From Muribaculaceae bacterium (GTDB lineage: Bacteria; Bacteroidota; Bacteroidia; Bacteroidales; Muribaculaceae), in the NCBI GenBank assembly GCA_022484565.1, contig JAKVKZ010000014.1, positions 1 through 57,646 on the forward strand: a stretch of DNA of 57,646 nucleotides, given 5' to 3'. The translations under genes and the position numbers were made by a program. Of this stretch, positions 1 through 57,646 are shown piece after piece. The notes beneath the pieces were generated by a model, which did no database searches, was not told where the DNA came from, and was given only the letters and a program-made list of their open reading frames with translations. Position 1 is the first letter of the stretch, and each line of letters starts with the position of its first letter.

Positions 1-2
1 CT

Positions 3-548
3 TTGCCAGCATCGATGAAAACGATAGAAACAGCTATGCGGCAGATGGAAAATGAAGCGACACAGATGTCGAACATGATGATAAACAGCAGCAATACGTG
101 GGAACTGATAATAATGGTGCTGATAGCCGGAGTGCTGACAGGCCTTTGCGAAGAGACCTTTTTCAGGGGAATGCTCCAGAAACTGCTGATGGACAAACCG
201 ATGAACGCGCACATAGCCATTTGGCTGGCTGCAATAGTGTTCAGCGCCCTGCACATGCAATTTTTCGGATTTGTGCCACGGATGCTGATGGGAGCATACT
301 TCGGATATATAGTGTGGTGGACACATTCGCTGTGGTCGTCGGTAATAGCTCATGCCCTGAATAATTCAGTGGTGGTAATCCAGCAATATCTATTCAGCCG
401 GCATGTGCTGAAGACGAGCCTTGACGAATTGGGAGTGGCCCACGGCACATTCCCCACATTGGCAGTGGTAAGCGCACTTCTGACAGCCGCACTGATGATA
501 GTGTTCTACAAGAAATACTTCAAAAAGCGCAGAATCACTCAATCATAG
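3..548 (+). CDS. CPBP-family intramembrane metalloprotease (5'-truncated by window edge)
   Basis: C-terminal part of a membrane protease of the CPBP/Abi (type II CAAX endopeptidase-like) family. The signature EExxxR is visible in [11 protein letters not shown], followed by two further family motifs: a His in [10 protein letters not shown] and an HALNNS segment, which supply the other putative metal ligands. At least four hydrophobic helices surround them and the protein ends in a basic tail. The frame is open to the left edge, so the true start lies outside the window and the listed start is only the first TTG in frame. Its stop overlaps the 3' end of the convergent ligA gene by 14 nt. The substrate is unknown; relatives include prenyl-protein proteases and proteins for peptide self-immunity. 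Confidence 0.8.
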
Positions 549-2541
549 CAAGGAACTCATCCTCATTGACTATTTTCACACCGAGCATTTGAGCCTTTTC
601 AAGTTTGGCCGGCCCCATGTTGTCGCCGGCAAGGATGAAATCAGTCTTGCTGGAAACAGAGCCTACATTTTTGCCGCCATTTTTCTCAATCAAATCCTTG
701 TACTCGTCGCGTGAATGCTTTGCGAACACTCCACTGATAACAATGGATTTGCCCTGCAACTTGGTGGATTCACTCTTGACGTCATTATCGGAAACCGACA
801 TCTGAAGTCCGGCATTGCGAAGACGCTCGACAATCATCAAATTGTAAGGATTGTGGAAGAACGCCACGATGCTGTCGGCAATAATCGGACCTATTTCAGG
901 ATAAGACGATAAAGTGGCAATAGAGACATTTTTCAGCGAATCCATGTCGTGAACGGCGTGGGCAATCTTTTTGGCAACCGTCTCGCCGACATTAGGGATG
1001 GAAAGAGCAAACACAACACGCTCGAACGGAACACTCAGTGAATCCTCAATGCCCTTGAGAATGCGGCGTGCGGACTTCTCCTTAAAGCGGTCGAGAGTAA
1101 GCAATTTTGCTTCAGTGAGAGAATAAATGTCTGCAATGTTCTCAACAAGCCCCGAATCGTAAAGCTGCTCGGCAAGTTCCTCACCGATGCCGTCGATGTT
1201 CATGGCATGACGGCCAACAAAATGCTCGATTTTTCCAGTTATTTGCGGACGGCAATGATAGCTGTTGGGGCACACCCATGCAGCTTCGCCCTCGTTGCGG
1301 ACCAAATCAGTGCCACAAATAGGGCATTTGGTGACAAATTCAATTGGTTTGCTGTCCTTGATGCGGCTTTTCAGTTCAACGCCGACAATCTTAGGGATGA
1401 TTTCGCCACCTTTTTCCACATACACCATGTCGCCATTGTGGATGTCGAGACCGCTGATGATGTCGGCATTATGGAGCGAAGCACGCTTCACGATGGTACC
1501 CGAAAGCAGAACAGGCTCAAGATTGGCTACAGGAGTGATGACACCTGTGCGGCCAACTTCGAAAGAGACATATTTCAACTTGGTACATTCACGTTCAGCC
1601 TGAAACTTATATGCGATGGCCCAACGCGGGAACTTGGCGGTGAAGCCAAGATTGCGCTGCTGGCGCAGAGAATTAATTTTGAAAACCAGACCGTCGGTAG
1701 CCACAGGAAGATGCTTGCGCTCTGTGTCCCACTTTTCGATGAAATCGCTTACGGCATCAATGGAAGGCAGAATGGTCATGGTGTCGGACACCTTAAAGCC
1801 CCAAGAACGGGCAATGTTCATATTGTCGAAATGATTGTCGGCGGGGAGATTGTCGCCAAGAAGATAATAGAAATATGCATCAAGTCCACGGCGTGCCACC
1901 TCGGCGGAATTCTGTAATTTAAGAGTGCCTGCTGCGGCATTACGCGGATTGGCGAAAAGCTGTTCCTCATTATATTCACGCTCCTTGTTCAACCGTTCGA
2001 AACTTTCCCAAGGCAAAAGAATCTCGCCACGCACCTCAAACTTGTCGGGGAAATCGCCGTGAGTCAATTCAAGAGGAATGCTCTTGATGGTGATGATATT
2101 GGCTGTGACATCATCGCCACGCTGCCCATCGCCACGGGTGACAGCACGGACAAGGCGTCCATGCTCGTAGGTGATGGAGATGGAAGTGCCATCGAACTTC
2201 ATTTCACCGACAATCTGGCAATCCTCGCCGTTCAGACCGCTTTTGGCACGATGCAGGAAATCCTCGACTTCGGGAACGGAATAAGTGTTGGAAAGCGACA
2301 TCATGGGACGCTCGTGCACAACCTGAGTGAAGGCGCGGTTGATGTCGCTGCCGACGCGCTGAGTGGGGGAATACGGGTCGAAAAATTCAGGGTGAGCCGA
2401 TTCAAGATCCTGAAGCCCGCGAAGCATATCATCGAATTCCTTATCAGAAATAACAGGAGAATTGAGCACATAATACTTATAGTTGTGTTCATTAAGTTCC
2501 TTGCGGAGCGCATCGATGCGCGATTTGATGTCGTCGGTCAT
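535..2541 (-). CDS. ligA: NAD-dependent DNA ligase LigA
   Basis: Seals nicks in duplex DNA using NAD+, acting on Okazaki fragments and in excision repair. At 668 residues it has the full-length LigA architecture: an N-terminal Ia domain with YYxxxxPxxxDxEFD-like residues (about 23-38), adenylation domain with the AMP-accepting Lys115 in the KFDG motif, OB fold, a four-Cys zinc finger (CPICG...VCPNSYHC, about 405-430), helix-hairpin-helix repeats, and a C-terminal BRCT domain (about 590-668) starting near [10 protein letters not shown]. All expected catalytic elements look intact. It converges with the CPBP gene with a 14-nt overlap. No clear promoter box was identified upstream of its start. 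Confidence 0.97.
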
Positions 2542-2687
2542 AATAACATGAATAAAATTAATGCTAAGATAAATATTTTGAAGGAAAAAACCTTACACAG
2601 GAAGAAATAAAGATGGAAAAAAGTGAGGAAAAACATATTTTTCGAGATTAGTTAAGCCGAAAGAAACGATATGTGGGGCGAGATTTG

Positions 2688-2695
2688 TATATTTG
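2688..2695 (+). promoter_or_regulatory. -7 box TATATTTG of the hydrolase/Mur ligase/Ddl unit
   Basis: TATATTTG matches the Bacteroidota primary-sigma -7 consensus TAnnTTTG and lies 19 nt before the ATG at 2715. No good -33 TTTG was found at the usual distance. Its position rules out the longer ORF start at 2673, which would lie upstream of transcription. Confidence 0.5.
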
Positions 2696-2714
2696 CACAT
2701 TATTTCAGAGCGAT

Positions 2715-3494
2715 ATGAAGAAAAAACTTGAAATAAAGGGAGTAGAATTCTGCTATACGGTGGAAGGAGAAGGCGTGCCCGTTGTGCTGATGCACGGATG
2801 GGGCTGCAACCACACGACGGTGGCAAGCATAGAGAACATGCTGCTGCCAAACCTGAAAGTATATAACGTTGACTTTCCCGGGTTCGGTGAAAGCACAGAG
2901 CCTGAAACAATTTGGGGTATAGAAGATTACACACAACTTATTGAAGAATTCATTAAAGCTGAAAAAATAGAGAAACCGATATTGATAGGGCACTCGTTCG
3001 GCGGAAGAGTAGGAATACTTTACGCATCGAGGAATGAGGTGAGGAAGATGATATTGGTGGATGCAGCCGGAGTGAAACCAAAACGCTCGCTGAAATATTA
3101 TTACAAAGTTTACACCTACAAGGCAGTGAAAAAAGCCCTGCCGATAATATTCGGAAAGACGAAAGGCAACAAGATGCTTGACGAATACAGAGGCAAAGTA
3201 GGGTCGAGCGACTACAACAGCGCGACACAGAAAATGCGGACAATAATGAGCCGAGTGGTGAACGAAGACCTGAAATGGTGCATGCCGAAAATAAAATGCC
3301 CGACACTGATGATTTGGGGCGAAAAAGACACGGCAACACCGCTCAGCGACGCAAAAACGATGGAAAAGCTGATTCCCGGCTCGGGGCTTGTGGCCTTTGA
3401 AGGCGTTGGACATTACAGTTTCCTTGAAAATCCGATACAATTCAGGGCAGTGCTGATGAGCTTCCTCGAAAAAGAAATGAAAGCAGAGAAATAA
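2715..3494 (+). CDS. alpha/beta hydrolase
   Basis: A 259-residue single-domain alpha/beta hydrolase without signal peptide, so cytoplasmic. The catalytic triad can be placed as Ser94 in the nucleophile elbow GHSFGG, Asp205 in WGEKDTATP and His233 in GVGHYSF; the oxyanion segment is MHGWGC (about 26-31). The start was set at the ATG at 2715 because the TATATTTG box lies just upstream of it. The stop is 18 nt before a membrane-anchored Mur ligase, which is followed by a D-Ala-D-Ala ligase, so the three are probably one operon. The substrate cannot be read from sequence; the context suggests a peptide or ester bond in a cell-wall-related product, but that is inference. Confidence 0.85.
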   Translation: MKKKLEIKGVEFCYTVEGEGVPVVLMHGWGCNHTTVASIENMLLPNLKVYNVDFPGFGESTEPETIWGIEDYTQLIEEFIKAEKIEKPILIGHSFGGRVGILYASRNEVRKMILVDAAGVKPKRSLKYYYKVYTYKAVKKALPIIFGKTKGNKMLDEYRGKVGSSDYNSATQKMRTIMSRVVNEDLKWCMPKIKCPTLMIWGEKDTATPLSDAKTMEKLIPGSGLVAFEGVGHYSFLENPIQFRAVLMSFLEKEMKAEK

Positions 3495-3512
3495 ACAGAA
3501 AAAGACGAAAAT

Positions 3513-5111
3513 ATGTTGATGACAGTACATATAATTCTGATAATAGCCGCAGTGGCTTACCTTGCGGTGATGCTGAAGTGGGATATGCAGATGATGCAGC
3601 AGAACAGCTACAGGAATGAGCGCTATCTGGCATGGCTCAGGACGAGCAACGACTACATGAGCATGAACCGCATAATTTCGCTGGCAATGCTTTTCCTGAT
3701 GATGGCAGGCGACATGGGCGGGCCGAAATCGTATTTCGTGCTGGCTATTGTGGCTGTGGTGCTGATATTCCAATCCATAGCACTGCTGAAGAAGAAATAC
3801 AAGAAGCCGCTTGTGTTCACCAAACGCGTGCAACGGCTTTATTTCACCGAACTGGTGATACTGTTCGCAGTGGCAGCAGTGATAGGAATCAATGCCGGCA
3901 GGAACGACGGATTCGTAATGTACTACATCACGCTCAACGTGGTGACATTCGCCACATTCTCCTGCATATTCACCATGGCAGTGAACTGGCTGATGAAACC
4001 AGTGGAGAAAGCAATAAACAAGAAATACTACAACGATGCCAAGCGGATATTGACGCAGATGCCGCAAATGAAGATTATAGGAATCACAGGCAGCTACGGC
4101 AAGACCAGCACAAAGCACTATTTGAACCGAATACTGAGCGAACAATTCTCGGTGCTGATGACACCCGGAAGTTTCAACACCCCGATGGGAGTGATACGCA
4201 CAGTGCGCGAAATGCTTCAGCCATACAATGAAGTGTTCATAGTGGAAATGGGCGCTAAAAACATTGGCGACATAAAAGAGATTTGCGACCTTGTGCATCC
4301 GCAGATGGGAATTCTTACAGCCGTTGGTCCACAACATTTGGAATCGTTCAAGACAATAGAAAATGTGCAGCGCACAAAATTTGAACTTGTGGATGCCCTG
4401 CCACACGACGGGTTCGCAGTAATCAACAATGACTTCCCATACGTAGCCAACCGCGAAGTGACGAATGTGGAAGTGAAACGCTACGCAGTGGGCGATAACG
4501 TGAGATGCGACTATCACTCCGAAAACGTGGAATATAGCGAAAGAGGCACAAAATTCACAGTGAAAGGCGACGGGAAGAGCATTGACCTTGAGACAAAACT
4601 CGTGGGAGAATGCAACATCTCCAACCTGATGGCAGCAGTGATAATTGCAATGAAACTCGAAGTGCCGGAGAAGAAAATACAATATGCAGTGAGCAAGATA
4701 GAACAGGTGGAACACCGCCTGAACATGAAGCGCACAGCAAGCGGAATAACAATCATTGATGATGCCTACAACTCCAATCCGCAAGGATCGAAAATGGCGC
4801 TTGACGTGCTTGGCCGCATGACAAAAGGCAAACGCATAGTGATAACGCCTGGAATGATAGAACTCGGCGACAAGCAGGAATACTATAATGAACTGTTCGG
4901 AGAGCATATTGCCGAAACGTGCGATGTGGCGATTGTGGTGGGCAAATACAACCACGATGCCATAATGGAAGGCATAAAGAAGAAAGGAATGAAGGCAGAA
5001 AACGTGCATGAGACCGCCACATTCAACGAGGCTCAGGCCTTGATGATGAAGATAGCCGCGGTGGGCGATACAGTGCTCTACGAGAACGACCTGCCCGACA
5101 CATTCAAATAA
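3513..5111 (+). CDS. Membrane-anchored Mur ligase (MurF-like)
   Basis: A 532-residue ATP-dependent amide ligase of the Mur family. Residues 1 to about 175 hold several hydrophobic helices (near 1-20, 50-90, 105-150) in place of the UDP-binding N-terminal domain of cytosolic MurF. The central ATPase domain begins at the P-loop GITGSYGKTSTK (about 189-200) and includes VEMGAKNIGDI and VGPQHLESF. The C-terminal domain carries IDDAYNSNP, typical of MurF-like ligases that attach D-Ala-D-Ala. It lies between an alpha/beta hydrolase and a D-Ala-D-Ala ligase. It could supply or modify muropeptides, but the replaced N-terminal domain makes a lipid-linked or other non-UDP substrate plausible. The family call is secure; the substrate is not. 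Confidence 0.85.
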   Translation: MLMTVHIILIIAAVAYLAVMLKWDMQMMQQNSYRNERYLAWLRTSNDYMSMNRIISLAMLFLMMAGDMGGPKSYFVLAIVAVVLIFQSIALLKKKYKKPLVFTKRVQRLYFTELVILFAVAAVIGINAGRNDGFVMYYITLNVVTFATFSCIFTMAVNWLMKPVEKAINKKYYNDAKRILTQMPQMKIIGITGSYGKTSTKHYLNRILSEQFSVLMTPGSFNTPMGVIRTVREMLQPYNEVFIVEMGAKNIGDIKEICDLVHPQMGILTAVGPQHLESFKTIENVQRTKFELVDALPHDGFAVINNDFPYVANREVTNVEVKRYAVGDNVRCDYHSENVEYSERGTKFTVKGDGKSIDLETKLVGECNISNLMAAVIIAMKLEVPEKKIQYAVSKIEQVEHRLNMKRTASGITIIDDAYNSNPQGSKMALDVLGRMTKGKRIVITPGMIELGDKQEYYNELFGEHIAETCDVAIVVGKYNHDAIMEGIKKKGMKAENVHETATFNEAQALMMKIAAVGDTVLYENDLPDTFK

Positions 5112-5141
5112 CAGAAAGAAAATAAAATTCATAATAAGACA

Positions 5142-6320
5142 ATGAAGACAAATATAGGAGTGTTTTTCGGTGGACGCAGCACCGAGCATGAAATTTCGGT
5201 GATATCGGCATCGCAGGCAATGCATGCCATCAACCGCGAAAAATATGACGTAACGCCAATATATATCACCAAACAAGGCAAATGGTACACCGGCGATGCA
5301 CTTTTTGAAGTGAAGAACTACCGCAATGTGCCTGAACTGCTGAAACAATGCGAGGCAGTGTATATGGAGCCATGCTTCGACGACTACAACCTCTACAAAT
5401 GCAAGAAGGCAGTGTTCGGCTCGAACGTGCTCACTCACCTTGACGTGGTGATTCCAGTGCTTCACGGCTCGAACGGCGAGGACGGAATATTTGAAGGCGT
5501 GCTTGAGACAATCGGAATACCTTACGCCGGCTGCAACACAGTGTCGAGCGCAAACGGAATGGATAAAATCACGATGAAGATGATACTGAAATCGTGCGAT
5601 ATTCCTGTGGTGGATTATTTGTGGTTCACCGACAAACAATGGTTTGCCGAGAAAGATGCGCTGATTGAGAAAGTGGAGAAGCAACTTGGCTATCCAGTAA
5701 TTGTGAAACCAGCCAACCTCGGTTCGAGCGTCGGAATAGGCAGAGCCACCAACCGCGAAGAACTTATGGAGAAAGTTGACGGCGCAGAAATATATTCGAC
5801 ACGCATAATCGTGGAAGATATGGTGGAGGAATTGCAGGAAATCAACTGCTCCGTGCTTGGCGATACTGACGAACACCAATCGTCGGTACTGGAAGAACCA
5901 ATAAAGAGCGGAGAAATTCTTTCCTACCAAGACAAATATATGGGCGGAACAAAGGGCGCAAAAGGAATGCAGGTGTCGCAAAAGCGTATTCCTGCCGATT
6001 TGCCAGAAGCAGAGACCAAGCGCATCCAATTCCTTGCCGGCGAGACTTTCCGTGTGCTTTCGTGCCACGGTGTGAGCCGCATCGACTTCATGATTGACCG
6101 CAAAACACGCGACATATATGTGAACGAAATCAACACCATTCCTGGGTCGCTGTCGTTCTACCTTTGGGAAGCTACCGGCATCAAGTTTGACGAGTTGATG
6201 GATAAACTTGTGCAACTTGCCTTGAAGCGTAAACGCGAGATGGGCATGAAGACGGTGAGCTACGACCAAAACATTTTCAGCCTCGGAAAAGGACTGAAGG
6301 GCGGGAAAATGCAGAAATAG
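5142..6320 (+). CDS. ddl: D-alanine--D-alanine ligase (ATP-grasp)
   Basis: Joins two D-alanines using ATP for peptidoglycan precursors. The N-terminal FFGGRSTEHEIS (8-19), HGSNGEDG (108-115), and ATP-grasp segment VKPANLGSSVGIG (188-200) are typical of Ddl. The omega-loop residues Lys265-Tyr266 (DKYMGG) follow the D-Ala-D-Ala type rather than the D-lactate type, and FMIDRKTRDIYVNEINTIPG supplies the magnesium ligands. At 392 residues it is longer than most Ddl enzymes (about 310-370). It starts 30 nt after the Mur ligase, so it probably provides the dipeptide for that ligase. It may be an extra copy beside a housekeeping ddl elsewhere; the window cannot settle this. Confidence 0.9.
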   Translation: MKTNIGVFFGGRSTEHEISVISASQAMHAINREKYDVTPIYITKQGKWYTGDALFEVKNYRNVPELLKQCEAVYMEPCFDDYNLYKCKKAVFGSNVLTHLDVVIPVLHGSNGEDGIFEGVLETIGIPYAGCNTVSSANGMDKITMKMILKSCDIPVVDYLWFTDKQWFAEKDALIEKVEKQLGYPVIVKPANLGSSVGIGRATNREELMEKVDGAEIYSTRIIVEDMVEELQEINCSVLGDTDEHQSSVLEEPIKSGEILSYQDKYMGGTKGAKGMQVSQKRIPADLPEAETKRIQFLAGETFRVLSCHGVSRIDFMIDRKTRDIYVNEINTIPGSLSFYLWEATGIKFDELMDKLVQLALKRKREMGMKTVSYDQNIFSLGKGLKGGKMQK

Positions 6321-6343
6321 AAATTTCTGAAATATATAATGTG

Positions 6344-6376
6344 GCAGGACGGCAATTTGTCGCCCTGCTGCTTTTT
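6344..6376 (+). terminator. Hairpin terminator after ddl
   Basis: GCAGG (6344-6348) pairs with CCTGC (6364-6368), extended by two inner pairs after one mismatch, followed by a T-rich stretch at 6371-6376. It begins 24 nt after the ddl stop, which fits the end of the hydrolase/Mur ligase/ddl unit. A second pairing, CGCCCTGC 6361-6368 with GCAGGGCG 6389-6396, overlaps it. Confidence 0.5.
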
Positions 6377-6411
6377 CTGTATATTTCGGCAGGGCGAGTT
6401 GCGGAGTAGGT

Positions 6412-6490
6412 GTGAACACTTTTTCCGCCCGTAATGCATTGGAAAATAGATGAGTTACGAAGGTGTTCACGGCGAGAGGCTCCACACACG
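6412..6490. repeat. 79-bp degenerate repeat, copy 1
   Basis: First of two direct copies (second at 6609-6687). They align without gaps over 79 positions with 62 identities by hand count. This copy has inverted arms GTGAACAC (6412-6419) and GTGTTCAC (6463-6470). The right half, GTTACGAAGGTGTTCACGG, is identical between copies. No convincing coding capacity. Confidence 0.7.
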
Positions 6491-6608
6491 TTTGCACTCT
6501 TTGAGCACTGAATGTGATGGCGGATAGGGGTGTGGCTTGGAACAAGAATTTTTGGAGCAATTGGTTGAGGAAAACGATTGAATTTTCAGCTATGGAAATA
6601 TTGTGGGT

Positions 6609-6687
6609 TTGAACACTTTTGGCGCATGTAACTGATTGGAGGAATGATTGGTTACGAAGGTGTTCACGGTTAGAGGCTTCACACACG
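6609..6687. repeat. 79-bp degenerate repeat, copy 2
   Basis: Second copy of the unit at 6412-6490. The inverted arms are TGAACAC (6610-6616) and GTGTTCA (6660-6666). The remainder of the 6377-7065 intergenic stretch shows only short low-complexity and A-rich sequence; I see no gene in it. Confidence 0.7.
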
Positions 6688-7065
6688 CGCAGCCATTTTT
6701 TTGGCTTGCGCATTGTGCTATTTAAGGCTTGGATTTGGCAAATGGAAATTGAGAGAATGAGGAGTGGGGAAACTACCGAGATACAGAAGTTTGAAATCGC
6801 TGAAAATGAAAGGCAGATATTTGAGGGAATAGTTTTCATGGCTTAATCTTTCGCGCGAAGATAAGCAATGAGAGAGAAGGAAATCAAGAAAAACGGAAAG
6901 AAAGGGAAAATTCATGGTTTGCCATCGGATGAAGATGCTATAGAAATGTGACTGTTATTCCATTCAGAATAGAGAAAAAGTGAGTTTTATTCTATTTGAA
7001 ATGGAAATAATCTAAACATTCTATATAATATAGAGAATGCTATTGGCAAGTCAAGTAGATACTGG

Positions 7066-8328
7066 CTATTCCTTTAAGCAATTGATGGGAACGACAAAAA
7101 CGCCATCCTTTCGCCGATAGGCTGCACCAGTACCTGTCAAAACCATCATAAATGACGGCCCTTGATTGTCCTTTATATCAGCTTTAAGTTTCTGCATATT
7201 CTCGGCCCCTTCCTCTATAAGTTTTTCTCCTCCGAGCTTCATCTCGATGAGTGCCCATCTTCCATCTTCGAGATGCACTACGGAGTCACACTCTAATCCA
7301 CGGCTATCACGATAATGTTTTACCTCTCCACCTCTTAGCATGGAATATATTTTGAGGTCTCTTACGGCCATATCTTCAAAGAATAGACCAAATGAATTCA
7401 AATCATTTATCAAATCACTCGGCTTTATGCCAAGAGCTTGACAAGCAATGCTGGTATCCACAAAATGACGAGTCGAAGTGGAGCGAACAACTGCTTTTGA
7501 ACGGAGATTTGGATTCCATGCATCTAAATCATCCAAAATATAAAGGTCTTTGAGTGCATCCATGTAATCGTCAAATGTCTTTGAATCCATCGTTCGATTA
7601 TTAGATGCTGACACGTCAGCTATTAGCGTTCGATACGCAGCCTCGGTAGATATGTTGCGCGCATAACTTCTCAGAATCATCCGCATCATTTCTGGACTTT
7701 TGTTGCGGAACTTCTTGTTTTCACTGTTTTCAAAGTTGAAAAGACCTTGATAGTAGTTACTCGTAACGTCCAGGGCTACCTGTCTGTCAGGCTGAACTGA
7801 TAGCGGCCAACCACCTCTACATATCAGATAAGCTAAATCGGAAAGACTCCAATCTTCGTTTAAATCAAAAATAGACATTGAGGGATTATCAAACAGAGCA
7901 TTGAGGGAGACGGTTCCTCGAGAGTCCAAAGATTCAGCAAGACTCATGGGGCGCATCATCAATGTGACGATTCGTCCAGCACCACTATGATGAATCTCGG
8001 TCTTATCGGCAGGGGTGCTACTACCCGTGAGTATAAACTGCCCAAACTCTGGTTTTTCGTCAATCCATTCTTTTGCAACATTCCATATATCGGGCACTGT
8101 CTGCCATTCATCAATAAGACGTGGCTGTTCACCTATCAAAACATTGCGAGGCTCCAACCTTGCAAGCTGAATCTTCTGGTTAGTATTCAGCTTAATAGAA
8201 CTCTTAGCGAACTTCTCTGATGTTGTTGTCTTGCCGCAAAACTTAGGTCCACTGACCAGTACTACACCTGATGATTTCAGCCTTCGCTCTATCTCGTGTT
8301 CGATATATCTATTTAAATATTTTGTCAT
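7066..8328 (-). CDS. AAA ATPase with DUF4143-type C-terminal domain
   Basis: A 420-residue protein of the AAA_14/DUF4143 family, abundant in gut Bacteroidales and mostly of unknown function. The Walker A segment VSGPKFCGKTTTSEK is near residues 26-40, Walker B is LIDEWQ, and ILTGSS follows. The C-terminal half carries the DUF4143-like nuclease-fold signature, with ECDSVVHLEDGRWALIEMK resembling a PD-(D/E)xK active site. The start was set at the ATG at 8328 because the -7 promoter box overlaps the upstream TTG at 8349. Five phased repeats lie immediately upstream. It stands alone between converging intergenic regions. Suggested roles in the family include mobile-element or defence functions, but none is shown here. 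Confidence 0.85.
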   Translation of the reverse strand: MTKYLNRYIEHEIERRLKSSGVVLVSGPKFCGKTTTSEKFAKSSIKLNTNQKIQLARLEPRNVLIGEQPRLIDEWQTVPDIWNVAKEWIDEKPEFGQFILTGSSTPADKTEIHHSGAGRIVTLMMRPMSLAESLDSRGTVSLNALFDNPSMSIFDLNEDWSLSDLAYLICRGGWPLSVQPDRQVALDVTSNYYQGLFNFENSENKKFRNKSPEMMRMILRSYARNISTEAAYRTLIADVSASNNRTMDSKTFDDYMDALKDLYILDDLDAWNPNLRSKAVVRSTSTRHFVDTSIACQALGIKPSDLINDLNSFGLFFEDMAVRDLKIYSMLRGGEVKHYRDSRGLECDSVVHLEDGRWALIEMKLGGEKLIEEGAENMQKLKADIKDNQGPSFMMVLTGTGAAYRRKDGVFVVPINCLKE

Positions 8329-8346
8329 GACTATCTGTTTTGAGTG

Positions 8347-8377
8347 CAAAGATAGCCATTATTATTAAAATTCCCAA
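8347..8377 (-). promoter_or_regulatory. Promoter of the DUF4143 ATPase
   Basis: On the minus strand TATCTTTG (8347-8354) is a perfect TAnnTTTG -7 box. TTGG (8374-8377), 19 nt upstream, can serve as the -33 box and lies inside the first of the five 17-bp repeats. The leader to the ATG at 8328 would be only about a dozen nt. Confidence 0.65.
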
Positions 8378-8478
8378 GATTGTTGAGATGAAATTCCTAA
8401 GATTATTGACTTTTTATTCCTAAGATTGTTGAGAATAAATTCCCAAGATTGTTGACTTTTGATTCCCAAGATTGTCAA
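8370..8478. repeat. Five 17-bp repeats at exactly 23-bp spacing
   Basis: Near-identical copies of ATTCCCAAGATTGTTGA start at 8370, 8393, 8416, 8439 and 8462. Copies 2 and 3 have CCTAAG for CCCAAG, copy 2 also has ATTATTGA, and copy 5 ends ATTGTCAA. The 6-nt spacers alternate: purine-rich after copies 1 and 3, CTTTTT/CTTTTG after copies 2 and 4. The proximal copy overlaps the -33 position of the ATPase promoter, so the array looks like an iterated protein-binding site. Confidence 0.85.
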
Positions 8479-8501
8479 TTCTTATTCTGGACCAGACTGA
8501 A

Positions 8502-8558
8502 AAGTGGCACTGAAAGGGTTTCAGTTAATCTGATTTTTCTACCTTTCAGTGCCAACTT
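8502..8558 (-). terminator. Hairpin terminator after the S41 peptidase gene
   Basis: Perfect 12-bp inverted repeat: GGCACTGAAAGG (8506-8517) with CCTTTCAGTGCC (8542-8553), 24-nt loop. It lies just downstream of the minus-strand S41 gene. The T-run on the minus strand is short (CTTTTC), so it may act as an mRNA 3' stabiliser as much as a terminator. Confidence 0.55.
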
Positions 8559-8606
8559 TTTGTGGTGCAATACTTCTTTTTACTTGTGAATGGAAAGAGG
8601 AGCGTG

Positions 8607-10247
8607 CTATTTATTACCTATTAACTTGATGGTATAATCGAGAGCATCCTTTTCGGGGACTTGGAAGTCGGGAATAGTGCCTTGGATGTCGGTTTCGTCA
8701 GCATCATATTGCCAGAAACGCTTGTAGGAAATGCCGCAAGTGAGATGCGAAACTGGCAGAGTGTATTCGAGACGGTCGCCGAAACAAACGTTCATGCCTC
8801 CACTTTCCTCACCGATTATTGTTCCCATCTTGAACTGCTTGAAAGCCCAAGAGAAAGAGCCTGCTGAAGAGAAGGTGTTGTGGCTGATGAGGAGGTAAAC
8901 TTTGCCGGTGAAGCGCAATGGATTGCTTTGCAATGGGATGAGCGAAGTGTTATCGCTTGATTGATAGTACCAGTTAGGAGTGGAGCGTGTTGAACCGAGC
9001 AATTTTTGAGTGGTGGGAGTGATGCGCATAATGGCGCGACCGAACTGCTGGAAAGGCACTGGAGAGATGTATTGGAACAATACATCGCCAACTTCGGAGA
9101 TGCCACCGCCATTGTGACGGATGTCGATAATCAAATCGTTGATTTTATTTTTCTTTAGAACGGTGAACATGGAGTCGGCAAACGACTTCATCTTTTGAGG
9201 ATTGGAGAAACTACGGAAATCCATGACGGCAATTTTCTTACCTTTAATTATGCGGAGAGAATAATAGGGTTTTGCGGAATTCTTGGATTTTTCGCCACTC
9301 ATCCTTGACTCTGATTCAGCTACAGTCATCGGCAGCAGCGTCGTCTGGCGGGTTTGCCCCTTATATTCATAAGTGACGTTATATTTATCGGCTTTATAAA
9401 GTGACTGAAACAATGCGATATTGATGTCGTGCAGACGAATAAGCTTGAAGAAATAGCGTTCGCCACTGGCATAGCGCATCATGTTGGCAGCAATGTCCTT
9501 GTAACTGTTGCCATTGACGGAAAGCACTTTTGCACCGATAGGGATGATATTGTCGATGCAACTTGTGACGGTGAAAGTGGAATCGTTTGAATCAACATCG
9601 AGAATTAAAGGCATGCGCTTTAAAGTGCTGCGAGCATTATTGTCGGAGAAAATATGGTAAGGGAAATTCATTGAGGTGTGCCCGTCGCCAATAAGCGTGA
9701 CCAGCGGGGCAATGCGATTGTAGAGTTCGACGTCGGTCAATGAATCGGGAAGAGAACCCTTAACGTCGCTGACAGCCTGAAGATATGCGCCCTGATTGCA
9801 AACTGAAAACATGTTGGGATGGACTTGGCTGATGGTGTAAATCAGTGCATCAATGTCGAATTTAGCCTGAGCGCGGCTCAATTTGCCACTGGCTGCCACT
9901 TTAGTGATTTCTTTGGGGGCATCTTCGAGAGGGTTGGGCGACACCCATTTGATTTGTGTGAAGGCAGAGTCCTTGCCATTGAGAAGGACTACAAAATTAG
10001 TGGATTCATTCGTCTTGCCACTGAAAGTAATGGTGTCGATATCACTTGCAAAGGTGACGAATTGGGCAGAAGACTTATAGACATCAAGACCTGCCGGCGG
10101 CCAAGCCACCCATTCTGATGACGACAATCGGCCATTCTCAAAGATTTTGAGATGGGGGTCGTTGGCTTTCAAAATTGGTTGAGAGGAAAATGCCGAAAAT
10201 GCAGTTGCAAAAATCAGCAAAAACAGAGTAAATGATTTTTTCATCAT
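8607..10247 (-). CDS. Secreted S41-family (C-terminal processing) serine peptidase
   Basis: A 546-residue exported peptidase. The start at 10247 gives a clear signal peptide (MMKKSFTLFLLIFATAFSAF) and removes a 26-residue extension without signal character. A unique N-terminal region (to about 115) is followed by the S41 core: DALIYTISQVHPN, GDGHTSMNF, a PDZ-like section around VLSVNGNSYKDI, IIDIRHNGGG, and the catalytic Ser segment HNTFSSAGSFSW with SSAG near residue 460. This resembles tricorn/photosystem-II-processing-like peptidases, acting in the periplasm or at the surface. It is monocistronic with a hairpin downstream. The substrate is unknown; scavenging of peptides is possible. Confidence 0.85.
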   Translation of the reverse strand: MMKKSFTLFLLIFATAFSAFSSQPILKANDPHLKIFENGRLSSSEWVAWPPAGLDVYKSSAQFVTFASDIDTITFSGKTNESTNFVVLLNGKDSAFTQIKWVSPNPLEDAPKEITKVAASGKLSRAQAKFDIDALIYTISQVHPNMFSVCNQGAYLQAVSDVKGSLPDSLTDVELYNRIAPLVTLIGDGHTSMNFPYHIFSDNNARSTLKRMPLILDVDSNDSTFTVTSCIDNIIPIGAKVLSVNGNSYKDIAANMMRYASGERYFFKLIRLHDINIALFQSLYKADKYNVTYEYKGQTRQTTLLPMTVAESESRMSGEKSKNSAKPYYSLRIIKGKKIAVMDFRSFSNPQKMKSFADSMFTVLKKNKINDLIIDIRHNGGGISEVGDVLFQYISPVPFQQFGRAIMRITPTTQKLLGSTRSTPNWYYQSSDNTSLIPLQSNPLRFTGKVYLLISHNTFSSAGSFSWAFKQFKMGTIIGEESGGMNVCFGDRLEYTLPVSHLTCGISYKRFWQYDADETDIQGTIPDFQVPEKDALDYTIKLIGNK

Positions 10248-10459
10248 GTTGTGTCGTAATGGTTGATTAGTATTGAAAATTATGCTTCTAATTTTAAGAC
10301 GTAAGTAGTAACGGAAATGTTGCAAAAAAAATGGGGTTTTTGTATTTTTCTGTCACTTTAACTGATTTTGCAATTTATTGTTAGCTCAAACATTGGTTAT
10401 ACAGTCTCGGAAAAAGAAATTAAAACTGCGTTTTATTTCGTTTTTCACTCGACTTGCAC

Positions 10460-10467
10460 TATCTTTG
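10460..10467 (+). promoter_or_regulatory. -7 box TATCTTTG of the ileS operon
   Basis: TATCTTTG matches TAnnTTTG and lies 35 nt before the ileS ATG. The T-rich stretch 20 nt upstream lacks a clean TTTG. The gap 10248-10459, between the divergent S41 gene and this box, shows nothing else clear. Confidence 0.6.
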
Positions 10468-10502
10468 CACAAAAATTTTAAAAGAGGCATTTTAACGGCT
10501 TT

Positions 10503-13500
10503 ATGAAGAAATTTAAAGAATATAATAGTTTCAATCTCTCCGATATCAATAAAGAAGTCCTGAAGAAATGGGACGAAGAGAAGGTGTTTGCCGAAAGCAT
10601 AAAAGAACGTGACGGCGCACCATCGTTCGTGTTTTATGAAGGACCGCCGTCGGCAAACGGAATGCCGGGTATTCATCACGTGATGGCCCGCACTATAAAG
10701 GACATAGTGTGTCGGTTCAAAACGATGAAGGGGTATCAGGTGATGCGTAAAGCCGGATGGGACACTCACGGACTGCCTGTGGAGCTTGGCGTGGAGAAAT
10801 CGCTCGGAATTACAAAGGAAGACATTGGTAAGAAGATTTCGGTTGACGACTATAATTCATCGTGCCGCCACGAGGTGATGAAATACACCAAAGAGTGGGA
10901 AGACTTGACGCATAAGATGGGATATTGGGTTGACATGAAGAACCCTTATATCACATACGACAACCGCTACATCGAAACACTCTGGTGGCTTCTGAAACAG
11001 CTGTACAAGAAAGGCTATCTTTATAAAGGCTATACAATCCAGCCATATTCGCCGGCAGCAGGAACGGGACTAAGCTCACACGAACTAAATCAGCCGGGAT
11101 GCTACCGCGAAGTGAAGGACACAACCTGCACAGCGCAATTCAAGATGAAAGCGCCAAAGGCCGACATGACAGGGTGGGGCGAGCCTTATTTCCTCGCATG
11201 GACCACAACGCCATGGACATTGCCATCGAACACCGCACTTTGCGTGGGCGCAAACATAGAATATAATGTAGTACGCACATATAACCCATATTCTGGAAAA
11301 CCAATCACAGCAGTGGTGGGCGCACCGCTTATGGGACAGATATTCAATCCCAAAGCAGCCGATAAAGCACTCGAAGACTATAAAAAAGGTGACAAACTTG
11401 TACCTTTCAAGGTAGTAGGGAGCTATAAAGGCAGCGAACTCGTGGGAATGGAATATGAGCAGCTTCTGCCGTGGGTAAACCCCGGTGAGGGTGCATTCAG
11501 AGTGATTTCGGGTGACTTCGTAACGACTGAAGACGGTACGGGAATAGTCCACATTGCTCCTACATTCGGTGCCGACGATAATAAGGTGGCAAAGCTGACA
11601 GGCGTGCCGCCGCTCATGATGCTCGACAAAGACGGCAACCGCCGCCCGATGGTGGACATGACAGGTAAATTCTACCGCGTTGAAGACCTCGACAAAGACT
11701 TCGTGAAGGCGAATGTGAATGTGGAGGAATATTCAAAATATGCCGGACGCTTCGTGAAGAATGCCTACGATAACACTCTTCCCGCTGACGCCGACACACT
11801 CGACGTTGACCTTTGCGTGATGCTGAAGGCAACCGACAGAGTGTTCAAGATAGAAAAGCATGTGCACAGTTATCCTCACTGCTGGCGCACCGACAAACCA
11901 GTGCTTTATTATCCGCTCGACAGCTGGTTCATAAAGAGTACAGCCGCACGCGATAAGATGATTGAGCTGAACAAGACAATCAACTGGAAACCTGAGGCAA
12001 CAGGCTCAGGACGTTTCGGAAAATGGCTTGAGAACCTTCAGGACTGGAACTTGTCGCGCAGCCGCTATTGGGGTACACCGCTTCCAATATGGCGTACAGA
12101 GGACAATGCTGAGGAAAAATGCATTGAAAGCGTTGAAGAACTTTACAACGAAATAGAGAAATCGGTGAAGGCAGGACTGATGAAAAGCAATCCATACGCC
12201 GACAAGGGCTTCAAGTCCGGGGTGTACACAGCCGAGAACTACGAAAAGATTGACCTGCACCGCCCATACGTTGACCAGATAATTCTGGTGAGCGACAGCG
12301 GCAAACCGATGAAACGCGAACTTGACCTGATAGACGTGTGGTTCGATTCAGGCTCAATGCCTTACGCGCAAATCCACTATCCATTCGAGAACAAGGAAGC
12401 ATTCGACAGCGGCAAGGTATATCCTGCTGATTTCATTGCCGAAGGCGTTGACCAGACGCGCGGATGGTTCTTCACACTTCATGCCATTGCAAGCATGGTG
12501 TTTGGCAGCGTTGCTTACAAGTCGGTAATATCCAACGGACTTGTGCTCGATAAGAAAGGCGAGAAGATGAGCAAACGTCTGGGCAATGCAGTGGATCCAT
12601 TCGGACAAATAGAGAAATACGGTTCCGATCCGTTAAGGTGGTACATGATATCCAACTCCTCACCATGGGACAATCTGAAATTCGACAGTGCAGGTGTGGA
12701 AGAAGTGGGCCGCAAATTCTTCGGAACATTATATAACACATATTCATTCTTTGCACTTTATGCCAATGTTGACGGTTTCGACGGCAGCCAGGCAGCGGTG
12801 CCAGTGGCAGAGCGTCCTGAAATTGACCGTTGGATAATCTCGCTGCTCAACTCGCTCGTGAAGGAAGTTGACAAGCAATTGAGCGACTATGAGCCAACCA
12901 AGGCAGCACGCGCCATACAGGAATTTGTGGGCGACAACCTCAGCAACTGGTACGTGAGACTGAACCGCAAACGCTTCTGGGGTGGAGAACTGAACAAGGA
13001 TAAGATTGCAGCATATCAGACACTTTATCAGTGCCTTGAGACAGTAGCACTGCTTATGGCTCCAGTGTCGCCGTTCTTCTCTGACCGGCTTTACCGTGAC
13101 TTGACATCGGTGGTGAAAGGCGAGAGCAAGTCGGTGCATTTGGCATTGTTCCCGACAGTTGACGAAAGCGTGATAAACAAGCCGCTTGAGGAGCAGATGA
13201 AGGTTGCACAGGACATCACGTCGATGGTGCTTTCACTCCGCCGCAAGGAGAATCTGAAAGTGCGCATTCCGCTAAGCACAATCATGGTGCCTGCTCTTGA
13301 TGAGAGGCAAAAAGCCGACATCGAAGCAATGAGCGGGCTGATTCTGCACGAGGTGAATGTGAAGAACATCAAGATTGTGAACAACGAAGAAGGCATATTG
13401 GTGAAGCGCGTGAAACCTGATTTCAAGAAACTCGGACCGAAATTCGGAAAGAGTATGAAGCAGGTGGCTGCTGCACTCACCACCATGAGCCAGAAGGACA

Positions 13501-13931
13501 TAATAGAATTTGAAAAGACAGGCACATTTGTCATAAAGACCGACAACGGCGACGCTACGGTAGAAGTGGCCGATGTGGAGATAATATCGGAAGATATTCC
13601 GGGATGGCTCGTTGCCAACGAAGGCAACCTGACAGTAGCCCTTGACATAACAGTGACTGAAGACTTGCGGCGTGAAGGCGTGGCCCGCGAAATCGTGAAC
13701 CGCATCCAGAACATACGCAAGAGCAAAGACTTTGACATTACCGACAAGATAATGGTGAAGATTGCACCGAACGAGAACACCGACGAGGCTGTAAAGGAGT
13801 TCAGCGACTATATAGCCAAGCAGGTACTTGCCAATTCCATAGAGATAGCCGATGTGAAAGAAAGCGACGGCGCCGTAGAATTGGATTTCGACGAATACAA
13901 GACATTTGTAACCGTTGAGAAAGTTAAATGA
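10503..13931 (+). CDS. ileS: Isoleucyl-tRNA synthetase, type 2 (eukaryote-like)
   Basis: Charges tRNA-Ile with isoleucine. At 1142 residues it is longer than the classical bacterial enzyme (about 930-960) and has the eukaryote-like IleRS2 look: the HIGH-type motif reads PGIHH (residues 55-59), preceded by FYEGPPSANG, the editing domain contains TTPWTLPSNTALCV, and the KMSKS-type motif is GEKMSKRLGN (near residue 688). The anticodon-binding domain follows, with a long C-terminal extension (from about 920). IleRS2 enzymes are known to be poorly inhibited by mupirocin, so intrinsic tolerance is expected. It is the first gene of an operon with a dksA-like gene, lspA and a DUF4296 lipoprotein. Confidence 0.96.
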   Translation: MKKFKEYNSFNLSDINKEVLKKWDEEKVFAESIKERDGAPSFVFYEGPPSANGMPGIHHVMARTIKDIVCRFKTMKGYQVMRKAGWDTHGLPVELGVEKSLGITKEDIGKKISVDDYNSSCRHEVMKYTKEWEDLTHKMGYWVDMKNPYITYDNRYIETLWWLLKQLYKKGYLYKGYTIQPYSPAAGTGLSSHELNQPGCYREVKDTTCTAQFKMKAPKADMTGWGEPYFLAWTTTPWTLPSNTALCVGANIEYNVVRTYNPYSGKPITAVVGAPLMGQIFNPKAADKALEDYKKGDKLVPFKVVGSYKGSELVGMEYEQLLPWVNPGEGAFRVISGDFVTTEDGTGIVHIAPTFGADDNKVAKLTGVPPLMMLDKDGNRRPMVDMTGKFYRVEDLDKDFVKANVNVEEYSKYAGRFVKNAYDNTLPADADTLDVDLCVMLKATDRVFKIEKHVHSYPHCWRTDKPVLYYPLDSWFIKSTAARDKMIELNKTINWKPEATGSGRFGKWLENLQDWNLSRSRYWGTPLPIWRTEDNAEEKCIESVEELYNEIEKSVKAGLMKSNPYADKGFKSGVYTAENYEKIDLHRPYVDQIILVSDSGKPMKRELDLIDVWFDSGSMPYAQIHYPFENKEAFDSGKVYPADFIAEGVDQTRGWFFTLHAIASMVFGSVAYKSVISNGLVLDKKGEKMSKRLGNAVDPFGQIEKYGSDPLRWYMISNSSPWDNLKFDSAGVEEVGRKFFGTLYNTYSFFALYANVDGFDGSQAAVPVAERPEIDRWIISLLNSLVKEVDKQLSDYEPTKAARAIQEFVGDNLSNWYVRLNRKRFWGGELNKDKIAAYQTLYQCLETVALLMAPVSPFFSDRLYRDLTSVVKGESKSVHLALFPTVDESVINKPLEEQMKVAQDITSMVLSLRRKENLKVRIPLSTIMVPALDERQKADIEAMSGLILHEVNVKNIKIVNNEEGILVKRVKPDFKKLGPKFGKSMKQVAAALTTMSQKDIIEFEKTGTFVIKTDNGDATVEVADVEIISEDIPGWLVANEGNLTVALDITVTEDLRREGVAREIVNRIQNIRKSKDFDITDKIMVKIAPNENTDEAVKEFSDYIAKQVLANSIEIADVKESDGAVELDFDEYKTFVTVEKVK

Positions 13932-13970
13932 AATAAAACGTAAAACTAAAATAAACAGAGGACTTATTCC

Positions 13971-14357
13971 ATGGCCGAGAAAACAAGGTATTCCGATGAG
14001 GAACTTCAAGAATTCAAACAGTTGATTCTTGAAAAATTGGATAAAGCTGAGAAAGATTATGAGTTGCTCAGATCCAACATAATGAACACAGACGGTAATG
14101 ACACAGCCGATACGTCACCTACATTCAAGGTGCTTGAGGAAGGTGCCAATACCCTGAACAAAGAAGAAGCCGGACAGCAGGCACAACGCCTGCAGAAGTT
14201 CATCCAGAAACTTCAGGCAGCATTGGTACGCATAGAGAACAAGACATACGGAATCTGCCGCGAGACAGGCAAATTGATTCCTAAGGAGCGCCTGCGCGCC
14301 GTGCCTCATGCCACACTCGCCATTGAGGTGAAGGAGAACGAGGCAAAGAAGAAATAA
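13971..14357 (+). CDS. DksA/TraR-family transcription factor, degenerate zinc finger
   Basis: A 128-residue protein of the DksA/TraR type: an N-terminal helix, a coiled-coil hairpin (about 10-85) and a C-terminal globular segment around YGICRETGKLIPKERLRAVP. Canonical DksA has two CxxC pairs; here only one Cys (in GIC) is present, so the zinc site is lost while the fold-defining sequence is kept, as I recall for other Bacteroidota DksA proteins. It probably binds RNA polymerase through the secondary channel and tunes initiation with ppGpp. It lies 39 nt after ileS and 20 nt before lspA, with no terminator between, so it is in the same operon. Confidence 0.88.
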   Translation: MAEKTRYSDEELQEFKQLILEKLDKAEKDYELLRSNIMNTDGNDTADTSPTFKVLEEGANTLNKEEAGQQAQRLQKFIQKLQAALVRIENKTYGICRETGKLIPKERLRAVPHATLAIEVKENEAKKK

Positions 14358-14377
14358 AACGGAGTAAGACAGAATAG

Positions 14378-15037
14378 ATGAAGGTTAGCAAAGGATGGCT
14401 TGCGGTGATAGTAATCGTCGCCGTGATAGTTATCGATCAAGTGATGAAAATTTGGGTAAAGACCCATTTCTTCTATAATGAGGAATATGCCATCACTGAT
14501 TGGTTCAGAATACATTTCATTGAAAACAACGGAATGGCATTCGGATATGAATGGGGCAGCAAGCTGCTGCTCACATGGTTCAGAATAATTGCCGTCGGGC
14601 TGTTCATCTATTATATTTGGAAAATAAAGGCACGTCCTGAGATAAAGAAAGGCTACATAGTGTGCATAGCCATGATTACAGCCGGAGCATTCGGCAACGT
14701 AATCGACTGCATAGCATACGGCCTTATTTTCAACAGCCCGGGATTCCCGGATGTGGCAATGCTGTTTCCGCCCGAGGGAGGATATGGCACATTGTTCCAC
14801 GGTCGTGTGGTGGATATGCTCTACTTTCCGTTGATGCAATGGGATTGGCCTACATGGATGCCGGGAGTAGGCGGTGACCATTTCATCTTTTTCCAACCGA
14901 TATTCAATATTGCCGATGCCGCGCTCAGCGTAGGAGTGATGATATTGATATTCTTCTATCCGAAAAGTCTTTCTTCACTTTCAGGAAAGAAAGGCGTGAA
15001 AGCGGAAGAGAAAGAGAATCAGGAAGCAAATAAATAA
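14378..15037 (+). CDS. lspA: Lipoprotein signal peptidase LspA
   Basis: Signal peptidase II, an inner-membrane aspartyl protease that cleaves prolipoproteins before the lipidated Cys. The 219 residues show four hydrophobic segments and the family motifs NNGMAFG (50-56), GAFGNVIDC (103-111), GRVVDMLYFP with catalytic Asp146, and IFNIADAALSVG with catalytic Asp180. The insertion of about 30 residues between GNVID and GRVVD, and the basic tail after the last helix, make it longer than the Escherichia coli enzyme (164 residues); I recall this as usual in Bacteroidota. It sits between the dksA-like gene and a lipoprotein gene that is itself a predicted substrate. Confidence 0.95.
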   Translation: MKVSKGWLAVIVIVAVIVIDQVMKIWVKTHFFYNEEYAITDWFRIHFIENNGMAFGYEWGSKLLLTWFRIIAVGLFIYYIWKIKARPEIKKGYIVCIAMITAGAFGNVIDCIAYGLIFNSPGFPDVAMLFPPEGGYGTLFHGRVVDMLYFPLMQWDWPTWMPGVGGDHFIFFQPIFNIADAALSVGVMILIFFYPKSLSSLSGKKGVKAEEKENQEANK

Positions 15038-15040
15038 CAG

Positions 15041-16048
15041 ATGCGTAAACTGTTGGCCATATTACTTTTGTGCATGGTGTTGACTGCATGTGACAACACC
15101 CCAAGCAATGTACTCAGCAAGAGTGATATGGTTGACCTGATGACAGATGTTGAGATAGGTGAGGCCATGGTTCAGACCGAAAGCGGCATCTATCACAACG
15201 ATTCCCTCCGCAATGTGATGCGCCAATCAGTATTTCAGAAGCACAATGTGACACAGGAAGAATACGACACGTCGCTTGTGTGGTACGGCCATCATATCGA
15301 CAAATACATCGAAGTTTACAAAGAGGTGGTGGTACGATTGCAAGACAGGCAAAAAGACCTCGCAAGCCAAAAGGAAACGCCGAAGAACGGCATCAGTGGC
15401 CAGCAAGTAGGCGGAAACACGGGTGGAAGCCTGCGCAAGCAATATTCTGCGACCAAGGGCGACACAATCGACATGTGGAAAGAGGACAGATTGTACGTAC
15501 TTGGCAATAACCTCGGAAAAATGATTCTGAAATTCGATTATCCGGCCAACGGCTCAGCACGTCAGGGCGACCGCTACGACCTCATGTTCAGAATGTTCAA
15601 CAACATCAGCAAAGTGGACGTGTATTTAGGCGTGGATTATTTCGACGGCTCAACATCGTTCGTGTTCAGAACCATGAGTTTTGAAGGACAGAATGAAGTT
15701 CCGCTTCAGACGGATTCCACTCGCCGAGTGAAACGTATTTACGGATACATTTCTTATGACCCGAAAGTGAAAGAAATGCTGTTTATCGACAATCTGCAAT
15801 TGCTCCGCACACATATCGACCGCCGCAATTATGAAATTTATAACGTTCAGAAGTGGATTGGACGAAAAAGCAAAGTAAAGAAAGCGACCGCCGCCAGCCA
15901 GAGCAGTAACCCTAATGCACCGCAAACTGTGTCAACACAGACTTTAGTGCCGCCAAGGGGTAAATTCGTGCCGAAACCCGGTCTGAACAAGGGAAATCAC
16001 ACGCTGCATGTACAGAATTCACCGAATTCGCAGCACATTCCACATTGA
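15041..16048 (+). CDS. DUF4296-type lipoprotein
   Basis: A 335-residue predicted lipoprotein. The signal sequence ends in the lipobox LTAC (about 14-17), and the region LSKSDMVDLMTDVEIGEAMV with the following YHNDSLRNVMRQSVFQKHNVT matches the DUF4296 pattern, a Bacteroidota-specific family of unknown function. The central part (about 140-275) looks beta-rich, and the C-terminus is a low-complexity tail rich in Ser, Gln, Pro and Asn. It starts 3 nt after lspA, so translation is probably coupled. Anchoring in the periplasm or outer membrane is expected; its role is unknown. Confidence 0.8.
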   Translation: MRKLLAILLLCMVLTACDNTPSNVLSKSDMVDLMTDVEIGEAMVQTESGIYHNDSLRNVMRQSVFQKHNVTQEEYDTSLVWYGHHIDKYIEVYKEVVVRLQDRQKDLASQKETPKNGISGQQVGGNTGGSLRKQYSATKGDTIDMWKEDRLYVLGNNLGKMILKFDYPANGSARQGDRYDLMFRMFNNISKVDVYLGVDYFDGSTSFVFRTMSFEGQNEVPLQTDSTRRVKRIYGYISYDPKVKEMLFIDNLQLLRTHIDRRNYEIYNVQKWIGRKSKVKKATAASQSSNPNAPQTVSTQTLVPPRGKFVPKPGLNKGNHTLHVQNSPNSQHIPH

Positions 16049-16057
16049 TACACTGAA

Positions 16058-16396
16058 ATGAGGCGATTTATCGCAAACCACATAGTGAGCGGGCAACGAG
16101 TACACTTACATTCCGTCGTGAGCATTGATGACGACGGCAAATTGCTTGGAATTGACGCTTTCAGGGAGGAAACTGAGGGGACAATTTATGTTGAGGGAAT
16201 AATAATCATCGGTAACATTAGGCTGCCTGAAAAGCTTCACCAAATTGAATCAGTGCTTGATGAGAATCTTGACATCACATTGGAACATCTTAAGAAATTC
16301 ATGACTGAAAATGACCTTTGCCCGAAGGCGGGCGAAAGAGTAACAGTAGTTTCGGCTGACCGCTTTAAAAAGCGAGCCGAGGTTATCGCATCTTGA
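16058..16396 (+). CDS. Small protein of unknown function
   Basis: A 112-residue protein that I do not recognise. It has no signal peptide or membrane segment. The N-terminal 60 residues alternate hydrophobic and polar residues (RRFIANHIVSG, VSIDDDGKLLGI, GTIYVEGIIIIG), suggesting a small beta-sheet domain, followed by a helical region (LPEKLHQIESVLDENLD, LEHLKKFMTE). It begins 9 nt after the DUF4296 lipoprotein, so it is probably the last gene of the ileS operon. Its 3' end overlaps the convergent yraN gene by 14 nt. Size, composition and operon position support a real gene. Confidence 0.65.
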   Translation: MRRFIANHIVSGQRVHLHSVVSIDDDGKLLGIDAFREETEGTIYVEGIIIIGNIRLPEKLHQIESVLDENLDITLEHLKKFMTENDLCPKAGERVTVVSADRFKKRAEVIAS

Positions 16397-16772
16397 AACG
16401 AGGCTGATAACTTTTCAGAGGAGCACGGAAAGCATCGGGAATGTGCTCAATTTTGAAATTTCCATCCTTACCAATCAGAGAAATAACATCGAACTGAACT
16501 TCCTGCGGAAGGTTGTTGCAGCGGATATAAGTGTCGGCAGCATGCACGAGGTTCATGATTTTCTTTTTATCAATTGCATCGAGCGGGTCAACATAGTTAG
16601 TTGACCGCGTTTTCACCTCGACAATCACGATACGGTTGTCGTGTTCGGCTACAATGTCGATTTCAAGGCGGTTCATGTGCCAATTAGTCTCGCGGATTGT
16701 GTAACCCTGAGTAATGAGATATTCGGTGGCGATAGTTTCACCTTCCTTGCCGAGTTTGTTATGCAGTGCCAT
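16383..16772 (-). CDS. YraN/UPF0102-family endonuclease-like protein
   Basis: A 129-residue protein of the YraN family, with a PD-(D/E)xK nuclease-like fold. The conserved residues are visible: GxxGE (8-11) in KLGKEGETIA, Glu37 and Asp39 in RLEIDIV, and Glu52-x-Lys54 in VEVKTRS. Members resemble archaeal Holliday-junction resolvases, but the cellular role is unproven. It is encoded 5 nt downstream of an AlkD-like gene on the same strand, which suggests a two-gene unit linked to DNA metabolism. Its 3' end overlaps the convergent small gene by 14 nt. Confidence 0.9.
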   Translation of the reverse strand: MALHNKLGKEGETIATEYLITQGYTIRETNWHMNRLEIDIVAEHDNRIVIVEVKTRSTNYVDPLDAIDKKKIMNLVHAADTYIRCNNLPQEVQFDVISLIGKDGNFKIEHIPDAFRAPLKSYQPRFKMR

Positions 16773-16777
16773 GGTGG

Positions 16778-17341
16778 TTAACCCTCGTTGATTTCATCAA
16801 TTATCGACTGTGCCAAGTGCTTGGTAACGGTGTTGTTACTGCCAATCTCCGAAGTTGCGAATTTCGATAGGAAATGCCTGTCAACAGGCTTGCGTAGAAC
16901 CAGCAGATTCATTGCGAGGCGCAGGGCAAGATAGCGGACAAGGGCGCGCTCATTATCAGCGAAAGAGCGGCATAAAGATTCAGCGAACGCAGTGTAACGA
17001 AGTAAGCGGTGGCAAAGCACATCGGCAATTTCCTGATTTTCAATTGACTCAATCCATTGCTTAGCCAAATCCTCAGTAAATTCATCTTTCGGGAAAAGCA
17101 TTGGAGCCAGCATACGGCTTTCGCGCACGGTAACATTTTCCCATAGCGTTTGCGCCAATTGTGAATTTTGAGGGAACCTGCTGCTGATTTCCACCACCTG
17201 CGGAAGATTAAGGCCGAACACAATGGCATGAGGGTCGCCAGCCGAGCGCAGACGGTCGGCAATCACACCATTGCGGAATGCGAAAAACTCCTGCTTAATC
17301 TCGCGGATGCAGTTACTGATATTTATTTCCTCGTTTTCCAT
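16778..17341 (-). CDS. Helical-repeat protein, possibly AlkD-like DNA alkylation repair
   Basis: A 187-residue, mostly helical soluble protein. The sequence CIREIKQEFFAFRNGVIADR, the segment IVFGLNLPQVVEI, and the pattern RESRMLAPMLFPKDEFTEDLAKQWI recall the HEAT-like repeats of AlkD-type DNA glycosylase relatives, in which a scaffold of helical pairs cradles damaged DNA. I cannot confirm the catalytic residues, so the function is tentative. It lies immediately upstream of yraN on the minus strand with a 5-nt gap. The 299-nt region upstream (17342-17640), shared with the divergent purU, contains the purU promoter; no clear box was found for this gene. Confidence 0.55.
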   Translation of the reverse strand: MENEEINISNCIREIKQEFFAFRNGVIADRLRSAGDPHAIVFGLNLPQVVEISSRFPQNSQLAQTLWENVTVRESRMLAPMLFPKDEFTEDLAKQWIESIENQEIADVLCHRLLRYTAFAESLCRSFADNERALVRYLALRLAMNLLVLRKPVDRHFLSKFATSEIGSNNTVTKHLAQSIIDEINEG

Positions 17342-17580
17342 ATATTCAGGATATTATTTGAAGATTGAAAGGCACGTCAGCCGTCGCCCGGCATGCGCAA
17401 AGCATAAATAAGAGCAAAATGCGGCAATAATTTCTCATCGTAATCTTTCAATATATTTTGTGCCGCTAAGTTACTAATAAAACGTGAGGTAGCCAACCTT
17501 AATAAAGTCTTTTCAAAAAGTGCTGAAATTATTGCGAATTAAAGCCAAAAATGGGCATAAAATGTCGATTTCATTACAAA

Positions 17581-17615
17581 GTGCTTGATAAGCACGCAAT
17601 TTTACGCTAACTTTG
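17581..17615 (+). promoter_or_regulatory. Promoter of purU with overlapping dyad
   Basis: TAACTTTG (17608-17615) is a good -7 box; TTG at 17585-17587 lies 20 nt upstream as -33. A small perfect dyad GTGCTT-gat-AAGCAC (17581-17595) overlaps the -33 element and could be an operator. The leader to the ATG is about 20 nt. Confidence 0.55.
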
Positions 17616-17640
17616 CAGGCTAAAAGGATTTTAAAAAATA

Positions 17641-18510
17641 ATGGCAAAGACATATCCGAATAATGCGGTGCTGCTGATGCATTGTCCCGACCAACCAGGG
17701 ATTATTGCAGTGATTACCGAATTCATCAATACAAATGGAGGAAATATCCTGTACCTTGACCAATATGTTGACAGGGTGAATGGCATATTCTATATGCGTG
17801 TTGAGTGGGATTTGGAGAACTTTTCGATTCCACGTGAGAAGATAAACGAATTTTTCAATACTCTATATGCCCAGCGGTTCGATATGGATTATAAGCTGAA
17901 ATTCACTGACAAACCTCAGAGAATGGCTTTGTTCGTGTCGCGGATGTCGCATTGCCTCTATGATATTCTCGCAAGATACATAGCAGGCGATTGGGACGTG
18001 GAAATTCCGCTGATTATCAGCAATCATGACGACCTTGCAAACGTGGGACGCCAGTTCAACATCCCGTTTGAGGTGATTCCAGTGAACAAGGTGAACAAAG
18101 TGGAGATGGAAGCAAAGGAATTTGAACTTCTCGACCGTTACAACATCGACTTCATAGTGCTTGCCCGCTACATGCAAGTGCTAAGCGAGGACTTCATCAG
18201 TCGCTATCCACATAAGATAATCAATATACACCACTCATTCCTGCCGGCATTTGTGGGAGCAAAGCCATATCATGCAGCATTTGAGCGTGGAGTGAAACTG
18301 ATAGGAGCCACCAGCCATTATGTGACTGCCGAACTTGACGCAGGCCCGATAATCGAACAGGACATCGTGAGAATTACCCACAAGGATTCAGTGGCCGATT
18401 TGATACACAAAGGGCGTGATTTGGAGAAGATTGTACTGTCGCGTGCAGTGGAGAAGCACATTCAGCGCAAGATTCTGACATATAAGAACAAGACAATCGT
18501 GTTCAGTTGA
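17641..18510 (+). CDS. purU: Formyltetrahydrofolate deformylase PurU
   Basis: Hydrolyses 10-formyl-tetrahydrofolate to formate and tetrahydrofolate, balancing one-carbon units for purine and histidine synthesis. The 289 residues contain an N-terminal ACT domain (about 8-85, starting VLLMHCPDQPGIIAVITEF) followed by a formyltransferase domain with NIHHSFLPAFVGAKPYHAA and AELDAGPIIEQD, which carry the catalytic Asn/His/Asp set. Length and order match PurU rather than PurN. It has its own promoter and lies 10 nt before hisH, so it is probably co-transcribed with the his genes, which fits the link between purine and histidine pathways. Confidence 0.95.
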   Translation: MAKTYPNNAVLLMHCPDQPGIIAVITEFINTNGGNILYLDQYVDRVNGIFYMRVEWDLENFSIPREKINEFFNTLYAQRFDMDYKLKFTDKPQRMALFVSRMSHCLYDILARYIAGDWDVEIPLIISNHDDLANVGRQFNIPFEVIPVNKVNKVEMEAKEFELLDRYNIDFIVLARYMQVLSEDFISRYPHKIINIHHSFLPAFVGAKPYHAAFERGVKLIGATSHYVTAELDAGPIIEQDIVRITHKDSVADLIHKGRDLEKIVLSRAVEKHIQRKILTYKNKTIVFS

Positions 18511-18520
18511 TTTTACGGAA

Positions 18521-19114
18521 TTGAAGACAGCAATAATAAAATATAATGCGGGAAATGTGTTCTCAGTGCTATGTGCATTGCGGCGCATCGGCGCTGACTC
18601 TGTGATTACCGACAATCCCGAAGAAATAGCGGCAGCCGACAAAGTCATTTTTCCCGGAGTGGGAGAGGCCTCAACGGCAATGCGCTATCTCACTGAACAC
18701 CGACTGGATGAACTAATCAAGGGGTTGAGGCAGCCTGTACTGGGAATCTGTATAGGTTTGCAACTGCTGTGCCGCTCATCGGAGGAAGGCAATACGAAAT
18801 GCATCGGGATTTTTGATGTCGACGTGAAAAGGTTCGACAACAAAGAAAAGCCTGAACTGAAAATTCCGCAGATGGGCTGGAACACAATCGAAGTAAAGCC
18901 GAATCGGCTGATAGAGCCAAAACTTGATGGCTCTTACGTGTATTTCGTCCACAGCTATTATGCGCCGTTGAGCAAATACACCATCGCTGTGACCGACTAT
19001 ATTCAGCCATACAGCGCGGCACTTCACCGCGACAATTTTTTCGCCACTCAGTTCCATCCTGAAAAGAGCGGAAGTGTAGGCGAGATAATCTTAAAGAAAT
19101 TCATGGAATTATGA
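18521..19114 (+). CDS. hisH: Imidazole glycerol phosphate synthase, glutaminase subunit HisH
   Basis: Class I glutamine amidotransferase that supplies ammonia to HisF in step five of histidine synthesis. The nucleophile Cys77 is in LGICIGLQLL, and the His179/Glu181 pair is in FFATQFHPEKSG, completing the triad. At 197 residues it has typical length. The start is a TTG codon; translation from it gives the normal N-terminus (KTAIIKYNAGNVFSV), and no ATG lies nearby. It follows purU by 10 nt and its stop overlaps the start of hisA by 4 nt, indicating translational coupling. Confidence 0.95.
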   Translation: MKTAIIKYNAGNVFSVLCALRRIGADSVITDNPEEIAAADKVIFPGVGEASTAMRYLTEHRLDELIKGLRQPVLGICIGLQLLCRSSEEGNTKCIGIFDVDVKRFDNKEKPELKIPQMGWNTIEVKPNRLIEPKLDGSYVYFVHSYYAPLSKYTIAVTDYIQPYSAALHRDNFFATQFHPEKSGSVGEIILKKFMEL

Positions 19115-19857
19115 TTGAGATAATACCTGCAATCGACATTATCGGCGGAAAATGCGTGCGGTTGTCGCAAGGCGACTACAACCAGAAGCGTGAATACAGC
19201 GCTTCGCCCGTTGACGTGGCCAAAGGCTATGCCGATGCCGGTTGCCGACGGCTGCATCTCGTTGACCTCGACGGGGCAAAATCGAAGCATATAGTGAATT
19301 GGCGTGTGCTTGAAGCGATTGCCACAGCCACCAATCTCATCATCGACTTTGGCGGAGGGCTGAAAAGTGATGACGACCTGCGCATAGCATTCGACAGTGG
19401 CGCAGCAAAAGTGACGGGAGGAAGCATTGCAGTGAAGAATCCCGAAATATTCCTGAAGTGGCTTGCAAAATATGGAGCTGAGAGGATAATTCTCGGTGCT
19501 GACGCCAAAGACGGGAAAATAGCCACTGACGGGTGGACCGAAAGCAGCGACAACGACATTTTGACTTTCATCGGCAAATATGTGGAGAGCGGAATCACAC
19601 AGGTGATAAGCACCGATATTAGCCGCGACGGAATGTTGACCGGGCCATCGGTGGAATTATATAAGAAAATACTCGAAAAGTTGCCTAAACTGCAACTCAT
19701 AGCCAGCGGAGGAGTTGGCGGAATGCAGGATGTGGATGCTTTGGAAGCTATAAATGTGCCCGCCGTAATAGTAGGTAAGGCAATATACGAGAACAAAATA
19801 ACGTTGAAAGATTTAGAGAACTATAACTACAAATCATCATGCTCGCAAAACGCATAA
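19111..19857 (+). CDS. hisA: Phosphoribosylformimino-5-aminoimidazole carboxamide ribotide isomerase HisA
   Basis: Isomerises ProFAR to PRFAR, step four of histidine synthesis, in a TIM-barrel fold. The 248 residues start with [19 protein letters not shown], with catalytic Asp9. The second catalytic Asp lies in [10 protein letters not shown], and the phosphate-binding glycine motifs IDFGGGLKS and LIASGGVGG are present. It overlaps hisH by 4 nt and hisF by 19 nt, so hisH-hisA-hisF form a tightly coupled block. The ordering H-A-F-IE is standard in bacterial his operons; the remaining his genes are not in the window. Confidence 0.96.
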
Positions 19858-20606
19858 TTCCTTGTCTTGACGTGAAAGACGGCACTACGGTGAAAGGCGT
19901 GAACTTCGTGAATCTGAAGTTTGCCGGCGACCCTGTGGAGCTTGGTAAGCGTTACAGCGATGAAGGAGCTGATGAGCTTGTATTTCTTGATATAACGGCT
20001 TCATTTGAAGGACGTAAGACTTTTGTGGATATGGTCCGCAGAGTCGCTGAAAATGTGAGCATACCATTTACTGTGGGAGGAGGAATTGGAAGCATTGAAG
20101 ATGTGGAGAAACTCCTTGAAGCAGGCGCCGACAAAGTTTCGGTTAACTCCTCTGCAATAAATAATCCGCAATTGATTGATGACATTGCGCGGCATTTCGG
20201 AAATCAGGTGTGTGTGGCAGCAATTGACGCACGAAATGTGGATGGAGATTGGTTGTGCTATGAGAAAGGCGGGAGAGTTCCCACAAGCCGACATCTTTTT
20301 GAATGGGCGCACGAAGCGCAGGAACGCGGAGCAGGTGAGGTGCTGTTCACCAGCATGGACCATGACGGAGTGAAGCACGGATTTGCCTGCGAAGCAATAG
20401 CGCAATTGCATGATTTGCTCGACATCCCGGTGATCGCTTCAGGCGGATGCGGCGCAAAGGAGCATTTTCTTGACGTCTTTAAGAGTGGACAGGCCGATGC
20501 TGCACTTGCTGCCAGCGTGTTCCACTTCGGAGAGATAGCGATTCCTGACTTGAAGGAATATTTGGCAGATAATGGAGTGACAGTAAGAAAAATAAAAGTA
20601 CAATAA
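19839..20606 (+). CDS. hisF: Imidazole glycerol phosphate synthase, cyclase subunit HisF
   Basis: TIM-barrel cyclase partner of HisH that makes imidazole glycerol phosphate and AICAR. The 255-residue sequence has the catalytic Asp11 in [10 protein letters not shown] and the second Asp in [14 protein letters not shown] (near residue 130), plus [13 protein letters not shown] and [13 protein letters not shown] as phosphate-binding loops. All are typical. Its start overlaps the end of hisA by 19 nt and it is followed by hisIE after 4 nt. AICAR release links this step to the purine and one-carbon metabolism served by purU upstream. Confidence 0.97.
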
Positions 20607-20610
20607 AGAT

Positions 20611-21234
20611 ATGGCATTAGATTTTGAAAAGATGGGCGGGCTGATACCCGCGATAATTCAGGACGTTCGCACAAAAAATGTGTTGATGCTCGGCTTCATG
20701 AACAAAGAGGCTTACGAAAAGACACTTGCGACGAAAAAAGTGACATTCTTCAGCCGCGACCGCAAATGCCTTTGGACAAAGGGCGAGACGAGTGGCAATT
20801 TCCTGAATGTGGTCGATATGAAGGATGATTGCGACCATGATACGCTGTTGATACAGGCAATTCCCGACGGCCCAGTTTGCCACACAGGAAACGCCACATG
20901 CTTCAGTGACAAAAATGAGTACGGAATTGAATTCCTTTCATTTTTGCAGGATTTCATTGACAAACGCCACGAAGAAATGCCGGAAGGCTCCTACACGACA
21001 TCACTTTTTGAGAGCGGCGTGAACCGCATGGCTCAGAAAGTCGGTGAAGAAGCTATTGAGACAGTAATCGAAGCTACAAACGGAACCGACGGAAGGCTGA
21101 TTTATGAGGCCTCTGACCTTCTATATCACCTGATTGTACTGCTCACTGCCAAAGGCCACCGCATTGAGGAATTGTCGAATGCGCTAAGCCGCAGGCACAA
21201 TAAGACCAAAGAACAATATGACAAAAATTGTTGA
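20611..21234 (+). CDS. hisI: Bifunctional PR-AMP cyclohydrolase / PR-ATP pyrophosphatase HisIE
   Basis: Fusion enzyme for steps two and three of histidine synthesis. The N-terminal HisI domain (about 1-105) shows VLMLGFMNKEAYEKTLATKK, the metal-binding DDCDHDTLL and CHTGNATCF motifs; the C-terminal HisE domain (about 110-207) shows GVNRMAQKVGEEAIETVIEA and YEASDLLYHLIVLL, typical of the MazG-like pyrophosphohydrolase helix bundle. At 207 residues it is the usual fused length. It starts 4 nt after hisF. Its 3' end overlaps the start of the FtsE-like gene by 17 nt, so that gene is read in the same transcript. Confidence 0.95.
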   Translation: MALDFEKMGGLIPAIIQDVRTKNVLMLGFMNKEAYEKTLATKKVTFFSRDRKCLWTKGETSGNFLNVVDMKDDCDHDTLLIQAIPDGPVCHTGNATCFSDKNEYGIEFLSFLQDFIDKRHEEMPEGSYTTSLFESGVNRMAQKVGEEAIETVIEATNGTDGRLIYEASDLLYHLIVLLTAKGHRIEELSNALSRRHNKTKEQYDKNC

Positions 21235-21904
21235 GTATAAAGGTGTGGAAATAGTCCGCAAGGACCTTGTGGTGCTTAAGGACGTTTCATTCCAACTTGA
21301 AGAAGGAGAATTTTCCTATCTCATCGGACGTGTGGGCAGCGGCAAAAGCAGTCTGCTTAAGTCGATGTATGCCGAGATACCGATATTGTCGGGCGACGCC
21401 ACAGTGCTCGACTACTATTTGCCCGGAATAAAGCGCAAATCAGTGCCGATGCTTCGCCGCCAGATAGGAATCGTGTTCCAGGATTTCCAGCTTCTCACTG
21501 ACCGCTCCGTTTACGACAATCTTAAATTTGTGCTTCAAGCCACAGGCTGGAGCAGCAAGATGGAGATTGACGAACGCATAGAGCAGACATTGAAGCAGGT
21601 AGGGATGGAAAACAAGTCGTACAAAATGCCGCATGAACTTTCAGGCGGTGAACAGCAGCGAATTGTGATAGCCCGCGCATTGCTCAACAAGCCTCGCCTG
21701 ATACTTGCCGACGAGCCTACTGGAAACCTCGACCCTGTAACCGGGCAGCAGATTGTGTCGCTCCTCCACAGCATATCGGAGGAAGGGACGGCAGTGATAA
21801 TGGCAACCCACAACATAACGCTTGTTAAAGAATACACGGCACGTGTGATGAAGTGTCAGGACAAGAAAATTGTGGAGTGCGACCCAAACTCTGAGACATT
21901 GTAG
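21218..21904 (+). CDS. ABC transporter ATP-binding protein, FtsE-like
   Basis: A 228-residue ABC ATPase with Walker A GRVGSGKS (37-44), Q-loop VFQDFQLL, signature LSGGEQQRI, Walker B LILADEPTGNLDP and switch His in MATHNI. Size and the LADEPTGNLD form place it in the FtsE/LolD/MacB group, and no permease is adjacent, which fits FtsE, whose FtsX partner is often encoded elsewhere in Bacteroidota. FtsEX regulates peptidoglycan hydrolases at the division site. It overlaps hisIE by 17 nt. LolD or another LolD-like ATPase is the alternative. Confidence 0.8.
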   Translation: MTKIVEYKGVEIVRKDLVVLKDVSFQLEEGEFSYLIGRVGSGKSSLLKSMYAEIPILSGDATVLDYYLPGIKRKSVPMLRRQIGIVFQDFQLLTDRSVYDNLKFVLQATGWSSKMEIDERIEQTLKQVGMENKSYKMPHELSGGEQQRIVIARALLNKPRLILADEPTGNLDPVTGQQIVSLLHSISEEGTAVIMATHNITLVKEYTARVMKCQDKKIVECDPNSETL

Positions 21905-21939
21905 TGCAAATGTGTCAGAGAAAATAAGTAAATTTGCAC
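21904..21939 (+). promoter_or_regulatory. lysC promoter with flanking inverted repeat
   Basis: TAAATTTG (21929-21936) is a -7 box 41 nt before the lysC ATG. An 8-bp inverted repeat, GTGCAAAT (21904-21911) and ATTTGCAC (21932-21939), brackets the -33 to -7 region, with its left arm touching the stop codon of the FtsE-like gene. It may be an operator. Confidence 0.45.
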
Positions 21940-21977
21940 AATTGAATCAAGAAAGAACAAATCGTAATATTGAAGCA

Positions 21978-23300
21978 ATGAAAGTCATGAAATTTGGAGG
22001 GACTTCGGTCGGCTCCGCAGAAAGAATCAAAAATGTTGCAGAACTTGTCACGAAGCGCGGCAAGAACATAATCGTATTGTCGGCAATGGCAGGAACAACA
22101 AATACGCTTGTGGAAATATCCGACTATCTCTACAAGAAGAATATTGATGGCGCGAAAGAAACCATCAATGCTCTTGAAAAGAAATATTACGAGACTATAA
22201 TGGAATTATTCGAGGATGAAGGCCAGCGCGAGGCTGCCCGTTCGGAAATAAAGGCATGCTTCAACTACGTCCGCTCGTTCACCAAGGATTTGTTCACGGT
22301 GTTCGAGGAGAAAGAAATTCTGGCGCAGGGAGAATTGATGTCAACAGCAATGATGAACATCTATCTGCGTTCCATAGGAGTAAAGTCGGTATTGCTGCCT
22401 GCACTCGATTATATGCGCACTGACAAGAACGGTGAGCCTGACGGACAATATATCCGTCAAAAACTTTCAGCGCTTCTCGACAAATATGCCGATGCCGATA
22501 TGTACATCACTCAAGGCTATATCTGCCGCAATGCTTACGGAGAAATCGACAACCTTCAGCGCGGAGGAAGCGACTACAGCGCATCGCTTGTGGGAGCTGC
22601 CATCAATGCCGAAGAAATTGAAATCTGGACCGACATCGACGGAATGCACAATAATGATCCGCGTTTTGTGGACGGCACTGATCCTGTGGATGAACTTCAC
22701 TTTGAGGAAGCAGCCGAATTGGCATATTTCGGTGCAAAGATTCTGCACCCCACATGCGTGCTTCCTGCAAAATTGAACAATATTCCCGTAAGGCTGCTCA
22801 ACACCATGTGCCCATCGGCAAAAGGAACTCTTATCCATAATGCCACAGGCGCACACAAAATCAAGGCAGTTGCCGCAAAGGACAATATCACCGCCATCAA
22901 AATAAAGTCGGGACGTATGCTTTTGGCATACGGTTTCCTGCGCAAGGTGTTTGAAATATTCGAGACGCATAAGACGCCTATCGACATGATTGCCACTTCG
23001 GAGGTGGGAGTGTCGGTGACAATCGACAGCGAGAAGAACCTCGACAATATCCTTGACGACCTTAAGAAATTCGGTACGGTTACCGTTGACCACGATATGG
23101 TGATAATTTGTGTGGTTGGTGACCTTGAATGGCAAAACCGCGGTTTTGAGGCTGCAGCGCTCGATGCATTGAAAGAATTGCCAGTCAGGATGATATCTTA
23201 TGGCGGCAGCAACTACAATATCTCATTCCTTGTGCGTAAATCGGACAAGGTAAAGGCTTTGAATCTGCTTAGCGACCGACTATTCAAAAATAAAAAATAG
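21978..23300 (+). CDS. lysC: Aspartate kinase (monofunctional)
   Basis: Phosphorylates aspartate, the first step toward lysine, diaminopimelate, threonine and methionine. The 440-residue protein begins MKVMKFGGTSVGSAERI, the canonical kinase start; this ATG at 21978 was preferred over the upstream TTG because it follows the promoter box and matches the family. GGSDYSAS and the aspartate-binding segment IWTDIDGMHNNDP are visible. The C-terminal third holds ACT domains (around MIATSEVGVSVTID and MISYGGSNYNISF), implying feedback control by an amino acid. No homoserine dehydrogenase domain is fused. It is followed by lysA after 21 nt. Confidence 0.93.
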   Translation: MKVMKFGGTSVGSAERIKNVAELVTKRGKNIIVLSAMAGTTNTLVEISDYLYKKNIDGAKETINALEKKYYETIMELFEDEGQREAARSEIKACFNYVRSFTKDLFTVFEEKEILAQGELMSTAMMNIYLRSIGVKSVLLPALDYMRTDKNGEPDGQYIRQKLSALLDKYADADMYITQGYICRNAYGEIDNLQRGGSDYSASLVGAAINAEEIEIWTDIDGMHNNDPRFVDGTDPVDELHFEEAAELAYFGAKILHPTCVLPAKLNNIPVRLLNTMCPSAKGTLIHNATGAHKIKAVAAKDNITAIKIKSGRMLLAYGFLRKVFEIFETHKTPIDMIATSEVGVSVTIDSEKNLDNILDDLKKFGTVTVDHDMVIICVVGDLEWQNRGFEAAALDALKELPVRMISYGGSNYNISFLVRKSDKVKALNLLSDRLFKNKK

Positions 23301-23321
23301 ATACACAATTTATATAGGTAA

Positions 23322-24470
23322 ATGGCTCAATTTCCTTTGCAACAATTTAAGGATGCGGAAACACCCTTCTATTATTATGACCTTCAACTTCTGGAGCAGA
23401 CTCTCAATGAAGTTAAGGCCCAAACTTACGGATTCCCGTTCCACGTGCATTATGCCGTTAAGGCAAATGCCAACCCGGGCATTCTGCGGGTAATTCATGA
23501 TGCCGGAATCGGCGTTGACTGTGTGAGCGGTGGCGAAATAAGCGCCTCGATTGATGCGGGTTTTGCTGGCAGTCAGATTGCTTTTGCAGGTGTCGGCAAG
23601 ACCGACAAGGAAATTAATCTTGCACTCGATGCCGATATTTTCTGCTTCAATGTGGAATCGCTGCCTGAACTGGAAGTGATAAACGACCTTGCTGCTAAAA
23701 AAGGCAAAGTGGCTAAGGTGGCTATCCGTGTGAATCCGAATATTGATGCACATACGCATAAATATATCACTACAGGCCTGAGCGAGAATAAGTTCGGAAT
23801 AAATCTTGAACTTCTTGATGGAGTGGTTGACGAGGCCATGAAATTGGAGCACATCAACCTTTGCGGGCTGCATTTCCACATCGGGTCGCAGATAATGACG
23901 ATGGAGCCGTTCCAGATGCTTTGCGGCAAAATCAATAAGCTCCAGAATCATTTTGAGAAAAAAGGCGTGAAATTCGATGTAATAAATGTTGGCGGCGGAC
24001 TTGGCATTGATTATGACAATCCTGATGCCAACCCGATAGCCTCATTCAAGGATTATTTCGACACATTCAAATTTTATCTTGAATTGCGTGAAGGTCAGCA
24101 GCTTCATTTTGAGCTTGGACGTTCCATTGTGGCTCAATGCGGTGCACTGATTACCCGTGTCACTTACGTGAAGAAAGGTTCGGTGAAGCAGTATGCCATT
24201 GTGGATGCCGGAATGACCGATTTGATACGTCCGGTACTGTATCAGGCACATCACAATGTGGAAAACATAACATCGGATTCAGAACAAATTGAAAAATATG
24301 ATGTGGTTGGACCGATTTGTGAGTCGAGCGACGTGTTTGCGACCGATGAACCGCTAAAGACCACAAGCCGTGGCGACTTGCTTGCATTGCGTTCGGCAGG
24401 AGCTTATGGAGAAATTATGGCATCGCACTATAATTGCCGTCCATTGCCAGGGTCGTTATTCTCGAAATAG
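23322..24470 (+). CDS. lysA: Diaminopimelate decarboxylase
   Basis: PLP enzyme that decarboxylates meso-diaminopimelate to lysine. The 382 residues have the alanine-racemase-like barrel with PLP Lys47 in HYAVKANANP, the specificity His in LHFHIGSQI, the glycine-rich phosphate loop INVGGGLGIDY, and the C-terminal active-site segment GPICESSDVFATD with its catalytic Cys. Start and length are typical, though shorter than many LysA proteins (about 400-420). It is the last gene of the lysC-lysA pair. The sequence following it holds the promoter and dyad of the first SusC gene rather than a clear T-rich terminator. Confidence 0.95.
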   Translation: MAQFPLQQFKDAETPFYYYDLQLLEQTLNEVKAQTYGFPFHVHYAVKANANPGILRVIHDAGIGVDCVSGGEISASIDAGFAGSQIAFAGVGKTDKEINLALDADIFCFNVESLPELEVINDLAAKKGKVAKVAIRVNPNIDAHTHKYITTGLSENKFGINLELLDGVVDEAMKLEHINLCGLHFHIGSQIMTMEPFQMLCGKINKLQNHFEKKGVKFDVINVGGGLGIDYDNPDANPIASFKDYFDTFKFYLELREGQQLHFELGRSIVAQCGALITRVTYVKKGSVKQYAIVDAGMTDLIRPVLYQAHHNVENITSDSEQIEKYDVVGPICESSDVFATDEPLKTTSRGDLLALRSAGAYGEIMASHYNCRPLPGSLFSK

Positions 24471-24500
24471 CTTAAGAAAACATTTATAACAAAATATATT

Positions 24501-24539
24501 AGCGAATATTTGCAATATTGCGGATATTCGCTAATTTTG
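24501..24539 (+). promoter_or_regulatory. Promoter of the first susC with a 32-bp dyad operator candidate
   Basis: TTTG (24509-24512), a 19-nt spacer and TAATTTTG (24532-24539) form a full consensus promoter. A near-perfect dyad occupies 24501-24532: outer arms AGCGAATAT and ATATTCGCT enclose a central GCAATATTGC palindrome with the same centre; only the TT/GG pairs at 24510-24511 and 24522-24523 break it. The dyad fills the -33 to -7 interval, a typical place for a repressor or activator dimer. Confidence 0.75.
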
Positions 24540-24581
24540 TGCATTATAGATAAATGAACTTAAAACCAAATACGCTAAATC

Positions 24582-27305
24582 ATGAAGGCAAAGAATTTAC
24601 TGTCGATAATTGTAGTCCTGTTGGCCTTTTGCCTTACACTTTCAGGGCAAAATGCCACAGTGAAGTCCAATTCGGTGCTGACCTTGGGCTATGCTACTGA
24701 CAGTGCAAAGAATTTTACCGGCTCTATCGAAAAAATCACTGGAAAACAAATCGGCAACAAGGACCAAATCAGCAGCCCGATTGAAGCAATGCGCGGTAGG
24801 ATACCAGGACTTACTGTGCAGCACGGAAATGGTTCGGCTGCTCTTGATGCGGTTCGGCTGCGTGGCACAACGTCGCTCACTACAGGCAACGACCCGCTTA
24901 TTATTGTTGACGGCGTGTTTGGCGACCTAAGTTTGCTGGAATCGGTATATCCGTCCGATATTGAAAGTTTCACAATCCTGAAAGATGCTTCCGAAACGTC
25001 GCAATACGGCTCACGTGGAGCAGCGGGCGTTATTGAGGTCACCACTGTGAAAGGCAGCAAAGGAAAGACGCGCGTGAGTTACAACGGCAGTTTCGGCATT
25101 GCATCAGCCTATAAGACGCTCGATATGCTCAATGCTGACGGATTCCGCTCGGTGGCAACTGAGAGAGGCATTTCAATCCTCGACAAGGGCTACAGTACCG
25201 ATTTCCAAAAGGAAATAGAGCAGACGGGAATTCAGCAGCAGCACCACATAGCATTTTCTGGAGGCAATGACGACGGCAACTATCGCGTGGCCCTCGGATT
25301 CATCGACAAGCAGGGTGTTATTCTGCATGAACTTCGGCGCAACTTCACCTCGAACATGAATATGAGTCAAAGCCTTTTCGACGGATTTGTGAAATGTGAT
25401 TTGGGACTGTTCGGCTCAATCATGAAAAGCCACAACCTTGTGGACTATCAAAAAACTTTCTATTCAGCTGAAGCATTCAATCCCACTTTTCCAAACCATA
25501 AGAACACTGAGTCGGGTTCATGGGACCAAATCACCGAGGCAAGCCAGATAACAAATCCCTTGGCATGGATGGAAGTGAAGGACCATGATGCAAATTCACT
25601 GCTCAGTACCCATGCGAGGCTCACTTTCGCATTGCCTCTCGACTTTAAGTTGGCCATTTTCGGCGCATACACCTACACCGATTATGAAAATTCGCAATAT
25701 CTGCCTACAGCGGTTTGGGCGCACGGACAGGCCTACAAGGGCAATAAACGCACTGAATCAATGCTCGGCAATGCCGTGCTGACATACAAGAAAACAGTGG
25801 GCAAACACTATTTCGATGCTTTGGCCCTCGCAGAGTTGCAGAAGGATATTTATTCAGGATTCTGCACGACAGTGACGAATTTCAACACCGATGAATTCGG
25901 CTATAACAATCTTCAGGCCGGTGCCTTGCGACTTTGGGAAGGCACTCGCTCATATTATGAGGACCCGCATCTTGCTTCATTCATGGGACGCTTGAATTAC
26001 ACCTACAACGACCGCTATCTTTTTACTTTCTCCGCCCGTACCGACGGCTCGTCGAAATTCGGGGCAAACCACAAATGGGGATTTTTCCCTTCGGCTTCGG
26101 CTGCCTGGGTGGTGAGCAATGAACCATTTTTGCGCGGAGTGACTGCAATCGACAATCTGAAAATCAGAACAGGCTATGGCTTTGCCGGCAATCAGAATGG
26201 AATAGACTCCTACACCACGGCAAACCTTGTGCAGCCTAATGGCGTTGTGCCTATCGGCTCCACTTATGCCGTGTCGCTAGCCAATCTTCTGAACACAAAC
26301 CACGATTTGAAATGGGAGGTGAAGCGCACTTTCAATGCCGGCTTCGACTTGTCGTTGCTTAATGGCGAAGTGCTTTTTTCATTCAATTATTATAACTCCA
26401 AGACCAAGGACATGCTTTATCTTTACGATGTGAGCGTGCCACCGTTCCCTTACAACACGCTGCTCGCGAATATCGGTTCAATGCGCAACAGCGGTACGGA
26501 AATATCGGTGGGATTTACGCCAATTCGCACTAACGACATAGATTTGTCGATTAATGCGAACGTCTCGTTCCAACACAACAAATTGCTCTCGCTCAGCGGA
26601 GAGTTCTCTGGTGAGCAGATTTCAGCACCTGAATACAAGGCAATTTCAAGCCTTAACGGTGCAGGATTCCACGGTGGTTACAACCACATCGTCTATCAAA
26701 TCGTTGGCCAGCCTCTGGGAGTGTTCTATCTGCCGCATTGCACAGGACTTAAATCTGACGGAAATGGCGGTTACACTTATCAGATTGCCGACTTGAACAA
26801 CGACGGAAAAGTCAGCATTGAAGATGGAGAGGACCGATACATAGCAGGGCAGGCGATGCCGAAAGCCATTCTCGGCTCAAACATCAGTTTCCGATATAAG
26901 AGGATTGACGTGGCTTTGCAAATCAATGGCGCCTTCGGACATAAAATCTATAACGGCACATCGCTCAGCTACATGAACATGAACAGTTTCCCTGAATATA
27001 ATGTGCTCCGCAAAGCACCTGAACAAAACATAAAAGACCAGACCGCCACCGATTACTGGCTGGAAAACGGCGATTATGTGAATTTTGATTACATCACTGT
27101 AGGTTGGCGTGTTCCGCTTCACAGCCGCTATTTCACAGCACTGCGGCTGTCGCTCACGGTCAACAATCTTGCCACGATAAGCGGCTATTCTGGACTGACG
27201 CCGATGATTAACAGTTCATCGGTGAACTCAACGCTTGGAGTTGACGACAAGCGCAATTATCCGCTTTCGCGAACTTATACCATTGGTGTGAATGTTAACT
27301 TCTAA
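24582..27305 (+). CDS. SusC/RagA-family TonB-dependent outer-membrane transporter (short form)
   Basis: Outer-membrane importer of glycans or peptides that pairs with SusD. It has a signal peptide (AKNLLSIIVVLLAFCLTLSG), then goes almost directly into a plug domain: PIEAMRGRIPGLTVQ, LRGTTSLTTGNDPLIIVDG, FTILKDASETSQYGSRGAAG. A beta-barrel follows, with alternating aromatic strands to the C-terminal GVNVNF. The 907 residues are shorter than most SusC (about 1000-1150) because the N-terminal carboxypeptidase-regulatory-like beta domain is missing. The substrate is unknown. It is followed 12 nt later by a SusD gene. Confidence 0.93.
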   Translation: MKAKNLLSIIVVLLAFCLTLSGQNATVKSNSVLTLGYATDSAKNFTGSIEKITGKQIGNKDQISSPIEAMRGRIPGLTVQHGNGSAALDAVRLRGTTSLTTGNDPLIIVDGVFGDLSLLESVYPSDIESFTILKDASETSQYGSRGAAGVIEVTTVKGSKGKTRVSYNGSFGIASAYKTLDMLNADGFRSVATERGISILDKGYSTDFQKEIEQTGIQQQHHIAFSGGNDDGNYRVALGFIDKQGVILHELRRNFTSNMNMSQSLFDGFVKCDLGLFGSIMKSHNLVDYQKTFYSAEAFNPTFPNHKNTESGSWDQITEASQITNPLAWMEVKDHDANSLLSTHARLTFALPLDFKLAIFGAYTYTDYENSQYLPTAVWAHGQAYKGNKRTESMLGNAVLTYKKTVGKHYFDALALAELQKDIYSGFCTTVTNFNTDEFGYNNLQAGALRLWEGTRSYYEDPHLASFMGRLNYTYNDRYLFTFSARTDGSSKFGANHKWGFFPSASAAWVVSNEPFLRGVTAIDNLKIRTGYGFAGNQNGIDSYTTANLVQPNGVVPIGSTYAVSLANLLNTNHDLKWEVKRTFNAGFDLSLLNGEVLFSFNYYNSKTKDMLYLYDVSVPPFPYNTLLANIGSMRNSGTEISVGFTPIRTNDIDLSINANVSFQHNKLLSLSGEFSGEQISAPEYKAISSLNGAGFHGGYNHIVYQIVGQPLGVFYLPHCTGLKSDGNGGYTYQIADLNNDGKVSIEDGEDRYIAGQAMPKAILGSNISFRYKRIDVALQINGAFGHKIYNGTSLSYMNMNSFPEYNVLRKAPEQNIKDQTATDYWLENGDYVNFDYITVGWRVPLHSRYFTALRLSLTVNNLATISGYSGLTPMINSSSVNSTLGVDDKRNYPLSRTYTIGVNVNF

Positions 27306-27317
27306 AACTCAATCAAG

Positions 27318-28934
27318 ATGAAAATTCTAAAATATATATTGCCGATTTCGGCCATTCTGCTGTGTTCATGCAATAGTTATCTTGAAGAAGACCCTAAGGA
27401 CAGGATTCCTGAGGATGACGCTTACTATTCAAGTCTGTCGTCGCTTTATTTAAATGGTGTGGCCTCACTGTATAATTATATTGGTGGTTACGACGACAGT
27501 CAAGGTCTGCAAGGCACTGGGCGAGGCGTGTACGACCTGAACACTTTCACCACCGACGAGGCGATAATGCCTACACGTGGCGGTGACTGGTACGACGGCG
27601 GTTTTTGGCAGGGACTCTATCTCCATAATTGGGGCGTTGACAACTATGCAATCCGCGCCACGTGGGAATATCTCTACAAAGTAGTGGCCATGTGCGACTA
27701 TTCGTTAATCAAGATTGATGATTATGGCGAGCTGCATGGGATAAGCACAGTTAAGGCCTACAGGGACGAGGTGAGGGCAATAAGGGTCATGTACTATTAT
27801 TATCTGCTTGACCTTTTCGGCAATGTGCCCGTCGTTGACGAAGTGGAGTATAATTATCAGATTGGCAGAAAAGCCGTGTTTGAATATCTTTTCAATGAGT
27901 TGCAGGATTGCGCTTCGGGCCTGTCCACGTCGCGTAGCAATTCTCCTGGCGATTACTATGGGCGCATAACGCGGCCAGTGGCTTTCTTCCTGCTGGCTAA
28001 GATGGCGCTTAACGCTGAAGTGTATGACGATGACAATTGGACTGATTCCAGCCGTCCCGATGGCTCAAACATCTATTTTACCGTCGGAGGCAAGAAACTT
28101 AATGCCTGGCAAACCTGCAAAGCCTATTGCGACAGCATCACTGCACTTGGCTATAAGCTTGAATCGAATTATGAATCAAATTTTGCCGTTTACAATGAAG
28201 GTTCGGTTGAGAATATATTCACTATTCCGATGAATAAGACATTGTACACCAATCAGATGCAATATCTTTTCCGCTCGCGCCATTACAATCATGGCAAGGC
28301 TTATGGACTTGGCGGTGAGAATGGTTCAAGTGCCACGCTTGAGGCTCTTAACGTTTTCGGCTATGGAACTGGCAGCGTTGACCCACGCTTTGACAAGTGC
28401 TATTATGCCGACACAGTGCGCAATCTCGCGGGCAATGTGGTGACGCTCGATGATGGAATAACGCCGCTTGTGTATCATCCGCGCGAAGTCGCTCTTGACG
28501 TTTCGACCACCAGCTATGAAAAGACAGCCGGTGCCCGTATGAGGAAATATGCCATTGATGTGAATGCCACGAAGGACGGCAAATTGATGGAAAATGACAT
28601 TGTGCTGTTTCGCTATGCCGATGTGCTGCTTATGAAATGTGAAGCCGAAGTGAGGGCAGGAGAGAGCGGTCAGACCGAATTTGATGCTGTCCGCAACCGT
28701 GTCGGCGCATCGCACCGCGAAGCCACGCTTGATAATATTCTTGCCGAGCGTCAGCTTGAACTTGCTTGGGAAGGATGGCGACGTCAGGATTTGGTGCGCT
28801 TCGGAAAATTCACGCGTGCCTATAGCTTCCGTCCTCAACTTTCGGGCGAGGCAAACGGTTACACCACAGTATTTCCGATTCCCAGCAAGGTGCTGAGCAT
28901 GAACTCGCACATGACGCAGAATCCGGGATATTGA
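27318..28934 (+). CDS. SusD/RagB-family nutrient-binding lipoprotein
   Basis: Surface lipoprotein forming the lid over the SusC barrel. The signal peptide ends in the lipobox LLCSC (14-18), followed by NSYLEEDPKDRIPEDDAYY, the usual start of mature SusD. TPR-like helices with VRAIRVMYYYYLLDLFGNVPVV are present in the first half, and the C-terminal RagB/SusD domain contains LAERQLELAWEGWRRQDLVRFGKF and ends MTQNPGY. Its 538 residues are typical. No glycoside hydrolase, sulfatase or protease lies next to this pair, so the ligand cannot be guessed. It converges on the zinc-ribbon gene, 47 nt away. Confidence 0.95.
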   Translation: MKILKYILPISAILLCSCNSYLEEDPKDRIPEDDAYYSSLSSLYLNGVASLYNYIGGYDDSQGLQGTGRGVYDLNTFTTDEAIMPTRGGDWYDGGFWQGLYLHNWGVDNYAIRATWEYLYKVVAMCDYSLIKIDDYGELHGISTVKAYRDEVRAIRVMYYYYLLDLFGNVPVVDEVEYNYQIGRKAVFEYLFNELQDCASGLSTSRSNSPGDYYGRITRPVAFFLLAKMALNAEVYDDDNWTDSSRPDGSNIYFTVGGKKLNAWQTCKAYCDSITALGYKLESNYESNFAVYNEGSVENIFTIPMNKTLYTNQMQYLFRSRHYNHGKAYGLGGENGSSATLEALNVFGYGTGSVDPRFDKCYYADTVRNLAGNVVTLDDGITPLVYHPREVALDVSTTSYEKTAGARMRKYAIDVNATKDGKLMENDIVLFRYADVLLMKCEAEVRAGESGQTEFDAVRNRVGASHREATLDNILAERQLELAWEGWRRQDLVRFGKFTRAYSFRPQLSGEANGYTTVFPIPSKVLSMNSHMTQNPGY

Positions 28935-28981
28935 TTGCCAGAGCACAAAAACGGACTGGGCAGGAACTATAAGTGTTTGAT

Positions 28982-30262
28982 CTAGTTTTTGCTGTCCTCT
29001 GTTTGCTCGTCGCTGCTTGTCTGGTCTCCTTGCTGTGCATCAGGGTCGTAGTTGGCAGGATATTGCCATTCACCGATATTCAGCAACTTTCCATGTAAAT
29101 TGTAGGCCTTTCTGCGAGTGGCATATACATTATCAGCTTCGCTGTCACCCACTTGTAGCAATTTGCTCTCTTCCACAATCACTCCGTTGGCATTGATTGT
29201 GATATGTCCGCCACCCGAGCACACATAGTAGAATTGCTGTGAATACGTATCGTAGCTCACTATGTCATAAAGTCCTATGCCGGCATTGCTGATTAATGAA
29301 GTTGCGACTATATTGTCGTTCCCGGCAGGAGCGATTTGGTCAATATTTGCTGTGCTGATGGTCTTGCCACCTACACAATTGATGTCGGCATTGCTTAATA
29401 TTGTGGATTCCTCATCGTTTTGCAGGTCGTATTTCATTATGTTGTAACTGTTGCCAAGTTCTCTTTTATAGTACACGCAATGCCGCGTTTCGTCAACGCA
29501 TTTTAGCAGTACTGTGCAGTCGGAGCCTAAACTGCCGATGAATTGTTCGGCTTTTGCCTCGTAATCGGTCACAGCAAGCACTGTGTCGGTTGGCGTTGAG
29601 TCATTAGAAATGGCTTTTTCTTCAGAATTTCCGTTTACAACGAGATAAGCGATTAGGCTGGCGAGAATTATTACCAGAATTATTATGACGGTCACCCAAA
29701 TAGCTGTGTGGCTTTTCTTCGGATTCTCTCCTTCTGCAATTTCAGGTTCGTTATAACCTGTTGGTGAAGGGAATGGTGGCGGAGTAGGGCGCATCAAAGG
29801 CTGTTGAGTAGGTAATTCGGGTGGAGTTGATGCTGTGGCATTACCATTCAATATTTGCTGCACTTGGGCATGGCAGCGGGGACAGATTTCAGTATCTACG
29901 GGTATTTTGAAGCCGCATGCTGGGCAATACATGAACTCGTCGGTTGGCTTGGTTTCCGAATCGGTTGCAACTTCAGTTGCGTCAGCCGTAGTTTGTTCAG
30001 CCGCAACATTCTCTGCCTCAGGCTGCTCTTGTGAATCCTTGTATTCTTTGATGTCACATAGGCAGTGAGGGCATACCACCGAGTTTGCCGCAATCTTCAT
30101 TCCGCATTTCGGGCAGCGGAACTCGTTAGTTTCATCAGGCTCTTTATCATCGCTTTTTGATGGATGAGGCTCATCATCAAGCCATTCCCCGCAATGTTTG
30201 CACTTTCGTGCCACAGCCAATATTTCTTCCCCGCAATAGGGACAACGCTTTGTTTTGTCCAT
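28982..30262 (-). CDS. Membrane protein with three zinc ribbons
   Basis: A 426-residue protein starting MDKTKRCPYCGEEILAVARK; this start follows its promoter box and excludes a 45-residue upstream extension. Three zinc-ribbon pairs occur in the cytoplasmic part: CPYCG...CKHCG (about 7-25), CPKCG...CPHC (about 48-67) and CPACG...CPRC (about 108-127). An acidic linker separates ribbons two and three, a Pro-rich stretch (about 140-170) follows, then one transmembrane helix (IWVTVIIILVIILASLIAYL, about 183-202) and an extracytoplasmic domain of about 220 residues with beta-strand periodicity. It resembles ribbon-plus-TM envelope-sensor proteins; its function is unknown. It is monocistronic. Confidence 0.8.
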   Translation of the reverse strand: MDKTKRCPYCGEEILAVARKCKHCGEWLDDEPHPSKSDDKEPDETNEFRCPKCGMKIAANSVVCPHCLCDIKEYKDSQEQPEAENVAAEQTTADATEVATDSETKPTDEFMYCPACGFKIPVDTEICPRCHAQVQQILNGNATASTPPELPTQQPLMRPTPPPFPSPTGYNEPEIAEGENPKKSHTAIWVTVIIILVIILASLIAYLVVNGNSEEKAISNDSTPTDTVLAVTDYEAKAEQFIGSLGSDCTVLLKCVDETRHCVYYKRELGNSYNIMKYDLQNDEESTILSNADINCVGGKTISTANIDQIAPAGNDNIVATSLISNAGIGLYDIVSYDTYSQQFYYVCSGGGHITINANGVIVEESKLLQVGDSEADNVYATRRKAYNLHGKLLNIGEWQYPANYDPDAQQGDQTSSDEQTEDSKN

Positions 30263-30282
30263 AAGATGTATATTTTCAACTG

Positions 30283-30290
30283 CAAAGGTA
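30283..30290 (-). promoter_or_regulatory. -7 box of the zinc-ribbon gene
   Basis: On the minus strand TACCTTTG matches TAnnTTTG, about 20 nt upstream of the ATG at 30262. It sets the start codon choice. Confidence 0.6.
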
Positions 30291-30383
30291 AAGAAAACAT
30301 GGCGACATTGACAAGAATTCGATGAAAATAAGTTTGGATTTTGCATTAGCCTAAAAGGAAATACTACTGGTGACGTTGATGAC

Positions 30384-30554
30384 ATGAAAAGGCACAAGAA
30401 TAATGTTTATCAGCTTAGTAATTACAGCATTAAAAGCATATACGTTGATGGCCGCATGATTTATTTTAATAAGTTCAAAACAGCACCAACCTTTAAAGCA
30501 ATGTTTGATTTATTAAAAAGTAAAATGCCTGGCAATATCCTGTATTTAATGTAA
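30384..30554 (+). CDS. Possible small gene or remnant of a larger gene (56 codons)
   Basis: An ATG frame of 56 residues with a plausible protein-like composition (VYQLSNYSIKSIYVDGRMIY, then FKAMFDLLKSK near the end). The same frame is open for about 24 more codons upstream (from 30312) without a start, so it could be the tail of a decayed gene rather than an intact small gene. It ends inside the stem of a hairpin (30542-30558) followed by a T-run, as would a real transcription unit. I do not recognise the sequence. Confidence 0.3.
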   Translation: MKRHKNNVYQLSNYSIKSIYVDGRMIYFNKFKTAPTFKAMFDLLKSKMPGNILYLM

Positions 30555-30567
30555 ATACTCATTTTTT
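30542..30567 (+). terminator. AT-rich terminator-like hairpin
   Basis: GTATTTA (30542-30548) and TAAATAC (30552-30558) form a 7-bp stem with a 3-nt loop, followed by a T-rich tract ending in TTTTTT at 30562-30567. The stop codon of the small frame at 30384-30554 lies in the hairpin. Confidence 0.4.
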
Positions 30568-30569
30568 AG

Positions 30570-30674
30570 GCCGCAGAGCATCAATACTTAACTTTGCGGT
30601 CAAAACATTGGCAATCAGACGCAATTTTTGCGGCTAATTATGATTATTTAGCCGCAAATGTTTCGTACATTTGC
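30570..30674 (+). promoter_or_regulatory. Leader of the VWA/sigma unit: promoter boxes and four CCGCA/TGCGG motifs
   Basis: Contains two -7-like boxes, TAACTTTG (30589-30596) and TACATTTG (30666-30673). A perfect 11-bp inverted repeat pairs TTTGCGGCTAA (30627-30637) with TTAGCCGCAAA (30648-30658). A second one pairs GCAAATGT (30654-30661) with ACATTTGC (30667-30674) and shares GCAAA with the first, so the two stems are mutually exclusive. Two more half-sites, CCGCA (30571-30575) and TGCGG (30595-30599), lie upstream. From 30675 to 30804 I see no further element. Confidence 0.55.
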
Positions 30675-30804
30675 TTTCGTTTTATGTTCGGGACAAAAAA
30701 TAAGGAGAATAAAAGAATATTTTTCAGAAAAATTTCTCGTATTGTCAGAAATAGGAATGGTTTTCTGTCCTATAAGTAAAGTTTAACCCATAAATACGAA
30801 AAAA

Positions 30805-31437
30805 ATGAAACAGAAAGTATTCAATCTCATTATTTTGGATGAGAGTGGTTCAATGTTCTCAATTGAAGAGCAGACCGTAAGCGGCCTGAATGAAACAATT
30901 CAGACCATTAAGAGCGCACAATGCAAACATGCTGAGCAGGAGCATTTTGTGACCCTTATGTCGTTCAACAGTAACCATCGCACATATCACTACGATTGCG
31001 AGCCGGTTATGAATATAGGTGAGTTCGACGGCAAGAACTATCAGCCTGATTGCTGCACTCCGCTTCTTGATGCAATAGGTGATGGAATCAGCAAGTTGCA
31101 TACTCAGATAGATGCCAACGATAAGGTTTTGGTTACCATTATCACTGATGGGTATGAAAACGCTTCGAAGGAATACAATAACAAAGCCATCACAAAACTC
31201 ATCGACAAGATGCGCGGAGAGGGCTGGATGATTACTTACTTGGGAGCCAATCAGGATGCCCACAAAGTGGCTGAAGACCTGCACATTAATAATGCAATGA
31301 ATTTCGATGCCTCTTCGACAGGCGTGCAGCACATGTTCTGCAATGAATTGAAGAGAAGAGGTAGGTTCTATGACAAGATTGACCTTGATTGTATCAAAGC
31401 AAGCAAAGATAATTATTTTGATGACGATAAAAATTAA
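30805..31437 (+). CDS. von Willebrand factor type A domain protein
   Basis: A 210-residue soluble single-domain VWA protein. The metal-ion-dependent adhesion site is intact: DxSGS at Asp12, Ser14 and Ser16 (LDESGSM), Thr85 in CCTPLLDA, and Asp115 in TIITDGYEN. The strand-helix order (VFNLIILDESGS, HFVTLMSFNS, VLVTIITDGYEN, WMITYLGANQDA) covers the whole fold. There is no signal peptide, so it acts in the cytoplasm, like TerY-type VWA proteins. It begins after a leader rich in inverted repeats and ends 3 nt before a sigma-factor-like gene, so the two are surely co-expressed. No kinase, phosphatase or MoxR ATPase is nearby. Confidence 0.88.
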   Translation: MKQKVFNLIILDESGSMFSIEEQTVSGLNETIQTIKSAQCKHAEQEHFVTLMSFNSNHRTYHYDCEPVMNIGEFDGKNYQPDCCTPLLDAIGDGISKLHTQIDANDKVLVTIITDGYENASKEYNNKAITKLIDKMRGEGWMITYLGANQDAHKVAEDLHINNAMNFDASSTGVQHMFCNELKRRGRFYDKIDLDCIKASKDNYFDDDKN

Positions 31438-31440
31438 TAT

Positions 31441-32295
31441 ATGAATTTTAACAAGACCATAAATCAACAACTTAATAGGATTATTCCCATTTATCATATA
31501 CTGCATGATGAGGATATTCTTCAAAGGATTTTCAGCGGCAACAACTCTGAGGATGCGCTTACTTACTTGCTCTATGGCCGTTATGCCGACATGCTCAAAT
31601 CAATTACGCTGAAATCAAGTTCGGTCAAGATTGATTTTAATGACTTTATTGCCGACTTGGAACTGAAACTTATCCGTGATAATTATGCTAAATTGAAGCA
31701 GTTATCTGGTGGCAATAAGTTTAAGAGCTGGCTTTACAAAGTAGCTTACAACATGTTATTAAACTTGGTGAATGGAATGGAGAAATCCAAGCTTGAGTAT
31801 ATAGATGGTATTACCTTGATTGATTATGAGTATGAAAATGAGAAAATGGAACGTACCATGGATTGTATTCGTGAATGTGGCGACGAGGATTCCAAGTTCG
31901 TGATTTTCAAAGAGTTTGAAGGTTATCACCCCGATGAGATTGCCGTTCTGCTCACTGACCGTAGGCACAAAGCTGGTACTCTGGCTCCCGACAATACAAT
32001 CTCAACTGACTACGTTTACACCTTGAAGTCACGCCTAATTAAAAAGGTCCGCAGTAAGATGAGGCCAACTGTTCAGTCACCTGTTCAGCCACAAACAAAC
32101 TCATGGCTTAATGTTAAGGGCCTTCAGTTCTCAGTCTTCAACGATGAGTTTGCCAATAGTTGCAAGTGCCTCTCTGGAGATATTTTTAATAATACAACAA
32201 GAAATAAGATTAATCGATCGCGTCCATCAGCCAAAATCAATCACGTTGGCATTGTCGCGAGGATTCATGATGTGCTTAGGAAATTCATGGATTGA
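31441..32295 (+). CDS. Divergent sigma-70/ECF-like protein with C-terminal extension
   Basis: A 284-residue protein. Residues about 35-115 resemble sigma region 2: LTYLLYGRYADML, DFNDFIADLELKLI and FKSWLYKVAYNMLLNLVNGM, the last close to the core-binding helix of ECF sigma factors. Residues about 140-195 resemble region 4: FKEFEGYHPDEIAVLL (first helix of the helix-turn-helix), then TDYVYTLKSRLIKKVRSKM in place of the recognition helix. About 75 residues of unassigned C-terminal sequence follow. It may direct RNA polymerase to its own regulon or be a defunct derivative. It starts 3 nt after the VWA gene. No anti-sigma factor is adjacent, so the VWA protein is a candidate partner by inference. 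Confidence 0.6.
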   Translation: MNFNKTINQQLNRIIPIYHILHDEDILQRIFSGNNSEDALTYLLYGRYADMLKSITLKSSSVKIDFNDFIADLELKLIRDNYAKLKQLSGGNKFKSWLYKVAYNMLLNLVNGMEKSKLEYIDGITLIDYEYENEKMERTMDCIRECGDEDSKFVIFKEFEGYHPDEIAVLLTDRRHKAGTLAPDNTISTDYVYTLKSRLIKKVRSKMRPTVQSPVQPQTNSWLNVKGLQFSVFNDEFANSCKCLSGDIFNNTTRNKINRSRPSAKINHVGIVARIHDVLRKFMD

Positions 32296-32351
32296 TGATA
32301 GAGCGTGAAATTTGAAATGAGATAATGATTCGTATGAATCATTCAAAATCA

Positions 32352-32386
32352 AAGCCCAGCACTTGGAAAGAAGAGCTGGGCTTGTC
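32352..32386. terminator. Bidirectional hairpin between the VWA/sigma unit and ssrA
   Basis: AAGCCCAGC (32352-32360) and GCTGGGCTT (32375-32383) form a perfect 9-bp stem. It lies between two converging units: the sigma-like gene (plus) and tmRNA (minus). The minus side is followed by TTTGATTTTG, a better terminator context than the plus side. Confidence 0.65.
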
Positions 32387-32422
32387 GTTTAGCGCAATTG
32401 CAGAATGCCATCGCGCGGATTG

Positions 32423-32822
32423 TGGAGCTGGAGGGGTTTGAACCCTCGTCCAAACGTGGAACTAATAAGCTTTCTACATGCTTAGTCTTGACTTGGTTTT
32501 CGTCGGCTGACAGGATCGAGACTACCAATCGGCCGCTTATCCTCTAAATTTCAGAGCTTGCACGAGGCGGACAAGTTCCAATTTCCGAATTTCTTAGCAC
32601 CGCTTTATCGAAACGTCTCGGAACGGGGCAATCGAGCGATGTCTTGTCTCCGCCACTTTGACGAAGATTAAGCCTTGTCTACTATACTTCGACTAGGCAG
32701 CAAGAGCGTAATTGTTATTTTCGCCAGTTAATTTGTGATGTCGAATATTAAAGAGCACAGTCATCGTCGCTCTGCATGCTTACATACCACCTCTACACGC
32801 TGTCAAAGCCAAAATCAGCCCC
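32423..32822 (-). ncRNA. ssrA: Transfer-messenger RNA (tmRNA)
   Basis: Rescues stalled ribosomes by acting as alanyl-tRNA and mRNA. The minus strand begins GGGGCTGATTTTGGC and ends in the T-arm GGTTCAAACCCCTCC and the acceptor strand CAGCTCC plus A; GGGGCTG and CAGCTCC pair as the acceptor stem. CCA is not encoded (CAA follows). The tag reading frame is at 32693-32725 on the minus strand: GGC GAA AAT AAC AAT TAC GCT CTT GCT GCC TAG, giving GENNNYALAA after the alanine carried by tmRNA. Length is about 400 nt. A -7 box lies about 90 nt upstream, so 5' processing, probably by RNase P, is expected. Confidence 0.96.
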
Positions 32823-32912
32823 GTGCGTAAAGTGCGCAAGCTGAGAGGGTTAACAACTTCCTCTTTATACCGAATTGCCACTCTTGGCTGTCCGGTTTCC
32901 CGCTTGCGGCTG

Positions 32913-32920
32913 CAAATTTA
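32913..32920 (-). promoter_or_regulatory. -7 box of ssrA
   Basis: TAAATTTG on the minus strand matches TAnnTTTG and is the only good box upstream of the tmRNA 5' end. A TTG lies about 21 nt further upstream. Confidence 0.5.
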
Positions 32921-32953
32921 ATGCTTTTAATTTGATATTTGCAATAATAATGC

Positions 32954-32986
32954 CAAAAAAAAGTGCTGACTCAGTGAATCAGCACT
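32954..32986 (-). terminator. Intrinsic terminator of the MFS transporter gene
   Basis: On the minus strand AGTGCTGA (32986-32979) pairs with TCAGCACT (32969-32962), with a 9-nt loop and a following run of eight T. It starts 24 nt after the MFS stop codon: a textbook intrinsic terminator. Confidence 0.85.
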
Positions 32987-33009
32987 CCGTATTTAGTTAT
33001 ATTGTAGTT

Positions 33010-34368
33010 CTATTTTGCCGGTTCAGCGTCCTTTGCTGGAAGTTCAGCATAAGTTTCCTTGATGATGAACACTGAAATTGCGCCCAGAATCAGGAGAACA
33101 CCTGCAATGACGAGCATATTCACCTGCTCACTTCCTACGAGTGAGAGGAGAGCACCACCAACCGATGCTGCAATAATCTGCGGCAGGCAGATTGTGCAGT
33201 TGAAAAGTCCGAGATATGTGCCCATGTTCTTTCCTGAAATAGAGTTTGTCAAAATTGTGAATGGCATTGAAAGCATTGCTGCCCAAGCAAATCCAATCAG
33301 GAAGTAAGATATGAAGAGCATATATTGGTTTGTGATGAACAATATCGAGATGAATCCAAGTCCGCCGATAAGAAGGCTAAGCGAATACACCACTTTGTGG
33401 TTCTTGAATAGCGGAATTGCCATTGCCCAAAGTACTGAACCGACAGCCTGAACTGCGAACAACACGCCGCCCCAGTTGCCGGCTGTCTGATAAGCTGCTG
33501 AGCTTACGTCGGTAGTACCCCAAACTGTCTTGCCGATTGCGCCTGTGGTGTAAGTCCACATATACATGAATGCGCACCAGCAGAAGAATTGTACAAGTCC
33601 AACTGTCCAGAATACTTTCGGAGCATGGATGAGCAGTTGAATGATATTTGTCTTTTCTTTCTTTCCTTCGAGTTTGTCTTCTTCCTCTTTTTCGGCGAAT
33701 CCGTGGAATTCTGCATATTCCAATGGTGGCATTTCACGCACTGTGGCGAATGTGTAAATTACGCAAAGTATCAGCACTGCCGCGCCTATATAGAATGAAT
33801 AAATCACTGTTGGAGGAACCACACCTTTAGGAGCTATGTTGGATATTCCCCAAGCTGTCAGTCCTATAGGAGCAAGATAGCCAACGAGGCTGCCTGCATT
33901 ACAGAGGAAACTTTGGATGGAGTAGGCGAATCCCTTTTGCTTTTCGTTCACTTGGTCGCCCACAAGCATTTTGAATGGCTGCATGGCCATGTTCAGTGAT
34001 GTGTCGAGCAGCATCAAGGTGATGAAGCCGAATATCATTGCCGACGACAGTGCCAGTCCCAGACTTCCCGCATTTGGCAGCAGGCACATTACGATTACTG
34101 CTATCACAGCACCGATGATGAGGTAGGGAAGACGGCGGCCCAGTCGGCACCATGTCTTGTCGCTGCACACACCGACAATCGGTTGTACCACCATGCCCAT
34201 AAGTGGGGGCAGTATCCAGAAGTAGCTTAAATTATGTGGGTCTGCACCGATAGTCGCAAATATGCGGCTGTTGCAGGCATTTTGAAGCGCGTATGCTATT
34301 TGAACACCGAAAAATCCAAAACTCAGATTCCACAGTTTCCAAAAGCTCAAATCAGGCTTGGTTTTCAT
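33010..34368 (-). CDS. MFS sugar transporter, SLC45/GPH-like
   Basis: A 452-residue inner-membrane transporter with about 12 hydrophobic helices. The start (FWKLWNLSFGFFGVQIAYAL), the loop PIVGVCSDKTWCRLGRRLPY between helices two and three, and the long charged loop between helices six and seven (EKEEEDKLEGKKEK) are typical of SLC45-like disaccharide:proton symporters, often annotated as maltose or sucrose transporters in Bacteroidales. The Asp-Lys/Arg-rich DKxxxRxGRR motif is intact. A secreted GH31 glycosidase is encoded on the same strand 1.7 kb upstream, so uptake of alpha-glucosides is a reasonable inference. It has its own terminator and probably its own promoter. Confidence 0.85.
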   Translation of the reverse strand: MKTKPDLSFWKLWNLSFGFFGVQIAYALQNACNSRIFATIGADPHNLSYFWILPPLMGMVVQPIVGVCSDKTWCRLGRRLPYLIIGAVIAVIVMCLLPNAGSLGLALSSAMIFGFITLMLLDTSLNMAMQPFKMLVGDQVNEKQKGFAYSIQSFLCNAGSLVGYLAPIGLTAWGISNIAPKGVVPPTVIYSFYIGAAVLILCVIYTFATVREMPPLEYAEFHGFAEKEEEDKLEGKKEKTNIIQLLIHAPKVFWTVGLVQFFCWCAFMYMWTYTTGAIGKTVWGTTDVSSAAYQTAGNWGGVLFAVQAVGSVLWAMAIPLFKNHKVVYSLSLLIGGLGFISILFITNQYMLFISYFLIGFAWAAMLSMPFTILTNSISGKNMGTYLGLFNCTICLPQIIAASVGGALLSLVGSEQVNMLVIAGVLLILGAISVFIIKETYAELPAKDAEPAK

Positions 34369-34512
34369 TCTTAATGAAAAGTTTTAAATTAATTTTATTG
34401 GTCTATGTTAATTATTTGACCATATAACCAATTGGTTTCATCAGCCCTTTAGTGTTATCTGGCTTTTCGAGAATCAAAGGAATATCATCAAATAGTGAAT
34501 CATTCATGTGCA

Positions 34513-34610
34513 CAAAAGTAATCAGCAGCAATCCGGCCTGTTTTCATCTGTCGGCCAATCTGCCAGCCAATCCCTTTCTTGCACCATTACTGATGCAACG
34601 CACAAAAGTA
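34513..34610 (-). promoter_or_regulatory. Two copies of a -7-like box upstream of the MFS gene
   Basis: CACAAAAGTAAT occurs twice; each copy contains TACTTTTG on the minus strand (34513-34520 and 34603-34610), matching TAnnTTTG. Either could drive the MFS gene, whose start is at 34368, with leaders of about 140 or 230 nt. Nothing else clear is seen in 34369-34690. Confidence 0.4.
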
Positions 34611-34692
34611 ATTATTTTCGTTGAATCCGTCAAATTCTTTCAATATTTTTTTCCAAATTTCTTCACAGCGCATTTTGCCGTGGAATAATAAA

Positions 34693-34718
34693 GGGGCAGT
34701 GCCGATTGGCATTGCCCC
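34693..34718 (-). terminator. Hairpin terminator of the OmpA-family gene
   Basis: GGGGCAGTGCC (34693-34703) and GGCATTGCCCC (34708-34718) pair at 10 of 11 positions as DNA (the remaining pair is a G-U type), with a 4-nt loop. On the minus strand it is followed by TTTATTATT. Confidence 0.75.
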
Positions 34719-34757
34719 CGAGTAAAACTGGAGATCAAATAAGCAGTTAATAAGAAG

Positions 34758-36002
34758 TTAATCTTCAGTTGATATTATCACAATGCGATTCCATGAATCG
34801 TCGTCGTAAGGCTTGTATTCTGAATCTGAAAGTGACGTCACTTTTATTCGGCTGCCGTCGATACCATAATCTTCAAGTGCTTTTTTCACGCTTTCAGCCC
34901 GTCGAGTGGCCAATTCATTGGCATCTTTCACGCCTTTATCCGATTGCTCGTCGGAATATCCTGCCACCGTCACCGCCAAGTCGCTTGACTTCGATTTCAT
35001 CCATGTGGCAACGTCATATATTTTTGACATTTCCATTGATGGCACTTTTGCTGAATTGTGGTTGAAATGAACTGTCGAAACCATTTGTCCCGAATATTCT
35101 TCAGGTTCGTAGGCGTTGTCGGGATACATTGTCTCCACTGCGTCAGTGTCCGCTTCTATGGCTTCAATCATTCCGTTGGCGCGTTCAAGGCGGTTGTTGC
35201 AGTCTTCCACGTCGCCGCGAAGGTCGTTGATGCGTTCATTCAGTTCATTCATGTAGGCTGAATATGTGCAGAGGTTGAATTTCTTGAATCTGCGGTCGCC
35301 CAATCTCACTGAAAAACCTCCGAGGCAGGCGAGGTTGACGTCAACAGGGTTACCGATGGCGCATCCGTTGTAATTGTCGCCGAAGAATCTTGCGCGTCCT
35401 TCAACGAATAATCCTATGCAGTCGTTGAGCTTGAAATTCACCATTATTCCGGCTGACACCGGCAGCGTCCATGAGCGGTGTTTCAATCCGTCGCGGTAGG
35501 CCACATTGGTGCCGTTCGATTTGATGTCCCAAGTGCAGTTTCCACCAACTCCGGCGAAAGGAATCACATCTACAATCCGCTTTGTGTTCACTGAGCCTAA
35601 TGAGTTGAACATGTTCCACATTATGTCGAAGTTCAGTCCGGCTGTTTTGGCTTTGCTGAATCCTGCATTGTCCCATTCGATCGGTCCGCAGATTGCTTCC
35701 AATTGCCATGCTATGTAGGGCGACATCCATTTGCCGAAGCCCATATTCATTGCTGCAGTCACTTTATTGGCATAGTCGGGCTGGCTTTTGTCGTTCTCGC
35801 AAAGCACGCCCTGAATTCCTGCGCCGAACATTAAGAACCAATTATCACTTTTTGTGGTGTAATAATGGAAGCGGCAATCCAGCTTTTCCACAGCTTTGCC
35901 TTTTCTGACAGTTGCCGTTGAGTCCTGTGCGTTTGCCGGGAATGCCGTAATCAGCATTGCTGCAATAAATAATGCGGATAGAATTGATTTAATAGATTTC
36001 AT
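34758..36002 (-). CDS. OmpA-family outer-membrane protein
   Basis: A 414-residue envelope protein. A signal peptide (MKSIKSILSALFIAAMLITA, ending near ANAQ) precedes an N-terminal beta-barrel-like region (about 45-265; FLMFGAGIQGVL, MNMGFGKWMSPYIAWQLEA, FVEGRARFFG), then a short helical linker (MNELNERINDLRGDVEDCNN) and a C-terminal OmpA peptidoglycan-binding domain (about 305-414) with VHFNHNSAKV, VAGYSDEQ and NELATRRAESVKKALEDYG. It probably ties the outer membrane to the wall. A -7 box, TATATTTG, lies at 36039-36046 on the minus strand. It is monocistronic with a terminator. Confidence 0.88.
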   Translation of the reverse strand: MKSIKSILSALFIAAMLITAFPANAQDSTATVRKGKAVEKLDCRFHYYTTKSDNWFLMFGAGIQGVLCENDKSQPDYANKVTAAMNMGFGKWMSPYIAWQLEAICGPIEWDNAGFSKAKTAGLNFDIMWNMFNSLGSVNTKRIVDVIPFAGVGGNCTWDIKSNGTNVAYRDGLKHRSWTLPVSAGIMVNFKLNDCIGLFVEGRARFFGDNYNGCAIGNPVDVNLACLGGFSVRLGDRRFKKFNLCTYSAYMNELNERINDLRGDVEDCNNRLERANGMIEAIEADTDAVETMYPDNAYEPEEYSGQMVSTVHFNHNSAKVPSMEMSKIYDVATWMKSKSSDLAVTVAGYSDEQSDKGVKDANELATRRAESVKKALEDYGIDGSRIKVTSLSDSEYKPYDDDSWNRIVIISTED

Positions 36003-36038
36003 ATTCGACGTATTTTCACATTATGAAAGTATGCGCTA

Positions 36039-36046
36039 CAAATATA
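36039..36046 (-). promoter_or_regulatory. -7 box of the OmpA-family gene
   Basis: On the minus strand TATATTTG matches TAnnTTTG, 36 nt upstream of the ATG at 36002. No clean -33 TTTG. Confidence 0.55.
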
Positions 36047-36115
36047 GTACATTTTTTCTTATTATAATGCCTAATAACTCTTATTTAATTAAAGTTTCTT
36101 GGCAATTTGATTAGA

Positions 36116-38659
36116 TTATCGCATCTCATTCTCTCGCCAATCAACTGATTTAATGAACCATTGCTGGGTTGGCTCGTCAAGTCCCTGCTCCTTTATCACG
36201 ACTGGTAAATTTGAATAATTTGTGCGGAATGATTCAATTGTCTTTGCGAATTGTTCTGGCTGATATGTAAGTTTCAGATTATCTGATTCCATCGAGCCAA
36301 GACGGTCGGTAAGCACTATGCCCGCATCGCGTTTTTTCAGTTCCAGCACGCTGTTGCTGATTCTGCGGAATTTGCCGATTAATCCGTCGGTCAGGGTTGT
36401 CTCTGCCATTGGATAAGTGATTTCCACCGTTTTTTCCGTTGAGCAGTTAGTTATTGGCACATTTATGAGCAGTGAAAGGTCTTTGCCGACGTAGCTGTAG
36501 TCGGCTTTTGCTCCATTCACTGTCACCATTTGCGGAATGGCTGAGCAAAGCACTTTCACCGTGAACTGGCGTTCAGCCGGCATCTCCTCGTAATTGCCTG
36601 TTCTTGCTCCAATCGTCACTGTCAGTTCATTGCCGGTCCTTTCGGCTTTCAATGCGGTTGTGGCGAATTGCGTGGCGTAGTTCTTGTCGTTGCCGTTGTC
36701 TTCGTACATGCTGAATTGTCCGTCGCATTTTCCCGGAATCACGGTTATTATCATGCTCTCGTCATTGCTTCTCAAATTGTTCACGTCGCCGAGCATCGGC
36801 AGCACCGAGCCTGCTTTCAGGTAAATCGGGTATTCGTCTATGGCGAAGGAGCGTTCCACCGTTTGTCCGCCGCTCAGCAGAGTGCCGGTGTGCAGTTCGT
36901 ACCAGTCGTTGCCGCTTGGAAGCCACACTTTCACAGTGGAGTAGTCGCCTTGCATCGGGGCTGTTATCGGCATCACGAGGATGTTGTCGCCAAGCATATA
37001 TTCATTTTTGAAGTCGTAGGCTTCTTGATTTTCTGGATAGTCGTAGTACATTGGTCGGCACAGCGACACACCGCTCTCATAGTCCTCGCGAGCCATGGCG
37101 TAGATATAGGGCGCAAAGTGATAGCGCTGCATGATGGTGTTGCGCAGCACGTTGAAATATTTTGAGTCGAATGCCCACGGCTCTTTGTTCAGTCCGGCAT
37201 TCTTCGTTGAGTGTGTGCGCATTATCGGGCTCATTGCTCCGAACTGCATCCAGCGGGTGAACATTTCAGGGTCAATCTTGTCAGCTCCATAATGGCCTCC
37301 AAGGTCATGGCTCCAATATCCGTAAAGCACATTCGATGCCGTAGAGTTGAAATATGGCTGGAAGTCAAGTGATTTCCATGAAATCACAGCATCGCCGGAG
37401 AATCCCACCTGATAGCGGTGGTTGCCAAGTCCGCCCCAGCGGTGATAAAGCATCGGACGTGTGTCGCGGTTGCGTTCCATGTCGCTGAACACCACATAGT
37501 TTATCCACCAAGTGTTGCTCAGTTTGTCGATTTTAAGGTCGTACGGGAATTGCTGCCAGTCGAGCCACCAAAAGTCAACGCCTTCTTTTTCCATCGGCCG
37601 CAATATTGTGTTGAGCCATCCGCTCATGAATCGTTTGTCGGAACAAACAAATGGTAGTGTAGCCTTGTATGTTGAATCAAGTCCCATCCATTTCAGCATG
37701 TTCGGATAGTTCTCTTCGTACGATGCTATGCCGTCGGCAGGATGCAGATTCATAGTGATTTGCACATTATTCTTCTTCAAATACTTTAAGAATCCAGCAG
37801 GGTCGGGGAATAGGTTTCTGTTCCATGTGTAGCCCGTCCAGCCGCCGCGTCCTTTGTCGGTATAGTGCCAGTCCATATCCACCACGAGCACGTCAAGCGG
37901 AATGTTGTAGGCATGGAAATTATCAATCAGCTGCCTGAATTCGTTGTCGGAGTAGCTCCAGTAGCGCGACCACCAATATCCGAATGCGTATCGCGGTGGC
38001 AACGGCACTTTGCCGGCAAACACTGTGTAATCCTTCAATGCCTGCTTATAGTTGTGTCCGTAGGCCATAAAGTACCAGTCTTGGCAGCCCTTGTCGTCGC
38101 GTGTCTTCACCCATGGCCATTCGGAGTTGTCGAAAAGGAAATTTTGCGAGTCGTCAATCAGCGTCCATCCGTCGGTGGCAAGCAGACCTTTTTCAATTGG
38201 CATCTGTTTATTTGATTGTATCGACATCATTCCGTCGTAGCCGTCGAGAGTTCGGTAAGTGCCGAGCAGATTGCCTTTTTGCTCTGTGCCGGGTGTCCAT
38301 GCAAATTGGAATTTGCCTTTGCCCTTGGCTGATTTAATTTTAAGGTTGTCCTTAGTGAAGCGTCCAGAGCCTTTCTTATATTTCAGCTCCATCTTCGATG
38401 TGCTGATTTCCACGCTGTTGCCCGTTGTTTTGATGTTGTAGTCAACTTGCGGGTAAGTCCTGTTTACTGCCACAAACGAAGAATTGTCAGTGAATTTTCC
38501 GTTTGCGCTCCATTCCATTCTAATAGTTCCGTCGGTTATTACAGTGAATCTCACATTCCCGTCAGTGTACGCCACATTTGGTTTGCCTGCCATGGCTGCG
38601 CAAGGCAGCGCGATTAGCATTACAGTGTTTGCGATTAAAGTGAATAATTTCCTTTTCAT
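36116..38659 (-). CDS. Secreted glycoside hydrolase family 31 enzyme (alpha-glucosidase-like)
   Basis: An 847-residue exported glycosidase with signal peptide (ending near CAAMAGKP). A beta-sandwich N-terminal domain (about 28-205) precedes the TIM barrel, which shows LDVLVVDMDWHYTDKGRGGW, the nucleophile Asp in VDFWWLDWQQFP (near residue 367), and the acid/base Asp in QVGFSGDAVISW (near residue 422). MSPIMRTHS and the C-terminal sandwich domains (AFDS..., QFSMYEDNGND) follow. The GH31 family includes alpha-glucosidases, alpha-xylosidases and transglucosidases; the first is the default guess. About 100 C-terminal residues after ITYPMAETTL are unusual for GH31. A -7 box lies upstream at 38688-38695. 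Confidence 0.92.
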   Translation of the reverse strand: MKRKLFTLIANTVMLIALPCAAMAGKPNVAYTDGNVRFTVITDGTIRMEWSANGKFTDNSSFVAVNRTYPQVDYNIKTTGNSVEISTSKMELKYKKGSGRFTKDNLKIKSAKGKGKFQFAWTPGTEQKGNLLGTYRTLDGYDGMMSIQSNKQMPIEKGLLATDGWTLIDDSQNFLFDNSEWPWVKTRDDKGCQDWYFMAYGHNYKQALKDYTVFAGKVPLPPRYAFGYWWSRYWSYSDNEFRQLIDNFHAYNIPLDVLVVDMDWHYTDKGRGGWTGYTWNRNLFPDPAGFLKYLKKNNVQITMNLHPADGIASYEENYPNMLKWMGLDSTYKATLPFVCSDKRFMSGWLNTILRPMEKEGVDFWWLDWQQFPYDLKIDKLSNTWWINYVVFSDMERNRDTRPMLYHRWGGLGNHRYQVGFSGDAVISWKSLDFQPYFNSTASNVLYGYWSHDLGGHYGADKIDPEMFTRWMQFGAMSPIMRTHSTKNAGLNKEPWAFDSKYFNVLRNTIMQRYHFAPYIYAMAREDYESGVSLCRPMYYDYPENQEAYDFKNEYMLGDNILVMPITAPMQGDYSTVKVWLPSGNDWYELHTGTLLSGGQTVERSFAIDEYPIYLKAGSVLPMLGDVNNLRSNDESMIITVIPGKCDGQFSMYEDNGNDKNYATQFATTALKAERTGNELTVTIGARTGNYEEMPAERQFTVKVLCSAIPQMVTVNGAKADYSYVGKDLSLLINVPITNCSTEKTVEITYPMAETTLTDGLIGKFRRISNSVLELKKRDAGIVLTDRLGSMESDNLKLTYQPEQFAKTIESFRTNYSNLPVVIKEQGLDEPTQQWFIKSVDWRENEMR

Positions 38660-38687
38660 GATTAGGTGTTATGTTATTTCTGTTTGC

Positions 38688-38695
38688 AAACTTAC
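38688..38695 (-). promoter_or_regulatory. -7 box of the GH31 gene
   Basis: On the minus strand TAAGTTTG matches TAnnTTTG, about 28 nt upstream of the ATG at 38659. Confidence 0.5.
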
Positions 38696-38767
38696 ATATT
38701 TTCCTTGAATCTTCTAAATTTTCCTTGATAATATGCTTTGCATTTTGCTATTAATCCCTTAAAATTG

Positions 38768-38929
38768 TCATATAATCAACTCATAATCCGCCACGCCAAG
38801 CAGTTTGCCGAATTTCCCGCCAACTTCCTCAAAAAGCGATGCTTGCTTGAACCCGAGTTTCCTACGCATGGCCTCGCTTGCCTCGTTGCCTTGGGTGATG
38901 CAGGATTCCACTATTGCCGCATTCACTGA
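38768..38929 (-). pseudogene. C-terminal remnant of a GNAT acetyltransferase
   Basis: The minus-strand frame between in-frame stops encodes 53 residues containing NEASEAMRRKLGFKQAS and EEVGGKFGKLLGVADYE. This matches the end of phosphinothricin-acetyltransferase-like GNAT proteins: Asn-x-Ala-Ser, then KLGF, then VGxKFG. No in-frame start or acetyl-CoA-binding motif precedes it, and a transcription terminator for galE lies directly upstream, so it is a truncated, probably dead gene. The rest of the 38660-39057 gap holds the GH31 promoter and the galE 3' structures. Confidence 0.6.
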
Positions 38930-38935
38930 TTATGT

Positions 38936-38970
38936 AAAAAAAGCCGCCAGATGCTTTGTTGCACCTGGCG
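38936..38970 (-). terminator. Intrinsic terminator of galE
   Basis: CGCCAGATGC (38945-38954) and GCACCTGGCG (38961-38970) pair at 9 of 10 positions with a 6-nt loop. On the minus strand seven T follow (38942-38936). Confidence 0.85.
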
Positions 38971-38986
38971 ACTATTTTAGCTTGAT

Positions 38987-39060
38987 TAATATATCTGATG
39001 GATTTCGGTTAAGTTTGATTCCACACTTAACTGTCCTTTTATAGGTTTTCAGATATATTA
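38987..39060 (-). repeat. Cloverleaf-like inverted repeats in the galE 3' end
   Basis: Perfect 12-bp inverted repeat TAATATATCTGA (38987-38998) and TCAGATATATTA (39049-39060) encloses a second 7-bp inverted repeat GTTAAGT (39008-39014) and ACTTAAC (39025-39031). The outer arm includes the galE stop codon (39058-39060). As minus-strand RNA it would fold into nested stems just ahead of the terminator. Confidence 0.7.
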
Positions 39061-40092
39061 CATTATTCCGCGTTCACGGAGTTTCTTTTGCCAATTCCAG
39101 GCTGAACGCATTGTGTCTTCAATTGAGGTAGTGGCTTTCCAACCAAGCACTGTATTAGCACGTGTCGGGTCAGCCCATACTTTTTCAATGTCACCTGCAC
39201 GGCGACCAACAATTTTGTGCGGAACTTTCACACCTGTTGCCGATTCAAAAGCATTTATTAGCTGAAGAACTGAAAGGCCAACGCCTGTGCCTAAGTTGAA
39301 AATTTCCAATTGTTTGTCACTCTTGTCGTCAAGCATACGCTCCAGGGCTTTTACGTGAGCTTTTGCAAGGTCAACGACGTTGATGAAGTCGCGGATGCAT
39401 GAGCCATCAGGAGTGTTGTAATCGTCGCCGAAAACGCTTAACTCTTTGCGTATGCCAATGGCGGTCTGTGTCAAATATGGAATAAGATTTTGAGGAACGC
39501 CGTTTGGCAATTCACCAATTTCTGAAGTTGGATGTGAACCTACTGGATTGAAGTAGCGGAGCAATATGCTCTTTATGGGTGCACCGGAATTGATGAAGTC
39601 GGTGATGATTTCTTCTGAAATTTGCTTTGTGTTGCCGTAAGGCGACATTGCCTTTTTGATTGGAGCATTTTCGTTTACTGGGTTTTGGTCAGGCTCTCCA
39701 TACACTGTGCATGACGATGAGAACACGAATCCCTTTACTTTGAATTCAGGCATAAGTTCAAGCAGGTTCATCAGCGTGACAAGGTTATTGCGATAATAGA
39801 GTAGTGGCTTTGCAACTGATTCTCCGACAGCTTTGCTTGCAGCGAAATTGATGATTCCGTCAATGTTAGGGTAGTCCACAAATAGTTTGCGGAGTGCTGT
39901 CATATCGGTACAGTCTGCTTTTACAAAAGCTGGCCTTTTTCCGGAAATCTTTTCTATTCCGTCAAGCACTTCTTCATTACTGTTCGACAAGTTGTCGATG
40001 ATGACAACATCATAACCAACGGCTTGTAACTCAACTACTGTATGTGAACCAATGTAGCCGGTACCGCCTGTGACCAAAATTCTCCTTTTCAT
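39058..40092 (-). CDS. galE: UDP-glucose 4-epimerase GalE
   Basis: Interconverts UDP-glucose and UDP-galactose using bound NAD+, for galactose use and for surface glycan synthesis. The 344 residues start with the Rossmann motif VTGGTGYIGSHTV (7-19), then NFAASKAVGESV, SSSCTVYG and the catalytic Tyr152-x-x-x-Lys156 (PYGNTKQ). LRYFNPVGSHP and NVVDLAKAHV are typical substrate-binding parts. It has its own promoter (TACCTTTG at 40203-40210) with a leader of about 110 nt, and a structured 3' end with a terminator. It stands between the second SusCD pair and GH31 and may serve general sugar-nucleotide supply. Confidence 0.96.
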   Translation of the reverse strand: MKRRILVTGGTGYIGSHTVVELQAVGYDVVIIDNLSNSNEEVLDGIEKISGKRPAFVKADCTDMTALRKLFVDYPNIDGIINFAASKAVGESVAKPLLYYRNNLVTLMNLLELMPEFKVKGFVFSSSCTVYGEPDQNPVNENAPIKKAMSPYGNTKQISEEIITDFINSGAPIKSILLRYFNPVGSHPTSEIGELPNGVPQNLIPYLTQTAIGIRKELSVFGDDYNTPDGSCIRDFINVVDLAKAHVKALERMLDDKSDKQLEIFNLGTGVGLSVLQLINAFESATGVKVPHKIVGRRAGDIEKVWADPTRANTVLGWKATTSIEDTMRSAWNWQKKLRERGIM

Positions 40093-40202
40093 AATTAAAT
40101 GATGATATTAAATATATAAATGAATTATTGCAAATAAACGATATCATGATAGTGGACATCATATTAACATCCAAATTTCATGTGCCATCCACTAAATTAT
40201 TG

Positions 40203-40210
40203 CAAAGGTA
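40203..40210 (-). promoter_or_regulatory. -7 box of galE
   Basis: TACCTTTG on the minus strand matches TAnnTTTG, giving a leader of roughly 100 nt before the ATG at 40092. Confidence 0.5.
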
Positions 40211-40277
40211 GAAAAATTGTGGAGAATAATGAAATTTACAAATAGTTATTACAAAAAATTTGAGCAGGAAAAACAAA

Positions 40278-40309
40278 CAGGAGGAAAATCAGTTGAGATT
40301 TTCCTCCTG
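40278..40309 (-). terminator. Intrinsic terminator of the second susCD operon
   Basis: Perfect 13-bp stem CAGGAGGAAAATC (40278-40290) with GATTTTCCTCCTG (40297-40309), 6-nt loop. On the minus strand TTTGTTTTTCC follows. Confidence 0.85.
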
Positions 40310-40357
40310 CCAAAGTATTTATGAATTATTTATTATAAATGATTCATGCTGCCATTA

Positions 40358-42058
40358 TTACCATCCTGGATTCTGAGTAAGTTGAGGATCAAGAGTGATT
40401 TGACCTGATGGAACAGGATAGAAATAATGCTTTGACTCATATTTACGTGTCATTCCCTTTGAACCATCAAGATAGCCATTCTTAACAGCTATAGTTGTGC
40501 CAAGAGATGTATCCTTAGATACGTTAGCGCCAAGCAGAATGTTAGGATGAACTGATGAATCAAGTTTGTCGAGCTGATGCCAACGAACGAGGTCCCAATA
40601 GCGGTTCCAGTTGTCGAACATAAGTTCACAACGGCGGCAACGGCGAATTTCCCAAATCAGATTGCTAACGCCCATGTTATTGGCTGGGTCAGCATCAGGA
40701 GTAAGGGTCAAATTAGGCAGACCAGCACGTTTCTGGAGCAGATTAATTGTTTTATACAAATCCGCCAGAGTGATGGTGCCGAGTTCAGCCTTGGCTTCAG
40801 CTAAGTCAAGATATACAACAGAAAGCCAGAAGATAGGGGCCTGTGTGTAGTCTGCACCAGTAGTGCTACGGTAGATGAGTGGGAGACTTGTGTTATCATA
40901 CTTCTTAACGCCATAACCAGTGGAAGAAGACATTTCCATACCAGTGCCTACTGATGGACGAATCCAAGTGTGATCAGGATAGAACACGATAGAATCGATA
41001 GTGGCATTCAAGCGCTTGTCGCGTACAGCCAGCTGGGCGGTGATATTAAGGTGATTTAAAGAATCAAGAGTACCAGCATCATCGGTGCTGTAGGAAGTTG
41101 TTGCAGCAGGCTTGCCATCGAGGAAGAGATAGGAATCGAACGCATCCTTACTCATACCACTAAGCTGTGTTGAAGAGCAAGTATAGTCAATCAAGGAGTG
41201 TGACATAATGTCCTTTTTGTAAGGCTTGTAGAATATCATCTCAGGATTCTTTGCTAAACTTACTGAATTATAGTTTGCCTGATAATTATCATTTAGCTTA
41301 TAACCTTGAGCAATAACATAATTGCAAGCATCAACGCAAGCATTTAGGAATTTGGTTGCACCAGCGGCATCGGCAGCTTTGCCATTGTCGGCTGATGTGC
41401 GGTATTTGCGATAAGTACCTTCCCATAAGCAGATGTCGGCCTTCATGGCGTTGGCCATATTGCGGTTCCATTCTGTGGCACCACCATCAGTCGTTACATT
41501 TGCTGATGCATAATTAATGTCCTCGAGCACGTTGTCCATAACGGCGTCGCGGTCGGTGCGAGGTCCATAAAGGATGTCATTATCGTTGACATCAACCACT
41601 TTGTCAATCCAGGGCACATCGCCATACTCGCGAACGAGCTGGAAATATTCCCATGCACGAATCATGCGGGCGATACCAATGTAATTTGCCTTTTGTGTAT
41701 CAGTCAAGGTAGAAGTTGTTACACGGTCAATCACTTTGTTGGCATGACGGATAACACTGAAATCCCAATAACCACTGGATGCAGGAACATTTGTGAAGTC
41801 CCAGTCAGTAAAACTGTTGCCAGCCTGGTCGTCGGAAAGGGTTTTGAAATAGAACCAACCGGCACCACCACCATTGCCATAAGCGACAAATTCATTGTAG
41901 AAGTCGTTGCATTGGTTGTCCACATTGCTCGTGTTGTTCCAATATGTTTGAGTATCGGTGAACTTGTCAAGCGGCTCTTTGTCGAGGATGTCATCGCAAC
42001 TCGTAGTCATGAGAGCACCGAGCGCCAGGACACCATATAATAATATTTGCTTTTTCAT
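40358..42058 (-). CDS. SusD/RagB-family nutrient-binding lipoprotein
   Basis: A 566-residue surface lipoprotein, partner of the SusC just upstream. The ATG at 42058 was preferred to the TTG at 42076, giving MKKQILLYGVLALGALMTT, with lipobox MTTSC and mature start CDDILDKEPLDKFTD. The TPR-like region includes IARMIRAWEYFQLVREYGDVP. The C-terminal domain has LIWEIRRCRRCELMFDNWNR and ends LDPQLTQNPGW, both standard. The 31-nt gap from the susC stop suggests an operon. The ligand is unknown; no degradative enzyme is in the same transcript. Confidence 0.95.
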   Translation of the reverse strand: MKKQILLYGVLALGALMTTSCDDILDKEPLDKFTDTQTYWNNTSNVDNQCNDFYNEFVAYGNGGGAGWFYFKTLSDDQAGNSFTDWDFTNVPASSGYWDFSVIRHANKVIDRVTTSTLTDTQKANYIGIARMIRAWEYFQLVREYGDVPWIDKVVDVNDNDILYGPRTDRDAVMDNVLEDINYASANVTTDGGATEWNRNMANAMKADICLWEGTYRKYRTSADNGKAADAAGATKFLNACVDACNYVIAQGYKLNDNYQANYNSVSLAKNPEMIFYKPYKKDIMSHSLIDYTCSSTQLSGMSKDAFDSYLFLDGKPAATTSYSTDDAGTLDSLNHLNITAQLAVRDKRLNATIDSIVFYPDHTWIRPSVGTGMEMSSSTGYGVKKYDNTSLPLIYRSTTGADYTQAPIFWLSVVYLDLAEAKAELGTITLADLYKTINLLQKRAGLPNLTLTPDADPANNMGVSNLIWEIRRCRRCELMFDNWNRYWDLVRWHQLDKLDSSVHPNILLGANVSKDTSLGTTIAVKNGYLDGSKGMTRKYESKHYFYPVPSGQITLDPQLTQNPGW

Positions 42059-42089
42059 TATCGTTTTATTTTTCAAGTTAATAAAATGT

Positions 42090-45000
42090 TTAGAATGTCA
42101 CTTGAAGTCCAAAGGAGTACGACTTAGTTATAGGAGCAATACGTCCCCAAACGCCGTTGGCATAGTTGCCAGAACCAGTGTTGATTTCAGGGTCGATGTT
42201 GTATTTATTTCCGTTGTGAAGCAAGCAGATGTTCTGACCGCTGAAATAAATACGAACTTTCTCTATTTGTGCTTTTTGAGTGATTTCCTTAGGAAGAGTG
42301 TAACCTACAGTCAGGTTCTTAAAGCGAAGATACGACATGTTGACGATGTATCTGCTTTGAGGATAGAAGTTGTTGCAACCTCTTGATACTACAGAGCTTG
42401 AGATTGTTCCATAACCACCATTGCCACCATACATGCGAGGATAATCGTAACTTTGGTCGATGTCGTAAGTTCCGTTAGTGTAATCGTAGGAGCAGTAGCT
42501 TGTCTGATTGTCGTAGATGGCGTCAGTACCACGCATCATTGGCATTACGAATGCTGACTGTGTCCATACTTTACGTTTGCCTACGCCTTGGAAGAAAGCA
42601 TCGAGGTCGATACCTCTCCAAGAACCACCAATGTGGAAGCTATACTCATAGCGTGGAAGAGAATTGCCGATAACCTTCAAGTCACCATGGTCTTCTTGAG
42701 TACCCTTACCTGCATCAATCACACCATCACCGTTTAAATCCTTGAACTTGATGTCACCAGGGCCATAAACGAATTTACCTTGTTGCAGACCTTTTTGGCT
42801 GGCAACACCGTCTTTGTAAGAGCCGTCGGCATTGAAGTCGTCGGTAGTGAAGTAACGGTCAGTTTCGAAGCCCCAGATGTCGCCGTAGTTCTGGCCACTA
42901 TAATAAGTGTTGAGCAGACGGGAATCGTTGGACCAATCTTTAACTTTAGTCTTAGCGTCACTGATGTTGAAAGTGACATAAGTGTTGAATTCGCCGAATT
43001 TTTGATTCCAGCCGAGGTTGAGTTCCCAACCAGTGGTGCGGAGAGTACCGGCATTCACGTAAGGAGCGTCATCGCCGAGAGTAGCAGGGAGCACCTTTGA
43101 AGGAGCAAGCATATCCTTGTTGTCGCGCTGGAACCAGTCGAAACCGAGAGTGAAGCGGTCGTTAAGGAATGCGAGGTCGAGACCGAGGTCAAGTGTGCGG
43201 ATGCGTTCCCATTTCAATGTGGAAGAAACCAATGATGGCATACCATAATATATGGTGCGTGTGCCGTCGGTTGTCACCCAATTGGCGTTTCCGCTGGCAA
43301 TAGTGGAGATGAACATGTCGCTGCCCACTGCCTGGTTGCCGATTTCACCATAAGAAGCGCGGAATTTACCGTTACTAACATATTGACGTGCAGGCTCAAA
43401 ATATTTTTCTTGACTGAAACGATAGCCAATAGAACCTGATTTGAAGAATGCCCAGCGGTCATTCTCAGGGAATTTGGAAGAACCGTCGTAACGTCCATTC
43501 AACTCAAGAAGATAGATGCCGTTGTAGTCGTAATTGATACGCCCAAAATAACCGCAAGAGCCGGCATGTGAATGATTGCCGTCGATAAGGTTGGCATCTT
43601 CACTTGTAAGGTTGATTTCTTGCATGTTTTTGTCAAGGTAACCTTTCTTTTCAGCATATACATATTTGTATTCGCTTTCTTCAGCATTGGCACCAAGCAT
43701 TACATTTACATGATGAGCATTAAGGAATGTATGCTCATAGTTGGCGTAAACATTCAAATCCCATTGAGTGGATCTTGTGTTGCTTTCGTCATCGAATGAT
43801 GTTGTGCTAAAATAGGAAGGATTGGAATCGAGTCCCCATGAGTTATAACCTTCAAGAGGAACGTATGGAGCGTGTTGGCTTCCGTTATCGACTGACCAAG
43901 TGTAATCAGCATTAAGAGTAATATCCTTTGTGATGTTTGCTTTCAAGAAACCTGTCAAACGAGTGTAGGAATTTTCGTTGCGCTCAGTGCCAGCCTGCTT
44001 CAGATAAGCGATATCATTTTTGCCGTCATAGCCATTGATTGTGCCATAAGGGCTGAAGAAAGAACCCCAGCGCCATAGGTATTGATATGTATCACGGCGT
44101 GTTTCAGGAGTCTTGTAAATTTTGTCGCTGTAGAAGAAGCGTCCGCCTAACTGCAACCAGCTTGTAACGTTGGTAGAAAGGTTGATTGTGGCATTGTAGC
44201 GCTGAAGTTTATCAGTATTGAATTTCAGTTGGCCTTCTTTTTGGTTGTAACCTACCGACATGTAGTAAGTGGTCTTGCCAGTAGAACCTTGAATAGAAAG
44301 CTGATGGCTCATTGATGGAGAAGCGCTCTTGAACATGATGTTCTTAACGTCCCAATCTGCATAGTACAGACAGCCAGTTCCTGAATCATTGCATAAATAA
44401 TCACCTACATCACTGTCGCTTTGCCATTTGCGCATTTCGCGATAGCCAGCTTTTTTCCATCCGTTTTGCTCTTCCCAAGCCTGTGCATAAGGAAGCATCT
44501 TGTCGAGGTCCATACCAAAAAGTTCGTTCTTGGCACCTGCACGTTTGTTGGCTTGTGACAATGCAACTATCTGTGATGGAACATCTGGGTAATTAGGCAG
44601 GAAAGTGGCGTGGTCCCATGCAAAGTTATCTGTGTAAGTAACCTGCACTTTGTCGCCTACTTTACCAGTCTTAGTTGTGATAAGAACAACACCGAATGCT
44701 GCTTTTGTACCATAAATAGAAGTGGAAGCTGCATCCTTCAATACGCTGATGTTCGCAATGTCATTAGGGTTAAGGTATGAAATATCGCTCATTTCAACAC
44801 CATCAACGATAATCAACGGATCACTTGCAGTGCCGTTGCTCAATGTTCCCATACCACGTATTTTCAAAGAAGGCTCAACGTTGATACCGCCTTGGCTTGA
44901 AATAACCTGTAAGCCAGGTACAGCACCCTGCAAAGCCTTGGAAACGTCTTGTTGTGGGCGAGCTTCCAATGTCTTGCTGACATCTACCGTTGAAACGGCA

Positions 45001-45425
45001 CCGGTCAGGTTGACTTTCTTTTGTTGTCCGTAACCGACAACGACAACTTCGTCGAGAAGAGCGTTATCAGATTTCAGTGTGACTTTCATGCCATTTTGTG
45101 CCTTAACTTGTTGTGATTTAAGGCCTACATACGAAATGGTTAATGTGGCATCATCTCCGACGCGTAAGCTGAACTTACCGTCAATGTCTGTACTTGTACC
45201 GCGCGTGGTACCACGCTCCATCACGCTTGCTCCGATAACCGGTTCGCCATTATCATCAGTCACGGTACCAGATACGATCTTAGTGCCATGATTTGCTTCG
45301 ATAGCTTGCGGTGAAGGAGCAGCATAGACTACAGAATTTGCTCCGCAGAAAAGGAACATTGCAGCCGTAGCGGCTACAATCATAGTACTGCGAGTAAATC
45401 TTTTTCTTTCAGCATTTATCTCCAT
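42090..45425 (-). CDS. SusC/RagA-family TonB-dependent outer-membrane transporter
   Basis: A full-length SusC of 1111 residues from the ATG at 45425 (the upstream TTG at 45449 is unlikely). After an N-terminal signal region (about 1-37, hydrophobic core MIVAATAAMFLFCGA) comes the carboxypeptidase-regulatory-like domain (about 50-125: GTVTDDNGEPVIGASVM, ISYVGLKSQQV), the plug with LDEVVVVGYGQQKKVNLTGA, the conserved LQGAVPGLQVIS and DPLIIVDGVEM, and a large beta-barrel ending in SFGLQVTF. It imports an unknown glycan or peptide together with the downstream SusD, with energy from TonB. No SARP, ECF/anti-sigma pair or hybrid two-component sensor lies nearby, so the regulator cannot be named. Confidence 0.96.
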   Translation of the reverse strand: MEINAERKRFTRSTMIVAATAAMFLFCGANSVVYAAPSPQAIEANHGTKIVSGTVTDDNGEPVIGASVMERGTTRGTSTDIDGKFSLRVGDDATLTISYVGLKSQQVKAQNGMKVTLKSDNALLDEVVVVGYGQQKKVNLTGAVSTVDVSKTLEARPQQDVSKALQGAVPGLQVISSQGGINVEPSLKIRGMGTLSNGTASDPLIIVDGVEMSDISYLNPNDIANISVLKDAASTSIYGTKAAFGVVLITTKTGKVGDKVQVTYTDNFAWDHATFLPNYPDVPSQIVALSQANKRAGAKNELFGMDLDKMLPYAQAWEEQNGWKKAGYREMRKWQSDSDVGDYLCNDSGTGCLYYADWDVKNIMFKSASPSMSHQLSIQGSTGKTTYYMSVGYNQKEGQLKFNTDKLQRYNATINLSTNVTSWLQLGGRFFYSDKIYKTPETRRDTYQYLWRWGSFFSPYGTINGYDGKNDIAYLKQAGTERNENSYTRLTGFLKANITKDITLNADYTWSVDNGSQHAPYVPLEGYNSWGLDSNPSYFSTTSFDDESNTRSTQWDLNVYANYEHTFLNAHHVNVMLGANAEESEYKYVYAEKKGYLDKNMQEINLTSEDANLIDGNHSHAGSCGYFGRINYDYNGIYLLELNGRYDGSSKFPENDRWAFFKSGSIGYRFSQEKYFEPARQYVSNGKFRASYGEIGNQAVGSDMFISTIASGNANWVTTDGTRTIYYGMPSLVSSTLKWERIRTLDLGLDLAFLNDRFTLGFDWFQRDNKDMLAPSKVLPATLGDDAPYVNAGTLRTTGWELNLGWNQKFGEFNTYVTFNISDAKTKVKDWSNDSRLLNTYYSGQNYGDIWGFETDRYFTTDDFNADGSYKDGVASQKGLQQGKFVYGPGDIKFKDLNGDGVIDAGKGTQEDHGDLKVIGNSLPRYEYSFHIGGSWRGIDLDAFFQGVGKRKVWTQSAFVMPMMRGTDAIYDNQTSYCSYDYTNGTYDIDQSYDYPRMYGGNGGYGTISSSVVSRGCNNFYPQSRYIVNMSYLRFKNLTVGYTLPKEITQKAQIEKVRIYFSGQNICLLHNGNKYNIDPEINTGSGNYANGVWGRIAPITKSYSFGLQVTF

Positions 45426-45934
45426 GTTTGATTTAATTGTTACTTCCAAACGGCTTATTTTCTAAATCAATGCCGTAAGGGTGGGTTGTTGTTAATGATT
45501 GTATTGTATTTAATAAGTCCTAATTAAAGGGTGAACACTGTGAAATTAGGCATCGTACCTTTTCTCACCAAATTTTCGCCAAAGTTGGTAAAAAAATATT
45601 TATTACCAAAGAAAAAATCAACATTTTTTTTGAATCAACAAAATTAATTCACAAAAATATCGATTTTCTCACTTAAAATTAATGGGTTACATTTTTATTT
45701 ATCGTATAAAAATTAACATTTTAGTTTTCATCACTATTTGTTTGTGGAAATCTTTTGATATTTCCCTGCATCATATATGAACAGATTTTCAGATTTGTGG
45801 ATTTTTGCTCGATTCTGGACTTAATTTTACGTTTTTTGATTTAATTGTCCAAAAAAAGTCTATTGGAAGAAAAATTTGTTATATTTGCCGAAAATTTGCT
45901 TTGGCAAGACCTAAACAAAGTTTATAGAAAGAAA
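45426..45934. other. AT-rich divergent intergenic region
   Basis: About 500 nt separating minus-strand susC from the plus-strand small gene. It contains a possible susC -7 box (TAATTTTG on the minus strand, 45639-45646), TATATTTG at 45880-45887 for the plus-strand gene, and two 7-bp inverted repeats: CCTAATT/AATTAGG (45519-45525/45544-45550) and TTGGTAA/TTACCAA (45585-45591/45603-45609). The remainder is low-complexity AT-rich sequence; I see no gene. Confidence 0.5.
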
Positions 45935-45937
45935 ATG

Positions 45938-46312
45938 ATGAACGAAGAATTAAAAAAGAAATTAAGCAAAGATCCAAACGGTTTGCTTACTTATGAATAT
46001 ATCGCTAATAATATTGATGCGATTGAAGGCGTGTTGGATGAATTGATTGATAATATGATTATAGTCGATAAGACTGGTCAGTTTGTCGTAAGTACAGCAC
46101 GCTATTTGCATGCAATAGATGCGTCAAAATATGCAGTTGCCATTGACCGTCTTGTCAAAGCTGCCATCGATAAGGACCGTGAGCATAATTATCTTGGCGA
46201 TTTAATTGCCGGTCTTTGGGGGGCTGATTATATGGAGCATGCCGATGAATTGAGCAAATCCGACGATAATTTCCGCCGTATATATAAACGTCTCTATTCT
46301 ACAGGTATTTAA
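45938..46312 (+). CDS. Small conserved-looking protein of unknown function
   Basis: A 124-residue, mostly helical, soluble and acidic protein that I do not recognise. Two adjacent ATGs (45935 and 45938) follow the TATATTTG promoter box; the longer ORF start at 45845 lies upstream of it and is rejected. The sequence has a helical segment LTYEYIANNIDAIEGVLDEL followed by LIDNMIIVDKTGQFVVSTAR and a second helical half (YAVAIDRLVKAAIDKDREH, LIAGLWGADYMEHADELSK). It has no signal peptide or catalytic motif. It stands alone before the cyclophilin-M16 pair, which has its own promoter. Confidence 0.7.
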   Translation: MNEELKKKLSKDPNGLLTYEYIANNIDAIEGVLDELIDNMIIVDKTGQFVVSTARYLHAIDASKYAVAIDRLVKAAIDKDREHNYLGDLIAGLWGADYMEHADELSKSDDNFRRIYKRLYSTGI

Positions 46313-46362
46313 AGGCATCGTCTACATTCTGCAACCTATATATTTAATGAATCTATATTAAG

Positions 46363-46370
46363 TATCTTTG
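46363..46370 (+). promoter_or_regulatory. -7 box of the cyclophilin/M16 unit
   Basis: TATCTTTG matches TAnnTTTG and lies 26 nt before the ATG at 46397. Confidence 0.55.
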
Positions 46371-46396
46371 CCTGTATATTTTAATAATGTGTAGCT

Positions 46397-47251
46397 ATGA
46401 GAAAATCAATTCTGCTAATTTTTTCTTTGTTTTTGGCCGCATCTTCATGCAGTTGTGCCAATAACGCTAAAAGTGATAATTCAACTCCAATGAATAATAC
46501 TGATAATTGCATTAAAGTGGAAATTAAAACCACCGAGGGTGATATTGAAATTGCTCTTTTCAATGAAACTCCACACCATCGTGATAATTTCGTTAAACTT
46601 GTCAATAGTGGCTATTATAATGGAGTGCTGTTTCACAGGGTAATTAAGGATTTTATGATTCAAACGGGTGATGGCTCTTCAAAGAATGCTGGCCCAAATG
46701 CTGTACTTGGCTCGAATGATGCAGGGTATAAGCTTGATGCTGAGATTGTATATCCGCAATATTATCATAAATATGGTGCAGTGGCTGCTGCACGTGAAGG
46801 TGATGATGTGAATCCTGAGCGCAAATCATCAGGTTCTCAATTCTATATTGTTACGGGGCAAGTTTACACTCAACCTCAACTTGATAATTTGGAGCAGAAT
46901 ATGCAGCAACGTATGTTGAAAACTGTTTTCATGAAATTGGTATCTGCACATAAGGCTGAAATAACGAATTATCAAGTAAACGGTGATTCTTCTGCACTTG
47001 AAGCACTCAGGCAGAAACTCATTGATCAGACTGAAGCTGAAGTCACTAAGCATCCATTTGCATTCACAGCTGAGCAGAAGAAAACATACACCACAGTTGG
47101 TGGCGCTCCTCATCTTGACGGACAATACACAGTTTTCGGTGTTGTTACGAAAGGAATGGATGTCGTGAATAAGATTCAGAACGTTGCAACTGGAGAGGCT
47201 GACCGTCCTATAAAAGATGTCCGTGTCATTTCAATGAAAGTGCTAAAATAA
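46397..47251 (+). CDS. Cyclophilin-type peptidyl-prolyl isomerase, lipoprotein
   Basis: Catalyses proline cis-trans isomerisation during folding of envelope proteins. The 284-residue protein has a lipoprotein signal (MRKSILLIFSLFLAASSC), so it is anchored in the periplasm. The cyclophilin core shows FVKLVNSGYYNGVLFHRVIK, FMIQTGDGS and, after an insertion, SGSQFYIVTG; a further insertion of about 60 residues (QVYTQPQLDNLEQNMQQ to TEAEVTK) precedes YTTVGGAPHLDGQYTVFGVV. This split core is common in Bacteroidota cyclophilins. It lies 13 nt before an M16 protease gene, suggesting a joint envelope-maintenance role. Confidence 0.93.
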   Translation: MRKSILLIFSLFLAASSCSCANNAKSDNSTPMNNTDNCIKVEIKTTEGDIEIALFNETPHHRDNFVKLVNSGYYNGVLFHRVIKDFMIQTGDGSSKNAGPNAVLGSNDAGYKLDAEIVYPQYYHKYGAVAAAREGDDVNPERKSSGSQFYIVTGQVYTQPQLDNLEQNMQQRMLKTVFMKLVSAHKAEITNYQVNGDSSALEALRQKLIDQTEAEVTKHPFAFTAEQKKTYTTVGGAPHLDGQYTVFGVVTKGMDVVNKIQNVATGEADRPIKDVRVISMKVLK

Positions 47252-47264
47252 TAGTTCTTTTTTC

Positions 47265-48497
47265 ATGATTCAGATTAACCGCCATTTGTTTGATAATGGC
47301 ATTCGGCTTGTTCACAGCCGTGATGCTATGACACATATGGTGGGTTTGGATTTTTTGTACGATGTCGGTTCACGTGATGAAGTGGAAGGCAAAACTGGAC
47401 TTGCCCACCTCGTGGAGCATCTTATGTTCTCTGGAAGTGCGAATGCCCATAATTTTGATGCTGCATTGCAGGCTGCTGGCGGTATAAGCAATGGAGGAAC
47501 TGGCGCTGACACAACTTGCTATTATGAGATTTTACCCGCCCAAAACATTGAAACTGCTTTTTGGCTTGAGTCGGATAGACTGATGAAGCCTGATTTTAAT
47601 CCGAAACATGTGGATTTGCAGCGCAATGTGGTTCTTGAGGAATTTAAGCAGAATTATCTTAACTCTCCTTATGGTGATGTCGGAATGCTGATTAATAAGT
47701 CGGCTTACACTGTGCATCCCTACCGTCATTCTGCAATAGGGGATTCATTTGATGAGGTTGCCTCACTTACGGCGGATGATGTTGAACGGTTCTTTTATTC
47801 CCATTATGCCCCGCAAAATCTGGTTATTGCAGTTACCGGAAACGTCGATTTTGATTCTGTAGTTGAGCTGATTGAACGCTGGTTCGGCTCAATTCCGAGG
47901 CGTGATGTGTCTATGCGCTCGTTGCCGATGGAACCAAAGCAAACGTCTTTTCGACAGTTCTGTTTCAAAAAAACTGTACCTGATGATTTGATTATTGAAT
48001 TATATCATACATGCTCGCGTACTCATAAAGATTTTTATGCCATTGATCTCATAAGTGACGTGCTTTCCAATGGCACTTCATCGCGTCTTATCAGGATGGT
48101 TCTTAATTCTCATCTGTTCACGAGTGTTGGCGCTGTAATCACTGGCACTGTTGACCCCGGTTTGATGATTATTGAGGGGAAATCGGCTCCTGGAGTATCA
48201 GTTGATAGGGCATGCGAAGCATTGAAATCGGAAATTGATGGTTTATTATTGAAAAATGGGATATCAGCTGAAGAATTGCAGAGATGCGTGAATAAACGTG
48301 AGGCTGAAATTTGCTTTGAGAGCATGAGTTATCTGGAAAAGGCCAAGAATCTTGCCAGTATGGAATTAATTTCAATGGATTTGAATCTTGAAATAGCAAA
48401 ATATCGTAGTGTTACTGTTGATGATGTAAACAGGGTTGCTAATGAAATTTTCACTGATGATAATCGCACTGAGTTGATTTATGGTCCTGATGCGTAA
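47265..48497 (+). CDS. M16-family zinc metalloprotease
   Basis: A 410-residue single-unit M16 (pitrilysin/processing-peptidase) protein. The inverted zinc motif HxxEH is at His48-Glu51-His52 (AHLVEHLMF), with the downstream Glu in RNVVLEEFKQN completing the zinc site. The C-terminal half has the arginine/tyrosine-binding-type domain (SDVLSNGTSSRLIRMVLN). No signal peptide is present, so it is probably cytoplasmic, or exported by an unusual route. It starts 13 nt after the cyclophilin and is followed by a strong terminator. Family members degrade short peptides or process exported proteins; the specificity here is unknown. Confidence 0.9.
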   Translation: MIQINRHLFDNGIRLVHSRDAMTHMVGLDFLYDVGSRDEVEGKTGLAHLVEHLMFSGSANAHNFDAALQAAGGISNGGTGADTTCYYEILPAQNIETAFWLESDRLMKPDFNPKHVDLQRNVVLEEFKQNYLNSPYGDVGMLINKSAYTVHPYRHSAIGDSFDEVASLTADDVERFFYSHYAPQNLVIAVTGNVDFDSVVELIERWFGSIPRRDVSMRSLPMEPKQTSFRQFCFKKTVPDDLIIELYHTCSRTHKDFYAIDLISDVLSNGTSSRLIRMVLNSHLFTSVGAVITGTVDPGLMIIEGKSAPGVSVDRACEALKSEIDGLLLKNGISAEELQRCVNKREAEICFESMSYLEKAKNLASMELISMDLNLEIAKYRSVTVDDVNRVANEIFTDDNRTELIYGPDA

Positions 48498-48553
48498 ATG
48501 CCATAATGCTTGAATCATTAATTTAATAAATTCACATAATTAGTTGATGCTTA

Positions 48554-48581
48554 TGAATATCTGTGGATATTCATTTTTTTT
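48554..48581 (+). terminator. Intrinsic terminator after the M16 gene
   Basis: TGAATATC (48554-48561), loop TGTG, GATATTCA (48566-48573), then a run of eight T. It lies 56 nt after the M16 stop. Confidence 0.85.
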
Positions 48582-48661
48582 GTTTTTGATGCTGATGAAT
48601 AAAATATAATGAAAAATTAAAATATTTTGTGCTAATGTTTTTCAGTTGGGTAAAAAATATG

Positions 48662-48669
48662 TATATTTG
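48662..48669 (+). promoter_or_regulatory. -7 box of the DUF349 gene
   Basis: TATATTTG matches TAnnTTTG. Transcription from it would begin near 48676, so the ATG at 48681 would have almost no leader; the ATG at 48726 is the better start. Confidence 0.55.
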
Positions 48670-48725
48670 AGCCTTAAAAAGTGATGCCTCGCAAAGTTGT
48701 GGGGTGGAAGATAAAATTTATTATT

Positions 48726-50786
48726 ATGGATTTGCCAAACATGTCTGAAGCTTGCGAAGATAAAAAGCAAGAAAAAGATGTAACCTTGAACGCCGAACCT
48801 GCAACTTCTCCAGTTGCTGATTCAGCTGCATCTGTGGAAGCCGAAGCCGAAGCTCCGGTAGTTGATAACGTTGATGTTAAGCCAGCTGAGCCTGCTCCTG
48901 AAGAGGCAGCCGCTGAGCCTGAAGCTATTCAGGCAGAAGAACCGGCAGAGGAGGAAGAGTCTCCTAAAGCTGAGAAACCAGTTGAAAAGGAAATCGTGGC
49001 TGAAGAAGCTCAAGGCCTTGAGTCGGATGTTGTCGCAGAGAATCCAACAGATGAAGATTCAGATGTTACAAGTGTTGACAACGTGAATTATGCGGATAAG
49101 TCGAAATCGGAACTTGTAGAGTTGCTCACAGAATTGCTGTCGAAGCCGGTTGAGGGCATTCGTGATGCCTCCATGGCGATTAAGAATGCATTCTATGCTA
49201 TCCGTAAGGTTGAAATCGAGAAAGAGAAAGAGGAATTTTTGGCAAATGGTAATGAAGAATCCGCTTTTGCCGTGAAAGAGGATGCCGATGAATTGAAATT
49301 CAAGGACCTTCTTAATCAGCTTAAGGAAAAGCGTGCAGAATTTAATGCCGCTCTCGAGACAAAGCGTGAAGAAAATCTTGCCCGTAGAAATAAAATTATT
49401 GAAGAGATTAATGCAATTGTTGCTGATCCCGACAATATCAATAAGCAATATAATCATGTTCAGCAACTTCAGCAAGAGTTTAAGAGTTTAAGTGATATTC
49501 CTGCTGGTAATGTAACTGAAAATTGGAAAGAATATCAACTTGCAACCGAGAAATTCTATGATTTGCTGAAAATGAACAAGGAACTCCGCGACTATGATTT
49601 CAAGAAAAATCTTGAAGCCAAGGAGCATCTTTGCGATGAGGCAAAGGAACTTGTTGAGAAGGATGATGTTGTCAGCGCCTTCAAGCGCCTTCAGGAACTT
49701 CATAACGAATGGCGCGAAATAGGTCCTGTGGCAAAAGAACTTCGCGAAGAGCTTTGGGCTAAGTTTAAGGAATCATCTTCTGCTGTCAATAAGAAATATC
49801 AGTCATTTTTCGAAGGCCGCAAGGAAAAGGAGAAAGAGAATGAGGTTGCAAAGACTGATCTTTGCGAACAGATTGAAGGCATTGATTTGGCCACTCTTAC
49901 TTCTTATTCGTTGTGGGACGAGGCGACGAAGAAAATTATTGCCCTTCAGGGTGAATGGAAAAAACTCGGTTTTGCTTCGAGGAAAATCAACACCGCTCTT
50001 TTCTTGCGTTTCCGCAAGAGTTGTGATGCATTCTTCGCCAAGAAGGCTGAATTCTTTAAATCAATGAAGGAGCAGCTTACTGCAAATCTTCAAAAGAAAC
50101 AGGAACTTTGCGAAAAAGCAGAGGCTCTTATGAATTCTACTGATTGGAAGGTCACTTCTGAGGCGCTTATCGCTCTTCAGAAAGAATGGAAAACTATAGG
50201 TCCAGTTGCTAAGAAACATAGTGATGTGATTTGGAAACGCTTTATTGCTGCTTGTGACCATTTCTTTGAAGAGAAGAATAAGCAGACATCAAGTGTTCGC
50301 AACACTGAACGTGCAAATCTAAAGACTAAGAAGGCCATAGTTGAGGCAATAAAGGCTATTCTTGCTGATGAAAATGAGGAAGATGGTGCTACTAAGGTTC
50401 GCGAACAAATGAAAATATGGCAGGAAACAGGTCATGTTCCATTCAAGGAGAAAGATAAAATCCGTGCTGAATACAAGGAAGTGCTTGACCAAGCCTTTGA
50501 TAAGCTCGATATGAAGGGCGCTCGTGCTGATATGCAGAATTATGAGGCATCGCTCAATTATATTGATGATCAGGATAAGGTGTATGGTGAACGTGAACGC
50601 CTTGTACGCAGTTATGAGAAGAAACGTGGCGAGTTGCTTACATTTGAGAACAATATGGGATTCTTCAACGCTAAGTCAAAAAGCGGTAATTCCATGTTGA
50701 AGGAAATGGAGCGTCGCGTTGAGAAAATCAAGGAGGAGCTTGCTCTTCTTGAAGAGAAAATTAAGATGATTGATAGCAAACTTTAA
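48726..50786 (+). CDS. DUF349-repeat protein
   Basis: A 686-residue cytoplasmic protein. An acidic, Ala/Glu/Pro-rich, probably disordered N-terminus (to about 115) precedes a long helical array with recurring DUF349 units, recognisable by W-x-x-I/L-G-P-V (NEWREIGPVAKELREELW, KEWKTIGPVAKKHSDVIWKR, GEWKKLGFASRKIN, FKEKDKIRAEYKEVLD). Coiled-coil character is strong near the C-terminus (VRSYEKKRGELLTFENN onward). DUF349 proteins occur widely; the best-studied relatives are thought to bind nucleic acid or influence stress responses, but the role here is not known. It is monocistronic between two hairpin terminators. Confidence 0.88.
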   Translation: MDLPNMSEACEDKKQEKDVTLNAEPATSPVADSAASVEAEAEAPVVDNVDVKPAEPAPEEAAAEPEAIQAEEPAEEEESPKAEKPVEKEIVAEEAQGLESDVVAENPTDEDSDVTSVDNVNYADKSKSELVELLTELLSKPVEGIRDASMAIKNAFYAIRKVEIEKEKEEFLANGNEESAFAVKEDADELKFKDLLNQLKEKRAEFNAALETKREENLARRNKIIEEINAIVADPDNINKQYNHVQQLQQEFKSLSDIPAGNVTENWKEYQLATEKFYDLLKMNKELRDYDFKKNLEAKEHLCDEAKELVEKDDVVSAFKRLQELHNEWREIGPVAKELREELWAKFKESSSAVNKKYQSFFEGRKEKEKENEVAKTDLCEQIEGIDLATLTSYSLWDEATKKIIALQGEWKKLGFASRKINTALFLRFRKSCDAFFAKKAEFFKSMKEQLTANLQKKQELCEKAEALMNSTDWKVTSEALIALQKEWKTIGPVAKKHSDVIWKRFIAACDHFFEEKNKQTSSVRNTERANLKTKKAIVEAIKAILADENEEDGATKVREQMKIWQETGHVPFKEKDKIRAEYKEVLDQAFDKLDMKGARADMQNYEASLNYIDDQDKVYGERERLVRSYEKKRGELLTFENNMGFFNAKSKSGNSMLKEMERRVEKIKEELALLEEKIKMIDSKL

Positions 50787-50837
50787 GCCTTGTTTACTTA
50801 TTAACAATTAGGTTTGAAATATTGATTTTTGAATAAT

Positions 50838-50887
50838 AATTGCTGCCCTTAATCGTTATTGATATACGAGGGCAGCAATTGTTTTTA
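50838..50887 (+). terminator. Intrinsic terminator after the DUF349 gene
   Basis: Perfect 12-bp stem AATTGCTGCCCT (50838-50849) with AGGGCAGCAATT (50869-50880), 19-nt loop, followed by GTTTTTA. Confidence 0.85.
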
Positions 50888-50918
50888 TGCTGCGATTTAA
50901 TCTTATAATTGACTTGTC

Positions 50919-52292
50919 GTGATTAGAAAAGGAAGATACGGCCAATTCGTTGCTGGCATTTTTACCGCCATGGACCTTTTGTTGCTAAATGCTTTGTATT
51001 TAGTTTATGGTCTGTTCGTGGTTGACCCTGCTGCGCATTTCTTTTCAAAGCAGGTGCTGTTGATGCTTAACATATCTTTTTTCACTGTCATCATTCTGTT
51101 CTCGAGCATCCATAACAAGCGTGTGGTTTATGCTGACCAAGTTATGCTTCAGGCAGTAAAGACGGTTACTTTCCAGGTCATAGTTTTTCTTGCATTGATA
51201 TCATTTATCGATTATAACTTCTCACCTGAAGTCTATTTATTGTTCTATGGTATTTATTTCGTGTGTCTAAGTATATGGTGGATTGTATCGCGCAAACTTC
51301 TAAAACGTTACCGTACTCTTGGATTTAATTTCCGCCGTATAATCATTATAGGAAGTGGTGTGATGGGAGAGCGTCTTCTTGAGGAATTGATGTCCGATTC
51401 AGGTTATGGATATAGAATACTTGGGGTCTTCGACAATAATTCTTCCGGCCTTGGGAAATATTATAAAGGTACTCTCGACAAAGTGGAGCAGTTTGTTAAG
51501 GATAATCTCATTGATGAAATGTTTTGCACGCTGCCTGATACGAGCGACACAGTATCACACTTGGTCAGAATAGCAGAAAACAATGCTGTCGATTTTTATT
51601 ATGTTCCTCAGTTCAGTCGGAATCTTACCCGTCGTTTTCAACTGTTCTCTATTGGCAACATTCCCGTGATGTCGATGCGTCCTAATCCGCTTAATAATTA
51701 TTTTAATAGGATTATTAAGCGACTTTTCGATGTCGTTGTGTCTTCAATAGTCTTGCTGCTTTCTCCAATTGCTTTGATTCCTATTTCAATTGCAATAAAG
51801 CTCTCGTCTCCTGGACCGGTGTTTTTTAAGCAGAAACGTACGGGTTATCGCGGTAAGAGTTTTTCATGCTATAAATTCCGTACAATGCGCGTTAATCACG
51901 ATAGTGACCGAGTTCAAGCAACGGCTAATGACCCGCGTACCACCAAACTTGGTGAATATCTTCGCCATACGAGCATTGATGAACTTCCGCAATTTTTTAA
52001 TGTTTGGCGGGGCGATATGTCGATTGTTGGCCCTCGTCCACACATGCTTAAACATACTGAGGATTACAGTGCGCTTATTGATAAATACATGTTGCGTCAC
52101 ACAATCAAACCCGGTATAACTGGCTGGGCACAGGTCCATGGACTTAGAGGCCAGACAACTAAATTGTGGCAGATGGAAAAACGTGTGGAATACGATGTGT
52201 GGTATGCTGAAAACTGGAATATGATGCTCGATTTGAAGATTATTTTCCTTACTGTTGTGAATTCTTTCAGGGGTGATAAGCATGCCTTTTAA
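50919..52292 (+). CDS. Polyprenyl glycosylphosphotransferase (exopolysaccharide/capsule initiation)
   Basis: A 457-residue inner-membrane enzyme that transfers a sugar-1-phosphate from a UDP-sugar to undecaprenyl phosphate, starting synthesis of a surface glycan. The N-terminal part has four hydrophobic helices and a Rossmann-like cytoplasmic domain (IIIIGSGVMGERLLEELMSD, about 140-160). The C-terminal bacterial sugar-transferase domain begins with a hydrophobic hairpin (about 270-300) and contains GPVFFKQKRTGYRGKSF, CYKFRTM, SIDELPQFFNVWRGDMSIVG and GPRPHM. It resembles WcaJ/CpsE-type enzymes. The start is GTG. It is not inside a glycan cluster here; recQ follows after 12 nt. Confidence 0.93.
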   Translation: MIRKGRYGQFVAGIFTAMDLLLLNALYLVYGLFVVDPAAHFFSKQVLLMLNISFFTVIILFSSIHNKRVVYADQVMLQAVKTVTFQVIVFLALISFIDYNFSPEVYLLFYGIYFVCLSIWWIVSRKLLKRYRTLGFNFRRIIIIGSGVMGERLLEELMSDSGYGYRILGVFDNNSSGLGKYYKGTLDKVEQFVKDNLIDEMFCTLPDTSDTVSHLVRIAENNAVDFYYVPQFSRNLTRRFQLFSIGNIPVMSMRPNPLNNYFNRIIKRLFDVVVSSIVLLLSPIALIPISIAIKLSSPGPVFFKQKRTGYRGKSFSCYKFRTMRVNHDSDRVQATANDPRTTKLGEYLRHTSIDELPQFFNVWRGDMSIVGPRPHMLKHTEDYSALIDKYMLRHTIKPGITGWAQVHGLRGQTTKLWQMEKRVEYDVWYAENWNMMLDLKIIFLTVVNSFRGDKHAF

Positions 52293-52304
52293 ATACTCAT
52301 TTTC

Positions 52305-54122
52305 ATGAACGATATTCTTCGCCGTCAGGCTCTTGCTCTTCTAAAGCGTTTTTACGGCTATACCGACTTTTATCCTCTTCAATGGGAGGTTATTGATTGT
52401 GTAATGTCGGGTAAGGATGCAGTGGTGCTTATGCCCACTGGTGGAGGTAAGTCGATTTGCTATCAGATTCCTGCACTTTTGTCGGATGGTTGTGCCATTG
52501 TCGTTTCGCCTTTATTATCGTTGATGAAAGATCAGGTTGATGCGCTTCTTGCCAACGGCGTGCCTGCAGCTGCTATTAATAGTACTAATAATGATTCTGT
52601 AAATCATGAGATTCTTGAGCAGGTGTATGCTGGGCGTATAAAGTTGCTGTATATTTCTCCTGAGCGTCTGCTTTCAGAGATGCAGTCGTGGGCATCTGAT
52701 ATGAAAATCAGTCTGATTGCCATTGATGAGGCGCATTGCATATCGCAATGGGGACATGATTTCCGTCCTGAGTACACGCAGTTATCAGTGCTGAAGGACC
52801 GATTCCCTTCCGTGCCTGTCATGGCACTTACTGCTACTGCTGACCGTCTTACGCGTCAGGACATCAGCAAACAACTTGGAATTCCTGAAGCCCAATTATT
52901 TATAGATTCATTCGACCGTCCTAATATTGAACTTCGTGTTGCCGCCAATGTTTCAGGTAAACAGAAACTCAGTCGCATTATTGAGTTGATTGATAGTAGT
53001 AAAGGCGGATGCGGCATTATTTATTGTTTGAGCCGCAAGAATGTTGAAACGCTGACTTCACGATTAACGGCTCTTGGTTATAAGGCAGCATCATATCATG
53101 CAGGCTTGCCAAATGATGAGCGTGAGAGGGTTCAGCAGGAATTTCTTAACGATGACATTCAGATTGTCTGTGCTACTATTGCTTTCGGTATGGGAATAAA
53201 CAAGAGCAATGTCCGCTGGGTCATTCATAATAATATGCCGAAAAACATGGAAAGCTACTATCAGGAAATCGGGCGTGCCGGTCGTGATGGATTACCTGCT
53301 GTCGCCCTGATGTTCTATTCTTTTGGTGATGTGCAGGCTCTAATGAGTTTTGCTCACGATTCTGGGCAATCAGCTGTAAATATTGAAAAATTGCATCGTA
53401 TTCAGCAATATGCGGAGTCAACTGTATGCAGAAGACGTATTCTTTTGAATTACTTTAATGAACGATATGACCGCGATTGTGGAAATTGTGATGTATGTGC
53501 TGCACCTCCTGAGCGTATAGACGGCACTATTATATGTCAAATGGCATTAAGTGCAGTTATTCGTACTGGTGAAAAGGTTGGCTTTACAATGCTGATAGAT
53601 ATTCTTCGCGGTTCGCGTAAGGCGGACCTCGTTGCAGCAGGTTTTGATAAGATTAAGACTTACGGGGTAGGGCATGATCTTTCCTTTGCAGCATGGAATG
53701 CTTATTTATTACAGATGTTGCAACTTGGAATCATTGATGTTGCATACGAAGACTCAAATCATATTCACATCACTCCTTATGGTCGGGAAGTGCTTGTTGG
53801 CAAGTCGCCGGTACAACTTTCAAAATTCCATTACGAGAATAAGTTTAATACGCAGGCTAAACAACTGAAAGAATCTACTCAACTTTCATTTGATGATGCC
53901 CTTTTTGCGCTTCTGAAAGAAACCCGTTATGCTTTGGCAAAAGCTCAACATATTGCACCTTATCTTATTTTCAGCGATAAAGTTTTGCAGGTAATTGCAT
54001 CAAACCGACCAGTCTCACGGTCAGAATTTGCTTCGCTATATGGAATAGGAGAGCGCAAGACTGCGCTTTATTGGCGTCAATTCACTTCTGTCGTAATTAA
54101 TTATATGAATTCCAATAAGTAG
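52305..54122 (+). CDS. recQ: ATP-dependent DNA helicase RecQ
   Basis: A 3'-5' helicase for recombination and fork repair. The 605 residues show Walker A MPTGGGKS (43-50), VSPLLSLMKDQVDAL, DEAH box AIDEAHCISQWGHDFRPEY (about residue 138 on), ALTATAD, the aromatic-rich loop, motif VI QEIGRAGRDG, then the zinc-binding RQC cysteines (CRRRILLNYF, CGNCDVC), winged helix, and a C-terminal HRDC domain (about 535-600; YGIGERKTALYW). This is a complete RecQ with the usual domain set. It follows the glycosyltransferase by 12 nt and ends ahead of a terminator shared with the convergent peptidase gene. Confidence 0.95.
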   Translation: MNDILRRQALALLKRFYGYTDFYPLQWEVIDCVMSGKDAVVLMPTGGGKSICYQIPALLSDGCAIVVSPLLSLMKDQVDALLANGVPAAAINSTNNDSVNHEILEQVYAGRIKLLYISPERLLSEMQSWASDMKISLIAIDEAHCISQWGHDFRPEYTQLSVLKDRFPSVPVMALTATADRLTRQDISKQLGIPEAQLFIDSFDRPNIELRVAANVSGKQKLSRIIELIDSSKGGCGIIYCLSRKNVETLTSRLTALGYKAASYHAGLPNDERERVQQEFLNDDIQIVCATIAFGMGINKSNVRWVIHNNMPKNMESYYQEIGRAGRDGLPAVALMFYSFGDVQALMSFAHDSGQSAVNIEKLHRIQQYAESTVCRRRILLNYFNERYDRDCGNCDVCAAPPERIDGTIICQMALSAVIRTGEKVGFTMLIDILRGSRKADLVAAGFDKIKTYGVGHDLSFAAWNAYLLQMLQLGIIDVAYEDSNHIHITPYGREVLVGKSPVQLSKFHYENKFNTQAKQLKESTQLSFDDALFALLKETRYALAKAQHIAPYLIFSDKVLQVIASNRPVSRSEFASLYGIGERKTALYWRQFTSVVINYMNSNK

Positions 54123-54136
54123 GCATTTATTGACAA

Positions 54137-54173
54137 AAAACCGGACTATACAATTATTTGCATGTCCGGTTTT
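54137..54173. terminator. Bidirectional terminator between recQ and the C1 peptidase gene
   Basis: AAAACCGGAC (54137-54146) and GTCCGGTTTT (54164-54173) form a perfect 10-bp stem whose arms supply T-runs in both directions. It sits between converging genes, as expected for a two-way terminator. Confidence 0.85.
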
Positions 54174-54195
54174 GTTATGGTTACTTTAGATCCTT

Positions 54196-55410
54196 TTATA
54201 TTCCCAGTTTCTTGGTAATGTCCTTTGGAATATAATTTTTATTCAGCATTATGTTCAGAGTCTTTGCTAAAAAATATGGCATAGAAACGTAGAAGAATCC
54301 ACCATACAATTGGTTATTGTCCCATGAATTCTGCACCTTATAATATTTATTGCCTTTTTGGTCCACTGCTTTTCCAACAATCAGCATTGCGTGGTCGTCA
54401 GTTGTTTCAAAATTGTCAAACATTTCTTGACGCTTTTCTTGTGTAATTGTCATTTCCTCTACAGGACCAGTTACTTCATATTTCTCTTTGTTACGCTGTT
54501 TTTCTGAAAGTTGGCTCCAGCGTTCGTTCTCTTTTTCGGTTCTGTCAGAGTCGGTCTTTTCTTTAGGCATAATGGCATAGCCGCGTCTGTATTTAAAACC
54601 GCCTTCAGTAACGTCGGCACCCCACAGAACTGTATGACCATTATCAATTGCATTATCAACAATCGCTATGAGGTCGTTCATTTTCACATTGTAGCTTTCA
54701 CCCCATTGCCAATTGTCCTCAACTTCCATTATGAATTTCTCATAGAATGGGTGGTGAGTGAATGATGCGAGTCCCACATAATCATTAAAGTTAAGCCCAA
54801 GTGATTTTGCATAAGTCATAGGGGTGTAATTCTTACCTTTATATGTGAATGATTCAGGCTCAGCGCCAAAATAGGCGTCAAGAATGCCATTGTAACCAGT
54901 GTACCAGGCTTTCGATAACTTTTTGTTTGGATTTTTTACGATGCTGTTCACATATCCGTTCAGCACTTCAAAAACTTCACTGTGGTTGATTTTTTTCTCG
55001 CCGTAATTATTGCCTGCATAAAGGTCTTTAGGCATTGCACCATATTTTTTAAGCACGTAAAGAACGTCAAGCAGACTTCCACCTTGTCCGAAGCGGATAC
55101 TTCCATCCATTCGAACATATTTTTTTGCCTTGTCTTGATAGCATTTGTGTACGGTGTACATTTCGGAAAGCATCTCGTTTTTACCAGTTATTTCAGCAAT
55201 TTCATTTTCAAAAAATGCAGTTCCTGAAAAGCACCAGCATGTTCCTGAATTGCTTTGATTTGTAACGGGTACTGACTTTATCACTTTTACGTCAGTAAAT
55301 TTGAAGCCAGTGCTGTCAGGATTCACAACTCCGTCATCGTCTATTTTAGCATTTGCTGTAATTGAGAGTAATAACGATATCGCTCCGAGTAGAATGTATT
55401 TCTTATTCAT
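54196..55410 (-). CDS. C1-family cysteine peptidase, bleomycin hydrolase/aminopeptidase C-like, secreted
   Basis: A 404-residue exported papain-fold peptidase. The ATG at 55410 gives a clear signal peptide (NKKYILLGAISLLLSITANA) and drops an unlikely 14-residue extension. Catalytic Cys58 lies in NQSNSGTCWCFSG with the oxyanion Gln52, His340 in TDDHAMLIVG and Asn361 in VQNSWD. Two more features fit the C1B (PepC/bleomycin hydrolase) subfamily: a long insertion between the Cys and His, and MDGSIRFGQGGSLLDV. Most C1B enzymes are cytoplasmic; export to the periplasm is a feature of Bacteroidota versions. It has its own promoter and a shared terminator. Confidence 0.92.
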   Translation of the reverse strand: MNKKYILLGAISLLLSITANAKIDDDGVVNPDSTGFKFTDVKVIKSVPVTNQSNSGTCWCFSGTAFFENEIAEITGKNEMLSEMYTVHKCYQDKAKKYVRMDGSIRFGQGGSLLDVLYVLKKYGAMPKDLYAGNNYGEKKINHSEVFEVLNGYVNSIVKNPNKKLSKAWYTGYNGILDAYFGAEPESFTYKGKNYTPMTYAKSLGLNFNDYVGLASFTHHPFYEKFIMEVEDNWQWGESYNVKMNDLIAIVDNAIDNGHTVLWGADVTEGGFKYRRGYAIMPKEKTDSDRTEKENERWSQLSEKQRNKEKYEVTGPVEEMTITQEKRQEMFDNFETTDDHAMLIVGKAVDQKGNKYYKVQNSWDNNQLYGGFFYVSMPYFLAKTLNIMLNKNYIPKDITKKLGI

Positions 55411-55449
55411 TTGATGTGATGTGGTTTTATATTTGATAAATAATGTCAG

Positions 55450-55481
55450 CAAAATTACTGATTTTGTACTCGCTATGCAAA
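55450..55481 (-). promoter_or_regulatory. Promoter of the C1 peptidase gene
   Basis: Minus-strand TTTG (55481-55478), 20-nt spacer, TAATTTTG (55457-55450): full -33/-7 consensus. The leader to the ATG at 55410 is about 35 nt. Confidence 0.7.
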
Positions 55482-55568
55482 TATTATTTGCATTTTCGCT
55501 TTTGGCCTATTTTGCCTATTGTTTGTGCTCCTTTTCTTCTATTTAGGAAGTGTATTTAAACTTTTTCC

Positions 55569-55599
55569 TTTGTTTTTTGTCAAATGATTAGTAATTTTG
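55569..55599 (+). promoter_or_regulatory. Promoter of the first OmpA lipoprotein gene
   Basis: TTTG (55569-55572), 19-nt spacer, TAATTTTG (55592-55599): full -33/-7 consensus. The leader to the ATG at 55665 is about 60 nt. Confidence 0.7.
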
Positions 55600-55664
55600 T
55601 AAAAACTATAGTCCCGATGGGCTGTAAAATATAATTCTTGAATTTAAAATTTAATTGTAGAGTA

Positions 55665-56369
55665 ATGAAAAAGATTCTTAAAACTTTAGCATGCGTTTTT
55701 ATGAGCGCTGCTTTGATTGTTGGTATTTCTGCATGTAACATGTCGAATACCGGTAAAGGAACTTTGTTTGGCGCAGGCGGCGGTGCCGCACTTGGTGCTG
55801 GTATTGGTGCTCTTATTGGTCATGGCCAAGGTGCAGCTATCGGTGCCGCAATTGGTACTGTTGTTGGTGGTACTGCTGGAACTCTTATCGGTAAAAAGAT
55901 GGATAAGCAGAAGGCAGAACTTGAAAAGAGTCTCGCTGGTGTTGCTACAGTTGACACCGTTACGGACAAAAACAATCTTGAAGGCATCAAGGTTACTTTC
56001 AATGAAGGTATATTGTTCAGAACAGGCAAGAGTGACCTCAGTCAGACGGCCATGAATTCACTTGCTCAGTTTGCCACTTCACTCCAGAGCAATCCTTCAA
56101 CTGATGTTTCTATTTATGGTCACACCGACAATACGGGTTCACGTGCCGTTAACGAGAAACTATCAGCTCAGCGTGCTGTAGCAGTTTCCAACTATCTTAC
56201 AGGAGCTGGTGTTTCAGGTAATAGAATGTCAACTAAAGGTCTTGCCTATGATTATCCTGTAGCTTCAAATGATACTCCTGCCGGCCGTGCTCAGAACCGT
56301 CGTGTGGAAATTTACATTACAGCAAATAAGCAGATGATTCAACAGGCTGAGAATGGTACTTTAAAGTAA
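55665..56369 (+). CDS. OmpA-family lipoprotein with glycine-zipper domain
   Basis: A 234-residue envelope lipoprotein starting at the ATG at 55665. The signal peptide (KKILKTLACVFMSAALIVG) ends in the lipobox ISAC. It is followed by a glycine-zipper membrane domain with repeated GxxxG steps (LFGAGGGAALGAGIGALIGH, about 35-80) and a C-terminal OmpA domain (about 115-220) with ILFRTGKSDL, SIYGHTDNTGS, NEKLSAQRAVAVSNYL and AQNRRVEIYI. It anchors to the membrane by lipid and zipper and to peptidoglycan by the OmpA domain; the arrangement resembles YiaD/Omp-A lipoproteins. It has a strong terminator and a paralogue downstream. Confidence 0.92.
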   Translation: MKKILKTLACVFMSAALIVGISACNMSNTGKGTLFGAGGGAALGAGIGALIGHGQGAAIGAAIGTVVGGTAGTLIGKKMDKQKAELEKSLAGVATVDTVTDKNNLEGIKVTFNEGILFRTGKSDLSQTAMNSLAQFATSLQSNPSTDVSIYGHTDNTGSRAVNEKLSAQRAVAVSNYLTGAGVSGNRMSTKGLAYDYPVASNDTPAGRAQNRRVEIYITANKQMIQQAENGTLK

Positions 56370-56395
56370 AATTTTCTTAACCGAAAATAAAAGAT

Positions 56396-56436
56396 GGCCT
56401 TGCGTACATGTTTTTTGGGCGCAAGGCCGTTTTTTT
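56396..56436 (+). terminator. Intrinsic terminator after the first OmpA lipoprotein gene
   Basis: GGCCTTGCG (56396-56404) and CGCAAGGCC (56420-56428) form a perfect 9-bp stem, 15-nt loop, followed by GTTTTTTT. Confidence 0.88.
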
Positions 56437-56459
56437 GCCATTTTTTTGTCCATTCCATG

Positions 56460-56467
56460 TAACTTTG
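56460..56467 (+). promoter_or_regulatory. -7 box of the second OmpA lipoprotein gene
   Basis: TAACTTTG matches TAnnTTTG; leader to the ATG at 56556 of about 80 nt. A second match at 56543-56550 (TAATTTTG) is too near the start codon to serve. Confidence 0.5.
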
Positions 56468-56555
56468 CCCTAAGTTATTAGTCTAAAGCAAAGTTAGAGA
56501 TAAAATTATTAATGTCAGCACAGTTTTCAGAGTGCTGTCAGCTAATTTTGAAGCG

Positions 56556-57236
56556 ATGAAGAAGATTCACTATATTATCATTATGCTTGCGGTGGCCATG
56601 GTTACTGCAAGTTGTCACATGTCCAACCAAAGTGTTGGCTCACTCATTGGCGCATACGGAGGTTCTTTTGTTGGCGCTGGTTTGGGTGCAGCTTTAGGAG
56701 GAAATGGTGCCTCAGAATATATCGGTTCTACGCTTGGGTCGATTACGGGCGAAGTTGTAGGTTCTGAGATTGGATATAATCAGGATAAGAAGCAATATGA
56801 AAAGCAACGGCATGCCAATCAGCAACAGGAGCAATGTGAGCAGCAACAACAAACTGCTCAGGGAAATTCTCAGACTGGGAATGCACCAGTTCAAGTAATA
56901 TTCCCTTCTGGACTGCTTTTCGACAATGGAAGCACTGCTCTTTCCGAATCTGTAAGAACTTCGCTGTCTGAATTTGCTGATACTCTTCGTGCCAATCCTT
57001 CAATGCGCATTGTCATATATGGTTTTTCGGACAATAGCGTCAGTGAATCGCAAAGTCAGCAGATTTCCTACGATAGGGCGAAAGCTGTATTGGGCTTTTT
57101 TATCGGAGCTGGGATTGATGTTAACCGCATGAGGATAGAAGGAGAGGGAAGCAATTATCCTGTGGCCGATAATGCGCAGGAGATGGGCCGTGCTAAAAAT
57201 CGTCGTGTGGAAATATTCCTTCAGAATCCCCGCTGA
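56556..57236 (+). CDS. OmpA-family lipoprotein, divergent paralogue with Gln-rich linker
   Basis: A 226-residue paralogue of the gene just upstream. The lipoprotein signal ends in MVTASC (about 15-20). A shorter glycine-rich segment (VGSLIGAYGGSFVGAGLGAA) is followed by a Gln-rich linker (HANQQQEQCEQQQQTAQ, about 88-104) that the first copy lacks, then the OmpA domain with VIFPSGLLFDNGS, VIYGFSDNS and ENR-type AKNRRVEIFL. In the peptidoglycan-binding region the usual GHTD is GFSD, and NxxLSxxRA is QQISYDRA, so wall binding may be altered. It has a separate promoter, so the pair is probably regulated independently. The duplication looks old. Confidence 0.88.
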   Translation: MKKIHYIIIMLAVAMVTASCHMSNQSVGSLIGAYGGSFVGAGLGAALGGNGASEYIGSTLGSITGEVVGSEIGYNQDKKQYEKQRHANQQQEQCEQQQQTAQGNSQTGNAPVQVIFPSGLLFDNGSTALSESVRTSLSEFADTLRANPSMRIVIYGFSDNSVSESQSQQISYDRAKAVLGFFIGAGIDVNRMRIEGEGSNYPVADNAQEMGRAKNRRVEIFLQNPR

Positions 57237-57389
57237 TTCTGTTAGATGAAAGGTTGCTTGATAGGATAATAAAAATGCAAATTTGCTGTATCTAATTAAA
57301 TGAGTGTTAAAGTTATCCGATGGATTAAACCAAATTATTTTATGGTTGTCAAACATATAATTTTATTAATAATTTAAAGGTAAAGTAAA

Positions 57390-57646
57390 ATGAAAAAGTT
57401 GATTTTCACATTATCAATTGCTCTTATTTCAGCCATGTCACTTATGGCTGCACCAAAAGTTGTTGTTCAAAGCAAGACTGCTCAAGCCGTTAACGCAACT
57501 GCTCAATCATATAAAGCTAACGCAAAAGCTGTTCATGCTGCTGCTGTCAGTGACGCAAAAGCCACTAATGCCGCTGCTGTGAAAGCTCATAAAGACGCTA
57601 AAGCAAAGGTTAAGGCAACAAAGCGTGCTGCAAAGGCCAACGCAAA
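57390..57646 (+). CDS. Ala/Lys-rich exported protein (3'-truncated by window edge)
   Basis: The frame from the ATG at 57390 is open to the window edge: 85 codons. A signal peptide (KKLIFTLSIALISAMSLMAA) is followed by a low-complexity region dominated by Ala and Lys with Asn, Val and His (AVNATAQSYKANAKAVHAAA, then KAHKDAKAKVKATKRAAK), which would be helical and strongly basic. Sequence of this kind is seen in histone-like tails and in some envelope or adhesin-like proteins. I do not recognise a family. The complete length is unknown. The 150 nt upstream contain no clear consensus promoter; the nearest T-rich match is GCAAATTTGC. Confidence 0.65.
   Translation, partial: MKKLIFTLSIALISAMSLMAAPKVVVQSKTAQAVNATAQSYKANAKAVHAAAVSDAKATNAAAVKAHKDAKAKVKATKRAAKANA

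Follow-up and report, generated by a model that had tools for sequence, protein, structure and literature searches.

A 23-bp stepped repeat array as the probable private operator of an AAA_14-DUF4143 ATPase gene in a Muribaculaceae genome

The window, that is, the whole stretch of 57,646 nucleotides analysed here from a draft genome of a Muribaculaceae bacterium (contig JAKVKZ010000014.1), carries on its minus strand the gene of an AAA_14-DUF4143 ATPase, preceded by five short direct repeats that reach into its predicted promoter. The features of this locus are as follows.

7066–8328, minus strand: AAA_14-DUF4143 ATPase gene, 420 aa, PADLOC candidate PDC-S01 (Pfam PF13635, E 7.9e-27; PF13173, E 7.6e-16; PDLC04790, E 2.2e-63)
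7087–7401, minus strand: predicted PD-(D/E)XK nuclease domain, residues 310–414, with E318, D348 and E362-x-K364, from the model and fold matches
7522–7695, minus strand: predicted winged helix-turn-helix, residues 212–269 (AlphaFold2 model, mean pLDDT 94.1)
7579–7587, minus strand: D248-S249-K250 at the start of the predicted recognition helix, with 248 and 250 covarying with the DNA core
7930–8268, minus strand: AAA_14 ATPase domain, residues 21–133, with Walker A G27-K33-T34 and Walker B D73-E74
8347–8377, minus strand: predicted promoter TTGG-N19-TATCTTTG (TTGG at 8374–8377, TATCTTTG at 8347–8354)
8370–8386, minus strand: repeat unit 1, promoter-proximal, exact match, reading TCAACAATCTTGGGAAT on the gene strand and holding the TTGG of the -33 region
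8393–8409, minus strand: repeat unit 2, exact to the degenerate motif
8416–8432, minus strand: repeat unit 3, exact to the degenerate motif
8439–8455, minus strand: repeat unit 4, exact match
8462–8478, minus strand: repeat unit 5, promoter-distal, two mismatches

Both Pfam domains lie well over their cut-offs (94.4 and 58.7 bits vs 28.1 and 27), and the PDLC04790 profile, which also matches 63/63 proteins of the subfamily described below, spans the full length of the window protein. The start codon is likely the ATG at 8326–8328, at which the N-termini of homologs align, and not the TTG at 8349 that opens the longest ORF. G27, K33, D73 and E74 are invariant in all 63 subfamily proteins, as are E318, D348, E362 and K364, and T34 is nearly so. 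In the AlphaFold2 model, an NB-ARC-like ATPase is combined with a winged helix (helices 212–224, 232–243 and 249–261, then the wing), as in the STAND or archaeal ATPase group, and a fold comparison of the model finds resemblance of the ATPase to Cdc6/Orc1 among others. The C-terminal domain is modelled with an alpha-beta-beta-beta-alpha-beta topology and has both the core topology and the E/D/ExK residues of PD-(D/E)XK enzymes, on which grounds the protein may be a working nuclease. A sequence search of solved structures returned no match at E <0.5 and nothing better than E 0.56, and an NCBIfam search with the window protein gave no match.

The 17-bp repeat occurs five times between 8370 and 8478 on the minus strand, which is the strand of the gene, with a start-to-start step of exactly 23 bp. 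Four copies match the degenerate motif ATTCCYAAGATTRTTGA without mismatch and the fifth has two mismatches, so that the strictly spaced, near-identical repeats described in an earlier, sequence-only reading of this DNA were found as described. A sixth match to the motif, with three mismatches, lies at 1382; six matches were reached in 0 of 100 shuffles of the window (mean 0.79, largest 5). That reading had also held that occurrence of the repeat at unrelated loci would weaken any link to the gene. In the 2.95-Mb draft genome of the organism, zero-mismatch sites are confined to the four array copies and the next-best site elsewhere is a single one with one mismatch, and a dispersed repeat or microsatellite is therefore rejected. 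A CRISPR array was likewise set aside, since the repeats are 17 bp long and are separated by 6-bp spacers of two recurring types, with no unique spacers of repeat length. An inverted repeat with 18-nt arms (89% complementary) and a 24-nt loop, at 8500–8559, separates the array from the S41 peptidase gene; it is probably the terminator of the peptidase gene and would shield the array from read-through.

Arrays upstream of related genes were scored by the best self-match of the upstream DNA, i.e. the score of its ungapped self-alignment at offsets of 15–60. The same genome holds 18 DUF4143 genes, most of which have their own upstream array of different sequence. Among the 17 with complete upstream DNA, 14 score at least 13 (L031, L036 and L043 fall below), vs 2 of 107 control upstreams (Mann-Whitney p 8e-8), and one of these two controls precedes, as read by eye, another such ATPase without a DUF4143 hit. 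At L052 in this genome (contig C2, ~5950–6110, reverse strand), three GTTATnnnnnAAGTAAC-like inverted-repeat units with a 32-bp step stand before a 400-aa ATPase, which looks related by eye and is missing from the PF13635 hits in that genome.

Two sets of relatives were compiled. The first comprised 122 loci taken by locus list (L031–L048 of the own genome and L069–L173, less four numbers); L089, L090, L095, L123 and L172 dropped out without a usable ORF, and 115 distinct genes remained. Sixty-three of these, of at least 400 aa and nearest to L034, L035, L037 or L038, form the subfamily set; they are distinct, full-length and 37–67% identical, and belong to the order of the window organism except one, which is from its class. 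Fifty-nine of the 63 have their best offset at 23 and the other four at 46, and 57 score at least 12; among 315 Markov shuffles of the same upstreams, 23 or 46 was best in 3.5% and the 99% score was 12.5. For the second set, 80 named loci were used, many from metagenome assemblies, with Bacteroidales, Treponema, Lachnospiraceae, Erysipelotrichaceae, Fibrobacter, Gardnerella and Alphaproteobacteria among the sources; four loci were dropped for less than 150 nt of upstream DNA. In the 76 remaining, the best offset is 23 in 65, 46 in five and 22 in three; one is masked, and L205 and L209 are exceptions with none of these offsets. One genome is present in both sets (L108 and L247 are identical). 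The arrays that the first interpretation leads one to expect upstream of homologous genes were thus seen, with a best offset of 23 or 46 in 63/63 genes and of 22, 23 or 46 in 73/76. The 46-bp super-period that had been suggested from the alternating spacers is, by these counts, a local feature: it is real in the window array, for which Tandem Repeats Finder reports a higher share of matches at period 46 (88%) than at 23 (77%), and it is not general in relatives.

The 23-bp step extends further. Plasmid and phage-labelled relatives, including those of Collinsella and Prosthecochloris, have it in 9/9 cases; L259 has it as well, but was found by its array. At 25–30% identity, a 23-bp array is present in three of six relatives (Actinomyces, Spartinivicinus and Lentilactobacillus, not Neorhizobium, Rhizobium and Thermus). 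In a sister subfamily of ~450 aa the step is 33 bp in 21 of 27 genes and 32 bp in one (of 30 loci fetched, 27 entered the scoring; upstream DNA was short at L290, L277 and L281 had no usable ORF, and L280 was masked). The array step is hence a clade constant of 23 or 33 bp, two values that differ by roughly one turn of the helix. Of 52 DUF4143 genes outside the 23-bp subfamily, only 20 score at least 12, and therefore arrays are not universal in DUF4143. Other designs exist in the own genome: in L042, L044 and L048 the units are palindromic, for example GGTTATAACC, and recur every 39–41 or 32 bp, which suggests dimeric binding in those subfamilies, and L041 (G000:C15) has its own 33-bp array together with a second row of GATAGGAAA-type repeats further upstream. 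In the reverse direction, a generic three-unit pattern, which is strict and misses most arrays, retrieved four arrays from 149 genomes, and its reversed control retrieved none; all four adjoin a subfamily gene, three at its 5' side and one at its 3' side. Decoy arrays in phages were considered as well: a scan of viral contigs with this pattern gave six matches, one adjoining such a gene and five without.

The anatomy of the unit was derived from 139 genes, of which 138 were distinct and 126 had an offset of 23 or 46 and a score of at least 11; ten of these 126 arrays were registered by hand. Two to seven in-phase copies, mostly three, are present in 125 of the 126. Folded into 23 columns, the arrays share a common frame of roughly GCCAAwTnnCsrAAtrAAA, in which columns 7–11 are mixed between genes and 90–96% constant inside one array. 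Core differences rise as protein identity falls, from 10% of positions at >80% identity to 27% at 70–80% and >50% below, and the core differs even among four paralogs in one genome. It was considered that selection might act against similar operators in one genome, a proposal that the data do not support: 35 co-resident paralog pairs differ on average at 51% of core positions, vs 56% for all pairs in the same range of protein identity. None of these 35 pairs has an identical core.

The variable core follows the protein. Among 414 x 23 pairs of protein residue and DNA column, the two with the highest corrected mutual information join residue 250 to column 10 and residue 248 to column 11, and residues 248–250 lie at the start of the last helix of the modelled winged helix, the predicted recognition helix. 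K/R250 is paired with G at column 10 in 25/27 genes, D250 with C in 26/32 and N250 with A in 11/18, E250 being undecided (C in 11/27, G in 15/27), and D248 is paired with G at column 11 in 37/42. The window conforms to these pairings, its protein having D248 and K250 and all its unit copies GG at columns 10–11. As a guard against shared descent, core bases were predicted from proteins <62% identical only; none of the 414 protein columns then does better than residue 250 at DNA columns 9, 10 or 11, where it reaches accuracies of 0.80, 0.73 and 0.65 vs 0.78, 0.54 and 0.59 for the runner-up, and it is still first when the analysis is repeated without the ten hand-registered arrays. Two further tests are less favourable. 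In tree-based co-change, residue 250 is first only for the pooled core 9–11 (22 of 34 changes coincide, p 4e-7; runner-up residue 381, p 3e-6), and for single DNA columns other pairs lead, with residue 127 and column 21, outside the core, first and residue 250 with column 11 fifth. When 94 genes served for training and 32 from other phyla for testing, residue 250 predicted column 10 with an accuracy of 0.66, vs 0.44 for the nearest protein, and ranked only fourth to seventh among protein columns. The K/R250 genes amount to only three clusters under 55% identity.

These pairings bear on who reads the array. It had been suggested that the repeats are an iterated operator for the ATPase itself or for a partner; the first possibility is favoured by the power of residue 250 in the winged helix to predict the core bases of its own array, and for the second no recurrent neighbour gene was found, no neighbour family being present in more than 5 of 80 loci. 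The latter count also disposes of a partner-gene operon of the type II toxin-antitoxin or restriction-modification kind, with an antitoxin or methyltransferase gene. An unlinked regulator, of which the ATPase gene is merely a target, would have some precedent in the Collinsella plasmid relatives, in which a small helix-turn-helix regulator gene is located just upstream of the DUF4143 gene (L297, 1624–1812; L302, 1635–1856), but these genes also have the 23-bp array. With a core that varies from gene to gene, even among paralogs of one genome, each gene would need a regulator of its own, and the bases would still track a residue of the ATPase. It is thus quite unlikely that another protein is the reader.

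As for the promoter, the TTGG-N19-TATCTTTG element noticed earlier is present on the minus strand, with its TTGG inside the promoter-proximal unit and its TATCTTTG box 26 nt from the ATG; by its consensus, we take it to be a Bacteroidales-type promoter. A sigma-70 scan of 8250–8700, which is uninformative for promoters of this type, gave one promoter-like site vs 1.7 expected. Across the family, a TAnnTTTG box follows the last unit in 80 of 126 genes, and the distances between the two are helically phased, recurring about every 11 bp (Rayleigh R 0.80 at 11.2 bp; null 99% 0.34). Clusters of this distance at 19–22 and 28–31 nt place units on the core promoter. Because the last unit in the window covers the -33 region, we infer autorepression by occlusion. 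The main alternative is that the protein binds the array but activates its gene, or does both depending on dose. Phased distances to the -7 box would suit contact with RNA polymerase, and C proteins of restriction-modification systems, as far as they are described in the available part of PMC3874152, do both. The unit lying over the -33 element of the window and the two distance clusters on the core promoter fit occlusion better, and an activating role is accordingly judged improbable.

Array and gene appear to form a solitary mobile cassette, judging from where homology between related loci ends. Two 99.6% identical copies in one genome have 1391 bp in common, beginning 119 nt ahead of the ATG and ending 9 nt past the stop codon. 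One of them has a 188-bp piece of a host gene on both sides; on the 5' side this piece is a truncated ORF of 70 aa, and on the 3' side it forms the beginning of a longer, 246-aa reading frame. In 11 of 15 pairs of relatives more than 78% identical (same-record repeats excluded), homology ends at -73 to -155 of the ATG and at -7 to +11 of the stop codon; most such pairs are ~80% identical, a level at which non-coding DNA fades anyway, and therefore the 99.6% pair weighs most. One pair of Treponema loci also shares its flanks. Direct duplications of 25 to 372 bp between the 5' and 3' flanks were found at 34 of 118 loci, vs 5 of 125 control genes, and inverted ones at 0 of 118; some of the direct ones repeat the array itself on the 3' side. 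Duplications like those of insertion with long target duplication are in this way visible at the level of the family, but not at the window's own locus, where flanks of 500/1800 or 1500/3000 nt contained no duplication. A second copy of the window's cassette was sought in its own genome, with only a 314-bp, 66% match inside a paralog as the result. In one genome, three subfamily cassettes lie close together (G236:C1, 1761007–1767385; L134).

At 11 of 126 loci (L075, L085, L099, L110, L113, L121, L126, L127, L132, L217 and L231), the gene's own motif also forms an array on the 3' side, in every case in the same orientation, and at L075, L121 and L217 the DNA before the 3' array repeats the 5' flank. 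A pure promoter operator leaves these 3' arrays unexplained. Together with the flank duplications and with the pair of near-identical copies that share just array and gene, they would be natural if arrays were mainly ends or landing sites for cassette movement, their position at promoters being secondary. On the other hand, 115 of the 126 loci lack a 3' array, the window's locus lacks a flank duplication, and the helical phasing to the -7 box would stay unexplained, which makes this account very unlikely. That the array is the iteron set of a cryptic replication origin is scarcely credible: direct repeats at about one per two helical turns and winged-helix initiators are a hallmark of iteron plasmids in what is available of PMC4980987, and the ATPase fold recalls Cdc6/Orc1, but the cassettes are single, lie in many unrelated contexts without a recurrent neighbour, number several per genome, and usually lose homology at the array and the stop codon, and therefore no replicon travels along.

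Taken together, the five repeats at 8370–8478 are probably the private operator array of the adjoining AAA_14-DUF4143 gene, whose product would bind each unit and repress its own promoter. The protein would contact each 23-bp unit with its own winged helix, a direct binding that the residue-base pairings point to, and since the step is kept although the sequence changes, molecules may assemble cooperatively side by side on the array. Wrapping of the DNA by the bound protein, as proposed from the rotation of successive sites around the helix, could accompany such assembly. Bound protein would then occlude the promoter, with repression rather than activation as the presumed outcome. Array and gene appear to move as one solitary cassette, and with an operator of its own an incoming cassette could be expressed even where relatives are already resident, an idea put forward for the incompatibility groups of C proteins and iterons.

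A more far-reaching, self-addressing version of this reading is speculative and, as a whole, rather unlikely. In it, the STAND-like ATPase-nuclease would park on its private array as a rigid filament stepped at 23 bp (or 33 bp), the array serving as repressor site and, at the same time, as an antidote made of DNA that holds the nuclease in check. If the array were lost, or titrated by DNA that invades or replicates, the protein would be released, would raise its own production and would attack DNA. One or two residues of the recognition helix would diversify the operators into incompatibility groups, allowing many cassettes per genome, and the family would represent a large class of mobile cassettes, immune or selfish, that consist of a single gene.

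Self-operators and iterons are already known; a private, fixed-step array that belongs to a predicted ATPase-nuclease cassette and whose code can be read in part was found nowhere in the literature searched, which left subscription papers and preprints outside. No arrays upstream of the DUF4143 family are described in the titles and abstract openings that these searches returned; DUF4143 is named in only one paper of that literature, and COG1373 in seven, each time as a single mention. The nearest parallels are the operators of C proteins and the iterons bound by plasmid Rep proteins such as RepE and pi. Iterons are direct repeats in helical register that a winged-helix protein binds cooperatively, with repression of its own gene possible (PMC4980987, in the part available). 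Phased direct repeats are found here too, and reading of the array by the gene product is suggested by covariation. The present case differs from iterons in several respects: no origin or replicon was seen, the protein is predicted to be a STAND-like ATPase carrying a nuclease domain, site sequences are particular to each family member, and the array sits directly on the promoter.

As with C proteins and self-repressing methyltransferases, a system predicted to cut DNA would control its own expression through a helix-turn-helix protein and its operator. In contrast to restriction-modification C proteins, one protein would be both regulator and predicted nuclease, there is no methyltransferase or partner gene, and long phased arrays replace a pair of operators. 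For C proteins, operator specificity is described as the basis of incompatibility (PMC3874152, in part), and by analogy this would account for the separate code of each cassette. The gene-specific arrays would also offer a natural series of orthogonal regulator-operator pairs. Compared with the archaeal STAND-like ATPases SSO1545 and PABY2304 and the NB-ARC proteins CED-4 and Apaf-1, the present proteins differ by an attached PD-(D/E)XK-like domain and by private DNA arrays.

For insertion with long target duplication, the reference is reportedly Nobusato 2000, from the Kobayashi group. Restriction-modification units flanked by long, variable direct duplications are described in the accessible text of PMC3031569; the cassettes share such flanks, but consist of a single ATPase-nuclease gene and its array instead of a restriction-modification unit, and would be a new instance, beyond restriction-modification, of genes that move with long flanking duplications. 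PDC-S01, to which the subfamily belongs as a candidate by its PDLC04790 matches, is reported to rank fourth in frequency among the defence systems, candidates included, of prokaryotes, most PDCs still awaiting validation; that account, in the part available, mentions no upstream array or regulation of the kind seen here (PMC12988326). For this very common, uncharacterised candidate defence family, a private operator array would provide the first testable mechanism, and with a partly readable residue-to-base code, the DNA bound by each protein would become predictable and the family directly testable.
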